From Desulfobacula sp. (GTDB lineage Bacteria; Desulfobacterota; Desulfobacteria; Desulfobacterales; Desulfobacteraceae), in contig JAMPXP010000001.1 of NCBI GenBank assembly GCA_023701135.1, forward strand, positions 1-64,000: DNA of 64,000 bases, read 5' to 3'. The translations under genes were made by a program, and so were the position numbers. Of this stretch, positions 1 to 64,000 are shown one piece after another; the first letter of the stretch is position 1; the number at the start of each line of letters is the position of its first letter. The notes below the pieces were generated by a model that worked only from the letters and a program-made list of their open reading frames with translations, had not been told where the DNA came from and searched no databases.

Positions 1-512
1 TGACTGAACAGGCTCGCATGTCGTACCATAATTTCGGAATTCTCCTTTGTTTTGGGTTCGGTTCTTTGTTTGGTCGCAAAACCATAACCCGGCAGGGAGA
101 ATTCCTACAACATTTTTTTATCTAAAATCCGTTTTTGGACAATAGTGATCATATTTAAATAGGTAAAAGCTACTATTTACCATATTAAAGAAGTAATGTA
201 ATTTCTTTTTACATAGAAAAAATCTTATGTCGGATTTACCCTAAATGTTTAATTACACCCAATATATAATCATCCAATCCTAATCTTAACTTCTTACCAA
301 AAATTAAGATTTTTATAGCCTTTTTTTAATTTAAAGAAAAAGTCTATATGTTGTGGTTGAAAAATGCAAACTCTCTGGTTTTCCATTCATCTTTATTGGA
401 GAAAGAGTTGAATGTGGCCTTATTTAAAGGCCTTGTCCAGAATCGGTTTCTGCGTTAAGATTGATTGCCGGTGAAGCCGGGTTTGCAAAACCATTTCAGG
501 AGACAAAGGCAA

Positions 513-1643
513 ATGACATCCCTCAGCAGTGAATTAAAAATAAAAAACATGATGCTTCGAAACAGGCTGGTGCTGCCTCCCATCACCACCAATTACGGGT
601 CGTCCAAAGGCCTGGTGACCCAGGCGGTTCTTGATTTTTATCGGGACCGGGCAAAGGATGTGGGACTTGTCATTGTGGAAGCCACATCGGTGCAGGCTAC
701 AGGCCGGATTGTTCCCGGCAGCCTTGGGCTCTGGGACGACTCCCAGGTGTCCCCCATGGCCGGGCTGGTGAAAACCATACAGAAGCAGGGAGCCTCTGCC
801 TTGGTTCAGCTCAGCCATGCAGGCCCCAGGTGCCCGCCGGTTCCGGGCAAACGGCACGGGTTCTCTCCTTCCGGCGTGCGGTTCAGGCCCGATGTGGACC
901 CCATTGTCATGAATGCGGGGGATATCGGGCAATTGATCCGGGATTTTTCCAGGGCCGCCCTTAGGGCGCAAAAAGCCGGGTTTGACGGGGTTGAAATCCA
1001 TGGTGCCCACTTGTATCTGCTGAGCCAGTTTTTATCCCCCCTGACCAATCGGCGGGAAGACGAATATGGGGGGGATGCCAAGGGCCGGGCCTTCCTGGCC
1101 CTGGAAATCGTGAGAGAAGTGCGCAAAAACCTGGGGCCGGACTATCCCCTTTTTTTCCGGATCAATGCCGAAGAACGGATTCCCGGGGGATTGGTGCTTA
1201 AGGATGCCCTTGTCATGGCCAAATTGCTGAAGGATGCCGGGGTGGATGTGTTTGATGTGACCCTCATCGCCCAGGGCGGGTGGAAAGAGGCCGAGGGGAA
1301 AACCTGGCTCACGGGGTCATCGGCCCTGCCCAAGGATCTTCCCTCCGGCGCCAATGTGGCCCTGGCCGCGGCCTTTAAAAAAGAGACCGGTCTTCCCGTC
1401 ATTGCCGTGGGCAAATTCGGGATGGGAGATGCCGCCCTTTGTGCGGTGCAAGATGAGAATATTGATCTGATTGCCGTTGGACGCCAGATGATCTGTGATC
1501 CTGAAACCGCCAAAAAAATGCTGACGGAAAGGGACCTGGACATCATTGCCTGTGAGGAATGCCTGCAATGCTTTGCAAGTATTGGAAGGAGCGAGCCCAT
1601 GGCCTGCAAGATCAACCCGGATCTGCCCGGGGGCCGGTCCTAG
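513..1643 (+). CDS. NADH:flavin oxidoreductase / Old Yellow Enzyme family, single-domain with C-terminal Cys cluster
   Basis: OYE barrel motifs (VLPPITTNYG, GFDGVEIHGAHLYLLSQFLSPLTNRREDEYGG, IAVGRQMICDPE); CEECLQC-x11-C near the C-terminus; start placed at MTSLSSEL because of AGGAG upstream. Confidence 0.85.
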   Translation: MTSLSSELKIKNMMLRNRLVLPPITTNYGSSKGLVTQAVLDFYRDRAKDVGLVIVEATSVQATGRIVPGSLGLWDDSQVSPMAGLVKTIQKQGASALVQLSHAGPRCPPVPGKRHGFSPSGVRFRPDVDPIVMNAGDIGQLIRDFSRAALRAQKAGFDGVEIHGAHLYLLSQFLSPLTNRREDEYGGDAKGRAFLALEIVREVRKNLGPDYPLFFRINAEERIPGGLVLKDALVMAKLLKDAGVDVFDVTLIAQGGWKEAEGKTWLTGSSALPKDLPSGANVALAAAFKKETGLPVIAVGKFGMGDAALCAVQDENIDLIAVGRQMICDPETAKKMLTERDLDIIACEECLQCFASIGRSEPMACKINPDLPGGRS

Positions 1644-1695
1644 GGGTTTCTATATCAGATGAGGGTGGATGGCTTTTGGACAGAAGGATACGAAT

Positions 1696-1728
1696 CTGCA
1701 TGTCCGGGATAAAACCCCGGACATGCAG
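1696..1728. terminator. Perfect 13-bp stem hairpin between convergent genes
   Basis: CTGCATGTCCGGG-ATAAAAC-CCCGGACATGCAG; no strong U-tract on either strand. Confidence 0.55.
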
Positions 1729-1735
1729 AAGGAAA

Positions 1736-2893
1736 TTATTTCTGCTGATCTTTATGCCATTGGGCGGTTTTGACCACCAGGGGCGGCACAAGGCCTTCCC
1801 CGTTTTTGTCGAACTGGTACATGGGTGATCCCACGCCCGGCACTTTTACATCTTTTAAATTCTTGATAAAAGAGGCCCGGTCGATGCCGCCGTTTTCAAT
1901 GACCTTGGCAGCCACTTTCACGGCATCATAGCCGTAGATGGCGGACAAGGGCGGCAGTCCTGCATGTTTTTTCTCAAATTCAGTCACAAGGACCTTGGCC
2001 ACGGGCTGGGTCACATCCAGGGACATGAGGGAGGACAGATAAATCTTGTCCATATCTCCGGCCAGTTCAAAGAATTTGGGAGCGGTCAGGGCATCGGGAC
2101 CGTAGAGGATGATGTCCCATTCCATTTTCCGGACCTGTTTGGCAATCATCCCGCCTTCATTATAGGTGACAAAGAGCAGGAGAACATCGGGGTTCTGGCT
2201 TTTGGCCCGCAGGAGGACCGAGGAAAAGTCCACATCCTGTCCCGGTGTGATGACATCGTCGGTGGAAATGGCGACGCCCAGTTCCTTTGCCTTGTCAATG
2301 GCGTATTTGCGCAATTGCTGGCCATAGTCCTGGTTTTCGCTGATAATGGCAATGGTTTTGGCTTTGAATTCATCCTTGCTGGTGGCCACCATGAAGTCCG
2401 AGATGCTTTTGGTGGTATAGGTCAGGCGGATCAGGTTGTCAAAGCCCTGTTCCGTAATGGTGCTGGCATTGGCATAGGTGATGATATTGCCCACGCCGTA
2501 ACGGTTGAAGATGGGTGTGGAAGCCAGGGCGCAACTGCTCATGGTGGGTCCCAGAGCGGCCAGGAATTTGCCTGAGGCAATCTTTTTGGCCACATTGGCT
2601 GATTCTTTTGGATCACCGCGGTCATCAAAGAATTCCAGTTTTAACTGAAATCCTTTGAGGGGGCCGGCTGCGATGCCGCCGGCGGCATTGATTTCTTCAA
2701 CGGCTATTTCCTGGCCTTTCTTGTCATCCAGGCCATAGTCCCCGTATTTCCCGGTGCAGGCATCATAACCGGCAAGGGTAATGGTTTTGTTTTTCATGTC
2801 CACCCCGTCCTTGGACGGTCCTGCCATCCCCGGTGAGGCGCCCAGGCCAAACAAAACCATAAAACACAATACACTCGTCAATAGCTTTTTCAT
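1736..2893 (-). CDS. Branched-chain amino-acid-type ABC transporter substrate-binding protein
   Basis: Signal peptide; periplasmic-binding fold of LivJ type; heads a LivFGMH-like operon. Confidence 0.9.
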   Translation of the reverse strand: MKKLLTSVLCFMVLFGLGASPGMAGPSKDGVDMKNKTITLAGYDACTGKYGDYGLDDKKGQEIAVEEINAAGGIAAGPLKGFQLKLEFFDDRGDPKESANVAKKIASGKFLAALGPTMSSCALASTPIFNRYGVGNIITYANASTITEQGFDNLIRLTYTTKSISDFMVATSKDEFKAKTIAIISENQDYGQQLRKYAIDKAKELGVAISTDDVITPGQDVDFSSVLLRAKSQNPDVLLLFVTYNEGGMIAKQVRKMEWDIILYGPDALTAPKFFELAGDMDKIYLSSLMSLDVTQPVAKVLVTEFEKKHAGLPPLSAIYGYDAVKVAAKVIENGGIDRASFIKNLKDVKVPGVGSPMYQFDKNGEGLVPPLVVKTAQWHKDQQK

Positions 2894-2959
2894 TCCTGTC
2901 TCCTTTCTTGATTGAGATCACCCTGTATAGGATGATCGAAAATAAACCTTCACTGAAAT

Positions 2960-3667
2960 TTATGCTTCTCCCAGATAGCTTTTCCGGATTTGTTCCGAAT
3001 CCAGCAGATCGCAGGAATTGCCCTGGTGCACAATTTTGCCCAGCTCGATGACATAGGCCCGCTGGGTGATTTTCAGGGCTTTTTTAACATTCTGTTCCAC
3101 CAGCAGGATGGACAATCCGGTTTTATTCAATTCCCGGATGGTTTTAAAAATCTGGTTGACCAGGACCGGCGCCAGCCCCATGGACGGTTCGTCCAGGAAA
3201 AGCAGTTTGGGCCGCTTCATGAGCCCTCTGGCAATGGCCAGCATCTGCTGCTCCCCGCCGCTCAGGGTTCCTGCCTTTTGATTCCGGCGTTCGGCAAGGA
3301 TGGGGAACATTGCATAATATTTTTCCATGTCCCGGCGGATTTCCTTTTTGTCTTTTCTTCCAAAGGCCCCGATCTGCAGATTGGTTTCCACGGTTCTCTG
3401 GGTAAAGACCATGCGGCCTTCAGGCACATGGGAGATGCCCAGGTTCACGATTTTTTCCGGCGGCAGTCGGTTCAGGCTTTGGCCCTCAAAGGTCATGGTC
3501 CCGCCGGTGCTCTGAATCAAACCGGAAACCGTTTTCAGGAAGGTGGTTTTTCCGGCTCCGTTGGCGCCGATCAGGGCCACAATTTCACCTTGCCTGATTT
3601 CCAGGTCGATGCCGAAAAGCGCTTTGATCTTGCCGTAACCCGATTCCAGGGAATTGATGGTCAGCAT
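2960..3667 (-). CDS. livF: Branched-chain amino-acid ABC transporter ATP-binding protein (LivF)
   Basis: GANGAGKTT Walker A, LSGGEQQMLAIARGLM signature, operon context. Confidence 0.93.
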   Translation of the reverse strand: MLTINSLESGYGKIKALFGIDLEIRQGEIVALIGANGAGKTTFLKTVSGLIQSTGGTMTFEGQSLNRLPPEKIVNLGISHVPEGRMVFTQRTVETNLQIGAFGRKDKKEIRRDMEKYYAMFPILAERRNQKAGTLSGGEQQMLAIARGLMKRPKLLFLDEPSMGLAPVLVNQIFKTIRELNKTGLSILLVEQNVKKALKITQRAYVIELGKIVHQGNSCDLLDSEQIRKSYLGEA

Positions 3668-4440
3668 TAAAGGTCTCCTTCCTCTCCAAGGTAAATGGCC
3701 TGGACTTTTTTATCCTTTTGAATCTCGACAGGGGTGCCTTCCTGGAATTTTGCCCCGTTGGCCAGCACGATGATCCGTTCCGCCACAGACATGATAAACC
3801 GCATATTGTGCTCGATGACAAACACCGTAATGCCTTTTTTCTGCAGAATCCGGATGAAGCCGGCCAGATCGTCCATTTCAACCGGATTCATGCCGGCACA
3901 GGGCTCGTCCAGCAGGAGCAAATGGGGATCAGACACAATGGCCCGGCAGATTTCAAGAAGCCGCTGTTTTCCATAGGGCAGGTTTTTGGCCAGGGTATCG
4001 TGCCGTCCCGCCAGGTCTGCAAGCTCAAGGACGGCCATGGCCTTTTCCCTGGCCTGTCGTTCAACCTTCCGGGTTTTCAGAACCCCGGCATAGACATCCC
4101 ACAAAGAGGTGGTGATTTTGCAGTGAAGGCCGATGAGAATATTTTCCAGCACTGAAATATTGGGAAAGACCCTCAGATTCTGGAATGTCCGTGATATTCC
4201 CTTGCCTGTGATCACATGGGCCGGGAGTCCGGTGATGTCCTCCCCGTTGAACATGAACCGGCCCGATGTCGGGGCATAGAGGCCGGACAGATTATTGATA
4301 AAGGTGGTCTTTCCGGACCCGTTGGGCCCGATCATGCCGACAATTTCCCCTTTTTCAACGGTGAGACTGACATCTTTCAGGGCAATGACGCCGCCAAATT
4401 TTTTTCCGATGGTATCGGCCGTCAAAAGACTCATACCCAT
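3667..4440 (-). CDS. livG: Branched-chain amino-acid ABC transporter ATP-binding protein (LivG)
   Basis: GPNGSGKTT Walker A, LPYGKQRLLEICRAI, LLLDEPCAGMNP. Confidence 0.93.
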   Translation of the reverse strand: MGMSLLTADTIGKKFGGVIALKDVSLTVEKGEIVGMIGPNGSGKTTFINNLSGLYAPTSGRFMFNGEDITGLPAHVITGKGISRTFQNLRVFPNISVLENILIGLHCKITTSLWDVYAGVLKTRKVERQAREKAMAVLELADLAGRHDTLAKNLPYGKQRLLEICRAIVSDPHLLLLDEPCAGMNPVEMDDLAGFIRILQKKGITVFVIEHNMRFIMSVAERIIVLANGAKFQEGTPVEIQKDKKVQAIYLGEEGDL

Positions 4441-4479
4441 GCTCCTTCTAAACTGATAATGCTTATATTCGCCATACCC

Positions 4480-5472
4480 TTATCCTTTAAATGCCGAGGT
4501 TCCGAAGATCCCCTGGGGCCTGAACAACAGGACGGCCACCATGATCACGCCGATGATCAGCATCCTGTATTCGGCAATGCCCCGGAAATATTCCGTGGCC
4601 AGGGTCATGATGATGACCCCTGCAATGGGGGCTAAAAGTGATCCCATGCCGCCCACAATGACCATGATGATCATGAGGCAGGATTCCTCCAGCCTGAAAT
4701 TGGACGGAGTGACCGTGGTCTGGTAGACGGCCAGGTAACTGCCGGCAAGGCCTGCGTAAAAGCAGCCGATGCCGAAGACAATGATTTTATAGACAGCCGT
4801 ATTGATCCCCATGACCGAAGCGGCCAGCTCATCTTCCCGGATGGCGATAAAGGCCCGGCCGAATTTGGAATGCACCAGAAGGGAAAGGGTGATCCAGGTA
4901 AAGCCGAGGAGGATGAGGCCCAGATAATAAAAATCCACTTCCGTCCGGATGGACCATCCCAGGATGCTGGGAATGGGAATGCCCACGATGCCCATGGCGC
5001 CGTTGGTGAACCCGATCCAGGCCTGGGCCACCAGCCTGAAAATCTCACCAAAGGCAATGGTGAGAAGGCAGAAATAATCCCCCCGGACCTTGCGGGTGGG
5101 CAGCCCCAGGAGGATGCCGAACAACAGGGCTATGGCCCCGGAAAGGATGAGGCAGGACAGAAACCCGAAGCCGTAGCGGGTGATAAGAATGGCGGTGGTA
5201 TATCCTCCCAGCCCGTAGAAAGCGGCATGGCCCAGGGAGAGCAGCCCGGCATAGCCGAGGATGAGGTTCAGTCCCATACACAGGATGACATAGAGAATCA
5301 TATAATTGATGATGCCCAGGTAATAGGTGTCGGTCATGATATGGGGCAGCAACACACAGCCCGCCGCCGCCGTCAGAAAGGCGGTTTTTTTAAACATCGG
5401 GTGGTTGAGCACTGTTTTGAATGTCATGGGGTTTCCTGTCTGTTTTCCGTGGTTTTCGAGAGTCGGTTCCAT
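4480..5472 (-). CDS. livM: Branched-chain amino-acid ABC transporter permease (LivM)
   Basis: Multi-TM; GYAGLLSLGHAAFYGLGGY and AIREDELAASVMGIN motifs. Confidence 0.92.
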   Translation of the reverse strand: MEPTLENHGKQTGNPMTFKTVLNHPMFKKTAFLTAAAGCVLLPHIMTDTYYLGIINYMILYVILCMGLNLILGYAGLLSLGHAAFYGLGGYTTAILITRYGFGFLSCLILSGAIALLFGILLGLPTRKVRGDYFCLLTIAFGEIFRLVAQAWIGFTNGAMGIVGIPIPSILGWSIRTEVDFYYLGLILLGFTWITLSLLVHSKFGRAFIAIREDELAASVMGINTAVYKIIVFGIGCFYAGLAGSYLAVYQTTVTPSNFRLEESCLMIIMVIVGGMGSLLAPIAGVIIMTLATEYFRGIAEYRMLIIGVIMVAVLLFRPQGIFGTSAFKG

Positions 5473-5505
5473 ATCTTGCTTCCTGTTTGTTGTCCGTTTG
5501 AACGG

Positions 5506-6381
5506 TTAAACTTTCGTCTGCTCCACCGCACCCATGATGCCGGTGGGTTTCACCAGCAAAATGATGATCAGCAATAAAAAGGTGATGGGATCACGGTAGG
5601 AGGACGAGACATAAACACCGATAAAATTTTCACAGATGCCCAGGAACATGCCGCCGATGAGGGCTCCGCCCAGACTGCCGATGCCGCCGATGACCGCGGC
5701 GGTGAAGGCGATGATGGTGCCCCTGAATCCCATGGCCAGGGAAACGGCATTATAGGAGGTGGAGTATAAGATCCCGCCCACGACCCCCAGCATGCCGCCG
5801 ATGAAATAGACCATGGTGATGGTCCGGTTAATGGGAATACCCATGAGGCTGGCCGTGGGAATATCTTCCGAAACACAGAGGATGGCCTTGCCGTAGGGAT
5901 GGTATTTTAAAAAAAGGGTGAACAGAATGATCAGGCCCACGGCAATGCCCAGAATGATGATCTGGGTCATGGGAACGGCCAGGCCGAAGACCTGGAATGT
6001 CTTTGCACTCAGGATGGAGGGAAAGGCCATGACCTGGTTTCCCCATTTCAGCTCATTGGAATTCTGAATCACATAGGCGGCTCCCAGGGCCGTGATCATG
6101 GAGATCATCCGGTGCTGTCCCGCCCGCAGACGGCGGTAGGCGACGATTTCCACAAAGGAGGCCAGGATTCCGCCCAGGACGGCCGCCGTGAGAATGGCAA
6201 GAACAGGATTCAACTGATATTTGGACAAAAGGGTGTAACAGATGAAGGTCCCGAAGATATAGACATCCCCGTGGGCGAAATTCATCAGCTTTAAAATGCT
6301 GTAAACCATGCTGTACCCGATGGTCACCAACGTATAGATGGCCCCGACCATGATACCGATTAACAATACGTCGAAAAACAT
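5506..6381 (-). CDS. livH: Branched-chain amino-acid ABC transporter permease (LivH)
   Basis: Multi-TM; YSMVYSILKLMNFAHGDVYIFG; start trimmed to MFFDVLLIG. Confidence 0.92.
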   Translation of the reverse strand: MFFDVLLIGIMVGAIYTLVTIGYSMVYSILKLMNFAHGDVYIFGTFICYTLLSKYQLNPVLAILTAAVLGGILASFVEIVAYRRLRAGQHRMISMITALGAAYVIQNSNELKWGNQVMAFPSILSAKTFQVFGLAVPMTQIIILGIAVGLIILFTLFLKYHPYGKAILCVSEDIPTASLMGIPINRTITMVYFIGGMLGVVGGILYSTSYNAVSLAMGFRGTIIAFTAAVIGGIGSLGGALIGGMFLGICENFIGVYVSSSYRDPITFLLLIIILLVKPTGIMGAVEQTKV

Positions 6382-6463
6382 TGACTCGTCCTTTTTCTCT
6401 TGTGGTTGACGGCTTTGGAACTGACCCCCTGCCGGATATCCGTGTTCATTCCTGGGCCCCGGC

Positions 6464-7198
6464 CTACATGAACCCTGAAAACGGCTTTCTGACAAGGCCG
6501 GTATGCACATGGTGAATCATGGTGAAAAAATCAAACACCGGGAGCCCGACGGCGGCCTGGACAGCATGGGCATAGGGCGGCAGATCGCTGCATTCCAGAA
6601 GGATGCTGCCGATATCCGGATTCTCATTTACAAGGGCCTTTGCAACGTCAACAACTTCGGTTTCGATTTTGTTGGAATCCAGGGTCCCCTTTTCCAGAAG
6701 GATGGCATCCCGGAATTCCGGCTGGTTTTCCATTCCGGCAATGGCCAGGGGAAGATTTTCCGGAATTCCTGTGGCCGTAAAATGTTTGGGTAGAAGACGG
6801 GTTGAATTGGCCGTGATGATGCCTATTCTCTTGCCGGTGATCTGATACATAAACGGAATCTGCAGCAGGCTGGACAGGAGAACGGGGATGTCCAGGCTTT
6901 TGGACACTTCCTGCTGAAAAAGGGCCATGAATCCGCAGGCCCCTGTAACGGCGCGGACCCCGCTCTTATAAAGCCGTTGGGCCGCATCGATAAAGGGAGA
7001 GACCAGATCCGGGTCCTGTTGATTCAACAAGCGGTCAATGGAGGCCCCCTCAACCCGTTCATACCGGACGGGAAACGGGAAGGTGCCGGCATTGCCGACA
7101 TTCCCCGGAATACACGGATAGGACGCATCCAGTATCAGAATACCAATGGATTCTCCATACCAGGCCTGGGTGGGTCTGGCCACAGAAAACACCGTCAT
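6464..7198 (-). CDS. Aspartate/glutamate (hydantoin) racemase-like protein
   Basis: GACGFMALFQ and ILLECSDLPPYAHAVQ Cys-containing motifs of the Asp/Glu racemase superfamily. Confidence 0.7.
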   Translation of the reverse strand: MTVFSVARPTQAWYGESIGILILDASYPCIPGNVGNAGTFPFPVRYERVEGASIDRLLNQQDPDLVSPFIDAAQRLYKSGVRAVTGACGFMALFQQEVSKSLDIPVLLSSLLQIPFMYQITGKRIGIITANSTRLLPKHFTATGIPENLPLAIAGMENQPEFRDAILLEKGTLDSNKIETEVVDVAKALVNENPDIGSILLECSDLPPYAHAVQAAVGLPVFDFFTMIHHVHTGLVRKPFSGFM

Positions 7199-7277
7199 TT
7201 TTCTCTCCTTTTCATTATCATAAGGACCATACCAAAATTTTAATAAACTTTCTTAAAAATATCTATGATATATTTAC

Positions 7278-7307
7278 TGACATATCAGTGGTTGAAATAT
7301 CATGTCA
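7278..7307. promoter_or_regulatory. Inverted repeat TGACAT-N18-ATGTCA, candidate operator
   Basis: Read directly in the intergenic region between the racemase-like gene and the GntR gene. Confidence 0.4.
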
Positions 7308-7409
7308 AGGACTATTTCAACCCTTTTTCAAAATTTTGGAATATTCCGGGGCTGAACCGAAAAGGCTTGAATTTATCATAAAGATAGAATACATAATCTT
7401 CCTGTGTGG

Positions 7410-7424
7410 CATATCAATGATATG
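7410..7424. promoter_or_regulatory. Palindrome CATATCA-A-TGATATG, candidate GntR operator
   Basis: 15-nt palindrome 34 nt upstream of the GntR start codon. Confidence 0.5.
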
Positions 7425-7458
7425 TTAAAGATTTCAAACTGCCTGATCAAAACTGAAA

Positions 7459-8097
7459 ATGAAAAAGACAGTCTATCAAACCGTACGTGACCGGATTCTG
7501 TATCTGGAATACAGCCCGGGTCAGATTTTAAATGAAAAGGTTCTGGCCGAGGAATTCGACATCAGCCGATCTCCGGTGAAGGACGTATTCAACCGTTTGG
7601 AATGGGAGCAGTTGGTAAGGGTCATTCCCCGGACCGGCAGTATGGTGACCGAGATTGAATTCAGCAGGATCATGAATGTCTTTCAGGTCCGCTTTGAAAT
7701 TGAAGCCTTTGAAGCCGGTCTGGCTGAGGCACAATTTTCTTCACGGCATCTCACCCAGATGAAGGATCTGGATGACACCTGCAAAAAACTGCTGGATAAT
7801 GAAGATCCAAGGGCCCTTGCCCAGATGGACGCATCCCTCAGACAGATCATCCACGATGCCGCCGGCAATCCTGTTCTGGCCGATGTTTCCGACCGGCTCT
7901 ATTCACAGACCTTCCGCCTCTGGTACAGTGTTCTGGCCAAGAGCGACTGGCGGGAAGAAGTCATGGCCGTTAAAAAAGAATATGAAAAAATCCTGGCCTA
8001 TTTTTCTTCACATCCTTCCAATGCCTTCGGGTCCATCCGGAGAACACAACTGATGGATCATTTCGAACGCCTGCGCCAGAAATTTCTGGGAACCTGA
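7459..8097 (+). CDS. GntR family transcriptional regulator (FCD type)
   Basis: N-terminal wHTH (VLAEEFDISRSPVKDVFNRLEWEQLVRVIPRTG) and FCD-like helical domain. Confidence 0.9.
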   Translation: MKKTVYQTVRDRILYLEYSPGQILNEKVLAEEFDISRSPVKDVFNRLEWEQLVRVIPRTGSMVTEIEFSRIMNVFQVRFEIEAFEAGLAEAQFSSRHLTQMKDLDDTCKKLLDNEDPRALAQMDASLRQIIHDAAGNPVLADVSDRLYSQTFRLWYSVLAKSDWREEVMAVKKEYEKILAYFSSHPSNAFGSIRRTQLMDHFERLRQKFLGT

Positions 8098-8129
8098 CCT
8101 CCGGAAAAAAAATGCCCTGACCCGCAAGG

Positions 8130-9410
8130 TCAATGATCCCCTGCCGGCAATTCAACCTTGACGGCCACATAGAGATTCACCAGGGAGAGCCCGGCCGCCA
8201 GAAAGAAAATATACTGGGGTCCCCAGACTCCCCAGATGAGTCCTCCCAGAGGCGCGAAGATAATGGTAACCATATGGTCCAGGCTGATCCCCACCGACAG
8301 GGTCGGGGTCATATCCGAGGGGTGAACGGCTATGGCACCCAGGTAAACGGTTCGCACCAGCCCCATCTGGGTGGACATACGGTCCAGGATAAAGATGAGA
8401 TAGGCCGGCAGGATGGCCCATCCGGCAAGGGGCAGCAGGCCCTCATGGTACCCGGCCGTCAAGGCGCCGTAAACCAGGTAGACCAGGATAAACGAAAGGG
8501 CATCGGCATAGAGCATGGCCTTGATGCCGAAACGGTCCATCCACCGACCCAGGGCCGGAATGAAAAAAATACCGATCAAGCCGCCGGCCATGGAAAGCAT
8601 GGCAATGGTGTCTGCTTTTTTACCCAGGAGATCAATGAGCACCCAGGGTCCGTATACCATCATGATCTGCTTCTGGGCTCCGAACAGGATGGTCAAAATA
8701 TAATAATACCGGTATTCTTTGCGCACGACCATCCGGGTTTTCCGATGAATGCTGCCCGGAAGATGAACCCTGCGTTGCAATCGCACCAACAGGATCATGA
8801 CCATGAAAAAAGCTGCGCCGGCCAGCAGAAAGGGAAGTTTAAAAGGGGTTTCAAAATTGAAGAATCCGGTGCGAAAACCAATGAACACCAGGATGGCCGC
8901 CACCATCTGAAATGCCGTGGACACGCCCTTGAACTGGCCCATGCGTTTTCCGGTTTCTCCTTTTTTGATCAGGGCAAGGCCGATGCTGTCCTGAAGAACA
9001 AAAAAGAGGTGCATGCCCAGGGAATTGATAAAAATGAACACGGTCATAACGGTATAGGAGGGCGTGAAAAAGCCCAGATAGACGATTCCGGCAATGCTGA
9101 ACACCTGGGCCAGGATGGCGATGCGGATGTCACTGATAAAGGAAAAAAGAGAAATGACCAGGATGCACAGGATGCCGGGAAGCTCCCGGGGCAGCTCAAT
9201 GACGCCCCGCTGAAAGGCCGTGGCCTGGTAGGCATCTTTAAAATAATTGGAAATGATATCGTTGCTGAATCCCAGGCCCAGGGCCGTCAAGGCCAGGATC
9301 AGCACAAAGAGCTTCATTTCTTTGGGGACGGTGTTCATATTTTGACTCACTTTTGGGAGATGTTCAGTAAAATCCATTGGAAAATTACCACCCTGAACAG
9401 GTTTCATCAA
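8130..9410 (-). CDS. MFS transporter
   Basis: 12-TM-like hydrophobic pattern, MFS-type loops. Confidence 0.8.
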   Translation of the reverse strand: MMKPVQGGNFPMDFTEHLPKVSQNMNTVPKEMKLFVLILALTALGLGFSNDIISNYFKDAYQATAFQRGVIELPRELPGILCILVISLFSFISDIRIAILAQVFSIAGIVYLGFFTPSYTVMTVFIFINSLGMHLFFVLQDSIGLALIKKGETGKRMGQFKGVSTAFQMVAAILVFIGFRTGFFNFETPFKLPFLLAGAAFFMVMILLVRLQRRVHLPGSIHRKTRMVVRKEYRYYYILTILFGAQKQIMMVYGPWVLIDLLGKKADTIAMLSMAGGLIGIFFIPALGRWMDRFGIKAMLYADALSFILVYLVYGALTAGYHEGLLPLAGWAILPAYLIFILDRMSTQMGLVRTVYLGAIAVHPSDMTPTLSVGISLDHMVTIIFAPLGGLIWGVWGPQYIFFLAAGLSLVNLYVAVKVELPAGDH

Positions 9411-9611
9411 TGGAAAAAGAGAGTGGAATGGGTTTATGGTATTTTTGTAAAACCCTGAGGTTCATTTTGACAAAGACTTGTATTCCGTGTCCGGGAAGTG
9501 TACCATCTGTGATATAAGTCTCATGAGAATGCAGGGCCAAATCTGAAACGGAAAAATTTCTCACCTGCTGGATTATCTAAGACTGTATTAATTCTTTTAA
9601 CAGGAGGAGAA

Positions 9612-10166
9612 ATGGAACCTGACAGATTTAGAGAGTCCAGGCAGGCAATTAACCGGTTGTGTGAAAATATGAACGGATTCATCGAAGAAAGCGATGTTGA
9701 CGCTTCCCGGCAATGCTGGGAAAAAGCAAAGGAACAGCTTGACATCCTCATTCCCCAGGCCGATGACGAAATTCAGGAACGTTCTGTAAAAAACCTTGGG
9801 CTGAAAATAAAATATCTGCTCTCCCTGATCGATAAGATCAAGGTCAAAAAGGGTTCTGCCGCAGGCATTGAAAAAAAACAGGCTGCCCCTGTTGAATGGG
9901 ATGAAGACCGTATCAAAAAATTTTCACCTGCTTATTTGAAAAAAGTATCCGGCAATATGGGAAATGATTCAAAGGCCTGCGTCTGTTTTGATACCACGGG
10001 CAAAGGGGTGCGTCCCAGCTATGAGGTCCGGTTTGAAAACATGGCAACCATAAGCTTCAGCGGCAGCAACCATAAACTCCGGGAAAAACCCCTTTCAGGG
10101 GACGCCCATAAAATATCCCGGCCTTTTTCCGCCATGGCCATTGATTCCGCTCTGAAGGCCAAATGA
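9612..10166 (+). CDS. Hypothetical protein, probably co-transcribed with rapA-like gene
   Basis: Upstream GGAGG; 11-nt gap to the next gene. Confidence 0.7.
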   Translation: MEPDRFRESRQAINRLCENMNGFIEESDVDASRQCWEKAKEQLDILIPQADDEIQERSVKNLGLKIKYLLSLIDKIKVKKGSAAGIEKKQAAPVEWDEDRIKKFSPAYLKKVSGNMGNDSKACVCFDTTGKGVRPSYEVRFENMATISFSGSNHKLREKPLSGDAHKISRPFSAMAIDSALKAK

Positions 10167-10177
10167 TAGCGTAAACC

Positions 10178-12865
10178 ATGCGACCGGTTCCAGGGCAAAG
10201 ATGGATCAGTGAAACAGAACCGGAGCTGGGCCTGGGTCTTTTGATTCAGGTCAATTCAAAAATCATTCACATGCGGTTTGACGCATGCGCCTGTGAAAGG
10301 CAATATGCCCTTACCTCGGCTCCCCTGAGAAGGATAATCTTCAAGCCCGGCGATGACATTCAATGCCGGAACGGGAAAAAACTGAGGGTTGATGCCGCCA
10401 TGGAATCTGAGGGCTTGATGTATTATTATGCCGGGGCAAATGAGAAAATCTGTGAAAAAGATCTTTCAGACATCCTTTCGTTTTCCCTGCCCCAGGATCG
10501 CCTTTTTGCCGGAATAACGGACACCTGCAAGGCCTTTGACCTGCGCCGCAGGCTTCTGAAATCCAAGGCCGTCTATGACGCCTCCCCGGTCAAAGGATTT
10601 CTCGGCGGCAAGGTGGAACTTATTCCCCATCAGTTTTTCATTGCCCATACCGTTGCCTCCCGATATGTCCCCCGGGTCCTGCTTTCCGATGAAACAGGGC
10701 TCGGCAAAACCATTGAGGCCTGCCTCATCCTGCATAAACTCATCATCAGCCACCGGATTCAACGGGTGATGATCATCGTCCCCGAATCCCTGACCCATCA
10801 ATGGTTTATTGAATTGTACAAAAGATTCAACCTATCCTTCATGATCCTCAATGAGACCTATTGCCGGAATCTGGATCGCCGGGGAAAAGGAATCAATCCC
10901 TTTCTGGAACATCAACTGGCCATTGTTAGCTTTGATTTTCTGGCCGGCCTCCGGTGGCATGCCAAGATCCTGGATGGGGGATGGGATATGATCGTGGTGG
11001 ACGAGGCCCACCATATTACCGACAATGAAAATACCCATGATTTTCTGGAGCAGCTCTCCCGGTCCGCACCGGGCTTGATGCTGCTGACGGCCACACCGGA
11101 GCAGATGGGAATCAAAAATCATTTTCTACATCTAAAACTTCTGGATCCTGACCGGTATTATAATTTTGACGCTTACTGCAAGGAAAGCCGCCACTATGAA
11201 AAAACCATTGAAAGGGTCAGGGATTTATTACAAAAGGGGAAAACTATCGAGCCCATCCTGGATTCCTATGGGCCGGGCCGGGTCATGTTCAGAAACCAGC
11301 GGCAGGTGATCAAAGGCTTTCCCAGGCGGGTGCCCTGCATCACCGGTCTGGATGCGGACCCGGCCCGGATCAGGTCCGTGAACCAGGAATTTTTTGATCC
11401 AGAGGCAACTATCAACCCGGAATTGCACCGGGACCCGAGAATCGTATCCCTTCTGGAATTGATCCGGCAAAAGGAAAAGATCCTGGTCATTACATCCTCC
11501 CGCCAGAAGGCTCTGGCCGTTGAAGACGCCCTTGCCCGTCATATTTCCATTGACATGGCAAGATTTGATGAAAGCATGAGCCTTCTTCAGCGGGACAGAA
11601 ATGCCGCTTTTTTTTCACGGGAAGACGGGGCCCGAATATTGATTTCTTCTGAAATCGGCAGCGAAGGAAGAAATTTCCAGTTTGTCCACCACCTCTTTCT
11701 CTTTGACCTGCCCGAGAACCCGGAACTTCTGGAACAGAGAATCGGCCGCCTGGACCGCATCGGACAGAAAAATGATATCCGGATCCATGTTCCCTATATC
11801 CGGGGTACGGGCTTTGAAATCCTTGCACGGTGGTATATGGCCGGCTTAAATCTTTTTTCTAAAAATATTAACGGGCTTCATCTGATTTACAAGGCATTTG
11901 AACCGGATCTTCAGACATTGTTTTCCCGGTTGCAGGAAGATGATATTTTGGATCGAGCCGGTATAGAAGCATTAATCCAACAAACCCGGGTGTTCCGTGA
12001 TAAAACCGAGAAAAAAATGGCCCGGGGAAAAAACATCCTCCTGGAAATGAATTCCTTTAAACCCGGCCCGGCCCGGCAAATTGTCCGGGCCGTGGAGACC
12101 TTTGATGCCGATACCCAGCTTGAAGAACTCCTGGTTGAAGTTCTCGCTCATTACGGCATTGAAACGGATTTTATCGATAAATCTGTATTCCGTTTGAACT
12201 TCAAAGATGTGACGGATGAAAACTTCCCCTTATCCACAAGGATATCCGATGCCTTGACCTTTAACCGCAGTCTTGCCGTTCTAAGGGATGATCTGGAATT
12301 TATCTCCTGGGATCATCCTTTTGTGCACCAGGCCTTTGAATATTTTATCACCAATAATACCGGGTCCTGCGCCCTGGCCGTGCAGCCGGCCGGAAAAGAT
12401 CGATGCCTGCTGCTTGAAGCCGTATTCATCTTGGAATGCATGGCTCCATCAAACCTGGACCTGGGCCGGTATCTGACCTGTGATCCCATTCACCTGGTCG
12501 TGGACCATGAAGGCCGGAATCTCACGGAAAAATATGATCTTGAGGGTGGATTAACCCCCATGGAGGATCAGAAAAACCGGTTCAAAGAATTTGAACCCAT
12601 GGGCCGGGCCATCCTGCCTTCCATGATGGAGGCAGCGCTGGCCCTTGCCCAAAGGCTCTCCCTTGACATTGTGGAAAAGACAAAAATTAAAATAGAGCAG
12701 ATCCTGGGTCAAGAGATTGAACGGCTTTTAGAACTGCAAAAAATAAATCCGGATATCCGGGAATCTGAAATCACGGCTGTCCGTCAGCAGGCGGCCTCAC
12801 TTCTCCATCATCTTCAATCCGCCCGGCCACGGCTGGACGCCCTGAGGCTCATCCGGGTTCAATAG
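10178..12865 (+). CDS. rapA: RapA-like SNF2-family ATPase (RNA polymerase-associated)
   Basis: PGQRWISETEPELGLG N-terminus, PQDRLFAG, VLLSDETGLGKTIEACLILH, DEAHH, C-terminal helicase motif QRIGRLDRIGQ. Confidence 0.88.
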   Translation: MRPVPGQRWISETEPELGLGLLIQVNSKIIHMRFDACACERQYALTSAPLRRIIFKPGDDIQCRNGKKLRVDAAMESEGLMYYYAGANEKICEKDLSDILSFSLPQDRLFAGITDTCKAFDLRRRLLKSKAVYDASPVKGFLGGKVELIPHQFFIAHTVASRYVPRVLLSDETGLGKTIEACLILHKLIISHRIQRVMIIVPESLTHQWFIELYKRFNLSFMILNETYCRNLDRRGKGINPFLEHQLAIVSFDFLAGLRWHAKILDGGWDMIVVDEAHHITDNENTHDFLEQLSRSAPGLMLLTATPEQMGIKNHFLHLKLLDPDRYYNFDAYCKESRHYEKTIERVRDLLQKGKTIEPILDSYGPGRVMFRNQRQVIKGFPRRVPCITGLDADPARIRSVNQEFFDPEATINPELHRDPRIVSLLELIRQKEKILVITSSRQKALAVEDALARHISIDMARFDESMSLLQRDRNAAFFSREDGARILISSEIGSEGRNFQFVHHLFLFDLPENPELLEQRIGRLDRIGQKNDIRIHVPYIRGTGFEILARWYMAGLNLFSKNINGLHLIYKAFEPDLQTLFSRLQEDDILDRAGIEALIQQTRVFRDKTEKKMARGKNILLEMNSFKPGPARQIVRAVETFDADTQLEELLVEVLAHYGIETDFIDKSVFRLNFKDVTDENFPLSTRISDALTFNRSLAVLRDDLEFISWDHPFVHQAFEYFITNNTGSCALAVQPAGKDRCLLLEAVFILECMAPSNLDLGRYLTCDPIHLVVDHEGRNLTEKYDLEGGLTPMEDQKNRFKEFEPMGRAILPSMMEAALALAQRLSLDIVEKTKIKIEQILGQEIERLLELQKINPDIRESEITAVRQQAASLLHHLQSARPRLDALRLIRVQ

Positions 12866-12899
12866 CGGCCGGCTTTTATTCCCATTACAGATAAACCGG

Positions 12900-14621
12900 T
12901 CAGATTTTGAATCCATCCAGAATCAGTTTCAGATCAGAAGCCATCTCTTTTAAATGCCGGGAGCTGGTTTCAACCTTTCGTGAGCTTTCTGCAATCCTGT
13001 CCGTAGCCTGGCTGACACCGCTGATATCTTTGGCAATTTCATTGGAGACGGCGGAACTCTGGTTGATATTCTCATTTACCAGGGCAATGCCCTGGCCGGC
13101 CTGGGCAATATTCCCGGAGATTTCCTTGGTCACAACGGATTGTTCTTCCACTGCCGCGGCAATGGCTGCCACGATTTCATTAATATCCGTGATAACCTTG
13201 GAAATCAGACCGATTTCATTGACGGCCAGGGCAGTTGTGGATTGGATCCCATCAATCTGTTGTTTAATATCCCGGGTTGAATTTGCTGTCTGAATGGCAA
13301 GCTCCTTGATCTCGTTGGCGACGACGGCAAAGCCTTTACCGGCCTCCCCTGCCCTGGCCGCTTCAATGGTGGCATTCAGGGCCAGAAGATTGGTCTGCTC
13401 GGAAATATCGCTGATGGCATCGGTGACCTTTCCGATCTCTTTGGCGGTTTTTTCAAGGATATTCATTTTATCCGAGGCATTCGCTGCCTGGGAAACCGCT
13501 TCCTGGGAAATATCCCTTGCTTTTTCAGCATTCCGGGCGATTTCCGATATGGTGGACGTCATTTCTTCGGCCGCGGCCACAACAAGGTTCAGATTGGTGG
13601 TGGACTCTTCCATGGCCGCAGCCACACTGGAAATATTGGCATCCATTTCTTCCGTGGACGCGGCCACGCTGACAGAACGCTTGGCTGTGTCTTCCACCTC
13701 ATTGGACAGGACTCTGGATATTTCCGAGAGTTCACCGGAAGACGCGTCAACCTCCCGGGAACTATGGGTTATTTTTTTGATCATGTCCTGGAGTTTTCCG
13801 ACAAAGGTATTGAACCCTTTGGACAGTTCGCCCACTTCATCGGTTGAATCGGCTTTGAGCCGGACCGTCAGATCTCCTTCTCCCTGGGCAATGTCCTGGA
13901 CCATGGCGCAGGCTTCCTTCAGCGGGCCGGAAATTTTACCGGAAACCACATAGGTCAAAAGGAGGGTTAAGGCAAGTGAAATGAAAATCGCAGCCAGCAA
14001 AAGATTCCTCTGTTTTGCCATGCCGGCCTTGACGATTTTTTCTTTTTCCACAAGGGCGGCATTGACGTCATCAATATAGATGCCTGATCCGATGACCCAG
14101 TTTAAAGGCTTAAACAGCTTGACATAGGACAGTTTATCCACCGGTTCGTTAAACCCGGGCTTTGCCCATTTATATCCCACGGTGCCCTCTCCCTCTTTTT
14201 TGCAGACCTCGGCCATTTCAACAAAGAGGCGTTTGCCGTCGGGATCTTTATAATCCGAGAGGTCTTTTCCGTTCATGGCCTCGTTCACAGGATGGAATAC
14301 CATGACCGGCGTCAAGTCATTGATCCACAGATAACCGGTCCCCCCATCATATTTCGTGTCTTTCATCAGTTTGAAGATCAATGCCTTTTTCCCGGCATCA
14401 TCCTGGTCCTTGGATGAAGAGATGCCCTCGATCTGGCTGACCCCTATTTCAACGATATTCTTCAGCTTCTGCTTTTTTTCCTCCATCAGGGTGGTTTGCA
14501 AGGTGTGGATCTCTTGTTCTCCCATTTTTTTTATGGAGGATGAGGCAATCAAAAACATGATGACTCCCAAAAAGATGAGTCCGGCGAAAGATGTCAGCAT
14601 AATTTTTTTTCGGATGTTCAT
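12900..14621 (-). CDS. Methyl-accepting chemotaxis protein with Cache-type sensor
   Basis: Cache-like region, HAMP, MCP signalling hairpin EISEQTNLLALNATIEAARAGEAGKGFAVVANEIKELA. Confidence 0.95.
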   Translation of the reverse strand: MNIRKKIMLTSFAGLIFLGVIMFLIASSSIKKMGEQEIHTLQTTLMEEKKQKLKNIVEIGVSQIEGISSSKDQDDAGKKALIFKLMKDTKYDGGTGYLWINDLTPVMVFHPVNEAMNGKDLSDYKDPDGKRLFVEMAEVCKKEGEGTVGYKWAKPGFNEPVDKLSYVKLFKPLNWVIGSGIYIDDVNAALVEKEKIVKAGMAKQRNLLLAAIFISLALTLLLTYVVSGKISGPLKEACAMVQDIAQGEGDLTVRLKADSTDEVGELSKGFNTFVGKLQDMIKKITHSSREVDASSGELSEISRVLSNEVEDTAKRSVSVAASTEEMDANISSVAAAMEESTTNLNLVVAAAEEMTSTISEIARNAEKARDISQEAVSQAANASDKMNILEKTAKEIGKVTDAISDISEQTNLLALNATIEAARAGEAGKGFAVVANEIKELAIQTANSTRDIKQQIDGIQSTTALAVNEIGLISKVITDINEIVAAIAAAVEEQSVVTKEISGNIAQAGQGIALVNENINQSSAVSNEIAKDISGVSQATDRIAESSRKVETSSRHLKEMASDLKLILDGFKI

Positions 14622-14793
14622 GGGCGGGGACCTCCTGTAACAGATAAAGATAAATATTAAAAGCCTTCAAAGCTTAAAGCCTTTCGTAAAACATGAGCCG
14701 GAAAAAAATCAAATATAATTCTGTATGCTGATAAATAGCATGGGAGAAATCCCTTAGTCTATTAAAAAAATAAGGGTTTAAGGTTTTGAGAGC

Positions 14794-15162
14794 TTATTTT
14801 ATTCTGCGAAAGGCCAGTTTCAGATTCGCTTTTTTGAAACCGAGGACCATTTCCTGAGCATTCAGGCGTATGATATCCAGACGGCCGGGATCTGTTTTCC
14901 CGCCATCTTCATAGACGAAAATCACTTCAATCTGATTTCCCAATATCTGGTATAAAAATTCATCCGCCACCCAGAAATACCGTTCTTTGTCGAGGATCAG
15001 ATTTCCGGTTCCATCTTTTTTTAAAAGGATTTGGATCTCGCCGGGTTTTGCATCAATTAAATTTTCCGAGTTTTCCCATTTGCCTACGATGCTTGGCTGG
15101 GAAGAAGCACCCAAAAAAAGGAAAGCAGCCAACAGCAATAGAATCGTTTTCTTCATCATCAT
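14794..15162 (-). CDS. Secreted small protein, lipocalin-like
   Basis: Signal peptide, then SIVGKWENSEN...LLKKDGTGNLIL; overlaps the stop of the upstream regulator by 4 nt. Confidence 0.65.
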   Translation of the reverse strand: MMMKKTILLLLAAFLFLGASSQPSIVGKWENSENLIDAKPGEIQILLKKDGTGNLILDKERYFWVADEFLYQILGNQIEVIFVYEDGGKTDPGRLDIIRLNAQEMVLGFKKANLKLAFRRIK

Positions 15163-16511
15163 TCCAGTTCAAAGGCCTTTATTTTCCTCCAGAGCGAGAC
15201 CCGGTCGATTTCCATGATTTCGGCGGCCTTGGAGCGGTTCCAGTTTGTTTTTTCAAGCACCCATTGGATATATTTTTTTTCCTGTTCCTTTAGGGTGGGT
15301 ATTTTCCCGTCGGGACGAATCCTGTAAGTCTCAATGGCGAGCTGGGTAATGTGATCCGGAAGGGCTTCGGGATGGATCACATCACCGGTTCCCATGGCAA
15401 CGGCCCTTTCGATGACATTTTCAAGCTCCCTGACATTGCCGGGCCAACTGTATTGAATCAGATAGTCCAGAGTGGCCCGATCAATCTCTTTTATGTTTTT
15501 GCCCATTTCCCTGCTTTTTTTTCCGAGGAAATGATAGGCCAGCAAGGGGATATCTCCGTGCCGTTCCGTCAGCGGCGGCAATTGGATGGTCACCACATTC
15601 AACCGGTAATATAAATCCTGACGGAAACTTCCTTTTTCCACCTCGTGCTTCAAATCCCTGTGGGTGGCGGCAATAATTCTCAGATCCACGGGAATGGTGG
15701 CTGTGCCACCGACTCGCATCAGTTCTTTTTCCTGCAATACCCGCAAGATTTTAACCTGCATGGTCAGCGGCATATCACCGATCTCGTCAAAAAAAACCGT
15801 TCCCTTGTCGGCAAATTCGAAAAGCCCTTTCTTGGTTTTCCCGGCCCCTGTAAAGGCTTCCTTTTCATGGCCGAAAAGTTCATTGGCCATGAGTTCTTCG
15901 GAAAAGGACCCGCAGTTGAAGGCCACCATTTCATGATTGCTCCGGCTGCTCTGGCTGTGGATGGCTTTGGCCACCAGTTCCTTGCCGGTTCCGCTCTCCC
16001 CCAGAATAAGGACGCTGACATCGGTTTTTGCAATCTGGGCAATGCTTTTTTTAACCTCATTCATGGCCGGGCTGTTGCCGATGATGAACGGAGGCTGAAC
16101 CTCTTTTTTCATGGCATCTTTGAGGGCAAGGTTCTCCAGTTGAAGGGATCTTTTTAAAAGCGCTTCCCGGATGATGCGCCGGACCTCATCAATTTTATAC
16201 GGTTTTGCAATATAATGATATGCCCCCTCCCTCATGGCGGTGACGGCACTGTCCACCGTTGCATATCCCGTGATGAGGATGACTTCCGTATAGGGTTGCA
16301 GTTTCCGGCTCTGTTCCAGAACCTGGAGGCCGTCCACTTTTTTCATTTTATAATCGGTAATAATCAGATCAAAACTTCTGGATTTGATGAGGGTCAGTCC
16401 TTTTGTGCCGCTATCCACGGCAATAACATGATAGCCTTCTTTTTCAAGAATATGCTCAAGGTTTCTCCGGGCGATTTCCTCATCTTCAATGATCAGAATC
16501 TGCTTTTTCAT
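15159..16511 (-). CDS. Sigma54-dependent response regulator (NtrC family: REC-AAA+-Fis HTH)
   Basis: REC (IIEDEE, DLIITDYKM, YIAKPYK), GESGTGKE Walker A, EAFTGA loop, C-terminal HTH. Confidence 0.96.
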   Translation of the reverse strand: MKKQILIIEDEEIARRNLEHILEKEGYHVIAVDSGTKGLTLIKSRSFDLIITDYKMKKVDGLQVLEQSRKLQPYTEVILITGYATVDSAVTAMREGAYHYIAKPYKIDEVRRIIREALLKRSLQLENLALKDAMKKEVQPPFIIGNSPAMNEVKKSIAQIAKTDVSVLILGESGTGKELVAKAIHSQSSRSNHEMVAFNCGSFSEELMANELFGHEKEAFTGAGKTKKGLFEFADKGTVFFDEIGDMPLTMQVKILRVLQEKELMRVGGTATIPVDLRIIAATHRDLKHEVEKGSFRQDLYYRLNVVTIQLPPLTERHGDIPLLAYHFLGKKSREMGKNIKEIDRATLDYLIQYSWPGNVRELENVIERAVAMGTGDVIHPEALPDHITQLAIETYRIRPDGKIPTLKEQEKKYIQWVLEKTNWNRSKAAEIMEIDRVSLWRKIKAFELE

Positions 16512-16529
16512 GCCATCCCTTTTGAGCCG

Positions 16530-17984
16530 TCAATCCGGCAGACTCACCGTGAAAACGGTCCCCTGACCCGGTATGCTCTCCACCTGAATGGTCCCTCGAT
16601 GCTGCTCGATAATCCCATGGCTGATGGACAGGCCCAGCCCGGACCCCTTGCTGACCTCACGGGTTGTGAAAAATGGATCAAATATCCGGGCAAGGTTTTC
16701 TTTTGGAATTCCTTCTCCCGTATCGGCCACCTTAAACACAAAGAGGGCTTCTTGCGTATCCTTGAACGCTGAAATAGTCAAGCGGCCTCCCCCTTCCATG
16801 GCATACACCGCATTAATAATCAAGTTCAGCAAGACCTGTTGAATCCTTCTGGGGTCCATCTTTCCGGTAAGGGTCTCCGGCACATCAATGGCGACCTGAA
16901 TATCGGAAGGGATTTCACCGCTGATGAGATGCATGGTGCTCTGGACCAGGTTTTTAAAAATGACCGCCTCAACCTGGAATTCACTCTGCCGTGAGAATTC
17001 CAGCAAGGCCCTGATAATATCCCTTGCCCTGTCGATCTGCTCTTCAGCTTCTAACAACAGGGTCCTTTTAAACTCCGTATCCGGATCATCCAATTCTTCC
17101 CGGATGATCTGAATGGAAGTTGAAATATTGTTCAGGGGATTGTTCAATTCATGGGCCACCCCCGAGGTCAGGGTTCCCAGGGAGGACATCTTCTCTGCCT
17201 GGACCAGTTGGTCTTTTCTTCTGCCCAGTTCTGCTATCATATCATTGACGCTGTCGGCAAGGGATTCAAACTCGTCCCCGGTCTGAATTTTGGGAATGGT
17301 ATTAAAATCTCCGCTGACAATTCTCTGGATGCTTTTCTCAATGGATTTCAAGGGCCTGTTCACATTTTTGGCAAGGAAAAAAGCCGTCAGGATGGACAGG
17401 ATAAAAAGGGATAAAAGGGAAGCAACGAGGTAGATCCGGGATCTTTGGAGAAGGTTTAAAATCCTTTCCCGTTCACGCTTTTCCACCTCTTCGATATCTG
17501 TGGTCAATATCCGCCCGATTTCCGTTACCGCTTCCTGTAAGGAATTGATTTCCGCTGATTGAAGTGAATCTTCCCCATTTATTTCACCCCTGGAATAGGC
17601 GTCATATAATTTTTCCAGATGGTTTTTATAATTCCGGATGGTTTCGGTTCTTTTCCGGACCGAGGCCTTATCTTCCAAAAGTTCTGAAAAATTATTTTCA
17701 ATAAAGCTTTGTTTTTCAGCCGTCTTTTCAATATAGGAAATGGCCAGTTGAAGATCATTCTTGCTGTTTCTTAAAAAGAAATTCTTTTCATAGCGCCGGG
17801 CCTCAAGAACCGTATCCAGGAGTTCTTTTTTTTTCTCGATAATATTCAGTTTCTGGTTAATGGTTGAATTGCTGAAATAGCTGAAAAACCATATGGCGCA
17901 ATTGACGGACATGAAAATAAAGAAATGAAGGAAAATCTTCTGCCTGAGGTTAAATTTCATGGGGGCTATTGTATCGTTAATCAT
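16530..17984 (-). CDS. Membrane sensor histidine kinase (HAMP-HisKA-HATPase)
   Basis: Two TM segments, HAMP, H-box SGVAHELNNPLNNI, N/G boxes; adjacent to the response regulator. Confidence 0.96.
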   Translation of the reverse strand: MINDTIAPMKFNLRQKIFLHFFIFMSVNCAIWFFSYFSNSTINQKLNIIEKKKELLDTVLEARRYEKNFFLRNSKNDLQLAISYIEKTAEKQSFIENNFSELLEDKASVRKRTETIRNYKNHLEKLYDAYSRGEINGEDSLQSAEINSLQEAVTEIGRILTTDIEEVEKRERERILNLLQRSRIYLVASLLSLFILSILTAFFLAKNVNRPLKSIEKSIQRIVSGDFNTIPKIQTGDEFESLADSVNDMIAELGRRKDQLVQAEKMSSLGTLTSGVAHELNNPLNNISTSIQIIREELDDPDTEFKRTLLLEAEEQIDRARDIIRALLEFSRQSEFQVEAVIFKNLVQSTMHLISGEIPSDIQVAIDVPETLTGKMDPRRIQQVLLNLIINAVYAMEGGGRLTISAFKDTQEALFVFKVADTGEGIPKENLARIFDPFFTTREVSKGSGLGLSISHGIIEQHRGTIQVESIPGQGTVFTVSLPD

Positions 17985-18041
17985 CCATCCTCAACAAGCA
18001 CAATTTGTATTTGTATGAATAAAAGATCGAAGGATTTTAAA

Positions 18042-18076
18042 ACAGCGGTATGGATTTCGTAAACCCATACCGCTGT
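18042..18076 (-). terminator. Terminator of the SLC13 permease gene
   Basis: ACAGCGGTATGG/CCATACCGCTGT stem; T run (TTTT) follows on the minus strand. Confidence 0.7.
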
Positions 18077-18098
18077 CAATGAAGGTTACAAGCTATCC

Positions 18099-19910
18099 TT
18101 ATTTGATTCCATAGAAAAAATAAATCATGGTCAGCTCAACGGTAAGGAAAAGAACCGTCATGATACCCCCTGCCTTTGCATAGTCTACGGTCCTGTAGCC
18201 GCCGGGCCGCATGACAAGGGCATTTACCTGGTGGGTGGGCAGAACAAAGCTGTTGGAGGCGGAAAGACCCACCACCAGCGCCGCCATCCGGGGATCTCCC
18301 CCGGCCATGATGGCCATGTTCATGCACAGGGGTACCAGGAGCACCGTGGCCCCGACATTGGAAATCACCAGGGTGAAAAAGGTGGTCATGATGCCGATCA
18401 CCGTGAGAAGCAGGATGGGGGACGGGGTCCCGATGAACCCCAGCACGGTCTGGGCAATGAAGGCCGCAGTCCCTGATTTTTCAAAGGCAATGCCTAGAGG
18501 AATCAGGCCGGCCAGGAGAAAAACCGTCATCCAGTCCACGGCCCCATAGGCCTCGTCAATGGTGAGGACCCCGGTGATGATCATGCCCAGAGCGCCTGAC
18601 ATCAGCGCCACGGACAAGGTGGTATCGAAAAGAATGACCTGTAACAGGGCAACGGCAAACCAGGCTACGGCAAGCACGGCTTTTTGGGGACGAAGAATTT
18701 CTCCCTCCAGGGGGGAGGCGAAAATCAGGGCCCGGGGCTGGGGCCGATTTTTCAGGATATGGAATTTTTCCCAGGGTCCCTGGAGCAGGAGGGTGTCCCC
18801 CATGCTCAGTCGGATATTGGTCAGCCCGCTGTAATATTTTTTATTGTCCTTGAACAGAACCAGGGGGTTTAAGCCGAAGAGTTCCTTAAAATCCACCTCA
18901 TTCAGGGTTTTGCCGATGAGTTCGGATCTGGGGGAAACAACCACTTCCGCCATGCCTGCATTGGTATTGGCCAGAGAGTCGGCAAAGGTGTCAAGTGTGT
19001 CCTTTATTGTCCAGCCATATTCCCTGGCCAGTTGTTCAATGTTTTCCCTTTTGCCGACCACGGCCACATCATCGTTGGGGGAAATGGATTCATAACTGTG
19101 GGGAACATGGTTGGTGGTCCGGTTGGAAGGAGAACTGATAGCGATGACCGTCACCAGGAATTTGGGACGGATATTCAGGTCATCCAGGATTCCCGTGACC
19201 CCCTTTTCAGGCACATGGAGTTCAACGATATTGTTCACACCCTGGTATTCCTTGATCAACATTTCCGAAGCACCCTTATTGAACTGGCCGGTATTGGCCG
19301 GAAGTATCCATTTGCCGAATACGACAAAATAGATGAGGGCGGAAAGCGTCAGGCAGATCCCGATGGGCGTCTGGGTAAAAAGGCCGAAGGGTTCCAGTTT
19401 CTGTCCGCCCACCACCATGAGATCGTTGAGGATAATGGTGGGGCTGGCCCCAACCAGGGTGATGGTGCCGCCGATAATGGCGCAGAATCCCATGGGCATC
19501 AATACCCTTGAGGTAGGGATTCCCAGGCGTTTGGATATTCGTTGGGTAACGGGCATGAACAGGGCCGCCGCGCCGATATTCTGCATCATGCTGGATATGG
19601 TGCCCACAGCACCGGCAATCAAAAGGATCACCTTACTTTCACTATTGCCGGCAAGGGCCATGATGGGCTTGGCCACTTTATTCATAACGCCGGTCTTATC
19701 AAGTCCGGCACCGATGATAATGACGGCAATAATGGAGCAGACCGCATTGCCGGCAAGGCCGGAAAAGGCCTCCTTGGGGGTTACAAGACCCAATATGGGT
19801 AAGAGGACCATCATCATGATCCCCACCACATCCACCCGGACCCATTCAAAAACAAACAAACAGATAACAAAAACAAGAACAATCATTGTCATCATCATTT
19901 CAGGTGTCAT
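18099..19910 (-). CDS. SLC13/DASS family permease with central TrkA-C-like domains
   Basis: Multi-TM; GGTITLVGASPTIILNDLMV and NSFVLPTHQVNALVM motifs; soluble insert. Confidence 0.88.
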   Translation of the reverse strand: MTPEMMMTMIVLVFVICLFVFEWVRVDVVGIMMMVLLPILGLVTPKEAFSGLAGNAVCSIIAVIIIGAGLDKTGVMNKVAKPIMALAGNSESKVILLIAGAVGTISSMMQNIGAAALFMPVTQRISKRLGIPTSRVLMPMGFCAIIGGTITLVGASPTIILNDLMVVGGQKLEPFGLFTQTPIGICLTLSALIYFVVFGKWILPANTGQFNKGASEMLIKEYQGVNNIVELHVPEKGVTGILDDLNIRPKFLVTVIAISSPSNRTTNHVPHSYESISPNDDVAVVGKRENIEQLAREYGWTIKDTLDTFADSLANTNAGMAEVVVSPRSELIGKTLNEVDFKELFGLNPLVLFKDNKKYYSGLTNIRLSMGDTLLLQGPWEKFHILKNRPQPRALIFASPLEGEILRPQKAVLAVAWFAVALLQVILFDTTLSVALMSGALGMIITGVLTIDEAYGAVDWMTVFLLAGLIPLGIAFEKSGTAAFIAQTVLGFIGTPSPILLLTVIGIMTTFFTLVISNVGATVLLVPLCMNMAIMAGGDPRMAALVVGLSASNSFVLPTHQVNALVMRPGGYRTVDYAKAGGIMTVLFLTVELTMIYFFYGIK

Positions 19911-19982
19911 TTACCGTATTCTCCATTCAAACGTCATTATCAATTGACCTCCTCTACAGGCGCAGGTTAACAAGACGAATTT

Positions 19983-20072
19983 TTATTTTTTATTTTCATT
20001 TCGAAAAACATAACAAAGGACGGAAACCGCCAGAATCAACACAATTCCTAAAATAAACGGGGTATTCATCAT
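19983..20072 (-). CDS. Single-TM microprotein MMNTPFILGIVLILAVSVLCYVFRNENKK
   Basis: Absent from the ORF track; AAGGAG directly upstream; lies between a USP-like gene and the SLC13 permease gene on the same strand. Confidence 0.65.
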   Translation of the reverse strand: MMNTPFILGIVLILAVSVLCYVFRNENKK

Positions 20073-20078
20073 CACTCC

Positions 20079-20630
20079 TTAATTCATGGAATAAACGCAG
20101 AGGCGCTGGGCAATCCGTTTCTCATTTCCAACCACTCCCCTTGCCCTGGCCGGTTCCTTATTTTCGGAAATAATAAACTCGATCTCGCCGCATTCCTTTG
20201 CAACGGCGGCAATGGCATGGTCCATATCTGAAAAATGAACGGTATGGGCAAATTTAAGACCCAGGTCTACGGCTTTGGCCCGAAAGGCTTCGGCATTCCG
20301 GGCCGAGGTTTCTTTAAAATCTGCAAATAATTTATCATGGGTGGTTGAAAAAAACTCGGTGAGATCATGGGTGATATTGGCGGCATTGACCGCGATAATG
20401 CCGTAATTCATCCTGCCGGCCATCTCCAGGGCATAGGACATCATATCATCGGAAAACCGGCTCTCATGGGTTGCAACCACCACGTTCCGGCCATTGTTTT
20501 CTGCGCAGGTAAGGGTCTCCTGGTTTTGATTCCCGATACCGGCTTCGGCAAAGGTGATGGCTTCCTGGTAATCATCCACCTTGTTATTGAATCGCAAAAA
20601 TTTTGTTTTCAATGTATTTAAAAATGCCAT
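20079..20630 (-). CDS. Universal stress protein-like
   Basis: NVVVATHESRFSDDMMSYALEMAGRMNYGIIAVNAA, C-terminal EFIISE; preceded by AAAGGAG. Confidence 0.7.
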   Translation of the reverse strand: MAFLNTLKTKFLRFNNKVDDYQEAITFAEAGIGNQNQETLTCAENNGRNVVVATHESRFSDDMMSYALEMAGRMNYGIIAVNAANITHDLTEFFSTTHDKLFADFKETSARNAEAFRAKAVDLGLKFAHTVHFSDMDHAIAAVAKECGEIEFIISENKEPARARGVVGNEKRIAQRLCVYSMN

Positions 20631-20678
20631 AATTATTCTCCTTTAAACGGTTATTTTGTTTTGTCCCGTTTCATATTG

Positions 20679-20694
20679 AGCAAAAGGTATACCA
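20679..20694 (-). promoter_or_regulatory. Sigma54-like promoter upstream of USP gene
   Basis: Minus strand TGGTATACCTTTTGCT vs TGGCACG-N4-TTGCW; GG/GC spacing conserved. Confidence 0.55.
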
Positions 20695-20764
20695 AGCTAA
20701 GGAATCCATTGAAAACAGAGCATATTTCATTTGATCCGGTAAAAGAAGAAGGTCAAAAAGGGTC

Positions 20765-20785
20765 TGCATTTTGTTTCACAATGCA
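20765..20785. promoter_or_regulatory. Inverted repeat TGCATT-N9-AATGCA, candidate activator site
   Basis: Read directly in the USP/Lon divergent intergenic region. Confidence 0.45.
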
Positions 20786-20838
20786 ACCCCAAGGTCAAAT
20801 ATAGTAAATTCGCCTTTAACAAAAGGGGGTTAAACGAT

Positions 20839-20858
20839 ATTGCACTTGACAATGCAAT
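20839..20858. promoter_or_regulatory. Inverted repeat ATTGCA-N8-TGCAAT, candidate activator site
   Basis: Read directly; upstream of the sigma54-like promoter. Confidence 0.5.
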
Positions 20859-20873
20859 GTTGCGATTTGCAAC
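20859..20873. promoter_or_regulatory. Inverted repeat GTTGC-N5-GCAAC, candidate activator site
   Basis: Near-identical copy at 24011-24025 (13/15). Confidence 0.5.
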
Positions 20874-21001
20874 GAATTTTGATTTTTTTATTTTAAATTC
20901 AATGGATTATCAATTATTGAAGTTCGAAATTCCAGGGTTTTTCCTTGACTTCCTGGAAGTCCGGGAGTAGATATCCGGCAGTTAGAATATGAGGCAAGCC
21001 A

Positions 21002-23005
21002 ATGAAACGTTTCTTTAAAAAAGACCAGGAAGATCTGACCGGCGAAATTGATGAACTAAGACAGGCTGTTCTGGACATCAAAATGCCTGGATCCGTCGAG
21101 CCCATTGTTCTCAAGGAAGTGGACCGGCTTTTTAAAATCAGCCCGTCTTCGGCGGAATACACCATCGGCATCAATTATATTGATTATCTGACCACCCTTC
21201 CCTGGAATCAATTCACCGACGACAACCTGGATATGGACCGGGCCGAAGCCATTCTCAACAAAGATCATTACGGCCTGGACGAGATCAAGGAAAGAATCCT
21301 CGAGCATCTGGCCGTGCGGCAGATGAAGCTGTCCGTAAAAAATTCCGTTCTGATCGTGGATGATGAAAAAATGACCCGCATGAACCTGTCCCATGTCCTT
21401 TCCAAAGAAGGCTATGCGGTTGAAACGGATTCCAGCGGCAGTGATGCCTTGGAAAGACTTTCAGGGAGGCATTTTGACCTGGTCATCACGGATCTTAAAA
21501 TGGACAAGGTGGACGGCCTCATGCTCCTGGACGCGATTAAAAAAAACAGCCCTTCTACCGAAGTCATTATCATTACGGGCTATGCAACGGTTCTGACCGC
21601 CGTGGACGCCATCAAAAGAGGTTCCTTCCATTTTATAGCCAAGCCCCTGAAACTGGATGAAATCCGATCCACCGTGAAAAGCGCCCTGTCCAAAAAAACA
21701 GGGATGAACCATTCAAAAAGCCCGGTCATCTGTTTCACCGGCCCTCCCGGAATTGGAAAAACTTCCCTTGGGCAATCCATTGCCCGGAGCCTGGAACGTA
21801 AATTTGTCCGGATATCCCTTGCCGGCATGAAAGATGAGGCCGATATCCGGGGGCATAGACGGTCCTACGTCGGGGCCCTTTCAGGAAGGATCATCCAGGG
21901 GATCCGGCGGGTGGAATCCGGCAACCCGGTCTTTATGCTGGATGAAATCGATAAAATCGGTCAGGATTTTAAGGGGGACCCGGCCTCGGCCCTGCTTGAA
22001 GTTCTTGATCCCCAGCAGAATTCCCAGTTCATTGATCATTATCTGGATGTCCCCTATGATCTTTCCAGGGTCATGTTCATCGCCACGGCCAATACCGTCA
22101 GCAGGATTCCCCGGCCCCTTCTCGACCGGTTTGAAGTCATTTCCATGTCCGGATATACGGTGGATGAAAAGGTTCATATTGCAGAAAGGCATTTGATTCC
22201 AAAGGCCATTGAGGATTCGGGCCTGACCCGGTTTTCCCTTACATTCACCGAAGAAGCGCTTCGAAAGATGATCCGGGAGCATACCCGGGAGGCAGGGCTA
22301 AGGGAATTTGAAAGAAAAATTTTTTCCGTCTGCAGAAAAATTACCCGGAAACTCGGGAAAAACACCATTGATCCGGATGCTCTGGAAATCACGCCAAAAG
22401 CCGTGGAAGACCTGCTGGGACCAAGCCAGTACCATTTTGAAATTGCAGGCGCCAAGGACAGGATAGGATGTTCAACCGGTCTTGCCTGGACCGAAACCGG
22501 GGGTGAAATCATCTTTGTGGAAGCCACCAAAATGATGGGCACCAACCGGCTGATTTTGACCGGGTCCCTGGGAGATGTCATGAAGGAATCGGCCCAGGCC
22601 GCCTTGAGTTATATCCGGAGCAATACCCAAACCTTCGGGCTTGCCGAGGATTTCTTTCACCAGCAGGATATTCACATCCATGTCCCGGCCGGCGCCATTC
22701 CCAAAGACGGACCATCGGCAGGCCTCACCATTGCCGTCTCGCTCTTGTCGCTACTCAAGGGCAGGCCCTGCAGAAGGGATACGGCCATGACCGGGGAACT
22801 GACCTTAAGCGGAAGAATTCTTCCTGTGGGTGGTATCAAGGAAAAGCTTCTGGCTGCAAAAATGGCCGGGATCAAGACCGTTATTTTCCCTTTAAAGAAC
22901 AAAGGGGAACTGTCAACCCTTCCCGATGATCTTAAAAAAGATATTCATATCATCACGGCCGGCGAACTGGACGAAATCCTGGATCTGGTTCTGAAAGAGG
23001 CCTAA
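21002..23005 (+). CDS. Lon-type ATP-dependent protease with inserted response-regulator receiver domain
   Basis: Lon helical region (LPWNQFTDDNLDMDRAEAILNKDHYGLDEIKERILEHLAV), REC about aa 115-232, AAA+ GPPGIGKTSLG, protease Ser572 (PKDGPSAGLT) and Lys615 (GGIKEKLLAAK). Confidence 0.95.
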   Translation: MKRFFKKDQEDLTGEIDELRQAVLDIKMPGSVEPIVLKEVDRLFKISPSSAEYTIGINYIDYLTTLPWNQFTDDNLDMDRAEAILNKDHYGLDEIKERILEHLAVRQMKLSVKNSVLIVDDEKMTRMNLSHVLSKEGYAVETDSSGSDALERLSGRHFDLVITDLKMDKVDGLMLLDAIKKNSPSTEVIIITGYATVLTAVDAIKRGSFHFIAKPLKLDEIRSTVKSALSKKTGMNHSKSPVICFTGPPGIGKTSLGQSIARSLERKFVRISLAGMKDEADIRGHRRSYVGALSGRIIQGIRRVESGNPVFMLDEIDKIGQDFKGDPASALLEVLDPQQNSQFIDHYLDVPYDLSRVMFIATANTVSRIPRPLLDRFEVISMSGYTVDEKVHIAERHLIPKAIEDSGLTRFSLTFTEEALRKMIREHTREAGLREFERKIFSVCRKITRKLGKNTIDPDALEITPKAVEDLLGPSQYHFEIAGAKDRIGCSTGLAWTETGGEIIFVEATKMMGTNRLILTGSLGDVMKESAQAALSYIRSNTQTFGLAEDFFHQQDIHIHVPAGAIPKDGPSAGLTIAVSLLSLLKGRPCRRDTAMTGELTLSGRILPVGGIKEKLLAAKMAGIKTVIFPLKNKGELSTLPDDLKKDIHIITAGELDEILDLVLKEA

Positions 23006-23027
23006 GTCTCTCGAAAACCTGCAATCT

Positions 23028-23549
23028 TTAAGGGGCGGGTTTTGGTTCGCCCGGTGAGGTCTTCACAACCACAAGGGGAATCCGCAGCTTCTTTTTTATG
23101 GTTTCAATAGTCGAAAGGGAATGTCCTGTCCTGCCAGGTTGATCTGTTGAGGGATCAAAAATCGCCAACACAATATCCTGATGATCGTCAATGTAATGGG
23201 GCAGATCTTTTTCAGGACTGCTGTTGCTGGCGGTCACTTCAAGCACCACCCTGGCATGGCCGGCCTTGATCAGCTCATTTAAGGAATCCGATACCCGGGG
23301 CGAAAATTCTTTCCCCATCATGGGTAAGCCTTCTTCTGCAAAGGCAACCTCTGCAAAGGAATCCTCGAGCAGTTTTCCCAGGCGCCCCACCTTTTTTTTT
23401 GTGGTCGAGAGACACCGGGTGAGACCTTCCTCTTTCACAAACTGAAGAATATTCAGGTCTGCCTGGATTCTTCTGCAAAGCCCCACTGCATATTGAAAAA
23501 CCGAATCCGTGGGAATATTCCCATCGATGGCCAATAGGACTTGTTTCAT
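23028..23549 (-). CDS. Universal stress protein-like
   Basis: MKQVLLAIDGNIPTDSVFQYAVGLCRRIQADLNILQFV...C-terminal IPLVVVKT. Confidence 0.75.
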   Translation of the reverse strand: MKQVLLAIDGNIPTDSVFQYAVGLCRRIQADLNILQFVKEEGLTRCLSTTKKKVGRLGKLLEDSFAEVAFAEEGLPMMGKEFSPRVSDSLNELIKAGHARVVLEVTASNSSPEKDLPHYIDDHQDIVLAIFDPSTDQPGRTGHSLSTIETIKKKLRIPLVVVKTSPGEPKPAP

Positions 23550-23573
23550 ATATCTTACCTCTTATCGGCTCAA

Positions 23574-23753
23574 TTATACCTGCATCCGGGGCCGGTTTTC
23601 CGCCTGCCGGGTGAGGTCTTTTCTGGAATTTTTCTGATTTTTCCGGTTGATTTCCGGCTTCATTACCTTCAGGGCATATTCATGATCGCCCTTTTCAGCA
23701 AACGTAACGGCTACCATAAGATTTTCCAATGTTTTTAACAATCCGATGTTCAT
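23574..23753 (-). CDS. Small hypothetical protein (MNIGLLKTLENLMVAVTFAEKGDHEYAL...)
   Basis: AAGGAG upstream of this start; same strand as the downstream USP gene. Confidence 0.65.
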   Translation of the reverse strand: MNIGLLKTLENLMVAVTFAEKGDHEYALKVMKPEINRKNQKNSRKDLTRQAENRPRMQV

Positions 23754-23797
23754 GAGTCTCTCCTTTTTCATGTCTGTTGAGGTTTAAAACATGGAAT

Positions 23798-23813
23798 AGC
23801 ATATACCGTACCA
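23798..23813 (-). promoter_or_regulatory. Sigma54-like promoter upstream of the small gene/USP unit
   Basis: Minus strand TGGTACGGTATATGCT vs TGGCACG-N4-TTGCW. Confidence 0.6.
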
Positions 23814-24010
23814 ATGGGAGATAAAAACTATTAACCAATTGAAATGTTAGACAATACATCCCCAAAAAAAACTAAAGCACCGGCTGAAACAGGCCGGATC
23901 TTTTATTAAGGGCTCAATCTTGTTTCAATTTGAAATGCAGAGATATGGAAAGCCTTGAATAGGATTAAATTACAACGGGTTAGGCAGGTATTGCAGGATA
24001 AAAACACAGC

Positions 24011-24025
24011 GTTGAGAATTGCAAC
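24011..24025. promoter_or_regulatory. GTTGAGAATTGCAAC, candidate activator site
   Basis: 13/15 identity to GTTGCGATTTGCAAC at 20859-20873; about 200 bp upstream of the sigma54-like promoter at 23798-23813. Confidence 0.4.
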
Positions 24026-24042
24026 GGCGCTTTTTCCGGATA

Positions 24043-24084
24043 GATGTCAGACCTCCCGGTCTTGTTCCCGGGAGGCCTGACATC
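24043..24084. terminator. Long GC-rich hairpin 3' of the SLOG-like gene, no U-tract
   Basis: GATGTCAG-a-CCTCCCGG ... CCGGGAGG-c-CTGACATC. Confidence 0.45.
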
Positions 24085-24090
24085 AGGAAA

Positions 24091-24657
24091 TTAGGAAAAG
24101 GACCTGTTGAAAAGATCCTCAATGGCTGTTCTGCCTTGTTCGGAGAGGTGACGTGTGCCTGTGCCGCAAAAGGTTTTATGGGTGATTGACGGTATCTCCT
24201 GAACCCATTCCCCCTGTTTCCAGATATACCACTCATTGGACTCCTGATCAAAAACACTGACCGGCCGGTTGAAAAATTTTGCCAATTCAACTCCCCAGCC
24301 TGTTCCGCCTTTAACGGTTCCGTCGGCCTGGATAAAGCCCACGGCAAAGACCTGATAACCTTTATTGACCATATGAAAAATGGTCTGAAAGACTTTCCGG
24401 ATCTTATCGGCCTGGGCATACCGCCGTCCCATCCGGACCGATACAATCTCCATGCTGATATTGCCTTTGTTTAATTCCCCATTGCTGAGGAGGCTAATAT
24501 TCTTATTTCTGGAGGGGGTATGGCCTTCAAAGGAAAAATTGATTTCGTTGATTCCGAATTTTTCAGCACATTCTCCAAATGCTTCTTCTGCGCCCTTTAG
24601 TCCTCCGCTGTATAAACTATAGTCTTCATTTCCCATGGTTTTTCCTCTTTTATTCAT
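24091..24657 (-). CDS. SLOG/LOG-like Rossmann-fold protein (predicted)
   Basis: SGGLKGAEEAFGECAEKFG, VKGGTGWGVELAKFFNRPVSVFDQ, GTGTRHLSEQGRTAI. Confidence 0.55.
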   Translation of the reverse strand: MNKRGKTMGNEDYSLYSGGLKGAEEAFGECAEKFGINEINFSFEGHTPSRNKNISLLSNGELNKGNISMEIVSVRMGRRYAQADKIRKVFQTIFHMVNKGYQVFAVGFIQADGTVKGGTGWGVELAKFFNRPVSVFDQESNEWYIWKQGEWVQEIPSITHKTFCGTGTRHLSEQGRTAIEDLFNRSFS

Positions 24658-24806
24658 GATTTTAATAGCCGGTTGGATATCATGGTGATGATACCATGGA
24701 TAACAGAATTCTGAATAGAATTATTTTCAGTCGCTTTTAAAAAAACTTTGATTTAATATTCATTTTATATTACCTGGTGCTTTTGTAAAAAATTGAGAGG
24801 CTTTTC

Positions 24807-25664
24807 ATGAAATTTCAGAAAATGAGCTATTCCATCCCTTGGAATTTATTTTTAATCACCCTGGGCAGCATTATCACCGGTATCGGCCTTAAGGCCATTG
24901 TGATCCCCCACGGAATGATCACCGGCGGTTTTGCGGGAACAGGGCTCCTGATTTACTATTACACCCAATCCCTCACACCGGGAATCTGGTATTTTATTTT
25001 GAATATTCCCGTGTTTATTGCCGGATGGGTTTTCATCAGCAGAAGATTTTTATTTTACAGTCTTTACGGGACCATTGTTCTTACCCTTGTCATGGACCTG
25101 ATCCCCTTTGAAATGCCGGTCAAAGACCTGATGCTGGCCGCCATTGCCGGCGGAACCATCATCGGGGCCGGGTCCGGCATCATCTTTCGCTCCCTGGGGT
25201 CTGCCGGGGGCAATGATATCATCTCCATCATCCTGAACCAGCGATACGGCATCCGCATCGGAACTTATAATTTTTCCTTTAATTTTGTCTTGTTTTTACT
25301 CAGTTTCGGCCTGCTTGAGACCGATATGATCCTGTATTCCATGGCCATGAGTTATATCACCTCCCAGGTCCTGGAATATTTCATGACCCTGTTCAACCAG
25401 AGAAAAATGATTTTTATCATTTCCAACAGCCCGCGAAAGATTGTGAACGAAATTATCAAACAACTCAAACGGGGCGCCACCCTGATCAAAGGGGCAGGGG
25501 CCTATACCGGGGATGAAAAAGAGATCATCCTGACCGTGGTCAACAATTACCAGATCAAGCGGGTTGAGGAAATCGCCTTTAATATTGACCCGGAGGCTTT
25601 TTTAATCACGGAGAACACCTTCAATGTCCTGGGCAAGGGGTTTTCGACGCGGAAGGTGTATTAA
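24807..25664 (+). CDS. YitT family membrane protein (DUF161/DUF2179 type)
   Basis: TM N-terminal half and C-terminal domain KRGATLIKGAGAYTGDEKEIILTVVNNYQIKRVEEIAFNIDPEAFLI. Confidence 0.88.
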   Translation: MKFQKMSYSIPWNLFLITLGSIITGIGLKAIVIPHGMITGGFAGTGLLIYYYTQSLTPGIWYFILNIPVFIAGWVFISRRFLFYSLYGTIVLTLVMDLIPFEMPVKDLMLAAIAGGTIIGAGSGIIFRSLGSAGGNDIISIILNQRYGIRIGTYNFSFNFVLFLLSFGLLETDMILYSMAMSYITSQVLEYFMTLFNQRKMIFIISNSPRKIVNEIIKQLKRGATLIKGAGAYTGDEKEIILTVVNNYQIKRVEEIAFNIDPEAFLITENTFNVLGKGFSTRKVY

Positions 25665-25669
25665 GGAAT

Positions 25670-26716
25670 TTACTCATAGGTGGTGTGGCGGCGGGGATCA
25701 AAGGCTTCCCGGATGCCCTCCCCTATAAAGGTGACGCACATGAGGGTCAGCACAAGGGCCGCCGTCACCGAGGCGGCAATCCACCAGGCTTCCATATTCT
25801 GCCAGCCCTGGGACAGGAGTTCCCCCCAGGAGGGGGTGGGGGCAGGCAGACCGAACCCGAGATAATCCAGGGAAGTCAGGGCCACAATCCCGCCGGAAAC
25901 CGCAAAGGGGGCATAGGTCACAATCACGGAAAGGGTATTGGGTATAATATGCCTGAAGATGATCCTGGCATGGGTGGCACCCATAGAACGGACGGCCAGA
26001 ATGTATTCTTTTTGTTTTTCCTTATAGGTCATGGTTCTCATGACCCAGGTAATGCCGATCCATCCGAAAAACGCCATGATGAGCAAAAGAATCATGAAAC
26101 TCGGGATAAGGATGGATGCAATGATCATGATCACATATAAAAAAGGAATATTGCTCCATATCTCAATGACCCGCTGGAAAATAAGATCGAATTTTCCTCC
26201 GAAATATCCCATGGCGCAACCCAGGCTGATGCCCATGGTATAATTGAAGACTAAAAGAACAAGGGAAAAGACGATGGCGGTCCGGAACCCGTAAACCAGC
26301 CTGGCCAGAATGTCCCGGCCCACATTGTCGGTCCCGAGAAAATGCCTTTCCCTGAAGGAAGGGGCAAAGGGCGGATAGGCATTGATCTTTAAATCGTTTT
26401 CATAGGGATTGTAGGGAACCGGGGGCAGGATCGCAAAATCCGGCCCGCCCTGGTTTTGGAATTTTTCTTTCAGATCCCGGTAACGGGTTTCATATTCATA
26501 CCCGAGGCCGAATTCCGAGCCTTTGATCATTTTGGTGTAGGTGGGGAAATAGAGCCTGCCGTTGTAGTATACCAGAAGGGCCCGTGAATTGATAAACGCT
26601 TCGGCAAAAAGTGAAACAATGATCATGGTCAAAAGCAGGACGAAGGACCAGAAACTTCTTTTGATGGACCGGAACCGCTGGATTTTTTTTATCGTGGCCG
26701 GATTGAAATGCATCAT
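25670..26716 (-). CDS. ABC transporter permease, YejE-like
   Basis: DppC/YejE-type permease with HFLGTDNVGRDILARLVYGFRTAI. Confidence 0.85.
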   Translation of the reverse strand: MMHFNPATIKKIQRFRSIKRSFWSFVLLLTMIIVSLFAEAFINSRALLVYYNGRLYFPTYTKMIKGSEFGLGYEYETRYRDLKEKFQNQGGPDFAILPPVPYNPYENDLKINAYPPFAPSFRERHFLGTDNVGRDILARLVYGFRTAIVFSLVLLVFNYTMGISLGCAMGYFGGKFDLIFQRVIEIWSNIPFLYVIMIIASILIPSFMILLLIMAFFGWIGITWVMRTMTYKEKQKEYILAVRSMGATHARIIFRHIIPNTLSVIVTYAPFAVSGGIVALTSLDYLGFGLPAPTPSWGELLSQGWQNMEAWWIAASVTAALVLTLMCVTFIGEGIREAFDPRRHTTYE

Positions 26717-27741
26717 TTAAACCTCACCCGGGGATCCACCAGGGCCACGCAGAGGTCCGAGAGAATATTTCCCAGGAGGAAAAGCAGGGATGAAATCACC
26801 AGGATTCCCATGACCACGGGGTAATCCCGGTCCAGGATGGATTCATAGCCCAGGAGCCCCATGCCGTCGATATTGAAGACTTTTTCAATAAGAAAGGACC
26901 CGGTCAAAAGGATGGAGATATTGTTTCCGAAACTGGTGGCGATGGGGATGAGGCTGTTCTGCAAGGCATGGGTGAATACGGCCCGCTCAAAGGACAGCCC
27001 CTTGGCCAGGGCCGTCCTCACATAATCGGAAGACAAATGGTCCATGAGGGTGTTTTTCATCAAGAGGGTCATGACGGTGAAGGATCCGATGACATAGGCA
27101 ATGAGGGGCAGAAACGTATGCCAGAGGATGTCTTTAAGTTTTTCAAACAGGCTCATTTTGTCAAAAAACTCGGATACAAGGCCGCCCAGGGGAAAAATAT
27201 CATACCGGGATGCGAACAGGACCAGCATGAAAATCCCGGCCACCCAGCCGGGGATGGCATAGCCCGTGAAAATGAGGATGGAGCTGATATTGTCAAACCC
27301 GGTCCTGTGGCGGACGGCCTTGGCCATGCCCAGGGGAATGCAGATGCCGTAGATCATGAAAAGGCTCAGGATACCGAAATACAGGGATACGGGAATTTTT
27401 TCCAGGATCATGTCCCGGACCGGGTCCTGGTATCGGGTGGAAATTCCCAGGTCACCCCGGACCACCTTGGAGAGCCAGATAAGGTAACTTGTGAGCAAAG
27501 GCTTGTCAAAGCCGTAATAGGCCTTGAGTCTGGCAATCTGCTCTTCGGAAAGGGGCTGGCCCGAACCCCGGGACATGCCGGAAGCCGAGCCGGCTTGACC
27601 GGCCTGCATGGCACGGGTCTCGGAGATGATGCGTTCAATGGGGCCGCCGGGCACAAAACGAGTGATGGTAAACACCATGACGGTGATACCGATAAAGGTC
27701 GGTATCACCAGGAGCAATCGTCTTATGAAATAGGCGGTCAT
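26713..27741 (-). CDS. ABC transporter permease, YejB-like
   Basis: MTAYFIRRLLLVIPTFIGITVMVF, DppB-type; 4-nt overlaps with both neighbours. Confidence 0.86.
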   Translation of the reverse strand: MTAYFIRRLLLVIPTFIGITVMVFTITRFVPGGPIERIISETRAMQAGQAGSASGMSRGSGQPLSEEQIARLKAYYGFDKPLLTSYLIWLSKVVRGDLGISTRYQDPVRDMILEKIPVSLYFGILSLFMIYGICIPLGMAKAVRHRTGFDNISSILIFTGYAIPGWVAGIFMLVLFASRYDIFPLGGLVSEFFDKMSLFEKLKDILWHTFLPLIAYVIGSFTVMTLLMKNTLMDHLSSDYVRTALAKGLSFERAVFTHALQNSLIPIATSFGNNISILLTGSFLIEKVFNIDGMGLLGYESILDRDYPVVMGILVISSLLFLLGNILSDLCVALVDPRVRFK

Positions 27742-30380
27742 GACATGGTCTGATACACCGATTCCAGGGCCGCATCCAGGTGTTCCGGCTTTGTGCCCCC
27801 GGCCTGGGCCATGTCCGGACGGCCGCCGCCGCCGCCGCCCACGATTTTGGCCGCGGCCTTGACAATGTCCCCGGCCTTGTATTTTTTGGTCAGATCTTCG
27901 GTTACAACGGATATCAGCAAGGCCTTCCCATCGGATACAGCCCCTAAAAGAATAACCCCGGAACCAATCTTGGTCTTGAATTTGTCGGCCAGATCCCTGA
28001 GCTGGGAGGGATTTTCAATGTCCACCCGCTTGGCGATCACCTTGACGCCGTTGACCGTCCGGATCTCGTCGGCCAGATTTTCAACGGATTTGGAGGCCAT
28101 TTTTGCTTTCAGGGATTCCAGCTCTTTTTCAAGGGCCCGCTTATCCTTTAACAGGGCGTCCACTTTGGCCGCCACTTCTTCTTTTGAGCCTTTCAAAATA
28201 CCGGCTGTGGTCTCGATGAGGGCTTCTTCCCTGTGGATATGATCCAGGGCAACCTGGCCCGTGGCCGCCTCAATCCTCCGGACGCCGGAGGCAATCCCGC
28301 CCTCGGACAGGATCTTGAACAGGCCAATGTCGCCGGACCGCCCGGCATGGGTTCCCCCGCAGAGTTCACTGGAAAAGCCGCCCTGGGATACGACCCGGAC
28401 CACATCCCCGTATTTTTCTTCAAACAAGGCCGTGGCCCCGGCCCGGACGGCCTCGTCCATGTTCATTTCCGTTGTTGTAACGGCATGATTTTCCCTGATC
28501 CTCAGATTCACTTCGTTTTCAATGGCCAGGAGGTCTTCCCGGGAAATGGCGGCAAAATGGGTAAAATCAAATCTGAGCCGGGTGTCTGTCACCAGGGAGC
28601 CCGATTGTTTGACATGGTCCCCAAGGACCTTTCGCAGGGCGGAATGCAGGATATGGGTGGCGCTGTGGTTGGCGGCAATGGCCTGTCTTTTCTGTGCATC
28701 CACCTTCAGGACAAACAGATCTCCTTTTTTGGCCTCGCCCTTCCGGACCTGGCCCCTGTGGATGATGAGTCCCGAGGGATTTTTGATGGTATCTGAAATT
28801 TGGATGGTACAGTTCCCGTTTTCAAAAATCCCGGAATCCCCGGCCTGGCCCCCGGATTCCGCATAAAAAACCGTTTTTTCCACCACGATCTCTATCTCGT
28901 CTCCGGGTTTGGCCGTCTCGATTTCCCTATCCTCTTGGACCAGGATCAGAACCTTTGATTTTCCCTCCAGGGCGCCATAGCCTTCAAAGGCCGTTTTCAC
29001 CCCTTCCGAGGTCAGGGCCTTATAGGCTTCGCCGATGCCGGCAAATTTTTTCACGGACCTGGACCTGGCCTTCTGCTCTTCCATGGCCAGGTTGAACCCG
29101 TCCATATCCAGGTCAATCTTCATTTCCTTGACATGGTCTCTGATGATATCCACGGGAAAGCCGAAGGTATCATAGAGTTTGAAAATGACGGAACCCGGGA
29201 TCACGGATTTTTGCCCGGGTCCGGCTTTAATGTCCTGAATGGTGGCTTCCAGGAGTTTCATTCCGGTTTCCAGGGTTTCCAGAAATTTTTCTTCTTCATT
29301 TTTCACCACATTCAGGATAAAAGCGGAAGATTCCTTTAATTCGGGATAAGCCTGGTCCATGATGGAAAACACCGTCTGAACCGTCTCATGCATAAAGGGT
29401 TTGACCAGGCCGATGCTCCGGCCATAGCGGATGGCCCGCCGCATGATGCGCCTCAGCACATAGCCCCTGCCCTCATTGGCGGGCAACACCCCGTCACAGA
29501 TGAGAAAGGCCGTGGCCCGGGAATGATCGGCAATGACCTTCATGGCCACTTCAATTTCTTTGGAGGCGTGGCGTTTTTTTCCGGACAGTTCCCCGACCTT
29601 TTCCATGATGGGTACGAACAGGTCCGTATCATAATTGGTGGGTACGCCCTGGAGCACGGAGATGATCCGCTCCAGTCCCAGTCCCGTGTCAATGCTGGGC
29701 TTGGGCAGAGGATTCAGTTGACCCTGCTCGTTGCGTTCAAACTGCATGAAGACCAGGTTCCATAATTCCAGCCACCGGTCGCAGTCGCAGCCCACGGCGC
29801 AGTCCGGTCCGCCGCAGCCGAATTCAGGGCCCCGGTCGATGTGGATCTCGCTGCATGGCCCGCAGGGGCCGGTATCCCCCATGGCCCAGAAATTGTCTTT
29901 TTCCCCCAGCCGGATGATGCGTTCCTCGGGCACCCCTTCCTGGTCCCGCCAGATATTAAAGGCCTCATCGTCTTCATGAAACACCGACACCCAGAGTTTA
30001 TCCTTGTCAAAACCGTATCCGGTGGTCAGAAGATCCCAGGCAAAGCGGATGGCCTTTTCCTTGAAATAATCCCCAAAGGAGAAATTCCCCAGCATTTCAA
30101 AAAAGGTATGATGCCTTGCCGTATACCCGACATTTTCAAGATCATTGTGTTTTCCGCCGGCCCGGACGCATTTCTGGGCCGTCACCGCAGTGGCATAGTC
30201 CCGCTTTTCATCACCGGTGAACACGCGTTTAAACTGGACCATGCCGGCATTCACAAACATGAGGGTCTTGTCGTCCCGGGGCACCAGGGAGGAAGACCGG
30301 ACCGGTTGGTGGCCGTGTTTTTTAAAATAGTCTAGAAAAATTTTTCTGGCATCATTGCCTGTCATGCTGCAGCTCCTCAT
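27738..30380 (-). CDS. alaS: Alanyl-tRNA synthetase
   Basis: SSSLVPRDDKTLMFVNAGMVQFKRVFTG, NHSATHILHSALRKVLGDHVKQ. Confidence 0.98.
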   Translation of the reverse strand: MRSCSMTGNDARKIFLDYFKKHGHQPVRSSSLVPRDDKTLMFVNAGMVQFKRVFTGDEKRDYATAVTAQKCVRAGGKHNDLENVGYTARHHTFFEMLGNFSFGDYFKEKAIRFAWDLLTTGYGFDKDKLWVSVFHEDDEAFNIWRDQEGVPEERIIRLGEKDNFWAMGDTGPCGPCSEIHIDRGPEFGCGGPDCAVGCDCDRWLELWNLVFMQFERNEQGQLNPLPKPSIDTGLGLERIISVLQGVPTNYDTDLFVPIMEKVGELSGKKRHASKEIEVAMKVIADHSRATAFLICDGVLPANEGRGYVLRRIMRRAIRYGRSIGLVKPFMHETVQTVFSIMDQAYPELKESSAFILNVVKNEEEKFLETLETGMKLLEATIQDIKAGPGQKSVIPGSVIFKLYDTFGFPVDIIRDHVKEMKIDLDMDGFNLAMEEQKARSRSVKKFAGIGEAYKALTSEGVKTAFEGYGALEGKSKVLILVQEDREIETAKPGDEIEIVVEKTVFYAESGGQAGDSGIFENGNCTIQISDTIKNPSGLIIHRGQVRKGEAKKGDLFVLKVDAQKRQAIAANHSATHILHSALRKVLGDHVKQSGSLVTDTRLRFDFTHFAAISREDLLAIENEVNLRIRENHAVTTTEMNMDEAVRAGATALFEEKYGDVVRVVSQGGFSSELCGGTHAGRSGDIGLFKILSEGGIASGVRRIEAATGQVALDHIHREEALIETTAGILKGSKEEVAAKVDALLKDKRALEKELESLKAKMASKSVENLADEIRTVNGVKVIAKRVDIENPSQLRDLADKFKTKIGSGVILLGAVSDGKALLISVVTEDLTKKYKAGDIVKAAAKIVGGGGGGRPDMAQAGGTKPEHLDAALESVYQTMS

Positions 30381-30391
30381 TCACTGATCCG

Positions 30392-31426
30392 TTATGCCTT
30401 GGTCTCGCCGTTTTTGCCTTTTTTAGCAGGGGTCGCCATGCCGAGTTTTTCGCGGACCCCGGTTTCGATTTTTTCAAAGATATCCGGGTTGTCCACAAGG
30501 AACACCTTGACGTTTTCCCGGCCCTGGCCGATGCGCTCTCCGCCGAAGGAATACCAGGACCCGCTCTTGTCGATAAGGGAAAGATCCACCCCCATATCCA
30601 GAAGATCCCCGGTTCTGGATATGCCTTCCCCGTACATGAGGTCGAATTCCACATCCTTGAAGGGGGGAGCCAGTTTGTTTTTCACCACCTTGACCTTGGT
30701 CCGGTTGCCCACAATATTCTCCCCTTCCTTGATGGGAGCGGCCCGGCGGATTTCCAGCCGCATGGAGGCGTAAAATTTCAGGGCATTACCGCCGGTGGTG
30801 GTTTCCGGGTTTCCATAGACCACCCCGATTTTCATCCGGATCTGGTTGATAAAAATGATGGTGGTGCTGGTTTTGCCGATGGTGGCCGTGAGTTTCCGCA
30901 GGGCCTGGGACATGAGCCTGGCCTGGAGTCCCATATGGGAATCCCCCATCTCCCCTTCGATCTCGGACCTGGGAACCAGGGCGGCCACGGAATCCACCAC
31001 CATGATATCAATGCCGCCGCTGCGGACCAGCATGTCGGCGATTTCCAGGGCCTGCTCCCCGGTGTCGGGCTGGGAAATCAGGAGTTCGTCGCAATCCACG
31101 CCCAGGCGTTTGGCATAGGCCACATCCAGGGCATGCTCGGCATCGATAAAGGCGGCGATACCGCCGTTTCTCTGGGCTTCGGCCACGGCGTGGAGGGCCA
31201 GGGTCGTCTTTCCAGAGGATTCAGGGCCATAAATTTCAATGACCCGGCCCCGGGGATATCCGCCCACACCCAGGGCCTTATCCAGGGCCAGGGACCCGGT
31301 CCGGATCACGGGAACGGCTTCGATGGGCCGGCCCCCCAGTTTCATGATGGACCCCTTGCCGAACTGTCTTTCAATCTGGTTCATGGCGGTTTGGACCGCC
31401 TTGTCCTTTTCCGAATTCTTTTCCAT
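30392..31426 (-). CDS. recA: Recombinase RecA
   Basis: [44 protein letters not shown]. Confidence 0.99.
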
Positions 31427-31437
31427 CCTTTTTTCTC

Positions 31438-31902
31438 CTAAAATAGCCCTGCTGAATATATGATTTTTAAAACAACCGCCGTCAACACCCCGGCCATGGC
31501 ATCATCCAGGACAATGCCGGCCCCGCCGGAAAACTGCCGCTCAAAATATCTGACCGGCCCGGGTTTCATAATATCAAAAAATCGGAACACCAAAAACCCG
31601 GCCACCAGGGTGGACGCCTGGACCGGCACCAGGGAAAGGGCCAGCACATAGCCTGCCATCTCATCAATCACAATGCAGCCCGGGTCTTTTTCACCCAGTA
31701 TCCCGGCGGCCTTGTCCGCCAGAAAAACCGCCCCCAGGACAAACCCCATCCCGTAAACCAGATGCCAGGACAGGGGCAGGATATGAAACACAAGGGCAAA
31801 GGGGACCCCGGCCAGGGTGCCGAAGGTTCCGGGAAGCAGCGGCGCCTTACCGGAATAAAAACCCGTGGCCAAAAACAAAATCATTTTCCGGTATCCTGTC
31901 AT
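31438..31902 (-). CDS. pgpA: Phosphatidylglycerophosphatase A
   Basis: [57 protein letters not shown]. Confidence 0.93.
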
Positions 31903-31907
31903 TGAGC

Positions 31908-33110
31908 CTATCTATCTTCTGTATCCTTCCCTGTCAAGTTGATATCCACAAGGACCCGGTTGAAAACCTCTTGCAGGGGAAGACGGTTTTCCAGGGCCGC
32001 TTTTTTTACGGCTTCATATTCGGGTACAAATCGCACCCGATGGTCCGGCCCCGTTATTTTTTTGGCCTGGATTATTCCCAGGGAAGTGCGGATCTCTGCC
32101 GGTTCCCGCAACAGAAAAAAGCGGTCCCATTCCCGGACCCGGACCCCGATGGAAGAGGTCTCGGTAAGAATAAGACGGATCAGGGCGTCAAGATACTCTT
32201 TTCGGCAAAGGACTTCCACCTGGACTCCGGGCCGGTTTTTTTTCATCTGGACCGGGGTGAAACACACATCCAGGGCCTGGTTCTCCAGGAGAAGATCCAT
32301 GAGGTGGCCCGAGATCTCGGGGCTCATATCATCAATATTGGTCTTGATGACCTGGACGGTTTCCTTTTGAATGCCGGAAGTGTCTGCCGCTTCGGTTTTT
32401 TCACCCAGGATGATCCTCAGAAGATTGGGCAGGGAGGACCCGGTTTCTCTTTTACCGGCCCCATAGCCGGTCTTTTGTATTTTCATTTCGGGCATGGGAC
32501 CGAAAGCGGCGGCAAGGGTGGTGATGAGGGCGGCTCCCGTGGGGGTGACAATCTCGGTCCGGGCATCGGAGGCTTTCACCGGGGTGTCTTTCAATATGGA
32601 GAGCACCGCCGGAACCGGAACGGGCAGAATCCCGTGGGCGCACTGGACCACCCCGGACCCCAGGGGGACGGCGGAGGCATAGACCCTGTCAATGCCGAGA
32701 TAATCCACGGCAAGAAAGGTCCCGACAATATCCACCAGGGAATCGATTCCCCCGATTTCATGGAAATGGATGGTGTCCATGTCATGGCCGTGGATGCCGG
32801 ATTCGGCCGCTGCAATTTTTTGGAAGGCTTGAAGACAGTTGGCTTTCACCTTTTCCGGCAGGTCCGCCTTTTCGATGATGGCCCGGATATCCTTATAATT
32901 CCGCGATATCCCCCTGCCCTCCCGGGTTTCAACCGTAAGGTTCACGGCCCTGAGATGGTGCCGGAAAACCGTGTCGGTCTTGAGTTCAAACCCGGTCAGC
33001 ACCGGGGATAATTTTTCCGTGAGCCAGTCCACGGGTACGCCCAGATCCACCAGGGCTCCCAGCATCATATCCCCGCTGATGCCGGAAAACATGTCCACAT
33101 AGGCGATCAT
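31908..33110 (-). CDS. larC: LarC-like nickel insertion protein (DUF111 family)
   Basis: YVDMFSGISGDMMLGALVDLGVP, HFHEIGGIDSLVDIVG, NIDDMSPEISGHLMD. Confidence 0.9.
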   Translation of the reverse strand: MIAYVDMFSGISGDMMLGALVDLGVPVDWLTEKLSPVLTGFELKTDTVFRHHLRAVNLTVETREGRGISRNYKDIRAIIEKADLPEKVKANCLQAFQKIAAAESGIHGHDMDTIHFHEIGGIDSLVDIVGTFLAVDYLGIDRVYASAVPLGSGVVQCAHGILPVPVPAVLSILKDTPVKASDARTEIVTPTGAALITTLAAAFGPMPEMKIQKTGYGAGKRETGSSLPNLLRIILGEKTEAADTSGIQKETVQVIKTNIDDMSPEISGHLMDLLLENQALDVCFTPVQMKKNRPGVQVEVLCRKEYLDALIRLILTETSSIGVRVREWDRFFLLREPAEIRTSLGIIQAKKITGPDHRVRFVPEYEAVKKAALENRLPLQEVFNRVLVDINLTGKDTEDR

Positions 33111-34250
33111 CTATATGGCCCCTCCGGCGGCATGCACCTTCAGGATTTCCAGGATCAACCGGGCGGAATTTTCCATGTCCGAAAGCCGGATGGATTCGTT
33201 CAGGGTATGGACATCGGTCATGCCGGTGCCCAGGACCCCGGCCATGATGCCCCTGCTGAAAAAAATATTGGCGTCGGCCCCGCCGCCGATGGTTTTGCTG
33301 GCCATGGGAATGCCCAGATTTGAGGCCGCTTTCCGGGCCAGCCGGATGACCTCGTGGTCTTCGGGAATATGGGTGAGGGGAAAATCGTCATCCACCAGGA
33401 TTTCCACCCGTGGCGTGACCTCGCTGGTTTTAAATTCAAGGGCCGCATCCTCAAAGGCCCGGATCATGGTCCGGGTGACGGATTTTAATTTTTCAATATC
33501 ATGGCTCCGGGCCTCCCCGTGGATCTCCACAAACTCGGGAACGATATTGGTGGCCACCCCGCCCTTGATGGTGCCGATATTACAGGTAGTTTCCGCATCC
33601 AGCCGGCCAAGCTGCAATTTTGAAATGGCCCTGGCGGCAATCAGGATAGCATTTACGCCCTTTTCCGGGGCTGCCCCGGCATGGGCTGCCTTCCCGTGAA
33701 TCCTGACCCGGATCTTGTTGGCCGCCGGGGCCCGGGTCACAATGCCTTCCGTATCGGTGGAATCCAGGATGTACCCGAATTTGGAGTCCATGAGACTGTA
33801 ATCAAAATGCTTGGCCCCCAGGAGACCGATTTCCTCACAGACCGTGAAGATGATCTCAACGGGCGGATAATCGATTTTATTCTCCAGGACGGTCTCCATG
33901 ACCTCAAGGATAATGGCCAGGGCGGATTTGTCGTCGGAACCCAAGATGGTGGTCCCGTCACTCCTGAACACCCCGTTTTCAAATTGTACCTTTATGCCCT
34001 CGCCCGGCCCCACCGTGTCCATGTGCCCCGATAAAAACAGGGGAGGCGCATTCACGGTTCCCTTGAATTTCGCCACCAGGTTGGAGCAGTTCCCCCCCAC
34101 CTTTTCCTTGGCCGAGTCATAGCAGACCCGAGCCCCCATGGCGGTTAATATTTTTTCAATCTCCAGGGCCACATCCCGTTCCCGCCGGGAAAGGGAATCG
34201 ATTTCGCACAGGGTGGTGAATCTCTGGGCCAGTCTCTGTGAATTGATCAT
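33111..34250 (-). CDS. M20 family metallopeptidase (PepT-like)
   Basis: LFLSGHMDTVGPG, LGSDDKSALAIILE, TVCEEIGLLGAKHFD. Confidence 0.88.
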   Translation of the reverse strand: MINSQRLAQRFTTLCEIDSLSRRERDVALEIEKILTAMGARVCYDSAKEKVGGNCSNLVAKFKGTVNAPPLFLSGHMDTVGPGEGIKVQFENGVFRSDGTTILGSDDKSALAIILEVMETVLENKIDYPPVEIIFTVCEEIGLLGAKHFDYSLMDSKFGYILDSTDTEGIVTRAPAANKIRVRIHGKAAHAGAAPEKGVNAILIAARAISKLQLGRLDAETTCNIGTIKGGVATNIVPEFVEIHGEARSHDIEKLKSVTRTMIRAFEDAALEFKTSEVTPRVEILVDDDFPLTHIPEDHEVIRLARKAASNLGIPMASKTIGGGADANIFFSRGIMAGVLGTGMTDVHTLNESIRLSDMENSARLILEILKVHAAGGAI

Positions 34251-34423
34251 TGCATATCCTTACGTAAATATTCTTATGGTTTCGCAACCAAAGTCTTTGT
34301 ACAAACCAAAGCGCTATTTATACTAAATTTTATTTTTTTATTCCATACCTAATTCGAAGAAATGCGGGTATTGCGGGGTTTTGATATTGCTAAAGCCAGG
34401 CTTGTATTATTTTTCAGATCTTT

Positions 34424-34720
34424 TCAAACGGCAAATTCGATAGTGTTATAATTATCCAAATCGATTTCTTTTCTTGCTTTCCAAAGATCATAATTATCCT
34501 GCATAAGCAACCAGCTCTCCGGTGATCTGCCTAATACAATGGATAGCTTTAAGGCCATTGCCGGTGATACATCAGTTTTCCCATTGATCAATCGGCTTAT
34601 CAACCCCGAGCTGACCTTTAATTTGCGGGCTAATTCATTTGAGCTGATATTATTTGGTTCCAAGTAAACTCTTTTTATAAACACCCCCGGATGAATAGGA
34701 TTGTGCTGTTGGATTTCCAT
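34424..34720 (-). CDS. higA: HigA family addiction-module antitoxin (XRE type)
   Basis: NPIHPGVFIKRVYLEPNNISSNELARKLKVSSGLISRLINGKTDVSPAMALKLSIVLGRSPESWLLMQDNYDLW. Confidence 0.9.
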   Translation of the reverse strand: MEIQQHNPIHPGVFIKRVYLEPNNISSNELARKLKVSSGLISRLINGKTDVSPAMALKLSIVLGRSPESWLLMQDNYDLWKARKEIDLDNYNTIEFAV

Positions 34721-34740
34721 TTTATCCCCCCCTCTTTTTT

Positions 34741-34830
34741 TTAATGATAATCTTCGTAATTGACCACATATGCGTGACCATCTTTAAACTCAAAAACAAC
34801 CCTCCCGTTATGCTTAAAACTTTTAATCAT
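34741..34830 (-). pseudogene. higB: HigB toxin with internal deletion; 29-aa remnant MIKSFKHNGRVVFEFKDGHAYVVNYEDYH
   Basis: Start (MIKSFKH) and end (FEFKDG.AYVVNYEDYH) of HigB joined in frame; central catalytic part missing; sits 20 nt before higA. Confidence 0.8.
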
Positions 34831-34854
34831 GGCATCATTTTACAAAGGTATTTA

Positions 34855-34868
34855 CTGTTATGCAACAG
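34855..34868. promoter_or_regulatory. Inverted repeat CTGTT-ATGC-AACAG, candidate HigA operator
   Basis: Immediately upstream of the higB remnant. Confidence 0.4.
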
Positions 34869-34941
34869 CAAGTAATAATTTCCTGGTGGTTGCAAATTTT
34901 TGAAAATTTTCTTGTCTGCAAGGGCTTGGAATTCTAAAAAA

Positions 34942-34955
34942 TTGATATAGATCAA
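34942..34955. promoter_or_regulatory. Perfect FNR/HcpR-type palindrome TTGAT-ATAG-ATCAA
   Basis: Exact match to CRP/FNR-family TTGATnnnnATCAA, 88 nt upstream of the hcp start. Confidence 0.65.
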
Positions 34956-35043
34956 GGAGGTTTGCCTTTTTATCCGGCATAGTCACCCCAAATGGCGTAC
35001 CACATTGTGTCTTACAAATTTTCAATTGCAAAGGGGAAAGACA

Positions 35044-36807
35044 ATGAAAAAAAAGAGCGTATCCAGAAGAAGTTTTATCAAAAAGAGTACGGTGGGAATT
35101 GCTGCATCAGCATTCCTTCCTTCTTTTTTATCTTCAAGCAGACTTTTTGCTGCAACGGAGACAAATCAAAATGAAATGTTCTGCTACCAGTGTGAACAGA
35201 CCATGGGCGGCACAGGATGCACCCAAACCGGTGTGTGCGGAAAAACCCCTGATGTTGCAGCGCTCCAGGACCTTTTGATCCATACGCTGAAAGGACTCTC
35301 CATTGCCGCTGCTGCCGGCCGGAAGGTGAATATCAGTGACGCTGAAACCAACCGGTTTACCTGCATGGCCATGTTTTCAACGCTGACCAATGTAGAATTC
35401 GACCCCTACCGGTTTGAAGACCTTCTCAAGGAATCCGTCGCATTGAGAGACAAGATGATCAAGCGGGTTAAAGATGCAGGCGGTACTATTTCATCAAACA
35501 GCGATACGCTGACGCTGAAACTCAAACCCTCCGTGGACGGCATGGTCAAACAAGGCAAACAATACGGTCTGATGGCAGATCCGGATATGGACCCGGATTT
35601 AAGATCCCTTCAACACATGCTTCTTTTCGGCATCAAGGGGATGGCCGCCTATACCGATCATGCAGCAGAGCATGGCCAGGAAGATGAAGGCAATTACGAA
35701 TTTGTTCACCGGGGGCTTGCCGCTCTGGAAGATAAAACCCTGGATGCAAACGCATATCTCGGCCTGGTCCTTGAATGTGGTGAGAAGAACCTGCGGGCCA
35801 TGGAGCTATTGAGTCTTGGAAATAGCGGGGCATATGGTGACCCCGTCCCCACAAAGGTTCCCCTTGGCGTCAAAAAAGGAAAAGCAATTCTGGTTTCAGG
35901 TCATGATTTTATCGATCTTGAGGCGGTTCTAAAGGCCAGTGCAGGCAAAGGCATCTATGTCTACACCCATGGCGAAATGCTGCCGGCCCATGGCTATCCG
36001 AAACTAAAAGAACGTTTTCCCCATTTTTACGGCCATTACGGCACTGCCTGGCAAAACCAGAAAAAAGAATTTACCGATTTTCCGGGCGCCATCCTCATGA
36101 CCTCCAATTGTATCCAGAAACCCAAACAAGAGTATAAGAAAAATATCTTTACCTCGGGTACGGTTGGGATGCCGGGTCTGACGCATTTGAACAAAAACAA
36201 TCTTGGACCGCTGATTGACAGGGCCCTTGAACTGCCCGGTTATACAGAAGACAAACAGGATATGGAAATTCTGGTGGGTTTTGGACACAAAGCCGTTCTT
36301 GGCGTGGCCGACAAAATCGTTGCCGGTGTAAAAGACGGTTCCATCGGTCATTTCTTCCTGGTTGGGGGCTGTGACGGTGTAAAAAAATCCAGAAATTATT
36401 ATACTGAATTTGTTGAGAAAACACCGGATAACAGTATTATCCTCACCCTGGCCTGTGGTAAATACAAGTTTTTCAAACATCAGTTGGGAGACATTAACGG
36501 CATCCCGAGGCTTTTGGATGTGGGTCAGTGCAATGACGCCCATTCCGCCGTGCAGATCGCCGTGGCCCTGACCAAGGCCTTTGATACGGATGTCAATGGA
36601 CTGCCCCTGTCTTTTATCATCTCCTGGTATGAACAAAAGGCCGTTGCCATTCTTTACAGCCTGCTGAAACTGGGCATCAAGGACATCCACCTGGGACCTT
36701 CCCTGCCTGCTTTTGTTACGCCCAATATTCTCAATATCCTGGTGAAAAACTATAATCTGACCCCCATTGGAACTCCGGACGGGGATTTGAAAAAAATTCT
36801 GGGATAG
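35044..36807 (+). CDS. hcp: Hybrid-cluster protein / hydroxylamine reductase with Tat signal peptide
   Basis: FCYQCEQTMGGTGCTQTGVCGKTPDVAALQDLL (Cx2Cx8Cx5C); N-terminus MKKKSVSRRSFIKKSTVGIAASAFLPSFLSSSRLFAA. Confidence 0.95.
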   Translation: MKKKSVSRRSFIKKSTVGIAASAFLPSFLSSSRLFAATETNQNEMFCYQCEQTMGGTGCTQTGVCGKTPDVAALQDLLIHTLKGLSIAAAAGRKVNISDAETNRFTCMAMFSTLTNVEFDPYRFEDLLKESVALRDKMIKRVKDAGGTISSNSDTLTLKLKPSVDGMVKQGKQYGLMADPDMDPDLRSLQHMLLFGIKGMAAYTDHAAEHGQEDEGNYEFVHRGLAALEDKTLDANAYLGLVLECGEKNLRAMELLSLGNSGAYGDPVPTKVPLGVKKGKAILVSGHDFIDLEAVLKASAGKGIYVYTHGEMLPAHGYPKLKERFPHFYGHYGTAWQNQKKEFTDFPGAILMTSNCIQKPKQEYKKNIFTSGTVGMPGLTHLNKNNLGPLIDRALELPGYTEDKQDMEILVGFGHKAVLGVADKIVAGVKDGSIGHFFLVGGCDGVKKSRNYYTEFVEKTPDNSIILTLACGKYKFFKHQLGDINGIPRLLDVGQCNDAHSAVQIAVALTKAFDTDVNGLPLSFIISWYEQKAVAILYSLLKLGIKDIHLGPSLPAFVTPNILNILVKNYNLTPIGTPDGDLKKILG

Positions 36808-36839
36808 ATTCAAGCCTGAATAAAATCAATCCAACGAGG

Positions 36840-36877
36840 ACCATGGCGATTTTTATTTAAAAATCGCCATGGTTTTT
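36840..36877 (+). terminator. Rho-independent terminator after hcp
   Basis: ACCATGGCGATTTTT-ATTT-AAAAATCGCCATGGT followed by TTTT. Confidence 0.9.
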
Positions 36878-36985
36878 GGCGTTAGGGAAAATCCTTCAGG
36901 ATTTACAAATGCCTGGGTGTCTGATAATCTCTGCGGATTATGAAGCGCATGAATCATGAGGAAACATTTGCTAATTTAATCCTTA

Positions 36986-37657
36986 ATGAGGTTAGCCTTG
37001 AATAAAAAAGAACTGATGAATGAATTAGAAAAACTTCGCAACAGTGAAAAACTTTATAAAAGCTTGATAGATGAATCCACAGACCCTATTTTCTCATTTT
37101 ATAGGGATGGAACCTATCGATATGTAAACAATGCGTTTGCCCTGGGTGTTGGCAAGAAAGCAGATGAAATCATTCATCGTAAAATCTGGGATGTGTTTGA
37201 AAAGGATGAAGCAGATAAAAGATTTGCCATTGTAAAAAAAGTATTTGCTGACGGAAAAATCCAGGAAATTGAAGTTCGAGTGCCTTTGCCTTCAGGAGAC
37301 ACCTACTATCTGACAACGGTCAAACCTATTTTCAACGATCGTGAAGTTGAAACGGTTATTTGTATTTCAAAAAATATTACCAACCGGAAATTGGCGGAAA
37401 TTGAATTAAAAAAAGAACACGACAAACTATCACAGGCCCTGAAAGAAATTAAGACGCTTTCAGGGCTACTGCCAATTTGCTCTTCGTGTAAAAAAATTCG
37501 TGATGATAAAGGGTATTGGAATCAAATAGAATCATACATAAGCCAGAACTCTGAGGCAAATTTCAGCCACGGAATTTGCCCGGAATGTTCGGATAAAATC
37601 TATGGTGATAAGGATTGGTACATAAAAATGAAGGGGAAAAAGAAAGATGCCGAATGA
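36986..37657 (+). CDS. PAS domain protein with C-terminal two-CxxC (zinc-ribbon-like) module
   Basis: PAS (DESTDPIFSFYRDGTYRYVNNAFA), then LPICSSCKKIRDDKGYWNQIESYI...HGICPECSDKIYGD. Confidence 0.8.
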   Translation: MRLALNKKELMNELEKLRNSEKLYKSLIDESTDPIFSFYRDGTYRYVNNAFALGVGKKADEIIHRKIWDVFEKDEADKRFAIVKKVFADGKIQEIEVRVPLPSGDTYYLTTVKPIFNDREVETVICISKNITNRKLAEIELKKEHDKLSQALKEIKTLSGLLPICSSCKKIRDDKGYWNQIESYISQNSEANFSHGICPECSDKIYGDKDWYIKMKGKKKDAE

Positions 37658-37714
37658 AGATGTGAAGATGATGTCTTTCGATACCCTTCATAAATTAAGA
37701 TCCACCGTTGTCCG

Positions 37715-38650
37715 TTATTTCAGGCGGATCCCGCCCGCCTTGTGCAGGGTAATGCGCCCCTGTTTATAAAGGCTGCCCAGGGCCCGCTTGAATTCCTTTT
37801 TGCTCATGGAAAATGCGGCTTGAATGTCTTCAGGACGGCTTTTGTCGTGGCAGGGGCTGAATCCGCCGCCGGCTTCCAGAATCTCCAGGATTTTCAGGGC
37901 CGAGCCTTCCACCGAGGCATACCCCGGCTGTTTCAGGGTCAGGTCCACCTTGCCGTCCTCCCGGACCTGGAGGACATATCCCCGATGCCGGTCCCCGATG
38001 GACAGGGTTTCAAAGGTTTCATTTTTATAAAGCAACCCCAGGCAGGTGCGGTTGATGAGAGCGGTATACCCGATGGGGGTGATGCTGTGTATGATGAGAT
38101 CCACGGCAATTCCCGAAGCAAGGCCCTGGGCATCCCCGGGGCATAATTCCGCCATCAGGGTGGTCCCGTAGACCCGGTGGGAGGATTTATCCAGACAGAT
38201 CTTCACCAGGTGGGTTTCACCGGGTTCCATCCGCCCCTCCTGTTCGCTGCGGGGGACCAGAAGGTCTTTTTCCAGGCCCCAGTCCATGAAGATACCGAAG
38301 GCCGCCGTGTCCTTGACTTTGAGGGCCACAATGTCCCCGACCACACCGGCCGGTTCCAGGGTGGTGGCCACGGGCCGGTCTTCGGAATCAGTGTAGATAA
38401 AGACCCGGATCTTTTTGCCCAGGGCCATGTCTTGGGGCACATATTTATTGGGCAGAAGCACCCGGTCCTGTCCAAAGCTTAAATAGACCCCGTAATCGGA
38501 GAGATTCTGCACGGGCAGGTCGTGGAACTGACCCACCACAGCCTCGGGGTCCTGGGCCACAAAAGGATGGGACTGCCGGGAGGCGGGCTGTTTTTGATTT
38601 TTTTTCAGGGCTTCTTCCGCCAGTTTCCAGGGTGTTGTTATTTCGGACAT
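37715..38650 (-). CDS. S1-like RNA-binding protein (CvfB/YitL type)
   Basis: YGVYLSFGQDRVLLPNKYVPQD and repeated S1-like domains; C-terminal winged-helix-like region. Confidence 0.82.
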   Translation of the reverse strand: MSEITTPWKLAEEALKKNQKQPASRQSHPFVAQDPEAVVGQFHDLPVQNLSDYGVYLSFGQDRVLLPNKYVPQDMALGKKIRVFIYTDSEDRPVATTLEPAGVVGDIVALKVKDTAAFGIFMDWGLEKDLLVPRSEQEGRMEPGETHLVKICLDKSSHRVYGTTLMAELCPGDAQGLASGIAVDLIIHSITPIGYTALINRTCLGLLYKNETFETLSIGDRHRGYVLQVREDGKVDLTLKQPGYASVEGSALKILEILEAGGGFSPCHDKSRPEDIQAAFSMSKKEFKRALGSLYKQGRITLHKAGGIRLK

Positions 38651-38665
38651 GGGCCTTCCTTATGG

Positions 38666-39262
38666 TTAGATGATGTTAGATGATCCTGTAAAAATCATTT
38701 TGTTTATGGCAATGTTATGGGTTTTTCCAAATTCCATGATCTCTTCCGGCTTGAATTTCCCCTCCATATAAGTGTCCAGAAAGGCCGGGGTGGAGAGCAT
38801 GTAAAGAATAAAGGACAAATGGCCTGAATATCCGGTAATATCCAATTGCCGGAGTTCTTTTATGGATTGACCGGCCGCTTCCATGACCTGGCGGTTCACC
38901 CTGGGCGGGTTTTCCCTGCTGCACACATGGGTGGAATAAATTCTTCGGCAGGAAAACGGCCTGACCTCATAGATCATACAGGCATTATTTTTCATTAAAA
39001 ACGGACACGCGGCCACGACCTTTTTTTCCCTTTTTCTGATCTCCTGCTGAAACAGTTTGGTCAGATTTTTTTGCCGGGACCTTTCGAATCCCTCCATGGC
39101 CTTTCTGATGACCAGCCCTTCAAGCGTGGTGATATCTATTCTTCCGGCTTCTGTGCAGCAGTAGCCGCATCCCTTCTCACAGGCCGCATCTGTTTTATAC
39201 GCAAGGGTCTTAGCCTCAAACCTGGTATAAATATCCTTTAGTGCCGGTATTTTTTCTTTCAT
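38666..39262 (-). CDS. YkgJ-type cysteine cluster protein
   Basis: CEKGCGYCCTEAGRIDIT, CPFLMKNNACMIYEVRPFSCR; start trimmed to MKEKIPALKD to avoid overlapping the next gene. Confidence 0.75.
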   Translation of the reverse strand: MKEKIPALKDIYTRFEAKTLAYKTDAACEKGCGYCCTEAGRIDITTLEGLVIRKAMEGFERSRQKNLTKLFQQEIRKREKKVVAACPFLMKNNACMIYEVRPFSCRRIYSTHVCSRENPPRVNRQVMEAAGQSIKELRQLDITGYSGHLSFILYMLSTPAFLDTYMEGKFKPEEIMEFGKTHNIAINKMIFTGSSNII

Positions 39263-39300
39263 CTGATGTGAATAGCCGCCTGTTTTACATGGGTTCTGAA

Positions 39301-39951
39301 TTACCGGATGAAATTGGTCATGACCTTGGCAACCGGTTCCGGGGCTGGAAACTGCTCTTTTCCGTACCCGATAACTTTCATGATCCATGCCATGTTTTGA
39401 CCTAAAAGCGCCATGATCTGTTTGCCCTCGCCATCCTGTTCCATTTGCCCGGGGGTAAGGCCATGGGCCACATTCCAATAGTTTGAAGACGGCATGATCA
39501 TCTCGGAGTAGTTGATATAATGATTCAGAGTCTCAACCGTGGAAATCCCTCCGGACCGCCTGACGGCAGAAACAGCGGCGCCCACTTTGTGCCGGAACAG
39601 TCCGCCGTTCACCGAAGAAACGAAAAAGGCCCTGTCCAGAAAGGATTTCATTGTCCCTGCAACACCTGCAAAATGAACCGGAGAGCCAAGCAAAATGCCG
39701 TCAGCCCCTTTCATTTTCTGAATCCATTCATTGACCGGATCATCTTTGATGGTACAGGCTTCATTCTGATTTTTCACACATCCGTGGCAGGCAATGCATC
39801 CCTGGATCTTTTCTTTGCCGACAAGAATCATTTCAGTTTCAATACCTGCTTTTTCCAATTCTGCGAAGACCGTCTTCATGGAACCGGCCGTATTCCCTTT
39901 TTCCCTGGCACTGCCGTTAAATCCAACAACTTTCAATTTTGTTCTCCTCAT
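39301..39951 (-). CDS. Flavodoxin-like NADPH-dependent FMN reductase family protein
   Basis: VGFNGSAREKGNTAGSM, GILLGSPVHFAGVAGTMKSFLDR. Confidence 0.86.
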   Translation of the reverse strand: MRRTKLKVVGFNGSAREKGNTAGSMKTVFAELEKAGIETEMILVGKEKIQGCIACHGCVKNQNEACTIKDDPVNEWIQKMKGADGILLGSPVHFAGVAGTMKSFLDRAFFVSSVNGGLFRHKVGAAVSAVRRSGGISTVETLNHYINYSEMIMPSSNYWNVAHGLTPGQMEQDGEGKQIMALLGQNMAWIMKVIGYGKEQFPAPEPVAKVMTNFIR

Positions 39952-40060
39952 TTTGTGGTTCTTATAAGGGTTGACTTATTACGGGTAAAAAAATATCTTC
40001 CCTAAGATAATCCATTCTTTTGGATAAACAAGTTTTGCATTTTCAAATCTTTGAGGTCCT

Positions 40061-40747
40061 ATGAAGCTTATATTTATTCATGGTTCAGGCGGGTGCTGCG
40101 AGTCCTGGCAATACCAGACAGACCATTTCAAAAATTCTGAAGCCATCAATCTACCCGGTCATCCGGACGGGGATCTATGCCCATCCATCAAGGAATATGC
40201 AACCTGGCTGCGAACCTATATTCATGACAGGGGATACACTGATGTTGTGATCGCCGGTCATTCATTGGGAGGGGCTATCGCCCTCCAATATGCCCTGGAC
40301 TATCCTGAAGATCTTGCGGGAATTATTACCATTGGAAGCGGCGGGAGGTTAAAAGTTCACCCCGATGTCCTTAAACTGCTTGAAACTGCTGTGGCAGACC
40401 CATCACGGCCGGTTGATCTCAATGGAAACACGTATGACCTTATTGATCCGGCCCTGGCCACAGTGATTAAAAAACGCGCCCTTGAGAATACACCGGCGGC
40501 GTTTTTAAATGACCTTAAAGCCTGCAACGCCTTTGATGTAATGGAGGCCCTGTCAACCATCACCGTACCCGTTCTGGCCATTGTCGGCGATCAAGATATC
40601 ATGACACCGCCAAAATACACGCGTTTCATGGTCGAAAAAATAATCGGGGCCAGATCGGTTATTATTCCGGGGGGGACCCATTTTGTCTTTGCCGAAAAGC
40701 CGGCAGAGGTAAATCAGGCCATTGAGGGATTTATCCGGTCACTCTAG
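40061..40747 (+). CDS. Alpha/beta hydrolase
   Basis: FIHGSGGCCESW, VIAGHSLGGAIALQYAL, C-terminal GGTHFVFAEKP. Confidence 0.9.
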   Translation: MKLIFIHGSGGCCESWQYQTDHFKNSEAINLPGHPDGDLCPSIKEYATWLRTYIHDRGYTDVVIAGHSLGGAIALQYALDYPEDLAGIITIGSGGRLKVHPDVLKLLETAVADPSRPVDLNGNTYDLIDPALATVIKKRALENTPAAFLNDLKACNAFDVMEALSTITVPVLAIVGDQDIMTPPKYTRFMVEKIIGARSVIIPGGTHFVFAEKPAEVNQAIEGFIRSL

Positions 40748-41094
40748 GCGTTTTTTTTAAATTTTTTCATTTCGTTTTTATGATAAAGATCCAAAAAGAT
40801 AACACTATTGTCCGGGATAGTCTGGCAATCCTCGCACTCCTTTTCCAATCGACGGTTCTCCTTCCGGCATAGTCTGCACCAATAATAAATGATCCGGTAA
40901 TCCCGTTTGCCGACATATTTCTTAAACCGCCCCTGATACAGCCCGTGCATTTTACCATCAGCATCTTCCGGTTTAGCGACGATACGTTCGATAACCCGTT
41001 GAATCCGTTTAGAACCGGGAGGGTCAGACTGCTTTACTTTCTCCAATTTTTGAAAAAAATGGTCTGTGGGCCGATACAAATTTTTAGTGTTCAT
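40744..41094 (-). CDS. RelE/ParE-superfamily toxin-like protein with CxxC-x10-CxxC insertion
   Basis: MHGLYQGRFKKYVGKRDYRIIYYW...NSVIFLDLYHKNEMKKF. Confidence 0.65.
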   Translation of the reverse strand: MNTKNLYRPTDHFFQKLEKVKQSDPPGSKRIQRVIERIVAKPEDADGKMHGLYQGRFKKYVGKRDYRIIYYWCRLCRKENRRLEKECEDCQTIPDNSVIFLDLYHKNEMKKFKKNA

Positions 41095-41120
41095 TGCCTT
41101 CCTTTTTAAAGAGAAATCGG

Positions 41121-41636
41121 TTATTTGGCCTTAACCTCAAGCCAGCCCTCGAAATTTCTATCAACCAGCCCTTCCCGGTATTCCTTTGAGTAGATAGCGC
41201 CACTGGTAGATACATAGGTTAAATTTTTAACCCGTTCATTTTTAGACACATACCCGATATCAACACCAAGGATTCGGTCGCAGTCTTCCGGAAGCTCCAG
41301 ATTGATGGCATTACCGGTCCATCTGGAAATGGCCCGGGATTGAATAAAGTCTTCCCCCTTGCCATACGGAACCCAGCGAATAACACCCTCAAAGGGGCTT
41401 ATATCCATAAATTCCCGGGTATATACGAATCCGTCCGTGGCCAGGAAAGTCACATCCTTAACCGCCGAGTTACCTCTTTTATCAAAGCTGATGCTGACAA
41501 ATTCCTTAAAATGCTCGACCTTCAATACCTGACGATGTTCTTTCCCTCCAAGACGGGAAGCTGTTCTTCCACAGGCAAAGAAAACCATTGTGATTGAAAT
41601 GATCCCGATAAGCGCTATTGCTGTGATTCTGTTCAT
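41121..41636 (-). CDS. Hypothetical lipoprotein
   Basis: Signal peptide with VFFACG lipobox-like motif. Confidence 0.6.
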   Translation of the reverse strand: MNRITAIALIGIISITMVFFACGRTASRLGGKEHRQVLKVEHFKEFVSISFDKRGNSAVKDVTFLATDGFVYTREFMDISPFEGVIRWVPYGKGEDFIQSRAISRWTGNAINLELPEDCDRILGVDIGYVSKNERVKNLTYVSTSGAIYSKEYREGLVDRNFEGWLEVKAK

Positions 41637-41818
41637 TTTATTGACGTCATCTCCTTAAAACCGCAACCATCATTCCTCGACGAATCGACAGTGCCCGGTT
41701 TTGTATAGTATTGGTATGCCTTATCAAATACTCCTGGAAACTTTCTGGCAGGGGATAATTATACTTAACCTCAAAAAACTATTCTTAAGGCTTCTAAAAA
41801 ACTTAATGTAGCCTCGTT

Positions 41819-43549
41819 TTAACAGACTAAGCCTTTACGTCCACTATCATTACAGGTTAATATAATTTTCGAATTCTTTGTTATCAGTGAAGAAAGACTT
41901 TTGAAAAGATTCTTAAATAATTTCAGTTCATCTTCGGTTATGTTCTTTTCTACCTGGAAAGCGGAAAGGATTTTTCGTTTCAAAGCATTTTTTGCAGATT
42001 TGCGCTGTTTTGGATCTTGAGCTCCTAATTGCATTACCAAATCAGTGTTCTCAGAGTGAACTTTGGAAAGAATACGTTCAGGAACCAGTCCTTCAATGCA
42101 CTGCTTCCCCGGTTTATCAATTCCAATTGGTAAGTAATCTTCCCCTTCTTTGAGTCCAATTTGTTTCATTATTTTATCCAGGTCGGGTTTTGCATCTAAG
42201 TCAAAAGTTATAAAAACATGTTTAAATTTTTCAACAATGAATTTTAGAAGAATCGTATTTTTTAAAGCATCTTTACCTTCGTAAGGTACTATCTCTAAGC
42301 CTTCAGGCAATTGCAAACTATTTAGATTAAGAGAATGGATGTGCTCTAAATACTGCCGATCAATTTCGCCTTCTACCAAAAGCACACAGTTTTTATCGCT
42401 TCCAATCACCTCTCTCCATGCTTTAAATTCAGAGTTATTAAGGCCTAAAATAACACTAAATGGTTCCATCCATGTGTTTTCTTGTAAATCAGCGAGTTTG
42501 GTAGCCTTCAATTTTCCACGTTGCTGGTCTCGAACCAGTAATATATTTGATGTAACATTTTCTTGTGAAAGCATATAAGGGCTATGCGTTGTAACAATAG
42601 TTTGGATTTTTAGATCATTTGCAAGCATTCGTAGGACTCTTCCAAACTCAGCTTGAGCAGAAGGGTGAAGAAAACTCTCTGGCTCTTCAATCATAACCAA
42701 AGGAGTAATCCTGCTCTGATCATCTTTTGATTGTATTCGATGGGCTGTTAAGATCGACATCATTATATGGGTTCTATTTTTAGTCCCACTTCCCCAATCA
42801 TCCAACGGGACATCCACATTCTTATCTTTAAGGTTAATTGAAAAGGGCAAGCCGGTAAACATACCATCAGGAATTGTAAATTCTACTTCGAATTTATCTT
42901 CAAGATGACCAAGAAGCTCCGATAGTTCAGTTTTATGTGCACGAGATATACTTTTTACTTTGTTTTGTAATCTTTTCTGTTCATCAGAAAGTTTTTTCCG
43001 TTCTGCAGGAGAAAAAATTAACTCATGAAGAAACCTTCCTCGTCCAAAAAAGAAAGCACTATCCCGTGCAGCAGAATCATGCACGAAAGCAAGATTTGAA
43101 GATTTTAGCTTTTGCAAAATTTCTTTTGACGCGAAATCAGATAGATCAGTGCCGTTCACTTTACAAGCACAGGCGACTTCATCTTTAGCATTGCGTGAAA
43201 CTTTGATTTGAAGAGCAATCTTTGATTCAGGGATAGGCTTTTCATAAAATTTTTCAATGAACTGAAATAAACCAGGATCAGAATCTTTTTCAATAGTGAC
43301 AAGGTAATCAAAAATTATATCAGGTGTACCACTGACCCATTGTGTTTTGTCTTCTTGATAGCTGAGCTCCTCATCTCGAATAAAATAATATCGGTCCTTT
43401 AAGTTGTCTTTAAAAGTTTCACGCAGAACTTTGATTAATGTCGTCTTGCCTGCATTATTTTGACCAGAAATAGCAGTATAGTAACCCTTAAATTCAATAT
43501 CTATATTTTCAAGCGTTCGATAGTTTTGTACTGCAATTCTGTCAATTTT
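41819..43549 (-). CDS. OLD-family ATP-dependent endonuclease (AAA + TOPRIM)
   Basis: IDRIAVQNYRTLENIDIEFKGYYTAISGQNNAGKTTLIKVL, MIEEPESFLHPSAQAEF, VTTHSPYMLS, TOPRIM LLVEGEIDRQYL and FDLDAKPD. Confidence 0.9.
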   Translation of the reverse strand, partial: KIDRIAVQNYRTLENIDIEFKGYYTAISGQNNAGKTTLIKVLRETFKDNLKDRYYFIRDEELSYQEDKTQWVSGTPDIIFDYLVTIEKDSDPGLFQFIEKFYEKPIPESKIALQIKVSRNAKDEVACACKVNGTDLSDFASKEILQKLKSSNLAFVHDSAARDSAFFFGRGRFLHELIFSPAERKKLSDEQKRLQNKVKSISRAHKTELSELLGHLEDKFEVEFTIPDGMFTGLPFSINLKDKNVDVPLDDWGSGTKNRTHIMMSILTAHRIQSKDDQSRITPLVMIEEPESFLHPSAQAEFGRVLRMLANDLKIQTIVTTHSPYMLSQENVTSNILLVRDQQRGKLKATKLADLQENTWMEPFSVILGLNNSEFKAWREVIGSDKNCVLLVEGEIDRQYLEHIHSLNLNSLQLPEGLEIVPYEGKDALKNTILLKFIVEKFKHVFITFDLDAKPDLDKIMKQIGLKEGEDYLPIGIDKPGKQCIEGLVPERILSKVHSENTDLVMQLGAQDPKQRKSAKNALKRKILSAFQVEKNITEDELKLFKNLFKSLSSLITKNSKIILTCNDSGRKGLVC

Positions 43550-43966
43550 CATTCTGATAAGCCTCCTGATGATCCCCAAAAAAATATTAATATTTAAAGA
43601 AACGGTAACGATAGTAACGCTGATCAGCCATGCTTTGAAATTTTTTTCTGCTGATTCTAATAGTCATCCTAACCATCAATCTCAGGCCTAAAATTCGTAT
43701 CAGTATTTGAATTCGGTGTAAAGACTTTTCAAAAAATGAAATATATTAAAAATATTATATGGCTATTTGGAGAAAGTCAGAATAAGTTTTACATAGAATC
43801 GGGATAAAGGACTTTACCAGATCAAGAAATCAAGTTTACTGCAACTAATCTGGATGCCCAAATTGCTGATGTATTCGAATAATATTCACAAGGCCATAGG
43901 AAGAACCAAAATTGGCAACTACGGTATTATCTGTCAGGTGTCAAATTCAGCAAATTACGGAGCGCT

Positions 43967-44959
43967 TCACCCCCTCGACAGATCTTCCTTAAGCCGGGCA
44001 AGGCCTTCCTGTGTGGAGATCCGGGGATAATAGCCCAGGTCTTTTTTGGCACGGGAGATATTAAACCAGTGGGAGGTGGCCAGCTCCTTTGCTGCGAACC
44101 GGGTCATGGGCGGTTCTTTTTGAATGTGGAAAAACCGGTAAAGGGCTTCAAAGACAGCCCCGGCCCGATAAGCGGTTTTGGCGGAAACCGAGCCTTTGAT
44201 GGGCGGCAGTCCGGCCGCGGCGAGAAAGGCATTGGCCATATCCCATTTGGACACGGGCTCATCCTGGCTGACAAAATAAACGTTCCCGGATAAGGAGGGG
44301 TTTGCGGCCAGCCGTTCCCAGGCCCAGACATGGGCATCGGCAGCATTGTCCACGTAAATGGTGTCCACCAGGTCGTCTTTCCGGCCCACGCGCTTGAGGC
44401 GGCCGGCTCTTTTGATGATGCCGGGAACCAGATGGTTGTCACCGGGCCCCCAGATGAGATGGGGGCGGATAATGATGGTCTTCAGCCCTTTTTCCGCGGC
44501 GGCCCGGACCCGCTTTTCTGCCAGGGCCTTGGTTTCCGGATAGGGGGCAAGATAAGTTTCAGGATAGGGAACGCTCTCATCCACGTTTTCCATATCGTTT
44601 TCATCAAAGATGACGCTGGGGGAACTGGTGTATATCAACTGGCTGACCTGATTATGGAAACAGGCGGCAATGACATTTTCCGTTCCCGTCACATTGACCC
44701 TGAAATAATCCTGATACTCCCCCCAGATGCCGGGTTTTGCAGCCACATGGAAGACGGCATCCATGTTTTTAAAGGCCGCCGTGACCGAGGCGGCATCCGA
44801 AAGATCCCCCTGGATCTGGATCACCCCCATCTCCTCAAGGTCCTTATAAAAATGCCGTGAAAAGGAGAAGACGGTGAGGTTTTTCTCCAACAGCTTTTTG
44901 ACGACGGCTTTGCCCAGAAAGCCGCCGCCGCCGGTGACGAGGGCGTTTTTAAATTCCAT
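43967..44959 (-). CDS. NAD-dependent epimerase/dehydratase (3-beta-HSD-like)
   Basis: ALVTGGGGFLGKAVVKKLLE, YTSSPSVIF, APYPETKALAEKRV. Confidence 0.9.
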   Translation of the reverse strand: MEFKNALVTGGGGFLGKAVVKKLLEKNLTVFSFSRHFYKDLEEMGVIQIQGDLSDAASVTAAFKNMDAVFHVAAKPGIWGEYQDYFRVNVTGTENVIAACFHNQVSQLIYTSSPSVIFDENDMENVDESVPYPETYLAPYPETKALAEKRVRAAAEKGLKTIIIRPHLIWGPGDNHLVPGIIKRAGRLKRVGRKDDLVDTIYVDNAADAHVWAWERLAANPSLSGNVYFVSQDEPVSKWDMANAFLAAAGLPPIKGSVSAKTAYRAGAVFEALYRFFHIQKEPPMTRFAAKELATSHWFNISRAKKDLGYYPRISTQEGLARLKEDLSRG

Positions 44960-44968
44960 GGCTTTGTC

Positions 44969-46132
44969 CTAGGGCCTCAGCTTGGGCGGCAGGATAAAGA
45001 CTTTGCGGAGGCCTTCCTTCAGGGATATGGCATCTTCCGGGCAGAACCGGGAACAGACGCCGCACCCGAAACAGGAGCTTTCATCCACCCGTGCGATGCC
45101 TTGATCATTGATGGCAATGGCGTCTGTGGGGCATCTTTCCATACAGGCGCCGCAACCGGTGCAGGCGTCCTCGTCAATGACGGACAAATGATAGGTGGAA
45201 TTGACCAGGGGTGTGGTCCCGTTGCGCCAGAGGTTCATGGTATCGCAGCAGTCTTTGCAGCAGTTGCAGATGCTGGTTTCCGGGTTGTTTTCCCTGGAAC
45301 CGGGGTGGAAGGCCTTGTGAACCAGCCCGGCATCCTCGGCTTCCTTCATGATGGCCAGGGCCTGGTCTCGGGTCACGGGTTTGGCAAAGCCCTGGGCCAC
45401 CGTGAACCGGGCCGACTTGCCGAAGGTAAAACAGTTCAGCGTCGGGGACTCGGTCTTGCAGGGCTCTCCCAGAAGGGTCCTGCGCTGGCGGCAAAAACAA
45501 TATCCCACGGCAATATCATCGAATTTCTGGATGATGTCTTCCACGGACTGGCTGGGGAGAACAAATTCCTCGGGAACCGTCATGGTTTTTTCCACGGGGA
45601 TGATCCGGATGGATTTGCCCTTGGCGGTCTTCCGGGTTGGAACGGTCCGGTCTATGGCCGGCATGGCTTTAAACAAGGGAATCAGGTCGTCATAATGATT
45701 CTGGGTCTGGTCCCGGAGGTCATGGGTCATTTTTTCAAAGAGCCGGGCCAGTTCCTTTTCCTTTTCAGTGCCTTTCAGTTCGCCCATGAACATATATTCC
45801 ATGAGGCCCACCACCATGAAGGGCAAAATCCGGAACACCATGAGGCCCGATGAATTGGCCTGGTTGAAAATCAGGCCTTTTTTGGCCAGGCCCAGGGCCA
45901 GGGAATGGACCTTTGCTTCAGGAAACCCGCTGGAGGCGACAAGCTGTTCCGTGGTCTGGGAGGATTTTTCCCTGAAGGCATGGATGAGATCCAGCTCATC
46001 CTCATTATCCCCCACAACGGAATGGATAATGGCCATGGCCGTATCGCTGACCGGAAAAGGGATCATTCCCTGTCGGCACACCACAGCCGTTGCCTGTTTT
46101 AATTTTTCATTTTTTCCCGTATCCATCATCAT
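44969..46132 (-). CDS. 4Fe-4S ferredoxin-type protein
   Basis: Two CxxCxxCxxxCP clusters near the C-terminus plus extra CxC/CCKDCC Cys motifs. Confidence 0.85.
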   Translation of the reverse strand: MMMDTGKNEKLKQATAVVCRQGMIPFPVSDTAMAIIHSVVGDNEDELDLIHAFREKSSQTTEQLVASSGFPEAKVHSLALGLAKKGLIFNQANSSGLMVFRILPFMVVGLMEYMFMGELKGTEKEKELARLFEKMTHDLRDQTQNHYDDLIPLFKAMPAIDRTVPTRKTAKGKSIRIIPVEKTMTVPEEFVLPSQSVEDIIQKFDDIAVGYCFCRQRRTLLGEPCKTESPTLNCFTFGKSARFTVAQGFAKPVTRDQALAIMKEAEDAGLVHKAFHPGSRENNPETSICNCCKDCCDTMNLWRNGTTPLVNSTYHLSVIDEDACTGCGACMERCPTDAIAINDQGIARVDESSCFGCGVCSRFCPEDAISLKEGLRKVFILPPKLRP

Positions 46133-46163
46133 CTCCTGTTCTTGGTTGAAGGTTTATATCCGT

Positions 46164-46937
46164 CTATTCTTGTCCGGGGGCCGGGTCCGGAGAGCCGAAT
46201 AACCGGAAGGTCCCGGCGGCATGGACGCAGCCCGGTGAAAAGATCTTGAACTCATTTGACCCGCTGTTTTGCCGGATTCCGATGTCCACCCGGCCCACCT
46301 GCCTGGGAATTTCATTGTGAAACTGGATCACCACCTCCCGGATTCGCGTTAGATCCGGACAGGTCCGGCCCACCAGATTTTCCAAGAAATCCAGGTACAG
46401 GGCATTATTGACATGGTCCAGGGGATCAAAATCCGAGGGCCGGATCTCTGCGGTTTCCCAGTGTTCAGGCTCAAATTTAAGATTGGGGTGGAACCCGTCA
46501 ATATCCATATCCATGGCCCGGTCCCTTTCAATGGTATACCATTGGGCCGCCTCTTCCGGAACCTTGAGGATCTTTTTTTTCTCAGTGTCGATGAATATCC
46601 AGAGGCTCGTGGCCGATACAATTTTTTCCCCCCGGCAGTAGATCTCAAAATCCCGGTAGGCCCGGAATCCTTTTGCCCCCCGGCTCCAGGTCAGAATCCG
46701 CAGCTCATCGCCCAGGCAGGGGGTCCGAAGGACACGGACACAGATGCGGTGAAGCACCCAGGCCCTGCCCTGCCCCATGAGCCAGCGGATGCCGCAGCCG
46801 CCCAGGTCCGAATGGACCCCGGTTGAATCCTGAAAATATTGCATCAGGGATTTGAACCGGAGGGAAAAACCGGCATCCACCTCATAAAACCCCACCTTTC
46901 TCTGGATTTCAGCTTTCATGACGCCGCCTTTATTCAA
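46164..46937 (-). CDS. Acyl-ACP/acyl-CoA thioesterase-like (hotdog) protein
   Basis: FYEVDAGFSLRFKSLMQYFQDSTGVHSD, DFDPLDHVNNALYLDFLEN. Confidence 0.8.
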   Translation of the reverse strand: MNKGGVMKAEIQRKVGFYEVDAGFSLRFKSLMQYFQDSTGVHSDLGGCGIRWLMGQGRAWVLHRICVRVLRTPCLGDELRILTWSRGAKGFRAYRDFEIYCRGEKIVSATSLWIFIDTEKKKILKVPEEAAQWYTIERDRAMDMDIDGFHPNLKFEPEHWETAEIRPSDFDPLDHVNNALYLDFLENLVGRTCPDLTRIREVVIQFHNEIPRQVGRVDIGIRQNSGSNEFKIFSPGCVHAAGTFRLFGSPDPAPGQE

Positions 46938-47394
46938 ACATCAGGGCAATAAATTCACAGACACAGGCCGGTTTTTCAATGGATTCAATTTCCAGCGCAC
47001 AATCAAAGAAGGCCTTGATGCCCGACTCTTTGAAATCTTCAATGCGCCGGACGGTGCAGGCCAGCCTTACCCGGCTGTTCACCGGCACCGGATGGGGAAA
47101 CCGAAGATGGTTCAGGCCGTAATTCACCCCCATGGACATGCTTTTGATCCGGACCAGGCCTCCGATGAGGGAGGATATCAATGCCGCCGACATGAACCCG
47201 TGGGCAATGGTGGACTTGAAGGGGGATTCCTTTTGGGCCCGTTCAACGTCGGTGTGAATCCATTGATCATCCAGGGTGGCCTTGGCAAAGGCATTGATCA
47301 TGTCCTGGGTGACGGTGACCCATTCTCCCTTGGGAAGCGGTTTCCCCTGTATTTTCCGGAATGCCGCAAGATTTTCAAATTCCTGTGCTGCCAT
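46930..47394 (-). CDS. MaoC-like (R)-enoyl-CoA hydratase
   Basis: TQDMINAFAKATLDDQWIHTDVERA, TIAHGFMSAALI. Confidence 0.88.
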   Translation of the reverse strand: MAAQEFENLAAFRKIQGKPLPKGEWVTVTQDMINAFAKATLDDQWIHTDVERAQKESPFKSTIAHGFMSAALISSLIGGLVRIKSMSMGVNYGLNHLRFPHPVPVNSRVRLACTVRRIEDFKESGIKAFFDCALEIESIEKPACVCEFIALMFE

Positions 47395-47399
47395 ATGGT

Positions 47400-48290
47400 T
47401 TATCCTGATGGGTTAAGGGTTTTGTCATATACATAGAATCCCTGGCCGGATTTCCTGCCCAACCGGCCTTTTTCGACCTTTTCCTTGATGACGGGGCTGT
47501 CGGAATACAGGTGGATTTCCTTAGAGGCTTTCATGGATTGGTTAATGCGCAGGACCGTGTCCAGCCCGGCATTGTCGGCAATCTGAAAGGGGCCGATATG
47601 CCAGCCGTATCCCAGGCGCATGCCGGCGTCAATGTCTTCCGGGGTGGCCACCCCCTTGTCCACCAGTTCCTGGCATTCCCTGAAGGCGGCGGCAAAAACC
47701 CGGTTCATGACAAAACCGGGTATATCCTGTGCCACGGCCACCGGGTATTTCCCCAGGGTCTTGATAAAGTCCATGCCCTGATGAAAGGCCTTTTCAGAGG
47801 TCTCTTGGCCCCGGACCACTTCCACCAGCCCCATCAGGGGCACGGGCCCGAAAAAATGCAGGCCCACCAACCGATCCGGCCGGGTCAGGTCCGACCCCAG
47901 CCGTGAAACGGGGATGGAAGAGGTATTGGTGGCCACCAGGGTATGGGTATGGATTTGGGGCTCCACCTGGGCCAGGATCCGTTTTTTAAGGGCCTCGTCT
48001 TCGTATACCGCCTCGATGACCCAGGATAATTTTGCACCGGTTTCATGGGCGGTTCCCAGGGCCGCTTCCAGGCCCTGAACCATTTCAAGGCGGCCCAGGA
48101 CCGTTTCAACGGGTTCCTTGATCCCGCCCTTCTGATAAAGCTTTTCAAGAGATAAGGCCATGGTTCGCCCGGCCTCTGTAAGGACTTCCCCGGTATCGGT
48201 CAACAGCACCCGGTATCCGCTCTGAAGGCAGACCTGGGCGATTCCCGCCCCCATGAACCCAGCCCCGATAATCATGACGGTGTCCATCAC
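47400..48290 (-). CDS. 3-hydroxyacyl-CoA dehydrogenase
   Basis: VMIIGAGFMGAGIAQVCLQSGY, VATNTSSIPVSRLG, RPDRLVGLHFFGPVPLMGLVEVV. Confidence 0.93.
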   Translation of the reverse strand: MMDTVMIIGAGFMGAGIAQVCLQSGYRVLLTDTGEVLTEAGRTMALSLEKLYQKGGIKEPVETVLGRLEMVQGLEAALGTAHETGAKLSWVIEAVYEDEALKKRILAQVEPQIHTHTLVATNTSSIPVSRLGSDLTRPDRLVGLHFFGPVPLMGLVEVVRGQETSEKAFHQGMDFIKTLGKYPVAVAQDIPGFVMNRVFAAAFRECQELVDKGVATPEDIDAGMRLGYGWHIGPFQIADNAGLDTVLRINQSMKASKEIHLYSDSPVIKEKVEKGRLGRKSGQGFYVYDKTLNPSG

Positions 48291-49351
48291 AGCGCCCCCT
48301 TTGCAATCCGATCAGCGGTCCGGATCAGGACATTCACATGGTATCCAAAGGATTTAAAGCGTTTGTCAACGGTCTGGCCGTGGAAATACCGGTAATAGAT
48401 CTGTTGGGCAATGGTGGCCAGCCGGAACACGCCGAAACAATGATAAAAACTGAATTTTTCCATTTTCCGACCGGAAAGAACCGCATATTGCCGGACCATT
48501 TCCTCACGGGTCAGGGCGCCCGGTGCAAGGGTGGGGCCTGTCCTCATGGCCTGCATCTCTTCCGGGTCCCCGGGCTGGACCCAGTATCCGAGACTGGCCC
48601 CCAGATCCATGAGCGGGTCGCCGACGGTGGCCATTTCCCAGTCCAGGACCCCGATAACGGTGAAGGGGTTGTCCGGGTCCAGGATCACGTTGTCAAATTT
48701 AAAATCATTGTGAAGGATGGACGGATATCGGGTATCACCAGGCATATGGTCCCAAAGCCAGGCCATGGCCGCCTCCCCGTCGGGAACATCCGGGGTCCGG
48801 GCGGCTCTGTAGCGCCTGCTCCAGCCCTCCACCTGCCGTTGGACGTATCCCTCCGGTTTTCCGAAATCTTCCAGCCCGATAGCTTTATAGTCGATGGCGT
48901 GCAATTCATATTGAACCTTGAGGATATTCTCAAAGAGCCGGGTGGTATCCGCCGGGTTCAGCTTGAGTTGTTCGGGTAAATCCCTGCGGATGATGATTCC
49001 CCTGATCCGTTCCATCACATAAAAAGGGCTGCCCAGAAGGGTTTCATCCCCGCAATAGGCCAGGGGTTTCGGGCAATAGGGAAAGACCTCCTGCAGGGCC
49101 GTTAAAATTTTATATTCACGGCCCATATCATGGGCGGATTTGGCCTTTGTCCCATGGGGCGGGCACCTCAGCACCATTTCTTTATCTCCGGCCAGAATCA
49201 GATAGGTCAGATTAGAATGGCCGTTGGGAAACTGCCGGACGGTTATGGAGCCGTCGATTCCCTTGATGTTTTCCCGGATATAGGGTTCTATTATTTTCAG
49301 AGGCAGTTCTTCCCCGGTTCGAATCCCGGAAGCCTCATCTTCCAGCGCCAT
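48287..49351 (-). CDS. Phosphotransferase family protein (ACAD10/11 N-terminal kinase-like)
   Basis: FPNGHSNLTYLI, SILHNDFKFDNVILDPDNPFTVIGVLDWEMATVGDPLMDLG. Confidence 0.9.
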   Translation of the reverse strand: MALEDEASGIRTGEELPLKIIEPYIRENIKGIDGSITVRQFPNGHSNLTYLILAGDKEMVLRCPPHGTKAKSAHDMGREYKILTALQEVFPYCPKPLAYCGDETLLGSPFYVMERIRGIIIRRDLPEQLKLNPADTTRLFENILKVQYELHAIDYKAIGLEDFGKPEGYVQRQVEGWSRRYRAARTPDVPDGEAAMAWLWDHMPGDTRYPSILHNDFKFDNVILDPDNPFTVIGVLDWEMATVGDPLMDLGASLGYWVQPGDPEEMQAMRTGPTLAPGALTREEMVRQYAVLSGRKMEKFSFYHCFGVFRLATIAQQIYYRYFHGQTVDKRFKSFGYHVNVLIRTADRIAKGAL

Positions 49352-49368
49352 GGTGTTTTCCTTTGTAT

Positions 49369-50055
49369 TTAATGTGTTGTTGCCGTGCCAAGATAGGTTT
49401 CCACCAGTTCAATGACAAATCCGGCATATTGGTCCACGGATACATTCCTGAATTTGGACCGTTTCAGATACCAGTCCTGAAGCATGGCTTTGATGGCCTC
49501 GGCCGTCAGGCCTGCATCCCTGTCCAAAAAGACCTTTTCCTCCCTGCCTTGGACCAGTAAGCCTTCCAGAAGCCTTTCCGTCCACAGATCACTGTCAATG
49601 GCCTTTTTCCGTTCTTCAGGATTCAGGTTCTTGGCTTCCATAAAGGAAAAATAGAACCAGGGCTGCATGAGTTCACTCAAAAACAGGTGGGTCCGGATCA
49701 TGGCCCTCAGCTTGAAGGCCGTGGTGGCTTCTTTTTCCATTTCATTTTCCAGGGCCCGCCGGATAAAGGCCCGGCGCTGGTTCTGCAGCATTCCCAGAAG
49801 GTCGTCCTTGCTCTTGAAATAGGCATACAAAGCCCCCAGGCTGATCCCGGCTTCCTGGCTCAGATCCCTCATGGTCATGGCCTGGAATCCCTTTTGGTTG
49901 CTGATTTTAAGGGTGGCCTTAAAAATTTTTTCCAGGTTTTTGATGATGGTTTTTTCTTTTTTGATCTGGATGCTTTCCCGGTTTTCCGACAGGGTTTCCA
50001 GATACCGCTCTTCCCTGGAAACGGTGATCATTTTCCGGAATTCTTCAAAATCCAT
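49369..50055 (-). CDS. TetR/AcrR family regulator
   Basis: IFKATLKISNQKGFQAMTMRDLSQEAGISLGALYAYFKSKDDLL. Confidence 0.92.
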   Translation of the reverse strand: MDFEEFRKMITVSREERYLETLSENRESIQIKKEKTIIKNLEKIFKATLKISNQKGFQAMTMRDLSQEAGISLGALYAYFKSKDDLLGMLQNQRRAFIRRALENEMEKEATTAFKLRAMIRTHLFLSELMQPWFYFSFMEAKNLNPEERKKAIDSDLWTERLLEGLLVQGREEKVFLDRDAGLTAEAIKAMLQDWYLKRSKFRNVSVDQYAGFVIELVETYLGTATTH

Positions 50056-50057
50056 TG

Positions 50058-51386
50058 CTATTCAACCCTGAAAAAGGATTCGTCATATTCGGGTTTGTCC
50101 TTATACCGGGCCATGAAAAATCCCGGCAGTTGATCAATATATTGGAACATCGCCGGATCCAGCATAATACCGGCCTGGTGAAAGGCTTTGACAATATCGT
50201 CCGGTTCCGGCGGACAGCCTTTGACCGGGATCATTTCCTTAATATCCGGATTTTTCCGGTGGGCCATGAACATGCATTTTCCCAGGAGAATGGTTTTGTT
50301 CATGCCCGGAGTGGGCGCCATCATTTTTCCGGTGAGCACTTCCACCCGGTCAAAGTCCTCGCCCTTCCAGGCGGCCCGGATGGCCGACAGGACCACGCCG
50401 TTGACCCCTGAACAATAGGTGCACATGGAGGTATCGTATTTCCGGTAGAACAGGCCTTTGATCCCCTGCTTTACCAGGGGCTCCGGCAGGGCGACGTCCT
50501 CATTCTCCTGATAGGGAAAATCATATTCATGTCTGGAAGAGATCTCATCTAAGGGCAGACCGGCTATTTCCACATCGGAAAGATCCAGGGGTCGGCCGTG
50601 ATTTTTGGCGGCATGGACCAGGTGGGGGATGTCCGAGGGCTCAAACCCCAGGATCCGGGTCCCGACCTTGTCGGCGGCAAAGATGTCGGAGGAAGCAATC
50701 AGGAGATTCCGGCGGTGCATTTTTCCGTCAAATCCCGGACCCCGTTCCAGGGAATAGATGCCGTCGATGAGGGTGAAGATGGGCGGCATTTTATCGGCCA
50801 GTCGGGCCACGTAAAAATGAAGGTCTTTTTCCGGGTCCGGGCTGTGGCATTTTTTCCGGGAATGGATATCAATGAGCCCTTTCAGATTTTTGGTGCCGAG
50901 GCTGATCCGGGTCTGGTTATGGGCCTTCAGCACCGGCAGGTCCACCACCAGATCGCTTTCCAGGGCGTCCCGGTTAAAATTAAGCACAATGCCGTCCCCC
51001 AGATCCGTTTCAACAAAGGGACGGTCCATGACATTCACGTATTTTATCCCGTACCGTTTTTTAAGGGTGTCATAGCCCAGGGTCTGGAAGGCGTGGGCCG
51101 GGGTTTCCATGTCTCCTGCCTTCCGGGTGACCACCCCTTCTCCGATGGTGATATCATCGATGCCGCAGTCTTTTAAGAGGATAATCATGTCCTCCATGAC
51201 CCTGGACGTGGTGATCACCCCCCATTTTGGAAAGGCGACCTCCTTGGTCCAGAACACGATATTGGGTTTGATAAATACCTTGGCCCCTTTTTTAAACCGG
51301 TCCCGCCCATTGCACAGGTCCACGGCTTTGGCCACCGATTCCACGGGTTTCTCATATTGAATAACGGACACGCATGATTTTTTCAT
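50058..51386 (-). CDS. DUF362 domain-containing protein
   Basis: KKGAKVFIKPNIVFW, DLVVDLPVLKAHNQTRISLGTKNLKGLI. Confidence 0.82.
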   Translation of the reverse strand: MKKSCVSVIQYEKPVESVAKAVDLCNGRDRFKKGAKVFIKPNIVFWTKEVAFPKWGVITTSRVMEDMIILLKDCGIDDITIGEGVVTRKAGDMETPAHAFQTLGYDTLKKRYGIKYVNVMDRPFVETDLGDGIVLNFNRDALESDLVVDLPVLKAHNQTRISLGTKNLKGLIDIHSRKKCHSPDPEKDLHFYVARLADKMPPIFTLIDGIYSLERGPGFDGKMHRRNLLIASSDIFAADKVGTRILGFEPSDIPHLVHAAKNHGRPLDLSDVEIAGLPLDEISSRHEYDFPYQENEDVALPEPLVKQGIKGLFYRKYDTSMCTYCSGVNGVVLSAIRAAWKGEDFDRVEVLTGKMMAPTPGMNKTILLGKCMFMAHRKNPDIKEMIPVKGCPPEPDDIVKAFHQAGIMLDPAMFQYIDQLPGFFMARYKDKPEYDESFFRVE

Positions 51387-51455
51387 TACCGACTCCTGAT
51401 GTTTGTAAATCCCGGCCCGGGCCCAATACGCCGGGGCCGGAAAAACGGCATCCTA

Positions 51456-52235
51456 TCATTTTCCTGTAAATTTTGCCTTTCTTTTTTCCACAAAAGCCGC
51501 CATGCCCTCTTTTTGATCGGCCGTTCCGAAGAGCATGCAGAACAGGTCCTGTTCAATGCAGATGCCGTCTTTCAAAGAGGTGTTCAGGCCTTTCCGGATG
51601 GCGGTTTTGGCGGCCCGGACAGCCATGGCCGGTTTTGCGGCCAGCTTGCCTGCAAATTTTTTCACTTCCGCCTCCAAGTCTGCTGCCGGCACCAACCGGT
51701 TGAGCAGGCCGAGAGCAAGGGCCCGGTCGGCCTTGATCATATCTCCGGTCAGGATCAGTTCCGCGGCCAGGCTGTAGTTGATGAGCCTGGGCAGGCGCTG
51801 GGTGCCCCCGCCACCGGGAATGATGCCCAGGTTGATTTCCGGCAGACCCAGCACGGCCGTCTCATCCCCGATCCGAAAATCGCAGCACAGGGCCGTCTCC
51901 AGGCCTCCGCCCAGGGCATAGCCGGAAATGGCGGCAATGGTGGGTTTGGGATAATCGGCCAGGCGCTCGTAGATCCGCATGGACCCGTCCGTCAGGGCAT
52001 AGGCGTCCTTGATGCTGCCCTGGGCCATGCGGTCGATATCGGCTCCTGCGGCAAAAACACTTTTGCTGCCCGTGACCACCAGGACCCGGACCTCGTCGTC
52101 ATCGGCACAGGCTTCCAATACCGTTTCCAGGTCGGCAAAGACTTCGGCGTTGAGGGCGTTCAGCTTATCAGGCCGGTTGATCCGGGCCCATCCGATCCCG
52201 TTTTCCTTATTGAACAATAGGGTTTTTAAATCCAT
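51456..52235 (-). CDS. Enoyl-CoA hydratase/isomerase
   Basis: RPDKLNALNAEVFADL, KSVFAAGADIDRMA, LPEINLGIIPGGGGTQRLPRLI. Confidence 0.94.
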   Translation of the reverse strand: MDLKTLLFNKENGIGWARINRPDKLNALNAEVFADLETVLEACADDDEVRVLVVTGSKSVFAAGADIDRMAQGSIKDAYALTDGSMRIYERLADYPKPTIAAISGYALGGGLETALCCDFRIGDETAVLGLPEINLGIIPGGGGTQRLPRLINYSLAAELILTGDMIKADRALALGLLNRLVPAADLEAEVKKFAGKLAAKPAMAVRAAKTAIRKGLNTSLKDGICIEQDLFCMLFGTADQKEGMAAFVEKRKAKFTGK

Positions 52236-52273
52236 CGGTTTTCTCCTTTTATCGGGTCTCCTTTTATCAGCCC

Positions 52274-53146
52274 TTATTTTTGGTTATAATCGTACCAGCC
52301 TTTTTTGGTCTTCTCCCCGTATTCACCCTTGACATAATGGGCCGTAAGGCTGGGTTTGGGCAGCTTGGCCGGGTCCCCGGTTTCCCTGAAGGACTCCATG
52401 CACATGGTATAGGCCAAATCAATGCCCGTGAGATCCATGAGCCTGAAGGGCCCCATGGGGTGACCCGCTCCGTAAACACAGGCCTTGTCGATGTCTTCCA
52501 TGGAGGCCACACCCATTTCCAGCATCCATTCCACCTCTTCAAAAATGGCGATGAAAATCCGGTTCAGCAAAAAGCCTTTGACCTCTTTTTTAACATGTAC
52601 CGGTACTTTGTCCAGCTTTTTGCACAGATCCATGGAGATTTGTGCGGTTTCATCGGAGACATGGGGACCCTGGACCACTTCCACCAGTTTCATGACCAGG
52701 GCCGGGTTGAAAAAATGAAGGTTCAGGACCTTGTCCGGCCGCTTTGTGGCATCGGCAATCCTGGAACTGACAATGGCGGAGCTGTTGGTGGCCAGAATGG
52801 CATGGGCCGGGGCCATCCCATCGATGTCTGCAAAGAGTTTCCGTTTGATGTCCAGGACTTCCAGCACAGCTTCGATGACATAATCCGCCTCTTTGACCGC
52901 ATCCTTCAGATCAGGGGTAAACCTGATCCGGGACCGGGCGGCCATGGCCTCTTCCTGTGTCAGCTTTCCTTTTTCCACCCTTCCGGCCAGATAGGCATCC
53001 ACAAAGCTGTCGGCTTTTTTGAGCATGGCCCCGCTCACATCCGTGCATACGGTATGAAAGCCCTTGAGGGCCGATTGCAGGCAGATCTGATGGCCCATGT
53101 TTCCGGCCCCGATGACACTGATATGCTTGATATCGTCTATGTTCAT
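52274..53146 (-). CDS. 3-hydroxyacyl-CoA (3-hydroxybutyryl-CoA) dehydrogenase
   Basis: ISVIGAGNMGHQICLQSALKGF, LATNSSAIVSSRIADATKRPDKVLNLHFFNPALVMKLVEVV. Confidence 0.94.
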   Translation of the reverse strand: MNIDDIKHISVIGAGNMGHQICLQSALKGFHTVCTDVSGAMLKKADSFVDAYLAGRVEKGKLTQEEAMAARSRIRFTPDLKDAVKEADYVIEAVLEVLDIKRKLFADIDGMAPAHAILATNSSAIVSSRIADATKRPDKVLNLHFFNPALVMKLVEVVQGPHVSDETAQISMDLCKKLDKVPVHVKKEVKGFLLNRIFIAIFEEVEWMLEMGVASMEDIDKACVYGAGHPMGPFRLMDLTGIDLAYTMCMESFRETGDPAKLPKPSLTAHYVKGEYGEKTKKGWYDYNQK

Positions 53147-53182
53147 TCTTTTTCTCCTTTGATGTGATGGCTCATATTATCT

Positions 53183-55000
53183 TTATAGACCGCCGAATTC
53201 ATCGTTGGTTATTTCCACGGCAGCCCCGTCCCCGGTTTTTACGGCATTCATTTTCCCCATGACTTCGGGCAGGATGGTTCGGATATAAAATTGTGCGGTT
53301 TTCACCTGGCCCTTGTAAAATATCTCATCTTTTTTGTTTGCCCCGTTCAAAAGCTTGATGGAAGCGGTTGTGGCCCGCCAGAGCAGCATCCAGGCCATGA
53401 TGACGTCCCCCATGACATTCAGAAAGGGAAGGGAATGGGCATAGGCCGCCTTCATTTCTTTGGACCGGGATCGTTGCAGGATCGTAGCGGCGGTTTCCTC
53501 CAGGCTCTGGACCGCTTTTTCCACATCGTCTGCCAGGGGTTTCAGCACTTCGATTTCCCGGGCCCGGCCAAGGGTCTGGGTGATTTCATTTAAAAAGGCC
53601 TTGAAAACCTCCCCGTTTTTCCGGCCGATTTTCCGGGCCAGCATGTCCATGGCCTGGATGCCGCTGGTTCCCTCAAAGATGGACGTGATCTTGCAGTCCC
53701 TGGCATATTGTTCCACCAGATAATCCTTGGTATAACCGGCCCCGCCGAAGACTTGGATGGCCTGGATGCAGACCTCATGGCCCCGGACGGCAAGATAGTC
53801 TTTGATGGATGGGGTCAAAAGTTCAAACAGATCCCGGTACAGTTCCCTTTCCTCCGGGTCGGCGGCCAGATCCGCCTTGGTGGAACAGGACACCAGGAAC
53901 TGGAAAAAGCTTCTCATGCCTTCCACATGGGATTTCATCCACAAGAGATTCCGTCTCACATCGGGATGCTCGATAATGGGCACCGAAGGGGCGCTCCGGT
54001 CCATGAAATCCTCAAGCCGTCGCCCCTGGATTCTCTGCCTCGCATAGTTCACGGCCAGAAGATAGGCCGAGGAGGCATAGGACAGGGCCTGGAGACCCGT
54101 GCTCATGCGGGAGCTGTTGATCATATGGAACATGATGGCCATGCCTTTCTGCCGTTCCCCCAGAAGAAAGCCCTTGCAGCGGCCCTTGGTTCCCAGGGCC
54201 ATGGAGCAGGTGGCGCTGCCGTGGATCCCGTGTTTTTCTTCCACGCCGGTACAGACAATATCGTTGCGCTCCCCAAGGCTGCCGTCGGGGTTCACCAGGA
54301 ATTTGGGAACAATAAAGATGGAAATGCCCGTGGTGCCCGGAGGGTCTCCTTCAATGCGGGCCAGAACCGGGTGAATGATATTGTCGCACAAATCATGCTC
54401 TCCATTGGTGATGAAAATCTTATTCCCGGAAAGGGAATAGGACCCGTCTTCATTCTGAACCGCCGTGGTTTCCAGGGCACCGACATCACTGCCGGCGCCG
54501 GATTCCGTCAGGAGCATGGTGCCCCCCCATTTGCCGGCAATGATATGGGGAATATAGGTCTTTTTTTGTTCATCGGTGCCGTAGAGGTGGATCATCTTGG
54601 CCGTGCCGGTTCCCATCCAGGCATAGGCCATGAGGGAATAATTGGCGGCATGAAAATGTTCGGCGCAGGCATAGGCCAAGAATCCCGGAACCCCCTGGCC
54701 CCCCATTTCCGTGCTCACCACCATGCTCTGCCAGTCCCCCTCCAGAATTTTCCGGTGAACCTCCCGGAAACAGTCCGGAACCTTTACGGTCCCGTTTTCA
54801 AAGCGCACGCCCTGAACATCCCCTTCGGCCAGGGTGGGCAGGATTTCCTTGAGGGCCAGGGCCCTTGCCTCGGTCAGGATCATGTCGCAGGTTTTCCGGT
54901 TGAATTCCTTGTATTTGTCATGCTTTAGAAAGCGTTCGCATTCCAGTTGTTCCCAGAGGACAAAGTCCATGTCCCGTTTATCCACCAATTGCTGTACCAT
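53183..55000 (-). CDS. Acyl-CoA dehydrogenase (long form, about 600 aa)
   Basis: LLTESGAGSDVGALETTAV, QVFGGAGYTKDYLVEQYARDCKITSIFEGTSGIQAMD. Confidence 0.94.
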   Translation of the reverse strand: MVQQLVDKRDMDFVLWEQLECERFLKHDKYKEFNRKTCDMILTEARALALKEILPTLAEGDVQGVRFENGTVKVPDCFREVHRKILEGDWQSMVVSTEMGGQGVPGFLAYACAEHFHAANYSLMAYAWMGTGTAKMIHLYGTDEQKKTYIPHIIAGKWGGTMLLTESGAGSDVGALETTAVQNEDGSYSLSGNKIFITNGEHDLCDNIIHPVLARIEGDPPGTTGISIFIVPKFLVNPDGSLGERNDIVCTGVEEKHGIHGSATCSMALGTKGRCKGFLLGERQKGMAIMFHMINSSRMSTGLQALSYASSAYLLAVNYARQRIQGRRLEDFMDRSAPSVPIIEHPDVRRNLLWMKSHVEGMRSFFQFLVSCSTKADLAADPEERELYRDLFELLTPSIKDYLAVRGHEVCIQAIQVFGGAGYTKDYLVEQYARDCKITSIFEGTSGIQAMDMLARKIGRKNGEVFKAFLNEITQTLGRAREIEVLKPLADDVEKAVQSLEETAATILQRSRSKEMKAAYAHSLPFLNVMGDVIMAWMLLWRATTASIKLLNGANKKDEIFYKGQVKTAQFYIRTILPEVMGKMNAVKTGDGAAVEITNDEFGGL

Positions 55001-55017
55001 GTTATTCTCCTTTATTG

Positions 55018-56226
55018 TCAGACCTTCAGATTTTCAATCACCGTCGCCACGCCGAGACCGCCGCCGCAGCAGGACCCGAAAACACCGTACCGGCCGCTGG
55101 TGCGGATCAACTGCCGCATGGCAAACATACAGATCCGGGCCCCGGATGCCCCGTTGGGATGACCAAAGGCAATGGCCCCGCCCAGGGGATTCCATTTTTC
55201 CCGGTCAATGAGTGTACCGGTCCGGTGTTCCATCTCTTTGATGACGGCCAGGTTCTGGACGGCAAAGGCTTCGTTGCATTCCAGGACATCCATATCAGAC
55301 AGTTTGAGCCCGGCCCTTTTTATGGCCATGGGCATGGCATAGGCCGGTCCAATGCCCATGATCTTGGGGTCACAGCCGCAGTCCGCTCCGGACAGCCATT
55401 TGGCCATGGGCCTGTATCCCAGTTCCCGGGCCTTTTCGGCACTCATCATGAGCACAAAGGCGGCTCCGTCGTTCTGGCCGCTGGAATTCCCCGCCGTTAC
55501 CGTGCCGTCCTTTTTAAACACCGGCGGCAGCAAGGCCATTTTTTCAAGGATGGATTCTGGCCGGGGATGTTCATCCCTATCAAATTCATAGGCCGGTGTT
55601 TTCCGGGTGGCGGGAAATTTTACCGGGATAATTTCATCCTTGAAATATCCTTTTTCCATGGCCTCCTTGGCCCGCATCTGGCTGGTATAGGCAAATTCGT
55701 CCGACGCCTGCCGCGGGATATCATAGATGTGTTGAAGATTTTCCGCCGTCAACCCCATGCCGATGCAATCCTCCTGCCTGGGTGAGTTTAAGACCGGCAG
55801 GGGCATGGGCGGTATCAGCTTATAGGGCTCCGTGGACATGGAAAATTTCACGGGAATTTGGCTGTAGGATTCCATGCCTCCGGCGATAATGACATCGGCC
55901 TGGCCGGCCAGAATCTTCCAGGCGGCGTGGTTGATGGAGTCAATGGCGCTGCCGCACTGCATTTCCACATAGGAGGCCGAGGTTTCATAGCCGAGTTTGG
56001 ACCCCAAAACCGCATGGCGGGCCGGGTTAAAACTAAGGGAACACCCGGTGGCAGACCCCAGGAACACGGACTCCACCAGGGTTTTTTCCATAATTTTTGT
56101 TTTTTCCAGAAGCCCGTCAATGCCGATGCCGGCGAGCTTTGATGCGTAAATATCCTTGAGCGCCCCGCCCATGCGGCCAAAGGCGGTTCGAACCCCGTCA
56201 ATAAAAACCACTTCTCTTTGACTCAT
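55018..56226 (-). CDS. Acetyl-CoA acetyltransferase / thiolase
   Basis: EMQCGSAIDSINHAAWKILAGQADVIIAGGMESYSQ, NPLGGAIAFGHPNGASGARI. Confidence 0.93.
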   Translation of the reverse strand: MSQREVVFIDGVRTAFGRMGGALKDIYASKLAGIGIDGLLEKTKIMEKTLVESVFLGSATGCSLSFNPARHAVLGSKLGYETSASYVEMQCGSAIDSINHAAWKILAGQADVIIAGGMESYSQIPVKFSMSTEPYKLIPPMPLPVLNSPRQEDCIGMGLTAENLQHIYDIPRQASDEFAYTSQMRAKEAMEKGYFKDEIIPVKFPATRKTPAYEFDRDEHPRPESILEKMALLPPVFKKDGTVTAGNSSGQNDGAAFVLMMSAEKARELGYRPMAKWLSGADCGCDPKIMGIGPAYAMPMAIKRAGLKLSDMDVLECNEAFAVQNLAVIKEMEHRTGTLIDREKWNPLGGAIAFGHPNGASGARICMFAMRQLIRTSGRYGVFGSCCGGGLGVATVIENLKV

Positions 56227-56276
56227 TGCTGCTATCTCCTTGGATTAGACCTTTGATACCGGTATGCAACCCGATA

Positions 56277-57854
56277 TTAAAATTTGGTGGGCCAGTTGGC
56301 CAGTTTATGTTCCCCGATCCCTCCGGAAACCGCATCCCCTGCTATCTCCAGGGCCTCTGTGATATAGGTCCGGGTGTGCCGGGGATCGATGACATCATGG
56401 ATGTGAAAGGCTCCGGCAGCCCCAAAGGGGGAGGCATCCTCCACCATGGAGCGGATCAGGGCTTCTTTTTCCTTGGGATCAGCATCCCTTGATCCATAGA
56501 CCACATTGGCGGCAATGGCCGGGTCCACAAAGCTCATTTCCGCCGTGGGCCAGGCTACCAGAAAATCCGTGGCGCAACCGGACCCGCTCATATTCCAGAA
56601 GGCCATGCCATAGCTTTTCCGGACGATGATGGAAATCTTGGGAACCGTGATCTGGCCCAGGGCATTCATATAATTCATGACCCTGGCCGCCACCCGGTTT
56701 CTTTCCGCTTCCTTTCCCACGAGAAAACCGGGGGTGTCGTGGAAAAAAACCAGGGGAATATTATAGGAGTCGCACAGGCACAGAAAACTGATGACCTTGT
56801 CAATGCCGTTGGTGTCCATGGCGCCGGCCATGAAGGCGGGCTGATTGGCCACAATGCCCACGGATGCCCCGTTGATCCGGGCAAGGGCTGTGATCACGGA
56901 TTTTCCGAAATCCGGTTTGATTTCAAAAAGGCTGTCCTGATCCATGATGCAGGACAGGATGGTTCGCATATCATAGGTGCGGCTCCGCTTTTCCGGCAAA
57001 AGTTCCAGGATGTTTTCCATGGAGGCCCCTGACCCTTCCGGCACGGTATAGACCGGCGGGGTCTGGCTGTTATGGGAGGGCAGATAGGATAAAAACTGAC
57101 GGATGAGGTCAAAACAATGGTCTTCGTTTTCCGCCACCCGGTCCGCGTTGCCGGTGATTTCACTGTGAACCGCGAATCCGCCGAGTTCTTCATCGGTAAT
57201 CACCTGGCTCAATGCCATTTCAAGGACCCGGGGGCCCGAGACCCCCATGGCAGACCCCTTGACCTGGACCACAAAATCCGAGAGACAGGCCATCCAGGTG
57301 GGCATGCCGTAACACTCCCCCAGGATGGCCGTGACCATGGGAGACTGCCTCACCCGGCTCATGATTTTGATATAGCTGTCAAAGCTGCCGCCGCCAAAGG
57401 AAGCCAGCCCCTTGGAGCCCATGATATCCGGCATCCTGGCCCCGCCGGCCTCCCCCAGGTAAATCATGGGGATGCCTTTTCGGGCGGCATAGGCTTTCAG
57501 TTCCCCTTCTTTTCTGCCGGCGATCCTGCTGGAGGTGGCGGCCAGGACCGTAAAATCATTGGCCGACACCGCCACCCGGCGGCCGGAAATTTTTCCGTAC
57601 CCGGTAATTTTACTGTCCGCCGGGGTTTTATCTTCCATTCCCGCTATATCGGAATGGGCAAACCGGCCCACCTCGAAAAAGGTGTCCGGGTCCAGTAGCC
57701 GGTCTATCCTTTCCCGGGCCGAATACCGGCCTTTGTCATGTTGGCGGTGGATCTTGTCTGTCCCGCCCATTTCCAGCACCATTGCTTTTTTCTTTTCAAA
57801 TATTTCCAGTTCTTTTTCAAAGGGCATTGTTATCTTCTCCTGAACAATTGACAA
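56277..57854 (-). CDS. Acyl-CoA carboxylase carboxyltransferase (beta) subunit
   Basis: KGRYSARERIDRLLDPDTFFEVG, FVDPAIAANVVYG; carboxyltransferase N and C halves. Confidence 0.92.
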   Translation of the reverse strand: MSIVQEKITMPFEKELEIFEKKKAMVLEMGGTDKIHRQHDKGRYSARERIDRLLDPDTFFEVGRFAHSDIAGMEDKTPADSKITGYGKISGRRVAVSANDFTVLAATSSRIAGRKEGELKAYAARKGIPMIYLGEAGGARMPDIMGSKGLASFGGGSFDSYIKIMSRVRQSPMVTAILGECYGMPTWMACLSDFVVQVKGSAMGVSGPRVLEMALSQVITDEELGGFAVHSEITGNADRVAENEDHCFDLIRQFLSYLPSHNSQTPPVYTVPEGSGASMENILELLPEKRSRTYDMRTILSCIMDQDSLFEIKPDFGKSVITALARINGASVGIVANQPAFMAGAMDTNGIDKVISFLCLCDSYNIPLVFFHDTPGFLVGKEAERNRVAARVMNYMNALGQITVPKISIIVRKSYGMAFWNMSGSGCATDFLVAWPTAEMSFVDPAIAANVVYGSRDADPKEKEALIRSMVEDASPFGAAGAFHIHDVIDPRHTRTYITEALEIAGDAVSGGIGEHKLANWPTKF

Positions 57855-57882
57855 CCCAGGGCATGAATCCCGCGAGTAAATC

Positions 57883-59541
57883 TTATTTCTTAAATTCTTC
57901 CTTGAGCACCCGCCTTAAGAGTTTTCCCGTGGGAAGCATGGGCAGTGTATTTCTGAATTCCACGACGGCAGGACATTTATAGGAAGACATGCTCTCTTTG
58001 GCCCATTTTTTCAACCGGGGTTCATCCAAATCCGAACCCGGCGCCCGGACGACATAGGCCTTTACCACCTCTCCCTTTTTCTCGTCCAGGACCCCGATAA
58101 CTGCGGATTGTGCAATCTCGGGATGATTGTTGAGGAGCAATTCGACTTCTTCCGGATACACGGAAAAACCTGAAACCTTGATCATTTCCTTGACCCGGCC
58201 CAGAAGATAGAGATAGCCGTCTGCATCGAATTTACCGATGTCACCGGTATACACCCATCCGTCCATGAGGGTCCTGGCGGTTTCTTCCGGCCTTTTCCAG
58301 TATCCCTTGAACACGCCCGGGTTTTTCAGGACAATCTCGCCTTCCCCACCCATTGGAAGTTCCGTTGTGGGGTCATTGAGATCCACGATTTTAAATTCGG
58401 CGGCAGGCCCCGGAATGCCGCAGGTTCCGAATTTCACCCGGTTCCGCGGCATAAAGGTATCGGCCGTATGGGTTTCGCTTAAGCCGTAGGCCCCTTCGAT
58501 CAAAAGCCCGCCCTGGGTGACGGCCTTCCACTGGTCTGAAATTTTTTCCGTTAACTGGATGCCGAAGGATGAGGTCAGACACAGCTTCAGGCTTGAAAGA
58601 TCATAATTCTTTACATCGGGGTCCGCCATGATGCCGACATTCATGGGAACAGCACTGTACCAGAAATCCGCTTTATAGGTTGAGATGGCCTTCATGGCGG
58701 TTTTGACATCGAACATGGACAGCAGCACCTGGGTGGCCCCGGCATAAATGCAACTGTTCATCCCGGCCAGCATCCCGGCAATATGGAAAATGGGCATGGT
58801 CACCAGGCAGACCGTGTCTTTTGTGATGGCGGCCACATTCCGGGTGACGGCGGTCTTGAACAAGGCGGCCTGAAAGGAGAGCGTGCAGCCCTTGGGAAGG
58901 CCTGTGGTTCCGCCGGTGTACTGGAAGAGCCCGATATCCTCTTCCATGTCGATATCCATATGAACCGGCGTTTTATCCCCGGTTGTCACAATTTTCATAA
59001 AATCTTCCGTCCCCGGAATGTTCTGCTTTGGAACCGCCATGGGGCCGATGAGCGGCAGTGTCGGATTTTCAGGAATATAATCGTTAAGATTGGTGGTGAT
59101 GATTTTTCTTAAACGGGTTTTTTCCAACACATGCTTTGCAACGGGAAGAAAAAGGTCCAGGGCCACAAGGATTTCAATGTCCGCATCATTGATCTCATAT
59201 TCCAGCTCAAGTTCCTTGAACAGGGGGGAACAGGGGCACACAACGGCTCCGGCCTTCTGGATACCGAAATGGGCAATGGCATACTGGGGGCAGTTTAAAA
59301 GAAAGATTCCCACCCGGTCCCCCTTTTGTATGCCGTTGGATATCAGGTAACGGGCAAACCGTTCTGACGCCTCATCCAGCTCTTGATAAGAGATCTCTCT
59401 GCCGTAAAAAATGATGGCGGTTTTTTCCGGCGCCTCTTTTGCCCTTATCCTTAAATATTCGTGAACCGGTATGGATCCGTGTGTAAATTTAATTTCCCGG
59501 GGTAAATCTTCAGGCCAACTGCTCATCCATATTTTTTCCAT
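57883..59541 (-). CDS. AMP-dependent acyl-CoA synthetase
   Basis: FQYTGGTTGLPKGCTLS, GWVYTGDIGKFDADGYLYLLGRVKEMIKVSGFSVYPEEVE. Confidence 0.95.
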   Translation of the reverse strand: MEKIWMSSWPEDLPREIKFTHGSIPVHEYLRIRAKEAPEKTAIIFYGREISYQELDEASERFARYLISNGIQKGDRVGIFLLNCPQYAIAHFGIQKAGAVVCPCSPLFKELELEYEINDADIEILVALDLFLPVAKHVLEKTRLRKIITTNLNDYIPENPTLPLIGPMAVPKQNIPGTEDFMKIVTTGDKTPVHMDIDMEEDIGLFQYTGGTTGLPKGCTLSFQAALFKTAVTRNVAAITKDTVCLVTMPIFHIAGMLAGMNSCIYAGATQVLLSMFDVKTAMKAISTYKADFWYSAVPMNVGIMADPDVKNYDLSSLKLCLTSSFGIQLTEKISDQWKAVTQGGLLIEGAYGLSETHTADTFMPRNRVKFGTCGIPGPAAEFKIVDLNDPTTELPMGGEGEIVLKNPGVFKGYWKRPEETARTLMDGWVYTGDIGKFDADGYLYLLGRVKEMIKVSGFSVYPEEVELLLNNHPEIAQSAVIGVLDEKKGEVVKAYVVRAPGSDLDEPRLKKWAKESMSSYKCPAVVEFRNTLPMLPTGKLLRRVLKEEFKK

Positions 59542-59575
59542 GATCCTGTCCTTTTGTTTCTTCCCGCAGGAAGGG

Positions 59576-60769
59576 TTAATTCATATAATTTTTTAAAATC
59601 TGCTTGGCCACGGAGGTCTTGTGGACCTCGTCGGCTCCATCATAAATCCTGGCCCCCCGCTCATGGCAGAAGAAATAGGCCAGTATGGTATCCGAAGACA
59701 TGCCGAGGCCGCCGTGGATCTGGATGGCCGTGTCCACAACCTTTTGGAGGGTATTGGCCACGACGTATTTGATCATGGAAATTTCCTTCCGGGCCGCGGA
59801 GGCGCCGAGGGTGTCGATCCTCCAGGCGGCGTGGAGCACCATGAGCCGTGCGGCCTGGATATCGGCCGCGCACTCGGCGATCCATGCCTGAACGATCTGC
59901 TTGGATGCCAGCTTTTTGCCCGGTGCAATGGTCCTGGTGGCCGCCCGCCGGCACATGAGGTCAAAGGACCGGTTGCATATCCCGATCCATCTCATGCAGT
60001 GGTGGATCCGGCCGGGGCCGAGCCGGTCCTGGGCCATGACAAACCCCTGCCCTTCTCCACCCAGGATATTGTCCTGCGGAACCCGGCAGTTCTGGTAAAT
60101 AATCTCGCCGTGGCTGAAATAGCCTTTCCCGCTATGGCCCATGACCGGGATATTCCTGACCAGGTTGAATCCCTTGGTGTCGGCCGGGACAAGAATCATG
60201 CTGGCCTGGAGATAGGTTGAATTTTCAGGATTGGTCACGGCCATGACAATGGCGAACTCAGCCCCGTCTGCCGATGAGGAATACCATTTATGGCCGTTGA
60301 TCACATAATCGGTCCCGTCTTTGATCGCCGTGGTCTCCAGCATGACGGGGTTGGAACCGGGCATGTCCACTTCCGTCATGGAAAAACAGGATCTGATTTT
60401 CCCCTCGATGAGGGGTTTCAGATATTTTTCCTTTTGGGCCGGTGTCCCGTAGAGGTGAAGAATTTCAATATTGCCGGCATCCGGGGCCTGGCAGCCGAAG
60501 ACATAATGGCCCAGGGGCGACTGCCCCAAAACCTCCGACACCAGGGCATGCTCCATGAGGCTCAGCCCCATGCCGCCGAATTCTTTGGGATGGTTGGGGG
60601 CCCAGAGTTCCATCTGTTTGACGATCTCGCGTTTTTTATGCAGTTCTTTTTCAAAGGCCGGATAATCATCTGAATCCAGGTCCTTTTCAAGGGGGTAGAG
60701 TTCTTTTTTGACAAACTCGTCCATCATTTCCACGATGATCTGTGTTCGTTCAGGTATTAAAAAATCCAT
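59576..60769 (-). CDS. Acyl-CoA dehydrogenase
   Basis: FSMTEVDMPGSNPVMLETTA, IQIHGGLGMSSDTILAYFFCHERGARIYDGADEVHKTSVAKQIL. Confidence 0.94.
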   Translation of the reverse strand: MDFLIPERTQIIVEMMDEFVKKELYPLEKDLDSDDYPAFEKELHKKREIVKQMELWAPNHPKEFGGMGLSLMEHALVSEVLGQSPLGHYVFGCQAPDAGNIEILHLYGTPAQKEKYLKPLIEGKIRSCFSMTEVDMPGSNPVMLETTAIKDGTDYVINGHKWYSSSADGAEFAIVMAVTNPENSTYLQASMILVPADTKGFNLVRNIPVMGHSGKGYFSHGEIIYQNCRVPQDNILGGEGQGFVMAQDRLGPGRIHHCMRWIGICNRSFDLMCRRAATRTIAPGKKLASKQIVQAWIAECAADIQAARLMVLHAAWRIDTLGASAARKEISMIKYVVANTLQKVVDTAIQIHGGLGMSSDTILAYFFCHERGARIYDGADEVHKTSVAKQILKNYMN

Positions 60770-60783
60770 GGGTCTCTCCAGGT

Positions 60784-61494
60784 TTATCTATAGGTTATAA
60801 GTGTTTTGTCACCCTTGAGTTCAAGGTGTGTGATATCATTGAAACCCGACAGGCTGATCCTTTGGCCGTCCCATCTGAACCGGGTGATGGACGCATTCAT
60901 GAGTTGCCATAACAGATCCAGGGTTTTCAGGCCGGAAAGGTCCAGGGCAGCCTGGACGGCAACGGAAATGGGACCTCCGGAAGAAAAAACGGCGATTTTT
61001 CCGGAAGGGCCGGTGGTTTCGCAAAGAGCGTTCAAGCCTTGGCGGACCTGTTGTTGAAAGCCTTTCCAGGTCAGGTCGCCGGGGCCGTCAAAATCCCCTG
61101 ACACCCACCGGTCCATGACCCTTGAAAAAATCTTCTGAAAGGCTTTTTTATCGCCCGGGTCCATTTTAATATCATCCAGAAGGCCTGGTTCATTCCGCAT
61201 CATCCTCCTGATCTGGGCCTCCCAGACCAGGTTTGAATCCATTTCGTTCCAGGACTCGTCCACCAGAAGTTCCGGAAAAAATAAATCCTTTTCCAGGTAG
61301 GCCTCCCTCACCCGGCGGGCCGTATCTTTCTGCCGCTCCAGGGAGCCTGAATATACGGCATCAAAATGGATATGACAGGTGGCGAGGTGTTGCCCCAGTA
61401 TCCTGGCCTGCATAGCCCCCCGTTCAGAAAGCCGGTCATAATTCCCCGTGCCGAATGATCCCTGTCCATGCCTGAAAAAAAAGAATTCGCCCAT
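60784..61494 (-). CDS. Histidine phosphatase family protein
   Basis: FFFRHGQGSFGTGNYDRLSERGAMQARILGQ (RHG motif), SSGGPISVAVQAAL. Confidence 0.88.
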   Translation of the reverse strand: MGEFFFFRHGQGSFGTGNYDRLSERGAMQARILGQHLATCHIHFDAVYSGSLERQKDTARRVREAYLEKDLFFPELLVDESWNEMDSNLVWEAQIRRMMRNEPGLLDDIKMDPGDKKAFQKIFSRVMDRWVSGDFDGPGDLTWKGFQQQVRQGLNALCETTGPSGKIAVFSSGGPISVAVQAALDLSGLKTLDLLWQLMNASITRFRWDGQRISLSGFNDITHLELKGDKTLITYR

Positions 61495-61538
61495 GCGGTC
61501 CTGCCTTCCATAACGGATAATGGTTCGTGTTGAATCTG

Positions 61539-61567
61539 AATGTACAATCCCTAAAAACGTCTGTCAA
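61539..61567 (-). promoter_or_regulatory. Sigma70-like promoter for the minus-strand acyl-CoA cluster
   Basis: Minus strand TTGACA-N17-TACATT. Confidence 0.6.
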
Positions 61568-61572
61568 CATAA

Positions 61573-61586
61573 AACGAACGTTTGTT
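61573..61586. promoter_or_regulatory. Near-perfect palindrome AACGAACGTTTGTT, candidate TetR operator
   Basis: Lies between two back-to-back TTGACA elements. Confidence 0.55.
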
Positions 61587-61597
61587 CTATTTTTTTC

Positions 61598-61626
61598 TTG
61601 ACACTTTAAAACAGGGATCATAATAA
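61598..61626 (+). promoter_or_regulatory. Sigma70-like promoter for the etfBA operon
   Basis: TTGACA followed by CATAAT (N15) / TAATAA (N17). Confidence 0.55.
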
Positions 61627-61720
61627 GGTATGTCAGGATCATTCCGGTTGGGGTATGATACCCTTATGAACCGGATGAATCAGGTGAACCGGATAATCCG
61701 TCTAAATGAAAGGGAAACCC

Positions 61721-62500
61721 ATGAAAATTCTGGTCTGTGTCAAACAGGTCATGGAAGGTGAATCTCCCGTCCGGGTCCATGATTCCGGAAAATGGATAAA
61801 CCCTTGTGCTTCTGCGCGGTTTGAAATGAACCCCTTTGATACCTATGCCGTTGAGGAAGCCCTACAGATCAGGGAGAACGTTCCCGGCACCCTCGTCCAT
61901 GCCGTCACCGTGGGCCCGGAATCCAGCCGGGACACCCTGAGACGAGCCCTGGGCATGGGGGCGGATGAGGCTGTCCACATCCTTGACACGGGCACGGGGT
62001 ACAGGCCGCCCTTTCTTACCGCCTCATGGATCGCCGCCTATGCCGGGGGCAAGGGCTATGACCTCATTTTAACCGGGATCATGTCTGCCGACGAAATGAA
62101 CGGCCAGACAGGACCCATGATCGCCCAAAGTCTTTCGATTCCCTGTGCCTCCGCCGTTCTCTATGAAAAACCAGGACCGGATCGGACCCACATATCCATT
62201 GAAAGGGAAATAGAAGGCGGCGCAAGGGATATGTTCGAGGTCAAGCTGCCCTGTGTCCTGACCCTCCAGACCGGGATCAATGCTCCGAGGTACCCTTCCC
62301 TTTCCATGGTCTTAAGGGCCAGGAAAAAGGAGATCACCGTCATCCCGGCCGGAGTCTTTGTTGACCAGGAGCCGGGACTAAGGCTTCACAGCCTCTATTC
62401 CCCGCAAAAACAAAGAAAAGGCATCCTCCTGAAGGGAACCATGGAAGAAAAGGCAAAGCAGTTAATGGATATCCTGGCCCAAAAAGCGCTGTTGACATAA
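61721..62500 (+). CDS. etfB: Electron transfer flavoprotein beta subunit
   Basis: MKILVCVKQVMEG, ALGMGADEAVHI, GQTGPMIAQSL. Confidence 0.93.
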   Translation: MKILVCVKQVMEGESPVRVHDSGKWINPCASARFEMNPFDTYAVEEALQIRENVPGTLVHAVTVGPESSRDTLRRALGMGADEAVHILDTGTGYRPPFLTASWIAAYAGGKGYDLILTGIMSADEMNGQTGPMIAQSLSIPCASAVLYEKPGPDRTHISIEREIEGGARDMFEVKLPCVLTLQTGINAPRYPSLSMVLRARKKEITVIPAGVFVDQEPGLRLHSLYSPQKQRKGILLKGTMEEKAKQLMDILAQKALLT

Positions 62501-62513
62501 AAAAGGGAACCGA

Positions 62514-63560
62514 ATGGGAAAGAAAACAGCCATCATTGCAGAGCATCACAACGGAGAAATTTCAACCGTCACCTATGAACTTCTGGCCCTGGCCAAAGGA
62601 ATTCAGGAGAGTGAAGCCGGAGACATCTGCTTTTTTATTCTCGGGGCCGATACGGAAAAACCGGCCCAAACCCTCAGCACCCGCACCGGTGAGCCTGTCC
62701 ATGCCGTGTGCATTCCAGGACTCGCCCAATACAATGGGGCCCTCTACAAAAAAGCCCTGTCAGCCCTTTTTTCCCGGACCCCCTTTGATTATATTCTGGC
62801 CCCCCATTCCAGTTCGGGAATGGATTATGCCCCGGCCCTTTCCATGGCCCTGGGAGGCTCCTGCATCACCGGCGTGAAAGACGTGGTCAGGACGGACGGG
62901 GCCCTCTGTTTTGTCAGGTCCCTGTTTGGGGGCAAACTTTCGGCCAAGCTTACGACAGATACCGGTCCCCTGGTGCTGACCCTCCAGCCCGGCGCCCTAA
63001 AAGCATTTTCCCCGGAGGGAAAAAGTCAAGGACCGAATCAAGTATCTAATCAAGGCACCATTGAAAGATCGGTTTTAGACATCACGGACGATAATATGGT
63101 ATATGCGGGAACCAAGGCCTCGCCTTCCGAGGGGTCTGACCTGGCCAGGGCCGATGTCATCGTTTCCGGCGGCCGGGGCATCCGGGACGCCCAAAACTAC
63201 AACCATATCGAGATGCTGGCCAGGCTCTTTCCAAGGTCTGCCACGGGCGGGTCCCGGCCCATCTGTGATTATAAATGGATACCTTACAGCAAACAGGTGG
63301 GCATCACCGGCACCACCGTCTCGCCAAAACTCTATATCGCCTGCGGCATATCCGGTGCCCCCCAGCATGTGGAAGGCATGAAGAACGCCGGATTCATCGT
63401 GGCCGTCAACACAGACCCCGATGCCCCTGTGTTTCAGATTGCCGATGTCTGCATCGTCGAAGACCTCATGGAATTCATTCCATTCTTTATTGAAACCTTT
63501 AAACAAAAGAGGAGAAAAAAAGATGAAAGAAACGATCTGGGAGAGTCCTTTCTGGCCTGA
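62514..63560 (+). CDS. etfA: Electron transfer flavoprotein alpha subunit
   Basis: VIVSGGRGIRDAQNY, YIACGISGAPQHVEGMKNAGFIVAVNTDPDAPVFQIADVCIVEDL. Confidence 0.95.
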   Translation: MGKKTAIIAEHHNGEISTVTYELLALAKGIQESEAGDICFFILGADTEKPAQTLSTRTGEPVHAVCIPGLAQYNGALYKKALSALFSRTPFDYILAPHSSSGMDYAPALSMALGGSCITGVKDVVRTDGALCFVRSLFGGKLSAKLTTDTGPLVLTLQPGALKAFSPEGKSQGPNQVSNQGTIERSVLDITDDNMVYAGTKASPSEGSDLARADVIVSGGRGIRDAQNYNHIEMLARLFPRSATGGSRPICDYKWIPYSKQVGITGTTVSPKLYIACGISGAPQHVEGMKNAGFIVAVNTDPDAPVFQIADVCIVEDLMEFIPFFIETFKQKRRKKDERNDLGESFLA

Positions 63561-64000
63561 GGATGTGGCCCATACCATCACCGGGTATCAGTTTCCCTTG
63601 TTTAAATTCCTGGATGATTCCGCCAGGGATTATCCGGACCAGGTTTTCACCGTCTTTAACGGGGCATCCAAAACCTTTGCCCAGGTCAAGGACACGGCAG
63701 ATCGGATCGCCGCCTTCCTTTCAAAAAAAGGCATTCAAAAAGGCGACCGGGTGGCCATCTTTCTTCCCAATCTGCCGCATTTCCCTGAAATCCTCTTTGG
63801 TATTCTCAAGGCCGGGGCGGTCTGTGTCAATTGCAACCCGGTATACACCCCCCCGGAACTCCATTATCAGCTCAAGGATTCAGAATCCAGGATGGTTTTC
63901 TGCATGGATCATCCCGTGTTTTATGCCAACACCGTCAAAGCCATCGCCGGAACAAACATCGAAACCGTGGTGGTCTGTAATATCAAATCCTATCTGCCCA
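63523..64000 (+). CDS. Acyl-CoA synthetase (AMP-forming), 5' part, truncated by window end
   Basis: Not in the ORF track; reads MKETIWESPFWPEDVAHTITGYQFPLFKFLDDSARDYPDQ...GDRVAIFLPNLPHFPEILFGILKAGAVCVNCNPVYTPPEL. Confidence 0.9.
   Translation, partial: MKETIWESPFWPEDVAHTITGYQFPLFKFLDDSARDYPDQVFTVFNGASKTFAQVKDTADRIAAFLSKKGIQKGDRVAIFLPNLPHFPEILFGILKAGAVCVNCNPVYTPPELHYQLKDSESRMVFCMDHPVFYANTVKAIAGTNIETVVVCNIKSYLP

Follow-up and report, generated by a model that had tools for sequence, protein, structure and literature searches.

A probable recent loss of the HigB toxin, leaving an orphan HigA antitoxin, in a marine Desulfobacula-like bacterium

Introduction

The closest described relative of the locus reported here is the Proteus vulgaris-type higBA module (PDB 4mct, 4mcx; PF05015 / TIGR02607), in which HigB is a growth-stopping toxin and HigA its antidote. 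Our locus, from a marine sulfate-reducing bacterium, shares with it the toxin-first gene order, the HigA family, both ends of HigB (MIKSFKH and NYEDYH) and an operator palindrome before higB; it differs in that 63 of the 92 toxin codons are deleted, so that a functional toxin is not expected.

Antitoxins kept without an intact toxin are also known as orphan antitoxins or degraded type II modules (PMC7354431; marine survey PMC12654330), and HigA-1 ranks with the most frequent orphan antitoxins of marine genomes (PMC12654330). In contrast to those cases, where the origin of an orphan HigA usually has to be guessed, the step itself is visible in the present locus: the exact lesion can be placed, a near-intact sister allele exists and both toxin ends remain. 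A third relative, graTA of Pseudomonas putida, has a HigA-like antitoxin as well; toxin-free binding of the antitoxin to its own palindrome was shown there and is predicted here, whereas the toxin of graTA is intact and relieves repression via its disordered N-terminus (PMC6393540).

What our locus offers is a clean example of the disassembly of a toxin-antitoxin pair, with the toxin lost first by one small deletion and the antidote and the control region left behind. To lose the antitoxin before the toxin would be harmful to the cell, and for this reason such modules are dismantled toxin first.

Results and Discussion

The short higB frame

In the window, by which we mean the whole 64-kb stretch of DNA analysed (64,000 nt), a frame of 29 codons plus TAA occupies positions 34741-34830 on the minus strand and translates as MIKSFKHNGRVVFEFKDGHAYVVNYEDYH, followed by the stop. 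It joins the start of HigB (about 7-9 head codons) to its end (20-22 tail codons) with 63 codons gone in frame, and in the tail the C-terminal strand is retained, down to the closing EDYH. Residues 6-29 align to the full-length HigBs of the genus at identities that reach 88% (E about 1e-10 for each genome), and on this comparison we regard the homology of the frame to HigB as certain. The PF05015 profile gave a sub-threshold 13.6 bits (E 0.099; cut-off 27) over profile positions 68-91 alone, a weak score that is expected of a fragment of 29 residues. The product is thus a HigB remnant and no member of PF05015, since the full RelE-like domain is missing. Among the plasmid tblastn matches listed for the 29-aa frame, most were annotated as RelE/ParE-family toxins.

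An earlier reading of the locus, made from the sequence only, had described this frame as a higB reduced to its two ends by the in-frame removal of a roughly 60-residue middle, beside an intact higA. All of this was borne out, down to the exact coordinates with the stop included, by the complete 98-aa HigA next to it and by a base-for-base alignment to a sister genome on either side of the gap. The same reading had named a widely conserved 29-aa small gene as the finding that would overturn it. We reject such an independent conserved gene, since the frame is present in one genome only: neither the exact junction nor the short higB was met outside the window's own genome in a DNA search of 26 genus genomes, the short form was absent from the other family genomes in a protein search of 86 genomes, and a pattern search found no such frame elsewhere among the retrieved loci. 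As for a viral carrier, also rejected, viral contigs do not contain the exact junction, and the HigA relatives found there are at most 38% identical.

The deletion and its age

The sister, Desulfobacula sp. SM1_1_2 (L033 = G013:C183), carries a 91-codon higB at the same chromosomal site. Two long blocks of the window align to it, one of 2156 columns at 95.1% identity and one of 3386 columns at 94.2% (about 5.5 kb together), and they are interrupted at the missing middle of higB alone, so that the remnant can be traced to a higB at this very site. Full-length higB (92 codons in the outgroups) stands at the same operon position in L034, L035, L037, L038, L040, L043-L045, L047, L048 and L052; that of L036 is two codons short. 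The search for a full-length higB in close relatives, proposed as a check by the sequence-only reading, has therefore yielded a near-full-length gene in the sister and full-length genes in the outgroups, which marks the short form as the derived one.

The deletion measures 189 nt (63 codons) against the 92-codon HigB; in the comparison with the closest relative, which has a higB one codon short, it measures 186 nt. Modelled against L033, L034, L036 and L037, the junction falls at 34804-34811 (minus strand), its placement being ambiguous over a few bases. Two placements are equally good, each needing one substitution (the slash marks the junction): MIKSFKH/N(W->G)R.., where the ends share TAA, and MIKSFKH(K->N)G/RVV.., where they share GG, the latter being the choice of the sequence-only reading. 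The microhomology therefore amounts to 2-3 bases.

Could the assembler simply have dropped 189 bases from a genome that has a full-length higB? The genome is a draft in 42 contigs, and the assembly shows one more higB with an internal deletion, described below, which could hint at a systematic cause. Nevertheless, the junction shares no more than 2-3 bases and lies in no repeat, which makes a collapse of the assembly unlikely; two other higB genes of this genome (C24 and C2) were assembled intact, and the sequence on both sides runs collinear with that of the sister. We consider an assembly or sequencing artefact extremely improbable, and judging from the absence of a repeat at the junction, the collapse that had been named as a refuting outcome left no sign. 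A strain mixture or a local sequencing error behind the short higB is likewise no more than a formal possibility.

In the head and tail of the remnant together, two bases differ from the sister (one synonymous, one nonsynonymous), and in HigA five changes are synonymous and two nonsynonymous (dN 0.0086, dS 0.070). With so few differences, the deletion is a recent event when measured against the divergence within the genus.

On the solved structure of the Proteus vulgaris HigB, a protein of 92 residues, the removed part spans residues 8-70, i.e., most of the HigB fold. His54, a putative active-site residue, would lie within the deleted part of the Proteus protein. The N-terminal helix of HigB, described as important for ribosome recognition (PMC6393540), is lost nearly in full. 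Judged from these losses in the sequence, the 29-codon frame would be unable to form the HigB fold, and a functional toxin from it is very unlikely.

The orphan HigA and its control region

The adjoining higA (34424-34720, minus strand) encodes an intact antitoxin of 98 aa that belongs to the HigA family TIGR02607 (91.8 bits over residues 6-85; cut-off 47.7) and has relatives among the HigA chains of solved structure. Elsewhere in the genome PF05015 matched only the toxins at C24 and C2, each adjoining its own HigA, and no intact near copy of the locus was found there. HigA at 34424-34720 is therefore an orphan antitoxin: neither its neighbourhood nor the rest of the genome holds an intact gene for its cognate toxin.

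Upstream of the remnant, at 34855-34868 (minus strand), lies the inverted repeat already pointed out in the sequence-only reading, an operator-like palindrome CTGTTGCATAACAG. Most relatives aligned conserve a TTTACTGTTGCACAACAGTAAA-like element in roughly the same position ahead of higB, and we predict it to be the operator that a functional higBA module has in the promoter before higB. The putative promoter (34837-34865, minus strand) consists of TTGCAT (34860-34865) inside the palindrome, a spacer of 17 nt and TAAAAT (34837-34842); it was read by eye from the alignment, a consensus promoter scan having missed it because the first hexamer, TTGCAT, is weak. HigA bound to the palindrome would presumably cover this promoter. 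The TAAAAT hexamer stands 6 nt ahead of the higB ATG, with the same spacing in the close Desulfobacula relatives L033-L037, and a -10-like hexamer so near the start suggests a leaderless toxin mRNA. On the other side, the likely ribosome-binding site of higA, AGAGGGGGGG (34726-34735, minus strand), lies in the 20 nt that separate the remnant from higA. The operator palindrome, the promoter spacing and the higA ribosome site are all left in place by the deletion.

Taken together, the locus is best explained, and in our judgement very probably, as a type II chromosomal higBA of a Desulfobacula-like bacterium that has recently lost its toxin, with HigA left as an orphan. One in-frame deletion of 189 nt, which probably arose at the 2-3 bases of microhomology, took out 63 of the 92 HigB codons and spared the promoter and operator upstream as well as the higA start and ribosome site downstream; given that these are untouched, HigA is probably still made and its own promoter still repressed. 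Operator binding by HigA-type antitoxins needs no toxin, and the Proteus HigB leaves the binding of HigA unchanged (PMC6393540). By analogy with such HigA/GraA proteins, HigA would bind 34855-34868 without a toxin, a probable self-repression, and its expression and autoregulation most likely survive. Of the two alternatives offered by the sequence-only reading, the first, a fresh toxin inactivation that leaves an orphan antitoxin, thus gains support from the syntenic sister higB, the full-length outgroups, the near-identical flanks and the conserved HigA and operator. As a first stage in the dismantling of a toxin-antitoxin pair, the locus is genuine yet unremarkable.

The orphan may persist because the loss is recent, because weak selection keeps it as a regulator, or because it protects against incoming HigB-type toxins. 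In a refinement of the toxin-loss explanation rather than a contradiction of it, HigA could be maintained by selection, either for an anti-addiction antidote or for the regulation of other genes, and such selection would favour deletions that spare higA and its promoter. This we regard as possible, if rather unlikely. It fits the strong conservation of HigA against the sister, the abundance of orphan HigA antitoxins in marine genomes (PMC12654330), the anti-addiction role proposed for orphan antitoxins (PMC7354431) and the two independent deletions in this genome that each spare the promoter region and higA. However, the divergence may for the most part be older than the deletion, so that conservation is no proof of present selection, one allele yields no rate, and CTGTTGCATAACAG occurs once in the window.

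Decay of toxins in other loci

We surveyed the 80 HigA loci nearest to that of the window, of which four were cut by contig ends. Among the 76 assessable loci higB was full-length by the search criterion in 57 and broken or missing in 19, where the counts are of sequences, many from draft MAGs, and not of independent events. The defective genes carried 5' truncations or replacements, frameshifts and, in HTCC2207, a nonsense codon. When about 100 distinct HigA loci, most of them from the order, were surveyed in a second round, 60 had a full-length higB; no rate is to be drawn from this number, the remainder including other partner toxins and contig edges. Toxin-first decay of higBA is common. 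An internal higB deletion with both ends kept, in turn, was seen in both surveys in the window's genome only, and there twice.

The second gutted higB (G000:C8; L169) lacks 158 nt and has its frame broken, with the promoter, higA and the rest of the operon intact; the remnant starts at L169:1757 and the intact higA beside it lies at L169:1345-1626, both on the minus strand. That one genome holds two internally deleted higBs is the one mildly surprising point of our analysis, and it suggests a shared cause or selection sparing the antitoxin, on a comparison that is post hoc and of small numbers. One could go further and see in internal deletions that spare promoter, operator, the two toxin ends and the start of the antitoxin a favoured route of disarming HigBA in this lineage, with HigA a working repressor or antidote and the HigB-derived peptide possibly used; this seems to us very improbable.

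The C8 locus also bears on the other alternative of the sequence-only reading, a retained functional peptide: the 29-codon frame might be kept since its translation, ending 20 nt ahead of higA, sustains higA translation or mRNA stability, or since the peptide contacts HigA and tunes repression. The frame is indeed preserved together with its start, its stop and its spacing from higA, and the C-terminal strand and EDYH are present in the tail. A deletion is in frame by a chance of one in three in any case, so the kept frame is weak evidence either way. At C8, by contrast, the remnant is out of frame and higA is retained, which argues that higA can do without an open remnant; in relatives, too, many orphan higAs have only 5'-truncated or foreign sequence upstream. 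RNA folding showed no sign of a coupling via mRNA structure either, as the deletion is predicted to make the higA start easier to access in the mRNA rather than harder. Furthermore, the antitoxin-contact residues 34-49 of GraT (PMC6393540) would fall in the deleted part, if the numbering transfers. With the short frame in a single genome, toxin-free operator binding known (PMC6393540) and most of the HigB fold deleted, a retained function is highly improbable, and we keep to toxin loss as the explanation.

Other toxin-antitoxin genes of the same genome show decay as well. A yoeB-like toxin gene with a frameshift (L259, G000:C13 near 152745; 1050-1470, minus strand) adjoins an intact PhdYeFM antitoxin, and a short HigA fragment, MNRLKPITPGEILLEEFLKPTGISRLQFLAKIQPY (L256; G000:C13:46203-46280), adjoins an addiction-module-like small gene and is a more advanced stage of decay. 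The ParE/RelE-family matches over the cut-off in this genome are open frames without stops.

Two further alleles are worth recording. In L028 / L178 (G052:C42), an insertion of about 110 nt after codon 25 splits higB, and higA is intact. In the sister L033, where higB lies at about 2707-2979 and higA at 3001-3297, the higB stop reads AAA and one frame runs through KKRGGGK; a natural HigB-HigA fusion is possible, as is a low-coverage error, the coverage of the sister MAG being 3.5x.
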